Source: Candidatus Woesearchaeota archaeon CG10_big_fil_rev_8_21_14_0_10_44_13
GTDB taxonomy: Archaea; Nanobdellota; Nanobdellia; Woesearchaeales; UBA12501
Length of the DNA: 33,296 nt
Assembly: GCA_002762985.1 (NCBI GenBank)
Contig: PCXZ01000015.1
Span: 1-33,296 of the forward strand
Direction of reading: 5' to 3'
Under the pieces are notes generated by a model. The model had not been told where the DNA came from, did no database searches, and was given only the letters and a program-made list of their open reading frames with translations. The position numbers and the translations under genes are program-made. This document shows, one piece after another, positions 1 through 33,296 of the stretch. Position 1 is the stretch's first letter. Each line of letters starts with the position of its first letter.

Positions 1-450
1 TAAGTCTGACCAGATTCTTGTCGCTAACCAATTCTTGACGTTTTTCCAATACTGTTCTATGGGATTCAATTCTGGGGAATAGGCAAGCAGACGTATAATC
101 TTTATGCCCTTTTCTTTGATAAATGACATCACTTTCTTGGTCAAGTGCCACCTTGCATTGTCGACGACAATGCACAATTTATTGTGATGCTTACGCAGCC
201 GCTTGATAAATGACAGAAATTTTATGCTGTTTATCTTATCGCTAATCTTGACCGTTGTTTTGCCATCAAACAACGCTCCGAATACGCACAGTTTTTGATG
301 GGGGTTGTTGATTATCTTTATCGTTGGCCTTGAACCCTTTGGGAAAATACTTCTTATTATGTGCGGCGTTAATGCGAAGATGCTTTCATCAAGATAGGCG
401 ATCGCATATCCTGTTCGCACAAGCTTCTTAATTCTTCGTCGAAGTTTTTT
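1..450 (-). CDS. IS630 transposase ORF B (DDE domain), -1 frame, truncated by window edge
   Basis: This frame is open from the slippery run at 444-452 to base 1, about 149 codons, with no stop. The translation contains the RNase-H-like DDE core: first Asp in YLDES, second Asp in VVDNARWHLTKK and the Glu in AYSPELNPIEQYWKNVK, the classic IS630 signature. There is no start codon of its own near the front, and a TAA in the same frame (453-451) lies directly before the A run, so it is probably translated only as a fusion with ORF A through a -1 shift. The C-terminal end is outside the window. Confidence 0.8.
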
Positions 451-944
451 TTAAACTCCGCTTGGAGTTTTTTATTTGTCTTGATATGTTCTGGTCTTGG
501 CTTCTGCAGGGATAAACCTAATTCTTTGATTATCCTATGAACCTGCATAGTCACATATTCAGTCTTTAACTGATGTTTTATGAAGTACTTCGCAAGTTTT
601 ATCGTCCATACAACAAAAGGCAATCCCTGCTCTTGAGGGGATCTGCCCAGTATTCGTTTCAGCTTAATTCTCTCTGCAGGAGAGAGTTTTTTTGGCTGCC
701 CTTTCTGTTTTATAGCATAACAGCCATTTATGCCTCTCTTCTCAAATCGTCTAAGAATATCGCTTACTGTCGATTCTCTTTTGCCTGTTACGCTGGAGAT
801 AAAGGGGATGTTCTTTCCTTTCTTTCTTAGTACTGCGCATTGCAGGCGGATTTTTGCTTTAGCATTATTCTCTTCGCCATACTTTTTCTCAATCTGTGTC
901 AAAGAAACTCCTGACAGAAAACTATTTCCTTTTGTAACATACAT
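369..944 (-). CDS. IS630 transposase ORF A (helix-turn-helix half)
   Basis: 191-residue 0-frame product. Residues about 10-100 form the paired helix-turn-helix region of IS630 transposases, with the conserved pattern of a small helical DNA-binding unit, a Gly-rich turn (RGINGCYAIKQKGQPKKLS) and a second helical unit (VTMQVHRIIKELGLS). The ATG at 944 is preceded by a good Shine-Dalgarno-like AGAGGTGA about 5 nt upstream and by an AT-rich TATA-like stretch further up. The frame terminates at 369, before the DDE domain is read, whereas the -1 frame continues into it from the A8 run at 445-452. The short product could act alone as a DNA-binding regulator if frameshifting makes the full transposase; this is inferred. 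Confidence 0.8.
   Translation of the reverse strand: MYVTKGNSFLSGVSLTQIEKKYGEENNAKAKIRLQCAVLRKKGKNIPFISSVTGKRESTVSDILRRFEKRGINGCYAIKQKGQPKKLSPAERIKLKRILGRSPQEQGLPFVVWTIKLAKYFIKHQLKTEYVTMQVHRIIKELGLSLQKPRPEHIKTNKKLQAEFKKNFDEELRSLCEQDMRSPILMKASSH
444..450 (-). promoter_or_regulatory. Putative -1 ribosomal frameshift heptamer A AAA AAC
   Basis: On the minus strand an A8 run is followed by C. In the ORF A frame it reads as A AAA AAC, the canonical X XXY YYZ arrangement, and slipping back by one base puts the ribosome exactly in the DDE frame. The overlap of the two frames is confined to this place, because the -1 frame has a TAA just upstream. I see no strong stem-loop within 10 nt downstream; a weaker one around AGGATA/TATCTT lies about 30 nt further. 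Confidence 0.55.
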
Positions 945-1004
945 AATATCACCTCTTTATATCCTAGAAGTGGCACTTATATTTAAAACTTACGAAAATT
1001 AAAG

Positions 1005-3221
1005 TTATTTACTATAGTTACTATTGTCCAATTTCCAAACGTCCAATTTCCAAAAGTTCCGCCAGGCCTGGACTATAAGCTCGACTGCATTCTTTTCTGC
1101 CTGTTCAGCTTCTGCCTGTCTTTTCTTCTCTTCCTCAGCTTCTTCTCTTCTTTTCTTTTCTTCAGCTTCTGCCTGTTTCTTCTTTTCTGCCTGATTCTCT
1201 TCTTCCTTTTCTTTCTCCCCTCCCTGCCCCGGCGAATAACCGCTGCCTGTGTCATGGACTGCATTTTCCTGGGCTGAGGCTGATGATGCCTGCTGCCTCT
1301 TCTCGCGCTGCATCCTTGAGAATTTCTCTTCTGCTGCCTTCAGCTCTTCCTTTAGCTCAGTTATATAATCCTTGTCTGCCTTCTTTTCGTTGTCGAGGAA
1401 TTCTTCAAGGCCTTCGACATCTTTTATCAGAAGATCCCTGAGATACAACAATTGGCCGCTGACACTCTTCATTGGACGGGTGCTGTCAAGCCTTTTCCTG
1501 GCTGTTGCATCAGGCAGGGCATTGTTTATCCCATTTATGACTGCGGATGACGTGATTAGGGTGCTTTGTGAAGTTTTAAATTGCCCAGTCCATCTATCAT
1601 ATAAATTTGAGTTCAGCTGGTGTAATTTCGACAATGCAACAAGCAGTTCATGATTATCGTTCAATTTTTTTGCCAGTTCATTATCCAGATTTTGTAGATT
1701 GTTGAAAGATGTTGCGAATCTGTCCAGATTCTTCTTTTCTTCATCATGGAGCCAGACCCAGCTTGTGCTATCACTGACCTCAGGCAGGATCTCGAAATGC
1801 GTCTTCTGGAGTTCCCTGATTATTTTCGCTCTTGCCTTGTTTATCTCCCTGAGATGGTCTATGAGATTCTCTTTTTGTTTTATCGCATTTTCGGCCTGTT
1901 TTAAGAAATCAAGGATTTTTTTGTAGTTGAATATGAACTTATATTTGAGCTGTCCGATCTTGATGATTGTGTCCTCATATGGGCCCACTATTATTCTTTG
2001 TTGTTTGGATGCATAATTTCCGCTCACAACATCCAAGTCTGCTTCTAAAGAATTTATTTTAATAAACCCTTCATCAGCGATGAAACTTATATCGAGCCTC
2101 CCGTCAAAGACTTGTATCTGGACAGTCTGTCCTCGAAGAAGCGGGTCTGCATATTCGGACAGATTAATCTCAGTGACCTCATCCTCCCTTTCTCTCCTTT
2201 CACTCTCGCCCCTTAACTCTGCTTCTTGCCTCAACTGCTCCATTATCGCTGGCTCCTCATTGCGGATGGGGATATTCGGGCTTGAAGGAGGAAAAGGCGG
2301 AGGAGGCGAATATGGGGGAATGAAGGGCTGGCCTGAAGGCCTTGTCGGTCCTGCTGGGCCCCATGGAGATGTTCTTGATTGTGTTTGCGTACGTAAAGAC
2401 CTTCTTGGCGGAGCTCGCGGAGGAGTATCAGCTGGCCCACGAGGAGGTTGCGATCCTGCTGGAGGTTCTGGCTGGGCTGGAGGATGTTGCTGCCTGGCCG
2501 TATGTGTGGCAGGCTCAAGAGGCTGATGCTGCAATGGAGGAGCATGAGTTTGTTGTCGTTCTGGAGGTTCTGGTTGTGCTGGAGGAGGTTGCTGCACTCT
2601 CTGGGTTGTCGTATCGCTTTTGCCGCTGCTTACGAACCATGATATCACCTCGATCATGCCCCATATGAAAAGCACTATTGCCAATGCCTCCATTATGCTC
2701 CATGTGAAGGCGAGCCATCCTCCCTTGCTCATGGCCCATCTGCCTATGGCAGGGAACTGCGCATTGATGTAGAAGAAGCCTATCGAGTACATCAGCTTCG
2801 CTGCAATCTTTCCTTTTGCCCCTATAGCTGTAAAAAGCCGATAAAAGAATATGCAGAACAGCACCAATGTGAGTATTGCAGCGACAGGCGCAAACCCGCC
2901 TATCAGCCTGAATCCGCTGGCGCCCTGCTTGTATTCAAAAAAAGAGGCTGCAATCGCGAGAGAAGAGCCCAAGCCTATTATCATCGCCTTGCCTGCCCTT
3001 CCTTCAAACTGTTTATGCAGGGCGTATTGCGCTGCTCCGATAAGTATTATCGCATACATCACTGAGTCGATGGCATAGAAATATCTTGCATACAATGGAC
3101 CTATGCCTCCTACTGCGAATAATGCCCTCTCGATCGGATTCGTCTGGGCATAGGCTGCAGATGAGAGCATCACAAATACGAAGAAAGACATCAAACCCAG
3201 TTTATTTTGCGTTGTGCCCAT
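1005..3221 (-). CDS. Unknown membrane protein with Pro-rich linker and long coiled coil
   Basis: 738 residues, not recognised as a named family. Residues 1-26 look like a signal peptide ending in SAAYAQ. About five hydrophobic segments follow between residues 50 and 205. A Pro/Gln/Arg-rich low-complexity linker covers about 210-325, then an acidic stretch leads into a predicted beta-containing region (about 355-425). A long helical, coiled-coil-like region runs from about 430 to 640, and the tail is made of KK/EE/QA-rich repeats. This layout suggests a membrane-anchored, extended protein facing the cytoplasm or the cell surface. The last residues (WKLDVWKLDNSNYSK) come from a 15-bp tandem repeat. 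The ATG at 3221 has only a weak SD (GTGATGG). The downstream neighbour is the IS630 element, so the original C-terminus may have been altered by insertion. Confidence 0.8.
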   Translation of the reverse strand: MGTTQNKLGLMSFFVFVMLSSAAYAQTNPIERALFAVGGIGPLYARYFYAIDSVMYAIILIGAAQYALHKQFEGRAGKAMIIGLGSSLAIAASFFEYKQGASGFRLIGGFAPVAAILTLVLFCIFFYRLFTAIGAKGKIAAKLMYSIGFFYINAQFPAIGRWAMSKGGWLAFTWSIMEALAIVLFIWGMIEVISWFVSSGKSDTTTQRVQQPPPAQPEPPERQQTHAPPLQHQPLEPATHTARQQHPPAQPEPPAGSQPPRGPADTPPRAPPRRSLRTQTQSRTSPWGPAGPTRPSGQPFIPPYSPPPPFPPSSPNIPIRNEEPAIMEQLRQEAELRGESERREREDEVTEINLSEYADPLLRGQTVQIQVFDGRLDISFIADEGFIKINSLEADLDVVSGNYASKQQRIIVGPYEDTIIKIGQLKYKFIFNYKKILDFLKQAENAIKQKENLIDHLREINKARAKIIRELQKTHFEILPEVSDSTSWVWLHDEEKKNLDRFATSFNNLQNLDNELAKKLNDNHELLVALSKLHQLNSNLYDRWTGQFKTSQSTLITSSAVINGINNALPDATARKRLDSTRPMKSVSGQLLYLRDLLIKDVEGLEEFLDNEKKADKDYITELKEELKAAEEKFSRMQREKRQQASSASAQENAVHDTGSGYSPGQGGEKEKEEENQAEKKKQAEAEEKKRREEAEEEKKRQAEAEQAEKNAVELIVQAWRNFWKLDVWKLDNSNYSK
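1026..1055. repeat. 15-bp tandem direct repeat at 3' end of CDS
   Basis: Two adjacent copies of GTCCAATTTCCAAAC (second copy ends in A) at 1026-1040 and 1041-1055. They encode the duplicated WKLD near the C-terminus of the minus-strand protein and lie next to the IS630 end. Confidence 0.85.
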
Positions 3222-3302
3222 GAACCATCACTGCGTAAAATCTATTTCTTTATCGGAACATATTATCCCTTATTATCCCTGCCCACCCTTAATACAGGCA
3301 TC

Positions 3303-6017
3303 TCATGTCTCAGTGATCTGCATCTTCTCCCTTTCCTTTATCTCTGAGTTTATCGCTGTCTTCTGTATCTCCATGAAAAACACTATGCCGAAAGCGACAA
3401 GGATTATCGTGCCGAGCTCTGAAAGCGACAGGGGCACTGTCTCGAAGAGCTTGTGCGCCGGAGGGAAATATACCACAAGCATAGTGAAAAGTATCGAATA
3501 GATTATGCCTGCATTTATGTAGATGTTCTTCAGGCTTTTCAGCGAGAACACTGATTCTTCCCAGCTCTTCGCATTGAAGACGTGGAACAGCTCGAAGAAT
3601 ATTATCGTGAGGAATGCTATTGTCTGGGCTTTCTGCAATGAGCCGTGCCTCATGACGATCTCCCACATGTAGAACAGTATGGTGCCTAAGACGAACAAAG
3701 GCACAACCTGGGCGGTCTTCAGCATGAGATAATCGCTCAGTATGCTCTCTTTCGGGTTTCTCGGCTTCTCTTTCATTATCTCGTCAGGGGCGCTCTCAAC
3801 GCTCATGCCCAGGGCAGGAAGGTCTCCTGTGACAAGATTGATGAACAATATCATTATGGCAGTCAGCGGGGGGTTCATCCCTATCATCACGGCTATGAAA
3901 ACGAGCAGGACCTCTGAGATATTGCAGGCAAGGAAATAATATATGAACTTCTGTATGTTCAGGTAGATCGTCCTCCCTTCCTTTATCGCATTGACTATCG
4001 TAGAGAAATTATCATCCTTGATTATCATCTCTGCTGCTTCCTTGGCGACATCAGTCCCCCTTTTCCCCATGGCGATGCCTATATCCGCTTTCTTCAATGC
4101 AGGAGCGTCGTTCACTCCGTCCCCTGTCATCGCGACTATGTGGCCTTCCTTCTGGAGCGCTTCAACTATCCTCAGCTTATGCCTCGGGGTCATCCTTGCA
4201 TATACCGTCACCTTATTGACTATATGCGAGAAATCAGTATCGCTCATCTTGTCCAGTTCAGGCCCTTCGATGATCTTGTCGCCTTCTGAATATATGCCGA
4301 GATCGCTTGCAATAGCCTTTGCAGTCAGCCTGTTGTCTCCGGTTATCATCACTACCTTTGTCCCTGCCTCTTTGCACATCTTCACGGATTCTTTCACGTT
4401 CGGCGCAGGAGGATCCCTCATGGACACGAGCCCGACAAAGACAAGCCCTGATTCGATATGCTGGATCTCGTACCTGTCTGATTTGTGCTCCTTGAAAGCC
4501 AATCCCAGGACCCTTGAGCCCTTTGATGAGTATTCATCCTGTCTCTTAAGGACTGCATTATATACTGCGGGAGTCATCGGCCTTATCTTCCCGTCCTGGA
4601 AATAAAACTTGGCCTTCTTCAGCAGTATTTCAGGGGCGCCCTTTGAATATACTATCTTCTTCTTCTCCACTACATGCACAGTGCTCATGCATTTCCTTAC
4701 TGGATCGAAAGGATGCTCTTTAAGCCTTGGCGACCTCGAGTGCATCTCCTTCTTTTCCATGCCTGCTTTCTTTGCCAGCACGATGAATGCCCCTTCAGTC
4801 GGCTCTCCCTCGATGCCCCACTCCTCGCCAATCTTCTTCATATCAGCATTATTGCAGAACACGCCTATCTCAAGTATCTTTGAGATCGTCTTGTGCTTTG
4901 TCGGATCTATGTTCTTTCCCTCTATGAGGAACAATCCCTTCGGATCGAATCCCTCTCCTGTGACATCGACTTCTGCGCCTATAGTGAATATGCTTTCCAC
5001 GACCATCTTGTTCTGGGTCAATGTCCCGGTCTTGTCAGAGCATATGACTGTGCATGTGCCTAATGTCTCGACTGCAGGAAGCCTCTTGATGATGGTGTTC
5101 ATCTTCGCCATCCTCTTGACTCCCAATGCGAGCGTCACTGCGATGATAGTGGGAAGGCCTTCCGGGACCCCTGAGACGGCGACCGCTATCGCGACAAGAA
5201 GCATGCTCGTGAATGATGCACCCCTCATAACGCCGACAATGAGGAGTATCAAGCAGATGACAAGCACACCATAAGAGATCTGCCTGCTGAGCCTGTCAAG
5301 CCTTTTTTGCAGCGGAGTTATCTCTTCGCCGACGCCCTTGATCATTGTCGAGACATTCCCTATCTCTGTGTCTTTGCCTGTCGCGACAACGACTGCGAGG
5401 CCATTGCCGTTCGTTACCTGGCTGCTTGCAAAAACCATGTTGCGCTGCTCTGCCAATGGCGCTTTCTCTCTTATCTGCAGATCGCTCTTCACTACGGGCA
5501 ATGATTCCCCTGTAAGGGTCGATTCGTCAGCATGAATATTATTGTGGGAGATTATCCTTGCATCTGCTGGCACGATCATCCCCCTCTCAAGCAGAAGGAT
5601 ATCACCGACGACAAGGTCTTTCGAGAGTATATCGACAACCGCCCCGTCCCTCTTCACTTTGGCTTTCAGGGGGGTAAGATTCTTCAGGGCTTCCATCTCT
5701 TTCGAGGCCTTGTATTCCTCAAGGAACCCCACAAGTATTATAACTCCGACAAGTATGAGTATCACGATGAATTCTGATCTCTCACCCACTATATAAGAGA
5801 GGATGCCTGCAAAAAGAAGTATGTAGATGACAAAATTCCCCTTCAATTGCCTCAATAATATGCCCAGCGGAGAGATCTTTTTCTCTTCAGTTATTATATT
5901 GGGGCCGTTTTCAGCCAGCCTTCTATTGGCTTCCTGAGCCGAAAGGCCAGCCTGAGAAGTATTCAGTTCTTTGAGCAGGTCGCTAACTGGCTTTAAATAC
6001 CTCCCCTCTTTTTCCAT
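3303..6017 (-). CDS. P-type cation-transporting ATPase, Ca2+-type (P2A-like)
   Basis: 904-residue ion pump of normal length for the SERCA/PMR1 branch, probably exporting Ca2+ across the cell membrane. Visible landmarks in order: cation ATPase N-terminal domain (1-60); TGES actuator loop (169-172); PEGLP in M4 (285-289) with the site-II Glu; DKTGT phosphorylation site with Asp328; KGAP nucleotide-binding motif (459-462); ITGDN (558-562); TGDGVNDAPA hinge (631-640). M5 contains ACNISE (Asn699, Glu702), matching the Asn/Glu Ca2+ ligands of SERCA. M6 reads NLVTGDLP instead of the usual NLVTDxLP, so the expected Asp is displaced by one residue. Ten membrane segments are plausible. A TATA-like box lies about 28 bp upstream of the ATG, consistent with a leaderless mRNA. 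Ca2+ specificity is inferred from motifs; Mn2+ or Na+ is possible. Confidence 0.93.
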   Translation of the reverse strand: MEKEGRYLKPVSDLLKELNTSQAGLSAQEANRRLAENGPNIITEEKKISPLGILLRQLKGNFVIYILLFAGILSYIVGERSEFIVILILVGVIILVGFLEEYKASKEMEALKNLTPLKAKVKRDGAVVDILSKDLVVGDILLLERGMIVPADARIISHNNIHADESTLTGESLPVVKSDLQIREKAPLAEQRNMVFASSQVTNGNGLAVVVATGKDTEIGNVSTMIKGVGEEITPLQKRLDRLSRQISYGVLVICLILLIVGVMRGASFTSMLLVAIAVAVSGVPEGLPTIIAVTLALGVKRMAKMNTIIKRLPAVETLGTCTVICSDKTGTLTQNKMVVESIFTIGAEVDVTGEGFDPKGLFLIEGKNIDPTKHKTISKILEIGVFCNNADMKKIGEEWGIEGEPTEGAFIVLAKKAGMEKKEMHSRSPRLKEHPFDPVRKCMSTVHVVEKKKIVYSKGAPEILLKKAKFYFQDGKIRPMTPAVYNAVLKRQDEYSSKGSRVLGLAFKEHKSDRYEIQHIESGLVFVGLVSMRDPPAPNVKESVKMCKEAGTKVVMITGDNRLTAKAIASDLGIYSEGDKIIEGPELDKMSDTDFSHIVNKVTVYARMTPRHKLRIVEALQKEGHIVAMTGDGVNDAPALKKADIGIAMGKRGTDVAKEAAEMIIKDDNFSTIVNAIKEGRTIYLNIQKFIYYFLACNISEVLLVFIAVMIGMNPPLTAIMILFINLVTGDLPALGMSVESAPDEIMKEKPRNPKESILSDYLMLKTAQVVPLFVLGTILFYMWEIVMRHGSLQKAQTIAFLTIIFFELFHVFNAKSWEESVFSLKSLKNIYINAGIIYSILFTMLVVYFPPAHKLFETVPLSLSELGTIILVAFGIVFFMEIQKTAINSEIKEREKMQITET

Positions 6018-6040
6018 ATATAGCTTTTATAGGGGTTTCA

Positions 6041-6049
6041 TATATAAAG
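6041..6049 (-). promoter_or_regulatory. TATA box of the P-type ATPase gene
   Basis: The minus strand reads CTTTATATATG, centred about 28 bp upstream of the ATG at 6017. This spacing would start transcription at or next to the start codon (leaderless). Confidence 0.5.
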
Positions 6050-6135
6050 TTAATGTAATCTATGTAAAAAATCCTCATTTTGTGTATAAAGCCAGACTTT
6101 TTAAGATTCATTACACAAAGCAACAAAAACAAAAC

Positions 6136-6176
6136 CTTTTAATATCCCTTTCCGCATATCAGACAAAAAAGAGGTG
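6136..6176 (+). promoter_or_regulatory. Enolase promoter and ribosome binding site
   Basis: TATA-like CTTTTAATAT at 6136-6145, followed about 30 bp later by GAGGTG (6171-6176), a good match to the archaeal anti-SD, 5 nt before the GTG start at 6182. Unlike many neighbours this gene would have a short leader with an SD; the SD decides for GTG as the start codon. Confidence 0.5.
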
Positions 6177-6181
6177 CGATA

Positions 6182-7432
6182 GTGGCTTTGCCTAGCAAGA
6201 TAACCAAGATTAAAGCGCGTGAGATTCTGGATTCCAGAGGAAATCCTACTATTGAAGTCGATGTCTATACAAAAACATGCATGGCACGTGAAGAAGTGCC
6301 GAGCGGAGCTTCTACGGGAGCGCATGAAGCCGTTGAGTTGAGGGACGGAGAGAAGAGATACAATGGCATGGGCGTGCGGAAGGCAGTCGCAAACGTGAAT
6401 GATATCCTGGGAAAAAAGCTCAGGGGCATGGATGTGAGGGAGCAGCAGGAGATAGATGAGTACATGCTCAGGCTGGACAGCACCCACAACAAATCAAAGC
6501 TTGGCGCAAATGCGATCCTCGGCGTGAGCCTTGCATGCGCAAGCTGCTCTGCGCTTGTGCAGAAGAGACCATTGTATGAGATTCTCGGAGGGAAGAACAT
6601 CCTGCCTGTCCCTTTCATGAACGTGATAAACGGAGGCAAGCATGCTGACAACAAGCTGAGTTTCCAGGAATTCATGATTGCTCCTATGGAGAAGACTTTT
6701 GCTGAGAGCCTCAGGCTCGGTGCTGAGACATATCATGAGCTGAAAAAGGTCATCTCAAAGAAATACGGCAAGGATTCAACGAATGTGGGTGATGAAGGGG
6801 GCTTTGCGCCTAACCTCAGCAGCGTGAGAGAAGCCCTTGACCTTCTTGTGAAGACAATCGACGGATTAGGCTATGGCAATGAAGTCAAGATAGCGATTGA
6901 TGCCGCTTCATCGGAATTCTACAAGGACCACAAGTATAATGTCGACGGCAGATCGATAGAGAGCCACAAGATGATAAGATTCTATGAGGAACTGCTTTAT
7001 GATTATCCGATAATCTCCCTTGAAGACCCTTTCGAGCAGGATGATTTCGCGCCATACAGCGAGCTCATGGAAAGGCTTGTCAAAAAAGTCCAGATAGTTG
7101 GCGATGACCTGCTTGTCACGAATCCTGCAAGGATAAGGATGGCTGTCCAGAGGAGATTGTGCAATGCATTGCTGCTGAAAGTCAACCAGATCGGCACGCT
7201 CACTGAAGCGATGGAGGCTGCCAAGCTTGCGATGGACAATGGGTGGAATGTCATGGTGAGCCATAGGTCCGGAGAGACTTCTGATGCTTTCATCGCAGAC
7301 CTTGCAGTCGGCCTTGGCGCAGGCCAGATAAAATCAGGGGCCCCTTGCAGGAGCGAGAGGCTTGCCAAATATAATCAGCTGCTCAGGATAGAGGAAGAGC
7401 TTGGGAATAAGGCAAAATATAGGCCCATGTGA
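6182..7432 (+). CDS. eno: Enolase (phosphopyruvate hydratase)
   Basis: 416 residues, normal length for archaeal enolases. It converts 2-phosphoglycerate to phosphoenolpyruvate in the cytoplasm. Family signatures run through the whole protein: [16 protein letters not shown] at the N-terminus, [33 protein letters not shown], the DEGGFAPN loop, the Mg2+ ligands in [15 protein letters not shown] and GDDLLVTN, the catalytic Lys in [10 protein letters not shown], and SHRSGET plus [13 protein letters not shown]. Start codon is GTG, supported by the SD at 6171. It is divergent from the P-type ATPase. Together with gpmI at 14.6-16.2 kb it covers two consecutive steps of lower glycolysis/gluconeogenesis. 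Confidence 0.98.
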
Positions 7433-7565
7433 ACTGGACAGGGATTGGGCATGGATTCTGGATAAATACCAATAAGAAAAGATAGAGATATGCCAAATAA
7501 CGGAAAATATTTATAGTGGTTGAAGATTATATGAGTTAGATTAAGGGAAACGAGGCAATGATAAG

Positions 7566-8009
7566 ATGGTTTATGGTTTAAGGGAATCTGACAAGCATTT
7601 CTTATGGTCATTAATTGGTGCGATAGGGATAATACTTTTCTGGAGAGGGATATGGGGGGGCATAGATATACTGCCTTCTCCATTGGACAGGCCAGAGCTG
7701 AGCTTTTTCCTTGGGCTTGCAATCCTCACATTCTCGGGCCTGATATTCAAGGAATTCGACCCTTTGGGCGGGCTGGAAAAGGGGGTTATTGACGTGCTGC
7801 ATATGATCCAGTCTCATCCCGAAAAGAAGGATTACATGATAACCTATCACGACAAGCTCAACAAGAAAGATGTCAATATCAGGGCAGATGACATAAAGCA
7901 GTTCGAGAAAAGCATGCTGCTCATACATGAGGGCGGAAAGGAGATCTTCATCCCGCTGCATAGGATAAAATCAATCCATAAGAAAGGGGAAGTCATCTGG
8001 AGGATGTGA
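7566..8009 (+). CDS. Two-TM protein with MJ1316/DUF504-like domain
   Basis: 147 residues. Two hydrophobic segments (about 13-30 and 44-61) form a hairpin anchor, followed by a soluble domain from about 73 to the end. This domain contains the hallmarks of the UPF0248/DUF504 family (MJ1316 domain): ITYHDK, a central strand region (INIRADDIKQF-like spacing before a hydrophobic LLIHEGG strand), then IPLHRI (129-134) and a terminal GEVIWRM. The family has been proposed to recognise cyclic or processed RNA ends; that function is from the literature and not shown here. Usual members are small soluble proteins, so the membrane anchor is unusual. Start ATG at 7566 has GAGG about 8 nt upstream and a TATA-like AATATTTATAG around 7505. 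The domain call is by eye and moderately sure. Confidence 0.65.
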   Translation: MVYGLRESDKHFLWSLIGAIGIILFWRGIWGGIDILPSPLDRPELSFFLGLAILTFSGLIFKEFDPLGGLEKGVIDVLHMIQSHPEKKDYMITYHDKLNKKDVNIRADDIKQFEKSMLLIHEGGKEIFIPLHRIKSIHKKGEVIWRM

Positions 8010-8121
8010 ACCTGCGGGTTTGAATGAATGACAATATCTGGGAATATGCTTCTTTAGAAGATTCTTGCCTTAAAAAAGACGATTATTTTTAATAAACATG
8101 ACCTGTTTTCAATGCTTTTTT

Positions 8122-9606
8122 TCAATAGCTCTTCGCGATATAGACTTCGTATTTTGCTGGCTTTCCGCAGCAGACGCACCTGCCTTTCGCCTCTTTCCTG
8201 TCCATGTCCTTGCCGAAAGGTATGCAGATTATCTTTGCGCCGCCTGTCTTGTCTTTTATCATCTCTTCGCATTCAGTGCTGCTGCACCATGCGGCCTTCA
8301 CAAGCTTCCTGTCCTTTATGGCTTTTGTGAGCTCATGGAATTCCTTAGCCTCTGCCTCATTATCCTGCCTTAATCTCAACGCCCTGTCATAAAGGTCCTT
8401 ATGCATCTGCTCCAATGCCTCTTTTGCCTTTTTCCCGAGATCAGCCGTCTTCACGAAATCCTTCTTCCCGTTGTCCCTCCTGACTATGACTGCCTGGTCT
8501 TTCTCGACATCCTTGGGGCCTACCTCTATCCTGAGAGGTATCCCCTTCATCTCCCATTCATTGAATTTCCAGCCGGGCGTAAGCTCGTCCCTGTCATCAA
8601 GGACAACCGATATGCCCTCCGACTCCAGGCATTTTTTCACTTCTCTGGCCTTGCTTAGGACTTTCTCTTTTGAATCCGCGAATGTGATCGGGACGATCAC
8701 TGCCTGTGTCGATGCGACTCTCGGAGGCAGCACAAGACCCTTGTTGTCTGAATGCATGCATATCATTATGCCCATTGACCTTGTCGAGTAGCCCCATGAA
8801 TTCTGCCATACATGCTGCTTCTCCTCTTTTTCGTCCAGGAAACTGATGTCGAATGCCTTTGCAAAGTTCTGGCCCAGGCAGTGTGATGTGCAGGCCTGGG
8901 CTGATTTTCCGTTCGGCAGGAAAATCTCTATTGTTGTGGTATATAATGCCCCTGCGAATTTCTCTTTCTCTGTCTTGAAGCCTTTTATGCACGGCATCGC
9001 ATAAAGATCATTGTATGTCTTCTCATAGATGTCAAGTATCTGGAATACCTCTTTCTCTGCCTCGTCTTTTGTCCTGTGCGCCGTATGGCCTTCCTGCCAC
9101 AAGAACTCGCGCGAACGTATGAACGGTACAGGATTCTTGAACTCCCATCTCACGACATTGCACCACTGGTTTATCTTCAGAGGGAGGTCCCTCCAGGACC
9201 TTATCCATTTCTTGTAAGAGTCATACATTATTGTCTCTGAAGTTGGCCTTATCGCAAGCCTTTCGCTCAGCTTTGATTCCCCTGTGTGGGTCACCCATGC
9301 GACTTCAGGAGTGAACCCCTCGACATGCTCCTTCTCCCTGTTGAGGAGTTTTTCTGGTATGAACAGCGGGAAATATGCGTTTCTTACGCCAAGCTTCCTG
9401 AATTCGCTGTCCATGAAAGCCTGGACTTTCTCCCAGATCGAATAAGAATTGGGCCTGAAGACATAGCAGCCCGAGACGTCAGTATATTCGACAAGCTCTG
9501 CTTTCGTTATGATCTGGCTGAACCACTCGCCGAACTCTTCCTCTTTCTTTATGGTTATGCCTATCTCCTTCTTTTGGTCTTTCTTCGGCTCTTTTGTTTT
9601 AGGCAT
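8122..9606 (-). CDS. proS: Prolyl-tRNA synthetase, archaeal/eukaryotic type
   Basis: Class II aminoacyl-tRNA synthetase charging tRNA-Pro. It has the short archaeal/eukaryotic architecture: class II core with YFPLFIPE, the RPTSET motif, motif 2 around WEFKNPVPFIRSREFLWQEG, and motif 3 around LVLPPRVASTQAV; then the anticodon-binding domain (VVLDDRDELTPGWKFNEWE) and the C-terminal zinc-binding domain with paired Cys (AAWCSSTECEE, GRCVCCGKPA) ending in the typical terminal Tyr. The open frame reaches an ATG at 9672, but the ATG at 9606 (MPKTKEPKK) is preferred: a TATA-like CCTTTAAAAAC lies about 30 bp upstream of it, and the longer version would occupy the promoter of the divergent L10e gene. 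Predicted length 494 residues. Confidence 0.95.
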   Translation of the reverse strand: MPKTKEPKKDQKKEIGITIKKEEEFGEWFSQIITKAELVEYTDVSGCYVFRPNSYSIWEKVQAFMDSEFRKLGVRNAYFPLFIPEKLLNREKEHVEGFTPEVAWVTHTGESKLSERLAIRPTSETIMYDSYKKWIRSWRDLPLKINQWCNVVRWEFKNPVPFIRSREFLWQEGHTAHRTKDEAEKEVFQILDIYEKTYNDLYAMPCIKGFKTEKEKFAGALYTTTIEIFLPNGKSAQACTSHCLGQNFAKAFDISFLDEKEEKQHVWQNSWGYSTRSMGIMICMHSDNKGLVLPPRVASTQAVIVPITFADSKEKVLSKAREVKKCLESEGISVVLDDRDELTPGWKFNEWEMKGIPLRIEVGPKDVEKDQAVIVRRDNGKKDFVKTADLGKKAKEALEQMHKDLYDRALRLRQDNEAEAKEFHELTKAIKDRKLVKAAWCSSTECEEMIKDKTGGAKIICIPFGKDMDRKEAKGRCVCCGKPAKYEVYIAKSY

Positions 9607-9685
9607 AAATATAGGTAATAAAGGCCTGTTTTTAAAGGTTTTCAAATCCGTAACCTTTTTAAATACCCTCATTTCCCAGCAAGTT
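9607..9685. promoter_or_regulatory. Divergent promoter region between proS and rpl10e
   Basis: 79 bp separate the two preferred start codons. On the plus strand CCTTTTTAAATA (about 9653-9664) lies about 27 bp before the L10e ATG. On the minus strand CCTTTAAAAAC (about 9629-9639) lies about 28 bp before the ProRS ATG. Both genes are therefore likely leaderless, with back-to-back core promoters. Confidence 0.55.
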
Positions 9686-10216
9686 ATGGTAAGAATAAGG
9701 AAAGGAGTGGCTTATAGGAAGCTTGAAAGGCCCTATACAAGGAAGTCCAAATACAAGGAAAGATCCTATGTGAAGGCGAATCCTGCCATAGCCATCACAA
9801 GATTCGATATGGGCGAGCAGAACAAGAAATTCGAGTATAAGATGCTCCTCCTGTCAGATTCTGACCTTCAGCTGAGGCACAATGCGATAGAGTCTGCAAG
9901 ACAGGCATCGAACAGGCATCTTGAGGGTATGCTTGGGAAATCAAACTATTATATGAAAGTGAGGGTATATCCGCACCATTTCCTCAGGGAAAACCCGTTG
10001 GCTGCCGGCGCAGGAGCAGACAGGCTGAGCACAGGCATGGCTCACTCTTTCGGAAAAGTCATAAGCTCCGCTGCCCAGGTAAGGAAGGGCCAGACCATAT
10101 TTCAGGTGAATGTCGACAAGGCAGGCATAGAAGTTGCGAAGGTCGCGCTGAAAAAAGCCTCGAAGAAATTCGCATGCAAATGCAGGATAGTTATTGAAGA
10201 GACAAAGAAGAAATAG
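9686..10216 (+). CDS. rpl10e: Ribosomal protein L10e (uL16)
   Basis: 176-residue large-subunit protein of the L10e/L16 family, which sits near the A site and the tRNA elbow. The N-terminus MVRIRKGVAYRKLERPYTRK and the region with YMKVRVYPHHFLRENP, AGADRLSTGMAHSFGK and the terminal KKFACKCRI are typical of archaeal L10e, and the length is normal. The frame is open 59 codons further upstream (from 9509), but that part overlaps proS; the ATG at 9686 fits the family N-terminus and the TATA spacing. It is divergent from proS, a purely translational neighbourhood. Confidence 0.95.
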   Translation: MVRIRKGVAYRKLERPYTRKSKYKERSYVKANPAIAITRFDMGEQNKKFEYKMLLLSDSDLQLRHNAIESARQASNRHLEGMLGKSNYYMKVRVYPHHFLRENPLAAGAGADRLSTGMAHSFGKVISSAAQVRKGQTIFQVNVDKAGIEVAKVALKKASKKFACKCRIVIEETKKK

Positions 10217-10330
10217 GTTTTTCTGGAGTTATATTTCTGGATTTATATTATAGGAATATTCTATTTTTATCGATAGAGCCTCACAAATTGATGCTAACCC
10301 TCGTTTAGGCAGAGCCCACTGTTCCAAAAC

Positions 10331-10340
10331 CTTTTTAAAC
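10331..10340 (+). promoter_or_regulatory. TATA box of the YvcK-like gene
   Basis: CCTTTTTAAAC lies about 27 bp upstream of the ATG at 10362 and resembles the L10e promoter (CCTTTTTAAATA). Leaderless start inferred. Confidence 0.45.
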
Positions 10341-10361
10341 ATCCTTCCTATTTTCCATGTT

Positions 10362-11639
10362 ATGATCAAGCTCCTGGCACCGGGCATGAGGCTTAAGAGA
10401 TGGATCCTGATGTTTCTTTTAGGCATAGCGAGCTTCATAATATTCCTTCTCGTGACTTTCGGCGAGGAATTCGACAGGTTCATAGTCATCCTGAACATGC
10501 AGTTGAGCAATCTGCTGAGACTGCCTGTCTCAAAGTATTATCCAAAGCTGATAATAGAATTCGCACTGTTCGGCATAGCGCTCATCTTCATCCTATTCAG
10601 CCTGGTCCATCTGATAAGATTCCTGATAAATGCGCTCATCCCTGAAAAGAAAGGGAAGATCACAAGCCTGTTGTACAGGTATGCTGAGCTGGAGAATGCG
10701 CCCAAGGTTGTTGTCATCGGCGGCGGCACAGGATTGAACAGCATACTCAGAGGATTGAAGGATTACACGAACAACATAACTGCAGTGGTCTCTGTGTCTG
10801 ATGAAGGAGGCAGCTCAAGGAGATTGAGGTATGAATATGGCGTCCTTCCGCCGGGCGACATAAGGAACTGCATAGTGGCATTATCAGATTCAGGGCCATT
10901 GATGGCGAAACTTCTTGAGTACAGGTTCAGGGAAGGAACAAGCCTTACGGGCCATAGCTTCGGGAATCTCATGATAACGGCGCTCACGAAAGTCACAGGA
11001 AGCTTTGAGAAGGCAGTGCTTGAGGCAGGAAGGATCTTCGCGATAAGAGGCCAGGTATTGCCTGTGACACTGGACCATACTACATTATGCGCAGAGCTTG
11101 AGAACGGAAAAGTGATCGAGCAGGAACCGAATGTGGAAGAGCACAAGACAAAGTACAAGTCAGAGATAAGGAGACTGTTCCTGAAGCCCGGTGCAAAGGC
11201 ATATTCAAAATCCATTGAAGCAATAAAGAAAGCGGATGTCATAGTGCTCGGCCCTGGAAGCCTCTATACATCGATAATCCCGAATCTCCTTGTCAAGGGG
11301 ATCCCTGAAGCCATAAGAAGCTCAGGGGCGAAGAAAGTCTATGTCTGCAATGTGATGACGCAGCCTGGGGAGACTGACAATTACGGCGCATCAGACCATG
11401 TCGGGAAGGTTGTTGGATATCTCGGAAAAAAAGTCCTCGATTATGTCATTGTGAACACTGAGAAAGCTCCTGAAAGCCTGTACAGGAAATACCAGGAAGA
11501 GGGTTCTAAGAGGGTCAAGTATGATCCTGAGAAGTTCGATGATTTGAATGTCAAAGTGATAGGCGCGAATCTCATGACAAAGAAGGATCTTCTGAGGCAT
11601 GATCCGGACAAGCTGGCGAAGGCTGTGCTTGATTTATAA
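10362..11639 (+). CDS. Membrane-anchored YvcK/CofD-like protein
   Basis: 425 residues. An N-terminal part of about 110 residues has two hydrophobic segments (15-33 and about 62-90). A Rossmann-like domain of the YvcK (GlmR/gluconeogenesis factor) and CofD superfamily follows: VVVIGGGTGLNSILRGLK (117-134), VSDEGGSSRRLR (about 145-156), LPPGDIRNC (162-170), TGHSFGNLM, VLGPGSLYTSIIPNLL and VYVCNVMTQPGETDNY. These resemble bacterial YvcK more than CofD of F420 synthesis. YvcK proteins bind UDP-sugars and influence carbon flow and cell-envelope precursor synthesis in bacteria; the role in this archaeon is unknown. The two-TM N-terminus occurs in some bacterial homologues. The gene stands alone, with a TATA box 27 bp before the start. 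Confidence 0.85.
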   Translation: MIKLLAPGMRLKRWILMFLLGIASFIIFLLVTFGEEFDRFIVILNMQLSNLLRLPVSKYYPKLIIEFALFGIALIFILFSLVHLIRFLINALIPEKKGKITSLLYRYAELENAPKVVVIGGGTGLNSILRGLKDYTNNITAVVSVSDEGGSSRRLRYEYGVLPPGDIRNCIVALSDSGPLMAKLLEYRFREGTSLTGHSFGNLMITALTKVTGSFEKAVLEAGRIFAIRGQVLPVTLDHTTLCAELENGKVIEQEPNVEEHKTKYKSEIRRLFLKPGAKAYSKSIEAIKKADVIVLGPGSLYTSIIPNLLVKGIPEAIRSSGAKKVYVCNVMTQPGETDNYGASDHVGKVVGYLGKKVLDYVIVNTEKAPESLYRKYQEEGSKRVKYDPEKFDDLNVKVIGANLMTKKDLLRHDPDKLAKAVLDL

Positions 11640-11697
11640 GCAGGCATAGCTTAAACTTATTGAGACGGGTTTTTATTATTTTAACCGGCCAGACTGA

Positions 11698-13050
11698 CTA
11701 ACGCTGAGAACTTTTTCTTGGCTTGATCCCGAAATCATTGGTTATGTAATTCTTCATGTCTGTCGCATTGTAAGGAGAGAAACACATATCTACCCCCCAT
11801 GTACGGATATAATTCTCCTTCTCTCGCGGCCTGAACTTTGATGATAACCCATAGATCCTTCCATGGAAATCCTGGTTGTTCTTCAGATCTAGTATCAATT
11901 CTGCAGCTTCTTCACCCTTATCCAAATCGACTATGACTGCGATCGGGGGAGGGTTATTTTTCATGTAATCGATCACTTTGCCTATTGGTATTGTTGAAGG
12001 AGTTATTGCCGTCTTGTTCAGGATGCGTGCAAGATTATCTGAAACAAGAGTGTTTCCATTCGCTATTATCACCTTCTTCTTGCAATAGTTGATTAGGTTG
12101 CTGTAAGATTCTTTGGTCCTTATACCAAGATATTTTGCGGTTGTCCTGCATATCTCCTCTTCCTGAGTCGAGAGATTATTGTCCTCAAAAGCATGGTTTG
12201 TTATATCGATGAACTTGAGTATGTTCCTCCTGACTTTTTTCTCGACATCAGTCGTGAGCTTAAGCCTTGGGAGGTTCCTGGGATTTCTTGTGTATTCTGC
12301 CAACAGCTCGTTCTCCTTCTTCATCTTGACTACCAATGAGCGTATCTCTTCGTCCGTGAAATCAAAAAGCTCCTTCGCATACTTTATCAATAACAGGGCT
12401 TCATAGCTGTCAAGCTTGCCGTCATTTGATTTTGCCTCTTGCATACAATACATGAAGAGGTTCTCGCTGAGTTCTGAATCCTTGCTATATCTTATCTTGG
12501 GCTCTCTTGCTGAAGTTTCTACATACCTCATTGTATCCACGATGTCTTTTATACCCAGGTCGTTGTCCTGTCTTAAGAGATAACCCAGATTAGGATTAAT
12601 ATCTGATATCATGCTTGTGAGAATAGGATGATGAACCTCGCTAAAAGTTTCGTGGCTCATGCCAGTAAGGAAATCTGCCAATGTTGCCTTTGAATGATGG
12701 GAGTTTATGACATCAAGTATAAGGCCCAACCTTGCTTCATTTATCATAGCCGGGTCTTTTGAAGCTCTTGCATCCTCATACATTCTGTTCTGGCTGTTCA
12801 ATGCCCTTAACATCTCATCATGGTGATTATTGATGTCATCAATGGTTCTTGCATCTATCCCTGCCAATTTTCCCGCAATATACCTTATCAGCCTGATCTC
12901 CTCCTCTTCTTTCTCGCTCTTCAGACTATTATCATTATCGCCTATTGCTGCTGTGTCAAGAAGCTCAGGGACTACTCTCCTCAATACCATGAATTTATCA
13001 GAATACTTCGGAGCTTCCCTTATCCTTTGTACTAGTTTTTTATCTACCAT
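11698..13050 (-). CDS. Unknown protein, helical with receiver-like C-terminal domain
   Basis: 450 residues, no signal peptide or membrane segment. Residues about 1-300 are helical and include two stretches that look like TerB-type acidic helical modules (SNDGKLDSYEALLLIKYAKE near 215 and EDNNLSTQEEEICRTTAKYL near 295). Residues about 330-445 alternate strands and helices like a CheY receiver: KKVIIANGN, a strand ending in AVIVDLD, a strand with IYGLSS, and a final strand with VDMCFSPY. The Asp of VDLD and the Ser of LSS sit where a receiver has its phospho-acceptor and Thr/Ser, but the N-terminal acidic pair is missing (ANGN), so it may not be phosphorylated. All assignments are by eye. A TATA-like TTTATAAATA lies about 40-50 bp upstream of the ATG at 13050. 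Confidence 0.6.
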   Translation of the reverse strand: MVDKKLVQRIREAPKYSDKFMVLRRVVPELLDTAAIGDNDNSLKSEKEEEEIRLIRYIAGKLAGIDARTIDDINNHHDEMLRALNSQNRMYEDARASKDPAMINEARLGLILDVINSHHSKATLADFLTGMSHETFSEVHHPILTSMISDINPNLGYLLRQDNDLGIKDIVDTMRYVETSAREPKIRYSKDSELSENLFMYCMQEAKSNDGKLDSYEALLLIKYAKELFDFTDEEIRSLVVKMKKENELLAEYTRNPRNLPRLKLTTDVEKKVRRNILKFIDITNHAFEDNNLSTQEEEICRTTAKYLGIRTKESYSNLINYCKKKVIIANGNTLVSDNLARILNKTAITPSTIPIGKVIDYMKNNPPPIAVIVDLDKGEEAAELILDLKNNQDFHGRIYGLSSKFRPREKENYIRTWGVDMCFSPYNATDMKNYITNDFGIKPRKSSQR

Positions 13051-13310
13051 CTTAAAATAACCACATACAGGGGTTCAGGAAACCCTTATTTATAAATCTT
13101 TCGGTTTTTTACTATCGTTCAGTGGCGATTATAATAAGAGTTTAAAGCAGGTTTTAAGCTGATTAAAGCGTATAAGAAAGGCACATAAGGATATATGTGG
13201 GTTCAGGGACATATCTTAAGGTTGTATCAAACCTATCCTCTCATTCGTCCTATTCATCCTTACACCCCCAAAAGCAATAAATTTAAATTGATTCCCGCTA
13301 AAACAGGCCT
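13051..13310. promoter_or_regulatory. Divergent intergenic region with repeats
   Basis: 260 bp between two divergent genes. It holds the minus-strand TATA (TTTATAAATA, about 13088-13098), a small inverted repeat GGGTT-CAGGA-AACCC (13071-13085) within the leader of the minus gene, three near-identical TTAAAGC/TTTAAGC motifs at 13142, 13153 and 13163 (10-11 bp apart), and a plus-strand TATA-like AATTTAAATT about 30 bp before the ATG at 13311. No ORF is convincing. Confidence 0.4.
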
Positions 13311-13676
13311 ATGTTCCAGAAAAAAGACAGGTTCCAGTGCCGGAATTGCGGCTATTGCTGCACATTGATAGTCCTCCTGAAAAAAGAGGATATAGAGAGG
13401 ATAAAGAAGCTCGGCTATGATGATTCTGATTTTGTCGAGACAGATGCCCTGGGCAGGAAAAGGATAAGGATGAAGAATTACTACTGCCATTTCCTCGGCC
13501 TGCATAAAGGCGAGACGTTCTGCAGGATATATCATGCAAGGCCGCAGGTCTGCAGGGATTACCCTTTCACGAAGAAAGGCGCCCAGGAATGCTTCCCTCC
13601 GAGGCTGTTCGATGATGAGATGTTCAGGAAGCTGGAGCCGAAAGAGATGAAACAGAAAGCGGCAGGGAAAAAATAA
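13311..13676 (+). CDS. YkgJ-type CxxCxxCC cysteine-cluster protein
   Basis: 121 residues. The N-terminus has the family hallmark CRNCGYCC (Cys10, 13, 16, 17). A second set of conserved residues, CHFLGL...FCRIYHARPQVCRDYP (residues about 59-85), completes the PF03692 zinc/iron-chelating pattern, which probably binds an Fe-S cluster or zinc. Members are widespread but poorly characterised; a metal-binding or redox role is all that can be supported. The TATA-like AATTTAAATT about 30 bp upstream suggests a leaderless transcript. The CYTH gene follows after 19 bp on the same strand, so the two probably form an operon. Confidence 0.85.
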   Translation: MFQKKDRFQCRNCGYCCTLIVLLKKEDIERIKKLGYDDSDFVETDALGRKRIRMKNYYCHFLGLHKGETFCRIYHARPQVCRDYPFTKKGAQECFPPRLFDDEMFRKLEPKEMKQKAAGKK

Positions 13677-13695
13677 GAAGATTGACAGGAAGAAA

Positions 13696-14223
13696 ATGCC
13701 GACAGAGCACGAAACAAAGGTCCTTGACATTGATGTCAATGAGATTGAGGGGAAGCTGAGAAGATTGGGTGCGAAGGAAGAGAAGGAAGTCACGATGAGG
13801 AGATGGGTCTTTGACATGAATCCGAAGGGCCGTGAATGGATAAGGCTCAGGGACAATGGGAAGAATGTGACTCTTGCATACAAGAAGAAGAGCGGCTCAG
13901 GCATATCTGACACAGAGGAGATCGAGACTGAGATAGGTGATTTTGACAAGGCATATGATCTCCTGTCGAAGATCAATTTCAAGGCAAGATATTACAGGGA
14001 ATCAAAAAGGAGGATGTTCAGGCTGAAAGGGATGGAATTCACGATAGACACATGGCCCAAGGTGCCTGCATTGCTTGAGATCGAGGCAGAGAGCGAGAAG
14101 AGAGTGAGGGAAGGATTGAGATTGTTGGGACTGGGAGGGAAGGATATAGGGAATATGTGCATGATAGATGTCTATAAGAAGTATGGGATTGATGTGGACT
14201 CTATGGAAGAGATGAGATTCTGA
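13696..14223 (+). CDS. CYTH-domain protein (CyaB/thiamine-triphosphatase superfamily)
   Basis: 175 residues, the normal size for archaeal CyaB-like proteins. The signature ExExK is present as EHETK (Glu4, Glu6, Lys8). Further tunnel residues are visible in WIRLRDNG, VTLAYKKKSG, EEIETEI, RRMFRL and FTIDTWPKVPALLEIEAES, giving the alternating charged residues that bind triphosphate and divalent metal inside the beta barrel. CYTH enzymes hydrolyse inorganic or organic triphosphates or, in some bacteria, make cAMP; triphosphatase activity is the more likely default in archaea (inference). It is the second gene after the CxxCxxCC protein, with a 19-bp gap. Confidence 0.88.
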   Translation: MPTEHETKVLDIDVNEIEGKLRRLGAKEEKEVTMRRWVFDMNPKGREWIRLRDNGKNVTLAYKKKSGSGISDTEEIETEIGDFDKAYDLLSKINFKARYYRESKRRMFRLKGMEFTIDTWPKVPALLEIEAESEKRVREGLRLLGLGGKDIGNMCMIDVYKKYGIDVDSMEEMRF

Positions 14224-14240
14224 ATAAGATATATACCCTG

Positions 14241-14612
14241 TCACTTAAACTTGGCGTAATGCCTGTAGAAGTTCAAAGAAAACAGCCACCATGCCGCTAA
14301 TGCAGCATAAGCTATCCATGGTGCCATGTAGAAGATCGATGCTATGCCCAAGACCGCTATAAAAAAGAATATGAAGAACCTGAAATGAGGATTGAGAATG
14401 AAGGTTGTGAAGCTTGTTATCTCATATCTTCTCCTTTTTGAGAACTGCACATAAGACAGGATTGCTGTGTATTGCACCCAGAACAGCAGGGCGACAATAG
14501 CGAAATAAACGCTTATGAACATAGAGCCAAGGATTCCTGCAAACACAATAACAGATATTGTGATGAATGATTCCTTGGGGTTTTTGGAAGGGGCATATAT
14601 CCTGAAAACCAT
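14241..14612 (-). CDS. Small membrane protein, four TM segments, unknown
   Basis: 123 residues, not recognised. Four hydrophobic segments can be seen at about 16-35, 36-56, 74-94 and 96-116, with a basic loop SKRRRYE between the second and third and a basic C-terminus. It starts 9 bp after the gpmI stop on the same strand and is therefore the likely last gene of the carbon-metabolism operon. Its stop faces the convergent CYTH gene 17 bp away. No function can be assigned. Confidence 0.65.
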   Translation of the reverse strand: MVFRIYAPSKNPKESFITISVIVFAGILGSMFISVYFAIVALLFWVQYTAILSYVQFSKRRRYEITSFTTFILNPHFRFFIFFFIAVLGIASIFYMAPWIAYAALAAWWLFSLNFYRHYAKFK

Positions 14613-14621
14613 GCTGATGCC

Positions 14622-16217
14622 TCATTTGACTATCATCGACTTCTCCATCTCCTTCGGCCTCTTCAGGCCGACCAGCTGCAGGACCGTAGGAGCTATATTG
14701 TACAAGGCGCCCCTCTTCTTTATCTTATATCTCCTGTTAGAGACAAGGATGAAAGGAACAGGATTCAATGTGTGCGTTGTCTGATGAGGGCCTGACATCT
14801 CCTCGCAATTTCCATGATCTGCAGTGATTATGATGTTGTATTCTTTCTTCAGGCCTGCATAGACTATCTCTCCGACGCATTGGTCCACGGTTTCCATCGC
14901 TTTTATCGCCGCTTCAAGTATCCCGGTATGGCCTACCATGTCGCCATTCGCGAAATTCACGGCTATGAGATCATAATTCCCTGAGTTTATGCCTTTCACG
15001 ACTGCATCCTTCACTTCAAATGCGCTCATCTCGGGCTTAAAGTCGTAAGTCGCGACATGGGGGCTGTGTATCAAGACCCTGTCCTCGCCCTTGAATGGAG
15101 ATTCGTGCGTGCAGTTGAAAAAGAATGTGACATGTGCGTATTTCTCTGTCTCTGCTGTCCTCAGCTGCTTAAGGCCTGCATCGCTTATCACTTCGCCAAG
15201 GAGATCATTGGGCTTCTGCTGCTCAAAAGCAACCTTTATGTTTTTTATGCTGCTGTCGTATCTTGTCATGCAGACGAAATTGACTTTCTTCTTAGGCCTG
15301 TTGAAATGCATGAACTCCTCATCGACAAAAGCCCTTGTGAGCTGGCGCGCCCTGTCCTCCCTGAAATTGAAGAAAAGCATTGTATCGCCGTCTGAAACCC
15401 CGTGGTAATTGGGGGAAGTCAAGGCTGGGCTGACGAATTCATCCGACTCGCCCCGAGTATAGGCATCATTCAATGCCTGATAAGGGTCTTTTCCGAATAT
15501 GCAGTATGATTTCGTTATGCAGTTGTATGCCTTCTCTGTCCTGTCCCATCTCTCATCCCTGTCCATGGCATAATACCTTCCTGAGATTGTAGCAATCTCG
15601 CCTATGCCTTTCAGGGCCTTTTCTGTCTGCCTAAGGAATTTTTCAGCTGATTTCTTCTCTGTGTCCCTTCCGTCGAGGAATGCGTGCACATTGATGTGCT
15701 TCTTGTATTTCCTTGCCATCTTTATCAGCGCCAGAAGGTCTTCTATATGGCTATGGACCCCGCCGTCGGACACAAGGCCCATCAAGTGCAATCTGCCGGG
15801 CGATTTGAATGCATTTACCAGGACCTTATTCCTGAAGAATTTTTTTTGGTGTATTGCCCTTGAGATTATCATATACTCCTGCTGTATGATCCTGCCTGCC
15901 CCTATGGTCATGTGGCCGACTTCAGAATTTCCCATCTGGCCTTTCGGAAGACCGACTGCATGCGCACTCGCATCAAGAAGCCCTGAAGGGTATTTTTTCT
16001 GCATGAGCGTAAGATTTGGCGTTTTCGCGAGCTTCACAGCATTGTCTTTCCTTGATGCCCTTACGCCGACTCCGTCCATTATGACCAGGATAACCCTTTT
16101 TTTGGGATCGGATTTTTTCTGCTCAGCGACTTTAGGAACAGTTATCACTTCCGCTTTTTTAGCTTTCTTAATATGCTTAGCTTGCTTCTTTTTTTTCTGT
16201 CTGTGCTTCTTTTTCAT
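14622..16217 (-). CDS. gpmI: Cofactor-independent phosphoglycerate mutase with Lys-rich N-tail
   Basis: 531 residues; interconverts 3- and 2-phosphoglycerate. It is the bacterial-type GpmI and not the shorter archaeal ApgM. Seen: VILVIMDGVG (42-51), the phospho-serine loop QMGNSEVGHMTIGAGR with Ser98, GLVSDGGVHSH, HAFLDGRDT, SGRYYAMDRDERWDR, FNFREDRARQL, VNFANGDMVGHTG, and the metal site ADHGNCEEM followed by HTLNPVPFILV. Residues 1-40 are an extra basic tail (KKKHRQKKKKQAK...) absent from usual GpmI; it has no internal Met near the domain start, and the ATG lies 1 bp after the upstream stop, so the tail seems real. It is translationally coupled to the transketolase C-half. Confidence 0.96.
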   Translation of the reverse strand: MKKKHRQKKKKQAKHIKKAKKAEVITVPKVAEQKKSDPKKRVILVIMDGVGVRASRKDNAVKLAKTPNLTLMQKKYPSGLLDASAHAVGLPKGQMGNSEVGHMTIGAGRIIQQEYMIISRAIHQKKFFRNKVLVNAFKSPGRLHLMGLVSDGGVHSHIEDLLALIKMARKYKKHINVHAFLDGRDTEKKSAEKFLRQTEKALKGIGEIATISGRYYAMDRDERWDRTEKAYNCITKSYCIFGKDPYQALNDAYTRGESDEFVSPALTSPNYHGVSDGDTMLFFNFREDRARQLTRAFVDEEFMHFNRPKKKVNFVCMTRYDSSIKNIKVAFEQQKPNDLLGEVISDAGLKQLRTAETEKYAHVTFFFNCTHESPFKGEDRVLIHSPHVATYDFKPEMSAFEVKDAVVKGINSGNYDLIAVNFANGDMVGHTGILEAAIKAMETVDQCVGEIVYAGLKKEYNIIITADHGNCEEMSGPHQTTHTLNPVPFILVSNRRYKIKKRGALYNIAPTVLQLVGLKRPKEMEKSMIVK

Positions 16218-16218
16218 C

Positions 16219-17166
16219 TTATTTCCAGTAAAAATCGTGTATTTCCTTTATTATGCTTTCGCTCGTGAGACCGTACTCTTTCATCACATCCCCCAGGGCG
16301 CCTGACTGGCCGAACCTGTCCTTCACGCCGATTATCTTCAGTCTTGCAGGGGAATTCTGGCTGAGGACCTCTGCGACTGCCCCGCCTAATCCGCCATTCA
16401 CCTGGTGCTCTTCGACTGTGACTATCTTCTTTGTCTCTTTTGCAGCAAGTATTATCGCCTCTTTGTCTATCGGTTTTATCGTGTGCATGTTTATTACCCT
16501 TGCATGGATGCCTTTCTTCGCAAGCTCCTGGGCTGCAACCAATGATTCATAGACCATAGCCCCGCAGGATATTATGGCAAGATCGTTCCCTTCCCTGAGC
16601 GTCTCTGCTCTTCCCACCCTAAACCTGCCCTTCTCTTCCGTGAGTATGGGTGTTTCGCTCCTGTTGAACCTTATGTATACTGGGCCTTTGATCCTTGCTG
16701 CCTCATGGACCGCTTTTTTCGTCTCGTTGTAATCGCACGGCGCTATGATAATCAAGTTTGGAATCGCCCTCAATGCGGCGAAATCCTCAAGGTTCTGGTG
16801 CGAAGCGCCGTCCCTCGAGTTCGACAGCCCTGCATGGCTCCCTATTATCTTCACATTGAAATTCGCATAGCATACTGCTGTCCTCAATTGCTCCCAGCTC
16901 CTGCCTGCGACGAACATCGCAAAAGATGAGACAAAAGGTATCTTCCCTGTTGAGGCGAGGCCTGCAGCAATCCCCATCATGTTCTGCTCTGCAATGCCTA
17001 TCTCGAAGAACCTGTCAGGGAATCTCAGCTTGAATTCGTCCAGCTTCAAAGAGCCAGCCAGGTCCCCTGTGAGCGCGACTATGTCCTTGTTCCTCTTCGC
17101 CAATTCGACAATGGCTTCTCCATAGCCGTCTCGCATGGCTTTTCTGATGGGATTATTTATGTTCAT
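16219..17166 (-). CDS. Transketolase, C-terminal subunit
   Basis: 315 residues, forming with the next upstream gene a split transketolase, as in many archaea. It carries the pyrimidine-binding domain with the catalytic Glu in EIGIAEQNM (Glu60), the stretch FVSSFAMFVAGRSWEQLR, SHAGLSNSRDGASHQ and the C-terminal transketolase domain (VTVEEHQVNGGLGGAVAEVL). It transfers two-carbon ketol units between sugar phosphates using thiamine diphosphate bound at the interface with the N-half. An 85-bp gap separates it from the N-half and contains AT-rich promoter-like sequence, so an internal promoter is possible. gpmI follows after 1 bp. Confidence 0.95.
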   Translation of the reverse strand: MNINNPIRKAMRDGYGEAIVELAKRNKDIVALTGDLAGSLKLDEFKLRFPDRFFEIGIAEQNMMGIAAGLASTGKIPFVSSFAMFVAGRSWEQLRTAVCYANFNVKIIGSHAGLSNSRDGASHQNLEDFAALRAIPNLIIIAPCDYNETKKAVHEAARIKGPVYIRFNRSETPILTEEKGRFRVGRAETLREGNDLAIISCGAMVYESLVAAQELAKKGIHARVINMHTIKPIDKEAIILAAKETKKIVTVEEHQVNGGLGGAVAEVLSQNSPARLKIIGVKDRFGQSGALGDVMKEYGLTSESIIKEIHDFYWK

Positions 17167-17251
17167 CTGATTTTTATAGGTTATTTTATTTTCAGTCGAT
17201 TGTTTTGTTTTTAGATGTTTATATTGGCTGTTTTTGCACCATCACAAAAAA

Positions 17252-18079
17252 TTAACCATTCAATTCTCTCAGCGCAATCACAGCCTGCTCTTTAGTAGGG
17301 GCCTTTCCGTGCCACTCAACCTTGTTCTCCATGAACTTCACGCCCTTGCCTTTCATGGTCTCTGCTATTATCACAGTAGGCTTGTCTTTCATCCTCTCTG
17401 CATCGTGGAAAGCGCCAAGGATCTCGCTCATGTCGTGGCCGTCTATCTCGATAACATGCCAGCCGAATGCCCTGAACTTGTCAGGCAATGGCGCTGTGTT
17501 CATTATCTCCTCATTCCATCCGTCGATCTGCAATCCATTATTGTCTATTATCGCGCAGAGATTGTCAAGTTCGTAATGCGCTGCAGACATTGCAGCCTCC
17601 CAGACCTGGCCTTCATCAAGCTCCCCATCCCCTATCATGCAGTAGACCCTGCTCCTGATATCGCTGATCCTGAGGCCCAAAGCCATGCCTATCGCTATGC
17701 TCAGGCCCTGGCCCAATGAGCCAGTAGATGCTTCTATCATAGGGAGATCAGCCCTGCTGGGATGGCCCTGCAGCCTGCTCCTTATCTGCCTGAATGTGTT
17801 CAGTTCGCTCGTCGGAAAATAACCGCATCTTGCCATCGCAGAGTACAATGCTTCGCATGAATGCCCTTTTGACTGCACATACCTGTCTCTTTTTTCCCAT
17901 TGGGGGTTTTTGGGCTTGTGTCTCATGACATTGAAAAACAATGCAGTTATCATATCCGTCTCAGAAAGGGATCCGCCTGGATGCCCGGACTCTGCCTGCG
18001 TGACCATCTTTATTACGTCCTGACGGATTGTCCTTGCTGTCTCTTCAAGCCTTTTTATCGTCTTTTCGCTGATTTTCAT
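17252..18079 (-). CDS. Transketolase, N-terminal subunit
   Basis: 275 residues, the thiamine-diphosphate pyrophosphate-binding half of a split transketolase. Key elements: SGHPGGSLSETD (31-42), KGHS (71-74), GSLGQGLSIAIGMALG (120-135), the metal/TPP motif beginning GDGELDEGQ (150-158) and ending in IIDNNGLQIDG, and a final MKGKGV. It starts 1 bp after the rpe stop, so coupling is tight. The order (N-half upstream, C-half downstream) is the usual one. No transaldolase is seen, so the non-oxidative pathway must be completed elsewhere or run incompletely to supply ribose phosphate. Confidence 0.95.
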   Translation of the reverse strand: MKISEKTIKRLEETARTIRQDVIKMVTQAESGHPGGSLSETDMITALFFNVMRHKPKNPQWEKRDRYVQSKGHSCEALYSAMARCGYFPTSELNTFRQIRSRLQGHPSRADLPMIEASTGSLGQGLSIAIGMALGLRISDIRSRVYCMIGDGELDEGQVWEAAMSAAHYELDNLCAIIDNNGLQIDGWNEEIMNTAPLPDKFRAFGWHVIEIDGHDMSEILGAFHDAERMKDKPTVIIAETMKGKGVKFMENKVEWHGKAPTKEQAVIALRELNG

Positions 18080-18080
18080 A

Positions 18081-18731
18081 TTATTCGATCAGTTTTTTCA
18101 TGGATATTATCGCATCGACAGGGTCTTCCTGGCAGAAGATCGCAGATCCGACAACCAATCTGTTAGCGCCTGCTTTAACTGCATATTTTATCGTGTCTTT
18201 GTTTATTCCGCCATCGACCTCGATATCGATGCTCTTGCTGAGCTTCCTTATCTCTTTAACTTTTTTGAGGCATTCCGGGATCATGTCCTGGCCGCCTCTG
18301 CCTGGATGCACTGTCATCACAAGCACAAGGTCAGCGTCCTTGATGACTGGCTTGATTTTTGATACTGGTGTTTCGGGATTTATCGAGACGCCTGCCCTGG
18401 TCTTCAGCTTCCTGATGTTTTTCAGCGCTGCTGAAAGCGATATCGGATCATCAAAAAGCTCTGCATGTATTATTATTGTGTCTGCCCCTGCCGCCGCATA
18501 ATCTTCTGCTTCCCTGTCAGGATCGATTATCATAAGATGGACTTCCTTGTGCAGCCTTGTCCTGAGCAGCTCGACTGTCTCAGGGCAAAAATTCTCCTGG
18601 GGGACGAATTTCCCGTCCATTATGTCTATGTGGATCGCCTTGACATGCGGCTCGATAAGCTCGACATAATGCTGGAGCCTCTTGCGCTCTGCTGAAAGTA
18701 TCGAAGGTATTATCTGGGGGGGTTTTGCCAT
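18081..18731 (-). CDS. rpe: Ribulose-phosphate 3-epimerase
   Basis: 216 residues, TIM-barrel epimerase interconverting ribulose 5-phosphate and xylulose 5-phosphate. Seen: IIPSILSAE at the first strand, HIDIMDGKFVP with metal ligands His34 and Asp36, EVHLMI with His65, MTVHPGRGGQ (family usual: MSVNPGFGGQ) forming the phosphate/flexible loop, and IEVDGGIN with the catalytic Asp, then VVGSAIF. The loop substitutions (Asn to His, Phe to Arg) are modest deviations. It lies 36 bp downstream of rpiB and is coupled to the transketolase N-half. Confidence 0.95.
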   Translation of the reverse strand: MAKPPQIIPSILSAERKRLQHYVELIEPHVKAIHIDIMDGKFVPQENFCPETVELLRTRLHKEVHLMIIDPDREAEDYAAAGADTIIIHAELFDDPISLSAALKNIRKLKTRAGVSINPETPVSKIKPVIKDADLVLVMTVHPGRGGQDMIPECLKKVKEIRKLSKSIDIEVDGGINKDTIKYAVKAGANRLVVGSAIFCQEDPVDAIISMKKLIE

Positions 18732-18767
18732 TTTTCAGTATCATCCAGTATCAGGGTGCCTATTGTA

Positions 18768-19214
18768 TCATAATCTATCGAGTTTCCTTATCCTTCTTGA
18801 ATGCCTTTTTTTCCCTGAGAATCCTGTCTTGAGCCAGATGCTCGTTATGCCCTTGGCTTTTGCCGGACTGAAATTCCTGCCTCTGAGGCATAATATGTTT
18901 GAGTCATTGTCAAGCCTTGACATCCTTGCGCTGTATGCATCGTAGGCAGCTACTGCCCTTATCCCTTTGAACCTGTTCGCAGCGATGCACATCCCTGTGC
19001 CAGAGCCGCAGATGAGGATGCCTTTTGCGCCCTCTGCCCTGCCTGCCTTTACTTTCTTCGCAACTTTCTTCGCGATGTCAGGGTAATCGACAGGGTCAGT
19101 GGAATAAGCGCCCATATCAACAATAGAAATCTTCCTCTGGAAAGCCTTCTTCAGTGCCTCTTTCAGCCTGAAGCCTGCGTGGTCAGAGCCTATGATTACT
19201 GCCTCTTTTGCCAT
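18768..19214 (-). CDS. rpiB: Ribose-5-phosphate isomerase B
   Basis: 148 residues, normal for RpiB, which interconverts ribose 5-phosphate and ribulose 5-phosphate. GSDHAGF (9-15) and the catalytic ICGSGTGM with Cys69 are intact, as is the C-terminal F.G..H.RRIRKL phosphate-binding tail. The usual RxHNDAN motif reads RLDNDSN, so the ring-opening/phosphate-contact His is Asp102 here. RpiB is common in bacteria, while most archaea use RpiA. First gene of the minus-strand cluster; a TATA-like CATTTAAAAATC and an AGAGGGT SD lie upstream of the ATG. Confidence 0.92.
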   Translation of the reverse strand: MAKEAVIIGSDHAGFRLKEALKKAFQRKISIVDMGAYSTDPVDYPDIAKKVAKKVKAGRAEGAKGILICGSGTGMCIAANRFKGIRAVAAYDAYSARMSRLDNDSNILCLRGRNFSPAKAKGITSIWLKTGFSGKKRHSRRIRKLDRL

Positions 19215-19302
19215 TTTACCCTCTTTTATGGGTTATTCGGGTGTTTTGATTTTTAAATGTTTCGTGGGAATTAAATATATGTCGCTGACAGCTATATGTA
19301 GA

Positions 19303-19330
19303 TAAAAAGAAAAAAAATAAAAGAAAAAAT
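19303..19330 (-). terminator. Oligo-T terminator of the DUF4349 gene
   Basis: Directly after the stop codon the minus strand has T-runs interrupted by single C or A (runs of 6, 4, 8 and 5 T), the usual form of an archaeal intrinsic terminator. No stem is needed. Confidence 0.6.
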
Positions 19331-20230
19331 CTACTTCTTCGTGCCCCTGACTTTCTTCACGACAAGCCATCCTACCAGTATGGCTATCGCCCATGGCAAT
19401 ACGCTGAACACGAACGCAAGCAGGCTGCTCAGGCTGTTCACAAAATTCGTGATGAGCTCTGAAAGCTTCACGAACTCCATCTGCATGAATCCTGACTGCT
19501 TCTCTGTTATCGTGAACTGTATCGTTGAGTAATCCACGCGCTGGTCTGCGTTCTTGATGGCTTTCTCAAGATATTTCACTGTAGTCTCCTGATTGAATAT
19601 CCTGTCATTGATGTTTATCTTATCCTCGACCTTCTCTGCCTCTGCATACATCTCCCTGTACCTCTTCAGCCTCTCCTGCTCTGTAGCTAGCTGGGTCTGA
19701 AGGTCAGTGTATTGGCCGGTTATGTCATCTGCGCTCTCTGAGAATGACTGCACTTCTCCTATTTCCTTGAGCTGGGTTATGATCGAGTCATATTTCCCTG
19801 TCTCTACCTTTATGCTGTAAGAGCCCGAATAATATGATCTCCAAGATTCGCCGTACTTGTTGACGTTCTCGTTCAATAAGAAAGAATCGCTTGATTTGAT
19901 TATCGCTTTAAGTTTGCTGTCAGCATCCTGGAATTCGCCTCTCTCGGTCTCTGTCGACAGATAAGCTGTCTTCGTTATCTTCCTGTCTGTCTCTTCAGGC
20001 GCGAATCCTTGGTCATAATATATCGCCGAGGGCGCTGAGATACTTCTCGCTGACTCATCATATCCTCCGCCATAAGAAGAATCCAATGATGCCATCTTCG
20101 CCGATGTTATGCCGCCTATATTGCTGCCTACATTGCCCCCTCCGAACGCCAAGACGCCCAGAAGGACGACAACAAGAAGCACAAGCAGCCAGTTGTCCTT
20201 TATCTTTCCAATCTGCTCTTTCAATGTCAT
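19331..20230 (-). CDS. DUF4349 membrane protein
   Basis: 299 residues. A short cytoplasmic N-terminus is followed by a TM segment (about 13-30), then an extracytoplasmic domain with DRKITKTAYLSTETE, SYSIKVETGKYD, ADDITGQYTDLQTQLATEQE, a helical YREMYAEAEKVEDKININD region and VDYSTIQFTI, and a C-terminal TM segment (about 268-290) with a basic tail. This is the standard layout of DUF4349 proteins, which occur mainly in bacteria and have no established biochemical role. The ATG has a strong SD (GGAGGT about 7 nt upstream), and TATA-like sequences are further upstream (TTTATATAAAG), so this transcript has a leader. Confidence 0.85.
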   Translation of the reverse strand: MTLKEQIGKIKDNWLLVLLVVVLLGVLAFGGGNVGSNIGGITSAKMASLDSSYGGGYDESARSISAPSAIYYDQGFAPEETDRKITKTAYLSTETERGEFQDADSKLKAIIKSSDSFLLNENVNKYGESWRSYYSGSYSIKVETGKYDSIITQLKEIGEVQSFSESADDITGQYTDLQTQLATEQERLKRYREMYAEAEKVEDKININDRIFNQETTVKYLEKAIKNADQRVDYSTIQFTITEKQSGFMQMEFVKLSELITNFVNSLSSLLAFVFSVLPWAIAILVGWLVVKKVRGTKK

Positions 20231-20391
20231 GTTATAACCTCCATTCCTGGTTTATATATCATATCTGCTTTATATAAATACTTTCCTTAAGCTTGGATTT
20301 GATTTGAAGTTATAGAAAAATGTTTTTGACTACTTTTGTAGAGTTACAAAACTAAAAGTTTATATAGATGTTATATTCTTCATGGCATAAC

Positions 20392-20871
20392 ATGTACGGC
20401 GCATCATTCGTAACAGACAAGAACCAGGCACCTTATAGGATGCTGCATGAGGGGCTGTTTGCTGAAGGGCCTGAGATTGAAGAGGCACCGAGGTCCAGCA
20501 GGCAGATATTGAGGCCAAAGCTTATGCCGGTCGCAGCAGCATATCTTGCAATACCAGACAGGGAGAATTACGGCCCCGAGACACAAGCCCGTTTATTGTG
20601 GCTCCAGGAGCACGGTCAGAGCTGCCACCCTTCACCCAAGGATAAGATAACACTGGGGGAGATAGTTTATAATCTCATTGAAACGGGCAGCTTGATCCTC
20701 GCAACAAAAAACAACGGCCCAAGAACTTGCTATTTAAGGCGTGTGCCTGAAGCCGGAGAAGAATTTACAGACACGATGATATTCTACAGGGCAAGAGGCG
20801 AGCTGAAAATGCCCCGTACTGAAAGAGAGTGTAGCTGGGTCAGCAAGGTAAGGGGATGCTGGAAGGGGTGA
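20392..20871 (+). CDS. Unknown protein, 159 residues
   Basis: Not recognised. It is soluble, without signal peptide or TM segment, and mixed alpha/beta in character, with three Cys (one in SCHPSPKDK, one in RTCYLRR, one near SWVSKVRGCW). The open frame starts at 20368, but the ATG at 20392 (MYGASFVTDKNQ) is preferred because a TATA-like GTTTATATAG lies about 32 bp upstream of it. Divergent from the DUF4349 gene. It precedes the accessory patch of toxin/nuclease-like genes but shows no link to them. Confidence 0.6.
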   Translation: MYGASFVTDKNQAPYRMLHEGLFAEGPEIEEAPRSSRQILRPKLMPVAAAYLAIPDRENYGPETQARLLWLQEHGQSCHPSPKDKITLGEIVYNLIETGSLILATKNNGPRTCYLRRVPEAGEEFTDTMIFYRARGELKMPRTERECSWVSKVRGCWKG

Positions 20872-20892
20872 TTACTGACAGCACCATATGCT

Positions 20893-20907
20893 GCCGTAAA
20901 TCTTCCG
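20893..20907. repeat. 15-bp direct repeat, copy 1
   Basis: GCCGTAAATCTTCCG occurs here, upstream of the DUF1016 gene, and again at 22157-22171 downstream of it. Confidence 0.8.
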
Positions 20908-20983
20908 AAAAAAATGCATGATTCCGGAAAGGTTCCGGTATAAAAGAGGAAGGCATAAAAAGAAAGAAAAATTGATTGTTTTA

Positions 20984-21009
20984 ATGAAGATCAAAGATAT
21001 CCCTTTAGA
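20984..21009 (+). repeat. 26-bp direct repeat encoding MKIKDIPL, copy 1
   Basis: Begins at the ATG of the DUF1016 gene. Matches 22064-22089 with two mismatches, both third-position A/G changes. Encodes MKIKDIPLE/D, the typical beginning of RadC-family proteins. Confidence 0.85.
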
Positions 21010-22067
21010 GAACAGGCCAATAGAGAGGTTTTTTAGGGAAGGGGTTATAGAAAATAGGGATATGGGAAAAAGTGAGTTTTTTATCAGAGTCAGAGATATC
21101 AAATCAATAATCCGTAAAGCGAGATATGATGCTTTTAACGCTGTGAATGCAGAAATGCTGAAAAGCTTACTATGAGATCGGCAGGAAAATTGTTGAAGAA
21201 GAGCAAAAAGGCGGGAAAAGAGCAGGATATGGTGAAAAGCTCATTGAGAGTTTATCCGTTGAATTGATCAAAGAATTCGGAAAAGGATTCAGCCTGACTG
21301 CTTTAAAGAATATGAGGATATTCTATACTGTTTATAAAGATAAGATTGGTCAGTCAGTGACTGACGAATTCTTCAGGCTGTCATGGACCCATTATTGCGA
21401 GCTGATCAAGATAAAGGATGGGGTAAAAAGGAGATATTTCGAAAAATATGTCATTTCCGAGAATTTGAGCGTCAGGGACCTGAAGAGGCAGATGTATTCC
21501 CTCCATTATGAAAGATTGCTCATGAGCAAAGACAGGAAAGCCCTGATAGGATATGAAAGGAGAGGGAATATCCCATCAAAGACCGAGGAGCTGATCAAAG
21601 ACCTGTATATCCTTGAATTCCTTGATCTGGATGAGAGAAAGACGTACACTGAAAAAGAGATTGAGACAAGGATCCTGGATGACCTGCAGAAGTTCCTGCT
21701 TGAGCTGGGGCAGGGGTTCAGCTTTGTCGCAAGGCAGAAGAGATTTACGATCGACAATGACCATTTCTATATCGATCTGCTGTTCTATAATATCCATCTG
21801 AAATGCTATGTTGTCATTGAACTGAAAACTTCAAAATTCAGGCATGAAGATGCCGGGCAGATAAATTTCTATCTCAATTATGTAAAGAGGGAACTGAATA
21901 AAGAGGGTGACAATGAGCCGATAGGGATAATACTCTGCACTGAGAAGAATAAAGTGCAGGCGGAGTACGCAGCTGCAGGGATGTCGAATAAGATGTTTGT
22001 ATCGAAGTATAAGCTGTATCTGCCAAGCAAGGAAGAATTAGAGAGAGAAGTCAGGAGATTGTTATGA
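20984..22067 (+). pseudogene. DUF1016/YhcG-type PD-(D/E)XK nuclease, frameshifted
   Basis: Two frames make one family member. The first (to 21175) ends SIIRKARYDAFNAVNAEMLKS; the second resumes at about 21168 with YYEIGRKIVEEEQKGGKRAG, YGEKLIESLS and the family motif GKGFSLTALKNMRIFY, so one extra T at 21167-21168 breaks the frame. The catalytic domain is complete: FYIDLLFYN (Asp), VVIELKTSKF (E-x-K), AGQINFYLNYV. The family includes YhcG and other nucleases often near restriction or toxin genes; the function is not established. The first residues, MKIKDIPLENRPIERFFREG, resemble the N-terminus of RadC rather than DUF1016. The frame is open from 20918, but the ATG at 20984 fits that RadC-like start. 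A sequencing error cannot be excluded. Confidence 0.8.
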
Positions 22068-22089
22068 AGATCAAGGATATCCCTTTGGA
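22064..22089 (+). repeat. 26-bp direct repeat encoding MKIKDIPL, copy 2
   Basis: Overlaps the stop codon of the DUF1016 gene (ATGA junction). It opens a 72-codon frame to 22282 that soon turns into Gly/Arg-rich and then meaningless sequence, so it looks like a leftover gene start rather than a gene. Confidence 0.8.
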
Positions 22090-22104
22090 TGATGGGCTGG
22101 GGGG
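22083..22104. repeat. 22-bp direct repeat, copy 1
   Basis: Perfect match to 23493-23514: CTTTGGATGATGGGCTGG followed by GGGG. It overlaps the end of the MKIKDIPL repeat. Confidence 0.85.
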
Positions 22105-22396
22105 AGGACGGGGCGGAAGGAAGCGGGTGGAAAAGATTATCATAAAAAAATATTCAGCCGTAAATCTTCCGGATTTTCTTCGTTTTTTCGGAATTCTTTC
22201 GGTTTTACATGCTCGTTTTCGGAAACCTTCCTGTTTTTTCTGGCAAAGGCTTATTAAAACGAAAGACTTTGTTTTTCTCTGAGAGTAAACTGAATTAAAG
22301 ACATATGTCTTAATCAGATTAAGTCAATTGTCTTAATAAAAAACATAATATTTATAAAGTCAGGTGTCTTAATCAAATACAGATAGGTGTCTTAAG
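22090..22396 (+). promoter_or_regulatory. MNT/HEPN promoter with four TGTCTTAA operators
   Basis: About 300 bp without a convincing gene. The right part (22295-22395) is a regulatory array: TGTCTTAA at 22306, 22329, 22365 and 22388, spacing 23, 36 and 23 bp. The TATA box TTTATAAA (22351-22358) lies between copies 2 and 3, and copy 4 ends 1 bp before the ATG. Upstream of each copy is a decayed inverse half (TTAAAGACA, TTAAGTCA, TAAAGTCA), the first pair forming a nearly perfect palindrome around 22304. This looks like a cooperative repressor operator, plausibly autoregulation by the downstream pair (inference). The left part contains repeat copies and TTCGG-rich AT sequence. Confidence 0.65.
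22157..22171. repeat. 15-bp direct repeat, copy 2
   Basis: Second copy of GCCGTAAATCTTCCG, 1264 bp after the first. It is followed by a run of TTCGG-containing words in the AT-rich region before the MNT/HEPN operon. Confidence 0.8.
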
Positions 22397-22807
22397 ATGA
22401 CAGGGAAAAATGAAGAGATAATCAAAGAGGTTTTAGATGAGATAGAATCATCCTTAAAGGATCCAAAAGGGATTGCAGCGCACCAGAGAAGGCTCGCTTT
22501 CCTTCTTTCATTAGGGGTTGTCTCCATCATCGAGGATTACCTGCAGAGGAGGGTGGTGCTGAAATCCGGGGCAAAAATCAACCATCTGTGGCTGAAAAAA
22601 AAGAAGGAGAATGCCAAGACCCTCATTTCAAAGCAGATTACCTGCCAGATTGACAGCCTTGAGAAGATTGACGGATTCCTGGAAACCGCATACTCGCTCG
22701 AAAAGGAAAGGAACAGCCTTGCTTACGGCAAGAAAGTGTCAGATGATGAATTGAAGGAAAAGATAAGCCAGTTCTTGAAGTTCAAGAAGGAGGCGGAGAA
22801 TGCTTAA
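22397..22807 (+). CDS. HEPN-domain protein of an MNT/HEPN pair
   Basis: 136 residues, all helical. It resembles archaeal HEPN proteins paired with a minimal nucleotidyltransferase: an N-terminal helix pair, a conserved LAFLLSLGVVSIIEDYLQRR helix, a basic segment, and the final HEPN helix with EKERNSLAYGKKVSDDELKE (102-120). In ribonuclease HEPNs this position is R-x4-6-H; here Arg105 is followed by Tyr110 where His is expected, so nuclease activity is uncertain. It overlaps the MNT gene by 8 bp, meaning co-translation. The TATA box is about 40 bp upstream, and the leader carries the fourth operator copy. Likely role: toxin or antitoxin partner (inference). Confidence 0.75.
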   Translation: MTGKNEEIIKEVLDEIESSLKDPKGIAAHQRRLAFLLSLGVVSIIEDYLQRRVVLKSGAKINHLWLKKKKENAKTLISKQITCQIDSLEKIDGFLETAYSLEKERNSLAYGKKVSDDELKEKISQFLKFKKEAENA

Positions 22808-23396
22808 GGCCTATGCCAGTTATTTTGCATCATATCTCCTTGCAAATCTCGGTGGTATGGGCAATATAAAAAGGATAATATTATTCGGCTCTGCAGCCAG
22901 AGGAGAAGCGACAAAAGAGAGCGACATAGACATTTTCATAGAGATCAAGAAAGAGAATAAGAAATTCACAAAAATCATCGAAAAGATGCTTGATGATTTC
23001 TATGAAAGCAGGGAAGCATTGTATTTCAAGGCCAAAAAAGCGGATAATAAGATAAATCTCATCATCGGGAAACTGGAAGAGTGGAAAGATCTCAAGAAGA
23101 GCATAGAAAGCACAGGCATCGTGCTTTACGGACCATATTCTTCTTATGATGTAAAAGGAAGGAAATATTCAATGATCTCATGGGACAGCATAGGCGAGAA
23201 CAGGGGGGCATTCCTGAACAAGATGTATGGTGTCAGGATAAATGATAAATCATACAAGGGGCTTGTCGAGAAGTCAGGCGGCAGGAAGATAGGCAAGAGC
23301 TCAGTGATGGTGCCTGTTGAGAACAGGGAGGACGTGATAAAGCTCCTGAGATACCATAAGGTCAATGCCAGGATATCTGATGTCTATGCTGAATAG
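22800..23396 (+). CDS. MNT-type nucleotidyltransferase of an MNT/HEPN pair
   Basis: 198 residues. Residues about 20-110 form a Pol-beta-type minimal nucleotidyltransferase: ILFGSAARGEATKESDIDIF contains G-S (30-31), the Arg-Gly pair and the two catalytic Asp (Asp42, Asp44). Residues about 115-198 are an extra domain (LYGPYSSYD..., NKMYGVRINDKSYKGLVEKS, KSSVMVPVENREDVIKLLRY) seen in archaeal nucleotidyltransferases but not in the short MntA type. MntA-type enzymes silence HEPN toxins by AMPylation; whether this enzyme modifies its neighbour is inferred only from the pairing and 8-bp overlap. Confidence 0.82.
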   Translation: MLKAYASYFASYLLANLGGMGNIKRIILFGSAARGEATKESDIDIFIEIKKENKKFTKIIEKMLDDFYESREALYFKAKKADNKINLIIGKLEEWKDLKKSIESTGIVLYGPYSSYDVKGRKYSMISWDSIGENRGAFLNKMYGVRINDKSYKGLVEKSGGRKIGKSSVMVPVENREDVIKLLRYHKVNARISDVYAE

Positions 23397-23581
23397 AGTT
23401 CTTTGTTGATGGGATGTTGAGATTGACAAACAGGATAAGGCCCAACGGGCTTTTCATTGAAGAGAGAGCGGTGATCACGTACAAAGCGGGTTCTTTGGAT
23501 GATGGGCTGGGGGGGTGGAGGAGGGATTGTGAAGGCGTGTAGTTGTGAACATTTATATATATTAAATATGGTTTTATCTAA
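23397..23581. other. Intergenic stretch with repeat copy and promoter
   Basis: Contains the second copy of the 22-bp repeat, a short doubtful frame (23414-23542, 42 residues, ends in SLDDGLGGWRRDCEGV, mirroring the DDGLGG stub at 22089), and a strong TATA-like TTTATATATATT around 23551-23562, about 27 bp before the next ATG. Confidence 0.5.
23493..23514. repeat. 22-bp direct repeat, copy 2
   Basis: Second perfect copy, downstream of the MNT gene, so the pair brackets the MNT/HEPN module (1410 bp apart). Confidence 0.85.
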
Positions 23582-23914
23582 ATGGGAGACATAAATCTGT
23601 TGTATATTCTTTTAGGGGTAATTGGAATCTATATCATATTCAGGATTTTGAAGATAATATTTCCTCTTAAGAAAAAACTGTTTCTTTCTGCAAGGGTAAA
23701 AGCTAAGGCGGACAGAAAGTTCAACAAATTACTTCATAAATTCAAACAAACCCATCATCGTAAACCAACACGAAATGATATTTTTAGAATAATAATCAAC
23801 GCAAGCCACATAACAATACGAAGAAGGGGGCATAAAGGCCATTGGGGGCGCCAGAAAGTGAGGAAATATTTGTTAGAAAAACATAATGTGATGAAAGAGT
23901 ATAGGATGAAGTAG
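23582..23914 (+). CDS. Small basic membrane-anchored protein, unknown
   Basis: 110 residues, not recognised. One hydrophobic N-terminal segment (about 5-27) is followed by a strongly basic, His/Arg-rich cytoplasmic-type domain (KKKLFLSARVKAKADRK, HKFKQTHHRKPTRND, ITIRRRGHKGHWGRQKVRK). The charge suggests nucleic-acid or membrane-surface contact, which is inference only. The TATA box 27 bp upstream indicates a leaderless transcript and supports the ATG at 23582. It lies just beyond the repeat-bracketed MNT/HEPN module and its codon usage looks more AT-rich than its neighbours. Confidence 0.6.
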   Translation: MGDINLLYILLGVIGIYIIFRILKIIFPLKKKLFLSARVKAKADRKFNKLLHKFKQTHHRKPTRNDIFRIIINASHITIRRRGHKGHWGRQKVRKYLLEKHNVMKEYRMK

Positions 23915-23918
23915 GTAT

Positions 23919-24050
23919 TTAGATTTCTCCAGGTTGTTTGCTAGCTCCTTCCCAAAAAGCAAGACCATACCCACCAGTTCTACATGGACCAGAACCAAAA
24001 TTATCATAGTTTCCACCTAAGAAAACACAAACTCCCCCCTCACCCCACAT
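23919..24050 (-). pseudogene. Possible remnant of a Gly-rich protein C-terminus
   Basis: A 43-residue minus-strand frame overlapping the last 11 bp of the MATE gene. It contains FLGGNYDNFGSGPCRTGGYG and LAFWEGASKQPGEI, which read like a folded-protein fragment rather than random translation. It could be a tiny gene coupled to the MATE stop or the leftover 3' end of a displaced gene. I do not recognise the family. Confidence 0.25.
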
Positions 24051-25395
24051 GCACCCTATGCATCTCTATCAGCTTCTTCAGCTTCGCCTCGAACCACACC
24101 AGCGCAACAACGCTCGAAGCAATGCCCCCAAGAACCATCGCCACTGCGACAGAAAGGTAGCCGAAGCCGAAAACATAGACAGAAAGGTAAGCAAGAGGCA
24201 ATGCAACTATGAAAATCCTCACTGCCTGTATCACAAGGCTGGGAAAACCATAGCCCATGCCCTGCAGAGCCCTGCTTATTATCATGCTTATGGCCATCAA
24301 TGGGAACGTGAGCACATCAAGCCTGAGATAAGCAGCGCCTATCCTCAGAAGCTCAGCATCGCCTGTGAATATGATCAAAAAGACCTTAGGGAATGCCAGG
24401 AATATGGCCCCAGAAATAAGAGTAAAGCCCACAACGACCTTCATAGTATAGGAAGTGACATCTTTGATAAGGTCGAACCTTTTAGCGCCGTGGAACATCC
24501 CTGCAAGCGTAAGCAATGACACTGAAAAAGCCACGACTGGCATAGTTATCACGCTCTCAAGCCTTGATACCATCCCGAAAGCCGCCACATATATTGTCCC
24601 GAAATGGGCCATCAGCCTGTTTATGAATATGACATAGATCGATATCAATATCATCATCAGGCTTGCAGGCAATCCGATTGCAAATATCTCATAAATCAGT
24701 TTCGGGGAGAAACTGAAAGATCTCATGCTGAGCTTGAGATAAGAGCCTTTCTTCAGGTAATAGAGCGATACAAGGAAAGAGAATAAGATAGATATCACTG
24801 TCGCGATAGCTACGCCATTCACGCCGTAATCCAGGGAATAGATGAAGATAGGGTCAAGGATTATGTTCATGACAAGCCCTGCGACCTGTATCTTCGTCGG
24901 AGTCCTTGTATCGCCCTGCGCCGAGAAGATCATCGCTATCATATAAGTGGGGAACATGAAGAAAATGCCGTACATGACTATGGAGATATAATCCAGTGAG
25001 ATATTGAGCACGCTGTCCTCTGCGCCGAAAAGCATGAACAATGGTTTGATGAATATGAGGCTTAAACCGAATATCAGCGCCGCAACAGCGACAGACAATA
25101 ATATCCCGTGCATTGCAGTGTTCTCTGCATTCTTTTTCTCCTTAGCGCCCAGGAACCTTGAAACCCTTGAGTTCATGCCCATGCCGAGGCCTGAGTTGAA
25201 CGATATCAGTATGAAGAAGATAGGGAAAGCGAATGTCAAGGCTGCGATGGCCTCTGCGCCCAGCCTTCCTACATAGGCAGTATCCACTATATTATACATG
25301 ACCTGGACGAACATGCCTATCATAGCAGGTATTGCAAGGATGAAAATGGCCTTTTTCGGATTCTTAAGGAAATGATCAAGCTTTTGTTTTGCCAT
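24040..25395 (-). CDS. MATE-family multidrug/Na+ antiporter
   Basis: 451 residues, the usual MATE length, with about 12 hydrophobic segments. Diagnostic stretches: FILAIPAMIGMFVQVMYNIVD with TAYVGRLGAEAIAAL in the first lobe, SRFLGAKEKKNAE in the loop after TM2, and FSAQGDTRTPTKIQ, with the pseudo-repeat in the second half (SRALQGMGYGFPSLV). These pumps export cationic drugs or metabolites in exchange for Na+ or H+. A TATA-like CTTTTATAAAC lies about 25-30 bp upstream of the ATG at 25395, so it can be transcribed separately from the upstream gene, which ends 42 bp before. Confidence 0.92.
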   Translation of the reverse strand: MAKQKLDHFLKNPKKAIFILAIPAMIGMFVQVMYNIVDTAYVGRLGAEAIAALTFAFPIFFILISFNSGLGMGMNSRVSRFLGAKEKKNAENTAMHGILLSVAVAALIFGLSLIFIKPLFMLFGAEDSVLNISLDYISIVMYGIFFMFPTYMIAMIFSAQGDTRTPTKIQVAGLVMNIILDPIFIYSLDYGVNGVAIATVISILFSFLVSLYYLKKGSYLKLSMRSFSFSPKLIYEIFAIGLPASLMMILISIYVIFINRLMAHFGTIYVAAFGMVSRLESVITMPVVAFSVSLLTLAGMFHGAKRFDLIKDVTSYTMKVVVGFTLISGAIFLAFPKVFLIIFTGDAELLRIGAAYLRLDVLTFPLMAISMIISRALQGMGYGFPSLVIQAVRIFIVALPLAYLSVYVFGFGYLSVAVAMVLGGIASSVVALVWFEAKLKKLIEMHRVHVG

Positions 25396-25437
25396 GGGAT
25401 ATAACTCAAAGATGTTGTTTATAAAAGTTATGGATTT

Positions 25438-27663
25438 TCAGCTGATCCTCGCAAAATAGATGTGCTGCTTCTCGCCGTCCTTCTCTGTCCATGAGACAGC
25501 ATATTCAGAAGTGATGTTAGAATCTGTCTTGATGATCGATGGATACCCTGATTCAGGCAATGAATCCGTCACCCTCGCTTCTTTCTCAATGATAGAGCCG
25601 CTGTAGGCATCTATCAGGGCAAAATATATCTCATCATTGCCGTCCCTGTTGTCCCTCCATGCTGCGCCGTAGTTATCAGAAGTCATGAAGAGCGAAGGAT
25701 CCTTCGCATAATGGCCTGATGCCCCGTTCGAATTTGATACCTTGGCCTTTGCCTGGTCCAGCTCTATCATCTCTTCCCTTCCGCCTGTGGAATGTATCCT
25801 TGTGAAATGCAGCTCATCATAGCCTTTGAGGGCGCATGATGATGCAAGGCCGTACCTTGAGTCAGCCCAGGACAATGCAAGATACTGGCATGAGATGGGA
25901 TCCCCTTCAAGCTTCACTGTGCTTATCTTCTCGCCGTTCTCTATCCTCACAAGATAATCCCTCTTGTCTGCTGCAGTAGACTCTATCCATCCTACTCCAT
26001 ACTCCATGCCGATCCAAACTGCTGCTGCAGAGCTTGACGAGCCATACCCTATATCCATATCAGAGCCTATCCTGTTGCCCTCTTGATCAAACCTTGCGAA
26101 ATAGCTCTTGCTGTCGCTCTCGCTCCATGCAATCCCTGATTCATTGCCAGCCCATGCTATTGAAGCTGAATCGATCTCTGCGCCTGAGCCTCCTGCAGAC
26201 TGGTCTTTTATGTCCGTCTCGCTCAGCTTATTGCCTTCATTGTCGGTCATTATGAAGTAAAGGGATGGGCCCACTGGCCATATTATATTGTAACCTGAGC
26301 CTGTCCATGCAACAGATGGCCTTTTCGCGTTCCCTGGAAAGCTTGCTAATCTAATCTCTCTGCCTGTCCTGTTGCCTGCCTCGTTGAACCTCATGAAATA
26401 CAAGATGTTATTGTCTGTCCTCTGATTATACCATGCAAGCCCGTATTCAGAGCCAGACCATACAGAAGATGATGGGCCTCCATGATTATATACAAGGCCT
26501 ATGCACGCATCGCATGGCTTTGTAAGAGGAATGGTCTCTTCGCCTTCTTCATACTCCTCCTCTTTTTCCGCGACTATCTCCGAGTTTATAACTCCGATGA
26601 ACTGATGCGGTCCGTTAACATCGGCATAATCTATCGTGATATTGGCAAGCAGCTGTGATCCCTCTTTGCCATTGCTGCATCCTTCAAGAATATAAGTCAT
26701 CGTGCCCTTGTCCTTGATCGCATCATTGGTGAAATTCCTCTCGCATTCTCCTGCCTTCATCCTTATCAATGTGATGTCTGCGCCCATGCCGTTGGTTATG
26801 TTCATGGAAGTTGTCGTCGGGGTTAGCTGATGCTCTTCGCGGATGGCCCCCGGGCTGAATAAGTCTATCCCTGCCTTGATCCTGCTGGCCTGTGTCTGGG
26901 CTGCAATATCCGGCTTAGGGCAGTATGATCTCAGGAATTTTATGTCTGCAGATGCCCAACTGATGCTGCTGAATCCGGAATATGAAGGCATTGTCACTTC
27001 AACAGGCTTCTTGTCCAGTGTCTCGAATTCAGCGAATACTGTCTTCTCATCTGCGCTGTCTTTCTTCCTCAATGATACCCTGCAGTAATTGTATGAGGGG
27101 TCCTGCTCAAGCTCTGGGCTGCCTTTCCAGCAGAGGTATTCATTGTCCTGCATGTGCACGACCTCATAATCCTTGAAATCGAATGAGTCCAGGTAATTCT
27201 TCCATCGGTTTCCTGCTGCAATTGCGCCTGATGCCCCTTGCTCTATATTCATGTTCAGGTCAAGGACATCCTCCACATTGTTCTCGTTCTGCCATGAATG
27301 CGCCATTAACACGGGATTCCATTGGTCGGCTGGGGGCGCCAGCTTGGGGCATGAAGAATAGAAAAGGAAGAAATAGGCGGCTGCTCCTGCGATGATCAGG
27401 ATGAATAAGACGGCAAGTATAAGTTTTAATGGCTTTTTTTTGGTCTGCCCGGGCTTTGTCTGCTGTGTTTGCTGGTCTTGCTGAAGCTGTTCAGGCTCAT
27501 CTGGTTTTTCAGGGACCTCAAGCTTCACGAAAACCTTGCTGAACATGCTTTCGATGTCATTGTCCTGCCATCCGACAGATTTCAGATTGGACCTTATAGT
27601 CTCTTTAGGTGTGCCTTTGGCTCTCTCATTAGAAATGTAATTGATGATGTCCTCGTTTGCCAA
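25438..27663 (-). CDS. Membrane-anchored protein with propeller-like Trp repeats
   Basis: 741 residues. Residues 1-45 form a small helical motif (IINYISNERAKGTPKETIRS, then LKSVGWQDNDIE) common at the ends of archaeal membrane proteins. A Pro/Gln-rich linker and one TM segment (about 78-100) follow. Residues about 105-370 make a unique domain with several Cys. From about 395 to the end there are about six repeats of the type SVAWTGSGYNIIW, SIAWAGNESGIAW, AVWIGMEYGVGWI, LSWADSRYGLA, YGAAWRDNRDGNDEIYFALI and YAVSWTEKDGEKQHIYFARI, each beginning a beta blade, so a beta-propeller outside the cell is likely. The start is TTG at 27663, supported by an SD-like GAGGCA 5 nt upstream. Function unknown; adhesion or binding is a guess. 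Confidence 0.75.
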   Translation of the reverse strand: MANEDIINYISNERAKGTPKETIRSNLKSVGWQDNDIESMFSKVFVKLEVPEKPDEPEQLQQDQQTQQTKPGQTKKKPLKLILAVLFILIIAGAAAYFFLFYSSCPKLAPPADQWNPVLMAHSWQNENNVEDVLDLNMNIEQGASGAIAAGNRWKNYLDSFDFKDYEVVHMQDNEYLCWKGSPELEQDPSYNYCRVSLRKKDSADEKTVFAEFETLDKKPVEVTMPSYSGFSSISWASADIKFLRSYCPKPDIAAQTQASRIKAGIDLFSPGAIREEHQLTPTTTSMNITNGMGADITLIRMKAGECERNFTNDAIKDKGTMTYILEGCSNGKEGSQLLANITIDYADVNGPHQFIGVINSEIVAEKEEEYEEGEETIPLTKPCDACIGLVYNHGGPSSSVWSGSEYGLAWYNQRTDNNILYFMRFNEAGNRTGREIRLASFPGNAKRPSVAWTGSGYNIIWPVGPSLYFIMTDNEGNKLSETDIKDQSAGGSGAEIDSASIAWAGNESGIAWSESDSKSYFARFDQEGNRIGSDMDIGYGSSSSAAAVWIGMEYGVGWIESTAADKRDYLVRIENGEKISTVKLEGDPISCQYLALSWADSRYGLASSCALKGYDELHFTRIHSTGGREEMIELDQAKAKVSNSNGASGHYAKDPSLFMTSDNYGAAWRDNRDGNDEIYFALIDAYSGSIIEKEARVTDSLPESGYPSIIKTDSNITSEYAVSWTEKDGEKQHIYFARIS

Positions 27664-27866
27664 ATTATGCCTCTTTTTGAGCTTATCTTGCTGTTTTTGT
27701 TTTTAAATGTTTCTGTAATAGGTTTTTGAAAAGCTTTATAAACTCCCCGCTTAAATCCATATATATTGCCGTTATTGCAGTCAAAAGAGGTTCTAGATGT
27801 TATTCAGTCCGTTTTAATATCAAAAATTAAGCAGTATCAGAGGTATCAAAGATCGATAGGTGCAAT

Positions 27867-29507
27867 ATGGATGAGGATTCAGAGATAATTGAGATGCTGA
27901 AAACCCTGCCTGTCCTGAACAAAGGGCTTCCAGGAGAGATGCTCTCATTAAGGAGAGGGAATATCAGCGATTCGGATGTCGTGCCTGTCCTTAAACCGCT
28001 GATTATCGATGCTCTTGACAAGCTTGATGCTCTTTTCCTGAAGGACCCGCAGTGGGAGAGATATGCTGTGCCGAAAAACACTTTCTTCGAGAATGCAGAC
28101 GGAAGATATACCCCTAATCTCAGATGCCATATCGCAAGAGGCATGGCTGATCTCGGTGTCATAGGGAAAGATGATCTTGAAGAGAAAATCCACAGGATGA
28201 GAGGCGATGATTTCTCAGAGGCCGAGAAGAACAGGATGGTCTCAGAGCTCAGGAAACTTGAGCCTACTGTGGGCGATGACCAGCTTTATGCATGGCTCGG
28301 AGGGGATGTTGTAGCTCCCAAGGATTGGGAGAATTTCGCAAGGCTGGCGAAGCTCGACAGCCATTTTGAGAGGTATTACAAAATAGTTGACGGCGCCGTC
28401 GTTCCGGACAAAGAGATGCAGAGGCAGTACCGTGAATACAATGGGATAAGGAGCGGGATGATGTGGTGCTCAGAGAATCTCAAGAAGATACTTTACCTTG
28501 CGCCTGCTGAAAGGGACAGCATGATGAAGGCCCTGCGATCAAGATGCTCAGAAAACGGAGATAAAGGCATTGTGGCAGAAGGCATCGGCCATATCCTCGA
28601 CCACATGCCGAAAGAGAAGCTTGAGAACAGCTTTGAATATGTCACTGTAGGGGATCTTAAGGAGAGGATGAGGAAGAAGAAGGATTGCAGGAACCCCCTT
28701 AGGACAAGGATCGAGCTTACGCAGAATGTGATAAGGGAAAAGGTCAAGAGGCAGCCGGGATTCGTAAAGAATCCGAATGATATCTACCAGGATTTCCTTG
28801 TGCTTACCTCCTTGCTGAGCGAGACTATTGCGATATATTTAGATGTGAAACATCCTACTTCATTGGTGGAGATAAACAGGGCGGGGAATCTGCACGAGTT
28901 CCTGAGAGCATTGTCTGAAAGGTTCATGCCGAGCATGGCAATCGAGCTTGATAACGGCCCGATAACTGAGTTAGCGGCTCCTATGGAAAAGATCAGGACA
29001 AAATATGATAAGATACTGTCTGATATAACTGCAGGAGGCGTAAAAAGCATCGATGAGGTGATGAATATAGATCCGGCAGCAGGCTACAGCAACACAAGCC
29101 TTATGGCAACGACAAGCAGGATGATTGAAAGCCTGCCTTATGAATTCAAGCTGTATCTTGCGTATGCGAGGTTTTTGCAGAAGGATGGAAGCAGAGATAC
29201 TCCGCTCAGCGGACTTACAAAGAGCGCAAGGAAAGAGTACATAAAAAAAGTGGAAAAGCTCGAGAAGACAAGCATCAACAAGCATGGATTCAAGCCGAAA
29301 AGCAGATTTGCATTCGATATAATAATCAAAGAACATAAAGAGACGATAGGACAGTATGGTTTCATGCCATTGTACATGAAGTGGGAAGGATATATAAAGA
29401 AGCTTGAGATGAAAAACAGCATGCATAATCTGTTCAATAAACCTTCTGCCATTATAGGGGGCATATCACCTTTGGAAAGACTTTTCCCATCCATTTACAA
29501 GAAATAG
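27867..29507 (+). CDS. Unknown large helical cytoplasmic protein
   Basis: 546 residues, not recognised. No signal peptide or TM segment; rich in charged helices, with a few tentative landmarks: a first segment with DSDVVPVLKPLIIDALDKLD, an EKIHRMRGDDFSEAEKNRMV helix, DQLYAWLGGDVVAPKDWENF, and a C-terminal basic part KSARKEYIKKVEKLEKTSIN. The ATG at 27867 has an SD-like AGGTGC 6 nt upstream. It stands alone between the divergent propeller protein and the convergent glycosyltransferase. The 203-bp region before it holds AT-rich promoter sequence and nothing else I can name. Confidence 0.65.
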   Translation: MDEDSEIIEMLKTLPVLNKGLPGEMLSLRRGNISDSDVVPVLKPLIIDALDKLDALFLKDPQWERYAVPKNTFFENADGRYTPNLRCHIARGMADLGVIGKDDLEEKIHRMRGDDFSEAEKNRMVSELRKLEPTVGDDQLYAWLGGDVVAPKDWENFARLAKLDSHFERYYKIVDGAVVPDKEMQRQYREYNGIRSGMMWCSENLKKILYLAPAERDSMMKALRSRCSENGDKGIVAEGIGHILDHMPKEKLENSFEYVTVGDLKERMRKKKDCRNPLRTRIELTQNVIREKVKRQPGFVKNPNDIYQDFLVLTSLLSETIAIYLDVKHPTSLVEINRAGNLHEFLRALSERFMPSMAIELDNGPITELAAPMEKIRTKYDKILSDITAGGVKSIDEVMNIDPAAGYSNTSLMATTSRMIESLPYEFKLYLAYARFLQKDGSRDTPLSGLTKSARKEYIKKVEKLEKTSINKHGFKPKSRFAFDIIIKEHKETIGQYGFMPLYMKWEGYIKKLEMKNSMHNLFNKPSAIIGGISPLERLFPSIYKK

Positions 29508-29537
29508 GGTCATGACATTGAGAACTGATGGGCATGG

Positions 29538-31010
29538 TCAATATCTTTTTATTATATTGCCGCCCAATCCCTTCCTTGAATATATTAGGAAATCAGAATT
29601 ATAGAAAGAATAATTCAGATATAATGCATAATTCTTTTCAAGATTGTCCAGCGTGCTTTCCCTGATCTTCAGGCAGCCCGGGTCGTCCTTTGCGCACGGG
29701 AGCCACTCAGTCGTATAATATACATAATCATAATCGTCCTGATTCAGTTTTTCATAGAAATATCCCGTGTCATAATACCCTATCACTATCCTTGCGCCTG
29801 TCTGTATCATCGGGAGGGAAGTCAGGATCTTATTGTCGTGCGGCAGGCCCTTCAATGCGAAATAATAGTCATCGTAAAGCTGTTCAGGCGCATAGTAGAA
29901 TTCCCTGACAAGGGCTGCTGAATCAAGGATCATGCTTAAGGACATGAAAGCTAGCACGATGAATATCGCTGCAGAAGCCGTTTTCCTGCGCTTTTTGGGG
30001 ATATTTCTCATGATCAGCCTTATGGTCTCTGCAATGCCGAAACACATAAGATACGCTATCCAGGGCAGTATGATTATGAGGTATCTGATCTCCTTGTGCG
30101 GGGCGATGAGAAGGTATGAGAATGGCAGCAGGGCCAGGGCCAGCACAATGACCTTCTTTTTCAATGGATCCCCTGTCTTCTCTCCATTGATAAGGCCTGA
30201 TATGAACGGCCTTAAGATGAAAAATATGCCTGCTATCGCAAATACGCTGAGCACTGTCCATCTAAGCATGTAGCCGGGATAGAAAAGCAGGCCTTCATCG
30301 CCTGTGAATATGAATCCGAACTGGTTGAGAATGGGGTATATTGTCGCTATGAAAACGTCTTTTGTCTCCGGATAGAAAAGATAGGTGTTCACAAGGAATG
30401 AAGAAGAGCCGACGACTGCGCCGAGAATGAACATCGATGCGCTCCTGAACATGTCCTTCCTCTTCTCTAGGAAAAGGACACCTATGAAAAGCAGAGGAAG
30501 GTAAATCCCTGACGTGAACCTTGTGAAAAATGCAAGGAATGCAGTCATGCCTGAGAAAAAATATTTTTTCTCGAAAAAGAGGTATATGCACAGGACATGC
30601 AGGAACAGCCCGGGAATCTCAGTCAATATCGAGTTCGAGCTTAGGTAATAGAAAGGGAAGACAGCCATGATGACGGGCAGTATCCAGCTCAATGTGGGAT
30701 CAAGATGTTTTCCTGCAATCTTGTAGACTATCCATAATGCCGCTATGGACAAGGCCAGCACGAACAGTCTTGACATGAATATGCTGTATGAGAACGGGGC
30801 TAGCATCAATGGGAAGAATAACGGCCTAAGGTTCTCCAAAAACCCGTCATTGCCGCCTGAGATGATGTACCTTCCGGCCTGGAGGTAAACGCTTTCATCC
30901 CAGCCATAAGGATAGAATCCGGACAATCCTGCAAGCTGGATGAGGGAATAAACAGCGAGGAAAGAGATCACTGCTAAATTGATATGGCTCCGCTTTATCC
31001 AGGCGATCAT
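29538..31010 (-). CDS. GT-C-fold membrane glycosyltransferase (PMT/ArnT-like)
   Basis: 490 residues with about 10-12 hydrophobic segments. The first extracytoplasmic loop has the acidic pair in YPYGWDESVYLQAGRY (Asp38-Glu39), where GT-C enzymes bind the metal or lipid-phosphate. A second loop with SSNSILTEIPGLF matches the family's conserved S/T-E-P region, followed by FFTRFTSGIYLPL. A soluble C-terminal domain of about 110 residues follows (ARIVIGYYDTGYFYEKLN). It likely transfers a sugar from a polyprenyl-phosphate carrier to a cell-surface acceptor. A TATA-like CATTTATATTC lies about 28 bp upstream of the ATG. Acceptor and sugar cannot be predicted. Confidence 0.85.
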   Translation of the reverse strand: MIAWIKRSHINLAVISFLAVYSLIQLAGLSGFYPYGWDESVYLQAGRYIISGGNDGFLENLRPLFFPLMLAPFSYSIFMSRLFVLALSIAALWIVYKIAGKHLDPTLSWILPVIMAVFPFYYLSSNSILTEIPGLFLHVLCIYLFFEKKYFFSGMTAFLAFFTRFTSGIYLPLLFIGVLFLEKRKDMFRSASMFILGAVVGSSSFLVNTYLFYPETKDVFIATIYPILNQFGFIFTGDEGLLFYPGYMLRWTVLSVFAIAGIFFILRPFISGLINGEKTGDPLKKKVIVLALALLPFSYLLIAPHKEIRYLIIILPWIAYLMCFGIAETIRLIMRNIPKKRRKTASAAIFIVLAFMSLSMILDSAALVREFYYAPEQLYDDYYFALKGLPHDNKILTSLPMIQTGARIVIGYYDTGYFYEKLNQDDYDYVYYTTEWLPCAKDDPGCLKIRESTLDNLEKNYALYLNYSFYNSDFLIYSRKGLGGNIIKRY

Positions 31011-31120
31011 GGGGATTGCCTGCCCGTAAAGAATATAAATGTTTTGATGTTTTTATAATTATTAGAAAACTTTGAAGAAGTAGGCGACCCCGATTGCCTC
31101 GCAACCGGAGTCCCTTCTGA

Positions 31121-31193
31121 TAGCCCCGGGCGGATTTGAACCGCCGTCAAGAGGTCCAGAGCCTCCTATCCTTGACCGCTAGACTACGGGGCT
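31121..31193 (-). tRNA. tRNA-Gln(CUG)
   Basis: Folds as a complete cloverleaf on the minus strand. Acceptor stem AGCCCCG/CGGGGCT (7 bp, A1-U72), D stem GTC/GAT, anticodon stem GGAGG/CCTCT with loop CTCTGGA giving anticodon CTG (31159-31157), variable TGAC, T stem GGCGG/CCGCC with loop TTCAAAT, discriminator A. CCA is not encoded. A TATA-like CATTTAAAAAC lies about 30 bp upstream (31216-31229). No intron. Confidence 0.93.
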
Positions 31194-31318
31194 GTTAAGG
31201 CTGTGAAAAAGAGGTTTGTTTTTAAATGTTTTTCTTATTGATGGGATATTGCACAATCAAAGGCTATCACGGCCTTAAAACATCATATTTATATATTAGT
31301 TCAGGCATATATAACACT

Positions 31319-31519
31319 ATGAAACTGACAGTTGTATTGGAACCGCAGAAAGAAGGAGGCTATACGGCCCATGTCCCTTCCCTGCCGGGATGCATCTCCC
31401 AGGGAGAAACAAAGGAAGAAGCTATCAGGAACATAAAAGAAGCAATTGAACTTTATCTGGAGCCCGATACTAATGAACTTGTGGAGTTTGCCGGAGAAAA
31501 ACTGATTGTATCAGTATGA
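31319..31519 (+). CDS. hicB: HicB-family antitoxin
   Basis: 66 residues, a short partial-RNase-H-fold antitoxin: MKLTVVLEPQKEGGYTAHVP, SLPGCISQGETKEEAIRNIK and EAIELYL are the family pattern. There is no C-terminal DNA-binding helix domain, so any autoregulation would need the dimeric core or another protein. The open frame begins at 31226, but the ATG at 31319 lies about 25-30 bp after the TATA-like ATATTTATATATTA (31285-31298) and fits the family start. It overlaps hicA by ATGA (31516-31519). Confidence 0.88.
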   Translation: MKLTVVLEPQKEGGYTAHVPSLPGCISQGETKEEAIRNIKEAIELYLEPDTNELVEFAGEKLIVSV

Positions 31520-31739
31520 AGCTTCCGATTATTTCTGGGATTGAAGTCATCAGGCGTTTAAAAAGAGCAGGGTTCATTGCCGTCAGGCAGAAAGGCTCCC
31601 ATGTCAGGCTGGAGAAATTTGACGGCGAGAAGACGCTAAAAATCACTGTCCCTTTCATCCGGAGATGAAGAAAGGCACAATAAACAGGATCATAAAAGAG
31701 GCTGGGTTGACTGTTGGGGGATTTGAACGGCTGAAATGA
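31516..31739 (+). pseudogene. hicA: HicA-family mRNA-interferase toxin, frame broken at slippery site
   Basis: The 0-frame gives a 50-residue product ending at 31668. With a -1 shift at C CCT TTC (31650-31656) the reading becomes ...KITVPFHPEMKKGT, INRIIKEAGLTVGGFERLK and stops at 31739, giving a normal 74-residue HicA. The catalytic His lies in QKGSHVRL (residue 29), and VPxHxxxxxGTxxxIxxxAG is the family C-terminal pattern. So the toxin is either expressed by programmed frameshifting or inactivated by a one-base deletion. It overlaps hicB by 4 bp. The antitoxin is intact. Confidence 0.8.
31650..31656 (+). promoter_or_regulatory. Putative -1 frameshift heptamer C CCU UUC in hicA
   Basis: In the hicA 0-frame the bases are split as C CCT TTC, the canonical X XXY YYZ form. 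Slippage by -1 gives CCC TTT CAT and exactly restores the family motif VPFH. I see no clear stem-loop directly downstream. Confidence 0.4.
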
Positions 31740-31755
31740 AACCATCTTCCCGAAA

Positions 31756-31768
31756 CATATTTAAATAG
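31756..31768 (+). promoter_or_regulatory. TATA box of bud32
   Basis: CATATTTAAATAG lies 23-35 bp upstream of the ATG at 31791, consistent with a leaderless transcript starting at or near the ATG. Confidence 0.5.
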
Positions 31769-31790
31769 ACCCTTTCTAATCCATTCCACA

Positions 31791-32399
31791 ATGAACCTAA
31801 TAGCACAAGGCGCAGAAGCAAAGCTCTTCGCTGAGAACGGAGAGATCCTCAAGCAGAGGTTCGAGAAGGCCTACAGGCACCCTCTGATAGACATGAGGCT
31901 GAGGAAATGCAGGACAAGGCAGGAAGCAAGGCTTCTGGAAAGGCTCGCATTGATGAATTTCCCGAGCCCAAGGCTCGCAGATTTCTCTGACAAGAGCATG
32001 GAGATAAGGATGCAGCAGATAAACGGCGTCCTCCTGAAGGATGTCCTCCATGAGAAGCACCTGGAATTCAGCAATGAGATCGGAAGAAGGGTTGCAGAAC
32101 TGCATAACAAGAACATAATCCACGGCGACCTCACGACATCAAACATGATGCTTGACAGTTCAAACAGGATAAATTTCATAGATTTCGGATTGAGCTTCAT
32201 CTCTGACAAGGCAGAGGACAAGGCAGTAGACCTTCACCTCTTGAAGCAGGCATTGGAATCGAAGCATTACCTCATCTTCGAGGAATGCTTCAACACGGCA
32301 TTGGACGCCTACAAGGAGCACGGCATAAATTCAGAGCTTGTCATGCAAAGGCTTGAAAAAGTGGAGAGCAGAGGAAGGAATAAGAGAAAGAATGATTAA
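31791..32399 (+). CDS. bud32: Bud32, Kae1-associated protein kinase of KEOPS
   Basis: 202 residues, the small stand-alone archaeal form, not fused to Kae1. It is an atypical kinase/ATPase in the KEOPS complex, which makes the t6A37 modification on ANN-reading tRNAs. Seen: AQGAEAKLF in place of a P-loop (5-13), the ATP-contacting Lys in ILKQRFEKAYRHPLID (Lys21), the Bud32 signature RLRKCRTRQEARLL, the catalytic loop IHGDLTTSNMML (Asp113, Asn118), DFGLSF (131-136), and a basic C-terminal tail. Its stop codon shares the palindrome TTAA with the stop of the convergent gene (4-bp overlap). Confidence 0.95.
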   Translation: MNLIAQGAEAKLFAENGEILKQRFEKAYRHPLIDMRLRKCRTRQEARLLERLALMNFPSPRLADFSDKSMEIRMQQINGVLLKDVLHEKHLEFSNEIGRRVAELHNKNIIHGDLTTSNMMLDSSNRINFIDFGLSFISDKAEDKAVDLHLLKQALESKHYLIFEECFNTALDAYKEHGINSELVMQRLEKVESRGRNKRKND

Positions 32400-33115
32400 C
32401 TCTTTTCTGAAGTAACAATATTCTGGAACTCAATAGGATATTTACAGCCCAATAATGCCTTTACCACAGCAGTATATCCTGGCCAGGAACAGCCATCATT
32501 CTCTGCTTTTTCTGCCCTTAATTCCTCGGGCGTCTTTCTCTTTACATCGATCTGGAAGGCATAAAACACGTCTTTCTCTTTTACATAAAACTGCATGATG
32601 CCTTTATCCACAGGCATATCGGACCCATGGATTACCAGTCTTTCATCGGAATATTTGTTCTTTGCCCTGTGCAAAAGAACATTGTTTATCTTTCTCTTTT
32701 TCCCGTTATCCTTTTCAAAAGAAACCATATAGACTATGGCCTCTTTTGGGGTATTTCGGGTTATATAATCTATGATTGTCGTCCTTAATTGTTCTATCGT
32801 TTCTGTATGATTGTAAAGGCTTATTTCAGAAATCTCTCCGGTCTCGCTTTTCATAAACTCGGAAAGCCTGTAGAAATTCTTCATGCCTATGAAACCGCCT
32901 CTTTCCCTTGCAATGTCAAGGACTTTCTTCTTCTCTATATTTCTTGACGGCTTTTTGCAGAAACCTATTATCCTCCTGACAAACTCATCATAATCTGCAG
33001 ATTTCTTGTTTACAGAAGCATAGTCGTATCCTGTCAGGCTGATAAGCTTTTGTTCCAGGTCATTGGCTATTGCTTTTTTGCCGGATTTCCCGATGTTAGT
33101 ATGTTTGACCCTCAT
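32396..33115 (-). CDS. Unknown protein, 239 residues
   Basis: Not recognised. Soluble, without signal peptide or TM segment. The N-terminal half is basic and helical (SGKKAIANDLEQKL, RRIIGFCKKPSRNIEKKKVL); the C-terminal half looks beta-rich with strands AIVYMVSFEKD, INNVLLHRAKN, RLVIHGSDMP and DVFYAFQIDVKRK. It could be a nucleic-acid or ligand-binding fold, but no motif supports this. The ATG at 33115 is preceded by an AT-rich region with a TATA-like TTTATAAAG about 25 bp upstream. It is convergent with bud32, with overlapping stop codons. Confidence 0.6.
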   Translation of the reverse strand: MRVKHTNIGKSGKKAIANDLEQKLISLTGYDYASVNKKSADYDEFVRRIIGFCKKPSRNIEKKKVLDIARERGGFIGMKNFYRLSEFMKSETGEISEISLYNHTETIEQLRTTIIDYITRNTPKEAIVYMVSFEKDNGKKRKINNVLLHRAKNKYSDERLVIHGSDMPVDKGIMQFYVKEKDVFYAFQIDVKRKTPEELRAEKAENDGCSWPGYTAVVKALLGCKYPIEFQNIVTSEKS

Positions 33116-33198
33116 CTTATGAGAGGTAAAATCTCTTCTTTATAAATGTTTCGGAACAGCTATTACTCTTGAGTAACAACTGCCCTTAATCCGCAGAA

Positions 33199-33263
33199 TT
33201 CATGCTGTGAACTACCACGGGTTTCGCTTCGCTCAACCCGTGGCGTCTCGTGCCTAGCATGAA
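33199..33263. other. Nested hairpin, possible IS200/IS605-type end
   Basis: An inner perfect 9-bp stem CCACGGGTT/AACCCGTGG (33215-33223, 33235-33243) with an 11-nt loop is enclosed by an outer perfect 8-bp stem TTCATGCT/AGCATGAA (33199-33206, 33256-33263). The DNA is more GC-rich than its surroundings and the structure is imperfectly symmetric between stems (8 versus 12 nt), as at IS200/IS605 ends, where hairpins are recognised by TnpA. The rest would lie beyond the window; a structured RNA or terminator are alternatives. Bases 33116-33198 and 33264-33296 show nothing else. Confidence 0.4.
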
Positions 33264-33296
33264 AAGTTGAAGAGCGTTTTCTGCATCTTCTGCTCT

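Follow-up and report, generated by a model that had tools for sequence, protein, structure and literature searches.

What would a domain proposed to recognise RNA ends be doing behind a membrane anchor? The question is raised by one gene in the stretch of Candidatus Woesearchaeota DNA analysed here (hereafter the window, 33,296 nucleotides in full), an open reading frame with an ATG start at positions 7566..8009 of the plus strand that encodes a protein of 147 aa (P0001). A sequence-only reading had described it as a membrane-tethered MJ1316/DUF504-like protein, and the frame lies where that reading put it, with all three of the motifs it had pointed out (ITYHDK at residues 92-97, IPLHRI at 129-134 and GEVIWRM at 141-147). 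MJ1316, an RNA-end domain of archaea and eukaryotes, owes its assigned function to prediction. In the literature its RNA-end role is presented as a prediction (Burroughs and Aravind, 2016, via PMC6514570), the recognition of RNA 2',3'-cyclic ends as a proposal, and the eukaryotic MJ1316 domains as fused to RNA-repair or release-factor domains (PMC6514570). The window protein, like these eukaryotic fusions, carries the MJ1316 domain as a module, but its partner is a membrane anchor rather than an RNA-repair or release-factor domain.

The C-terminal half is an MJ1316 domain

The whole protein matches the Pfam profile PF04457 with an E-value of 8e-10 (39.7 bits, against a curated cut-off of 26.3), residues 76-146 (positions 7791..8003, plus strand) aligning with profile positions 6-74 of 75. 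In a profile-profile comparison by hhalign with standalone archaeal MJ1316 proteins, the probability was 99.2% and the E-value 1e-19. The profile search proposed in the sequence-only reading thus returned a significant match rather than none, and the assignment of the C-terminal half to PF04457 holds up in both profile tests. A genome-wide search at E <=0.001 recovered the fusion gene at its own coordinates (3.7e-10) and no other PF04457 match in the 1.5 Mb of the genome; of 14 control genomes, two (M. jannaschii and S. acidocaldarius) gave a match in the same search. Among 44 family members, 41 match PF04457 at E <=0.01 and the other three do not. The protein reaches 27.8 bits with the NCBIfam equivalog PRK04257 (NF003272), under the 92-bit cut-off, and is therefore not assigned to that equivalog. 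No convincing solved relative was found by sequence (best E-values 0.47, 0.12 and 0.024), nor any viral relative in viral_contigs, with either the fused or the standalone alignment as query. We found no published report of a membrane-fused MJ1316 domain in the literature searched, which lacked most subscription journals.

A FWRG-x-W hairpin as membrane anchor

Two helices precede the domain, at residues 7-35 (7584..7670, plus strand) and 43-64 (7692..7757, plus strand). Both are predicted by AlphaFold and coincide with hydropathy peaks of 1.69 and 1.73 (19-residue Kyte-Doolittle window). A FWRG-x-W motif occupies residues 25-30, inside transmembrane helix 1; in 44 sequences W26 and G28 are invariant and W30 is conserved in at least 90%. 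The loop between the helices is free of lysine and arginine in 55 of 70 fused proteins, and the flanks carry on average 2.3 and 2.7 of these residues. Given this distribution and the positive-inside rule, both ends of the protein would be placed in the cytoplasm, an N-in/C-in topology with the MJ1316 domain on the cytoplasmic side of the membrane.

The same two-helix hairpin is found in small membrane proteins of archaea and CPR bacteria and in the Fuseless family (PF15993), which owes its name to a fly synaptic protein. The standalone archaeal proteins stop after the hairpin, and one of them (L027) passes the Fuseless profile (E 4e-11, 43.3 bits). The window protein scores 13 bits against the same profile, below the 25-bit cut-off, and a Fuseless search of its genome gave no match; 2 of the 44 relatives match at E <=0.01 (best 1.4e-4), and 10 genomes of a set of 99, made up of the window's and 98 relatives, have a Fuseless match. 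Several proteins from records titled Patescibacteria, Nomurabacteria or bacterium have, as judged by eye, a charged, coiled-coil-like tail behind the hairpin where the window protein has its barrel (L160, L161, L162, L165, L169, L170 and L171). L162 was considered as a bacterial MJ1316 fusion on account of a match over query residues 13-112, and was rejected as a hairpin with a charged tail. Taken together, the FWRG-x-W hairpin looks like an exchangeable anchor.

Predicted fold of the tethered domain

AlphaFold modelled the whole protein with a pLDDT of 83 and a pTM of 0.58, and the domain alone, with 72 sequences, with a pLDDT of 90.8 and a pTM of 0.80. The latter model consists of a helix followed by a predicted seven-strand small beta barrel at residues 90-146 (7833..8003, plus strand). 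In the model and in the alignment to standalone MJ1316, a helix at residues 66-83 (7761..7814, plus strand) leads into the barrel and replaces the 'NKIxWD' segment of the standalone proteins. The nearest solved fold according to VIA is SspB (Z 8.2, rmsd 2.9, 79 aligned), followed by a designed SH3-like barrel (Z 7.5), WYL/PafBC (6.8) and Hfq (6.2, 62 aligned); Foldseek relates the domain model to Hfq with a probability of 1.00 and an E-value of 5e-3. Identity is at most 17% among the fold matches quoted. Since VIA Z values of about 8 can still be background, an Sm/Hfq/SspB-like small barrel is likely rather than proven for the MJ1316 domain. The model resembles Hfq/Sm, SspB and WYL barrels in its predicted N-terminal helix and small beta barrel, but P0001 has no Hfq or LSM sequence-family match at E-values up to 1 in the Pfam search. 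The fold says little about RNA, because the best Z belongs to SspB, which is a peptide-binding adaptor and yet the closest fold, and because designed SH3-like barrels outscore Hfq; a shared fold alone shows no function.

A barrel like the MJ1316 domain was also seen in a Hyperionvirus protein of the endonuclease/exonuclease/phosphatase (EEP) family (BFVD A0A3G5AFW8; 21% identity over 76 columns, TMq 0.62, E 5.6e-3), which is possibly a viral MJ1316 RNA-repair fusion.

The fusion is a conserved family of one archaeal order

The survey of membrane-fused homologues found the fusion in 52 of the 352 genomes of the window's order, across 12 family codes, and a PF04457 match of any kind in 110. The MJ1316 domain behind a two-helix membrane hairpin, as first read from the window, accordingly recurs as a conserved family. 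Fifty-six loci with longer PF04457 frames (L062-L117) yielded 69 fused proteins, from 47 genomes other than the window's; the 52 are these 47 together with G000, G266, G127, G130 and G216. (Codes such as f63, g2 and G000 are those of our analysis for family, genus and genome, G000 being the window's genome, and names are taken from record titles.) Eight loci (L069, L108, L111, L112, L113, L115, L116 and L117) were left out of the 69-protein set, as the anchor was not seen or the domain was standalone; L064 also lies outside it, though it carries a fused frame, and its genome G266 is counted among the 52. At L116 (G201:C110:1367-2977), an MJ1316 domain breaks off after IPLHR and continues in frame as a GatE-like protein (536 aa, named by eye), either a real fusion or an assembly error.

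When the window's genome and 98 relatives were searched with the protein, the 28 genomes with a match were a mixture of full-length fusions, standalone MJ1316 proteins and standalone hairpins. When 371 genomes drawn from the phylum were searched with the family profile, none outside the order was listed with a full-length fusion; the 25 class-level genomes with a match are listed with partial ones, those of G407, G438 and G513 lying in longer frames. A pattern scan that took a single genome for each species returned 55 loci, 43 of them full length or nearly so and all in records titled Woesearchaeota, Nanoarchaeota or archaeon. The other 12 have the hairpin without an MJ1316 domain and include Patescibacteria, Nomurabacteria and one Nitrosotenuis. 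Within the window's own family, two of ten genomes have the fusion, four a standalone domain only, one a hairpin only and three neither. The fusion and a standalone MJ1316 protein occur together in 8 of the 52 genomes (three of these judged by frame length alone), and the fusion is therefore not merely a relocated copy of the standalone gene.

In a domain tree built on 80 columns only, one branch separates the 70 fused domains from 39 standalone ones (SH-aLRT 99), the standalone set having been reduced from 47 by dropping eight loci with duplicate domains. The full-length gene tree tracks the family codes with the minimum possible number of label changes, 11, which fits vertical inheritance. 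The anchor perhaps acquired its MJ1316 domain once, within the window's order. Six pairs of fused proteins exceeded 70% identity; dS was saturated in three, and the other three gave dN/dS values of 0.03 (the closest pair), 0.06 and 0.07, which places the fused proteins under purifying selection. A chance profile match or a mis-joined frame has in its favour only the sub-threshold PRK04257 score, and we regard it as ruled out, with next to no probability left to it, by the fused frame in 52 genomes, the low dN/dS of three pairs and the hhalign E-value.

Residues kept, lost and gained in the fused clade

The window domain is homologous to standalone MJ1316 (PF04457, UPF0248, COG1531) over nearly its full length and retains the Y-x-D and IP-x-HR motifs and the terminal tryptophan. 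In the 70 fused domains, Y94 is kept in 97%, D96 in 99%, P130 in 100%, R133 in 97% and W145 in 97%, and H132 falls from 97% in the standalone proteins to 87%. Unlike the standalone proteins, however, most of the fused clade has lost positions that are near-invariant in the 39 standalone domains: the tryptophan (92%) and aspartate (97%) of the WD motif, the arginine of 'DR' (87%), now mostly lysine, and the final arginine (95%). The window protein has S83 and a gap in place of WD, K97 in place of the DR arginine and M147 in place of the final arginine. From these losses, the RNA-end pocket may be gone in the fused clade. The proposal of a membrane-bound RNA-end sensor in the sequence-only reading has so far found no support, the MJ1316 role being itself predicted and these near-invariant positions being lost. 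The fused set has also gained conservation, at H84 (80%), P85 (73%), F128 (100%) and E126 (99%, against 74% in standalone domains), and its mean net domain charge is +7.1 against +3.5 for standalone domains, the window's own domain standing at +3.

Gene neighbourhoods differ between families

In the window, the fusion gene is preceded by enolase, 133 nt away and on the same strand, and faced by a prolyl-tRNA synthetase gene. A stretch between enolase and the fusion gene that resembles an archaeal BRE/TATA element when read by eye (CGGAAAATATTTATAG, 7501..7516, plus strand) makes it probable that the fusion gene has its own promoter. A GAGG word resembling a ribosome site, likewise read by eye, stands ahead of the ATG at 7552-7555. 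A pairing with enolase by analogy to the RNA degradosome was considered and rejected: in G007, the nearest relative, the corresponding gene is a different one and lies on the other strand. RtcB was also rejected as a linked partner: a search of the window's genome and 29 relatives, which mostly lack the fusion, gave an RtcB match in 23 of the 30, and in G000 RtcB is on another contig.

Two families have recurrent neighbours, which we named from one tested representative per cluster, the remaining members being assigned by BLAST cluster. In f25, the order AI-2E-type permease, AMP phosphorylase, fusion gene is found at all eight mapped loci, and AMP phosphorylase is directly upstream in all ten genomes with the fusion (eight mapped and two by coordinates). 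The ends of the AMP phosphorylase and fusion genes overlap by 4 nt at six of the eight loci and by 1 nt at one, and are 7 nt apart at the last. The identity of the enzyme comes from one representative (TIGR03327, 600 bits against a cut-off of 535). AMP phosphorylase is common across the order in any case: 180 of 352 genomes exceed this cut-off, and 231 match at E 0.001, as do all 14 control genomes. In Woesearchaeota the enzyme has been assigned to nucleoside degradation (PMC8421398).

In f63, 26 of the 27 loci have the fusion gene duplicated in tandem, one of them with four copies, and the B paralogues form one clade (support 99). As the f63 genomes are related, the 27 loci cannot be counted as so many independent events. 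At 18 of them a pilin-like gene, named by eye and without a Pfam match, follows within 45 nt downstream; its cluster includes some short members (L062, L065 and L066) that perhaps have no more than the signal region in common. No such gene was seen at the eight mapped f25 loci. The C-terminal half of RqcH (NFACT-R) was seen at 18 of the 27 loci, every time downstream and on the same strand, with 491 to 6198 nt separating it from the last fusion gene. At 15 loci there is an endonuclease V gene upstream, on the opposite strand. Elsewhere, the neighbours include LonB in G007 and a pyridine-nucleotide oxidoreductase in f58. Because neighbours differ between families, the fusion family as a whole is tied to no single pathway.

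Two side observations follow. L093 (G241:C19:848-2778) has four fused MJ1316 genes in tandem, followed by a pilin-like gene. Archaeal RqcH seems to be split into two genes in the window's genome (G000:C9:24164-24985 and G000:C15:36097-37206, both on the minus strand) and in 17 further genomes of the order: all 18 genomes searched have the C-terminal NFACT-R half, 17 of them also have the N-terminal half elsewhere, and none reaches the full-length cut-off.

What might the tethered domain do?

We consider the protein best explained as a membrane-tethered, cytoplasm-facing module that binds RNA or nucleotides, a reading whose prospects of being right and wrong we see as about even. The FWRG-x-W hairpin would anchor the MJ1316-type small beta barrel on the cytoplasmic side of the membrane, and the barrel would most likely bind RNA, RNA 3' ends or mononucleotides through Y-x-D, IP-x-HR and its basic surface, thereby retaining RNA fragments, or products of these, at the membrane. 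From there they could be handed over to nucleotide salvage, as the gene pair with AMP phosphorylase would suggest, or alternatively to the ribosome-quality-control machinery, the RqcH C-terminal half being encoded downstream of paralogous fusion genes. A more specific version, in which the protein is a membrane-bound RNA-fragment sensor of Woesearchaeota, strikes us as unlikely. The barrel would then still recognise RNA 3' ends or cyclic nucleotides, produced by RNase damage or derived from scavenged RNA, and gather them at the membrane near NMP salvage (AMP phosphorylase) or ribosome quality control; if true, DPANN archaea would have a branch of RNA repair and turnover located at the membrane.

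The main threat to RNA or nucleotide binding is that the fused clade lacks the WD, DR-arginine and final-arginine residues, which would suit a protein-protein role of the barrel. The MJ1316 barrel may have been repurposed as an assembly module of a membrane complex and have lost RNA binding, with the tandem A/B paralogues and the pilin-like protein building a surface-associated complex; we see this as less probable than RNA or nucleotide binding, yet as a substantial contender. The fused-only conservation of H84, P85, F128 and E126 is in line with such a module, as are the tandem genes and closely following pilin-like genes of f63 and the adaptor SspB as closest fold by Z. It sits less well with the near-complete retention of Y94, D96, P130, R133 and W145 and the somewhat weaker one of H132, with fused domains that are on average more basic than standalone ones, or with the eight mapped f25 loci, where no pilin-like gene was seen. 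A high average basic charge near a membrane might instead reflect a barrel that binds the head groups of acidic phospholipids, or some other ligand in the membrane, any RNA link being ancestral only. We hold this to be improbable, as the IP-x-HR core is kept and two families have RNA-related neighbours.

The reading of the protein as an RNA- or nucleotide-binding module lends itself to experiment. The conserved tethered form, its gene overlap with a salvage enzyme, the A/B pair and a confident model make the ligand of the MJ1316 domain directly testable and, with it, the possibility that archaea turn over RNA at their membrane.

Other features of the window

Three further regions of the window drew our attention. 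Two overlapping frames at 22397-23396 resemble, by eye, a HEPN-type protein and an MNT nucleotidyltransferase, which together are a common toxin-antitoxin pair. A frame at 21264-22067 resembles, again by eye, the nuclease part of a DUF1016/YhcG-type protein, and a small frame at 20918-21175 has a sub-threshold match to the bacterial PH domain bPH_2 (18.8 against 22 bits).
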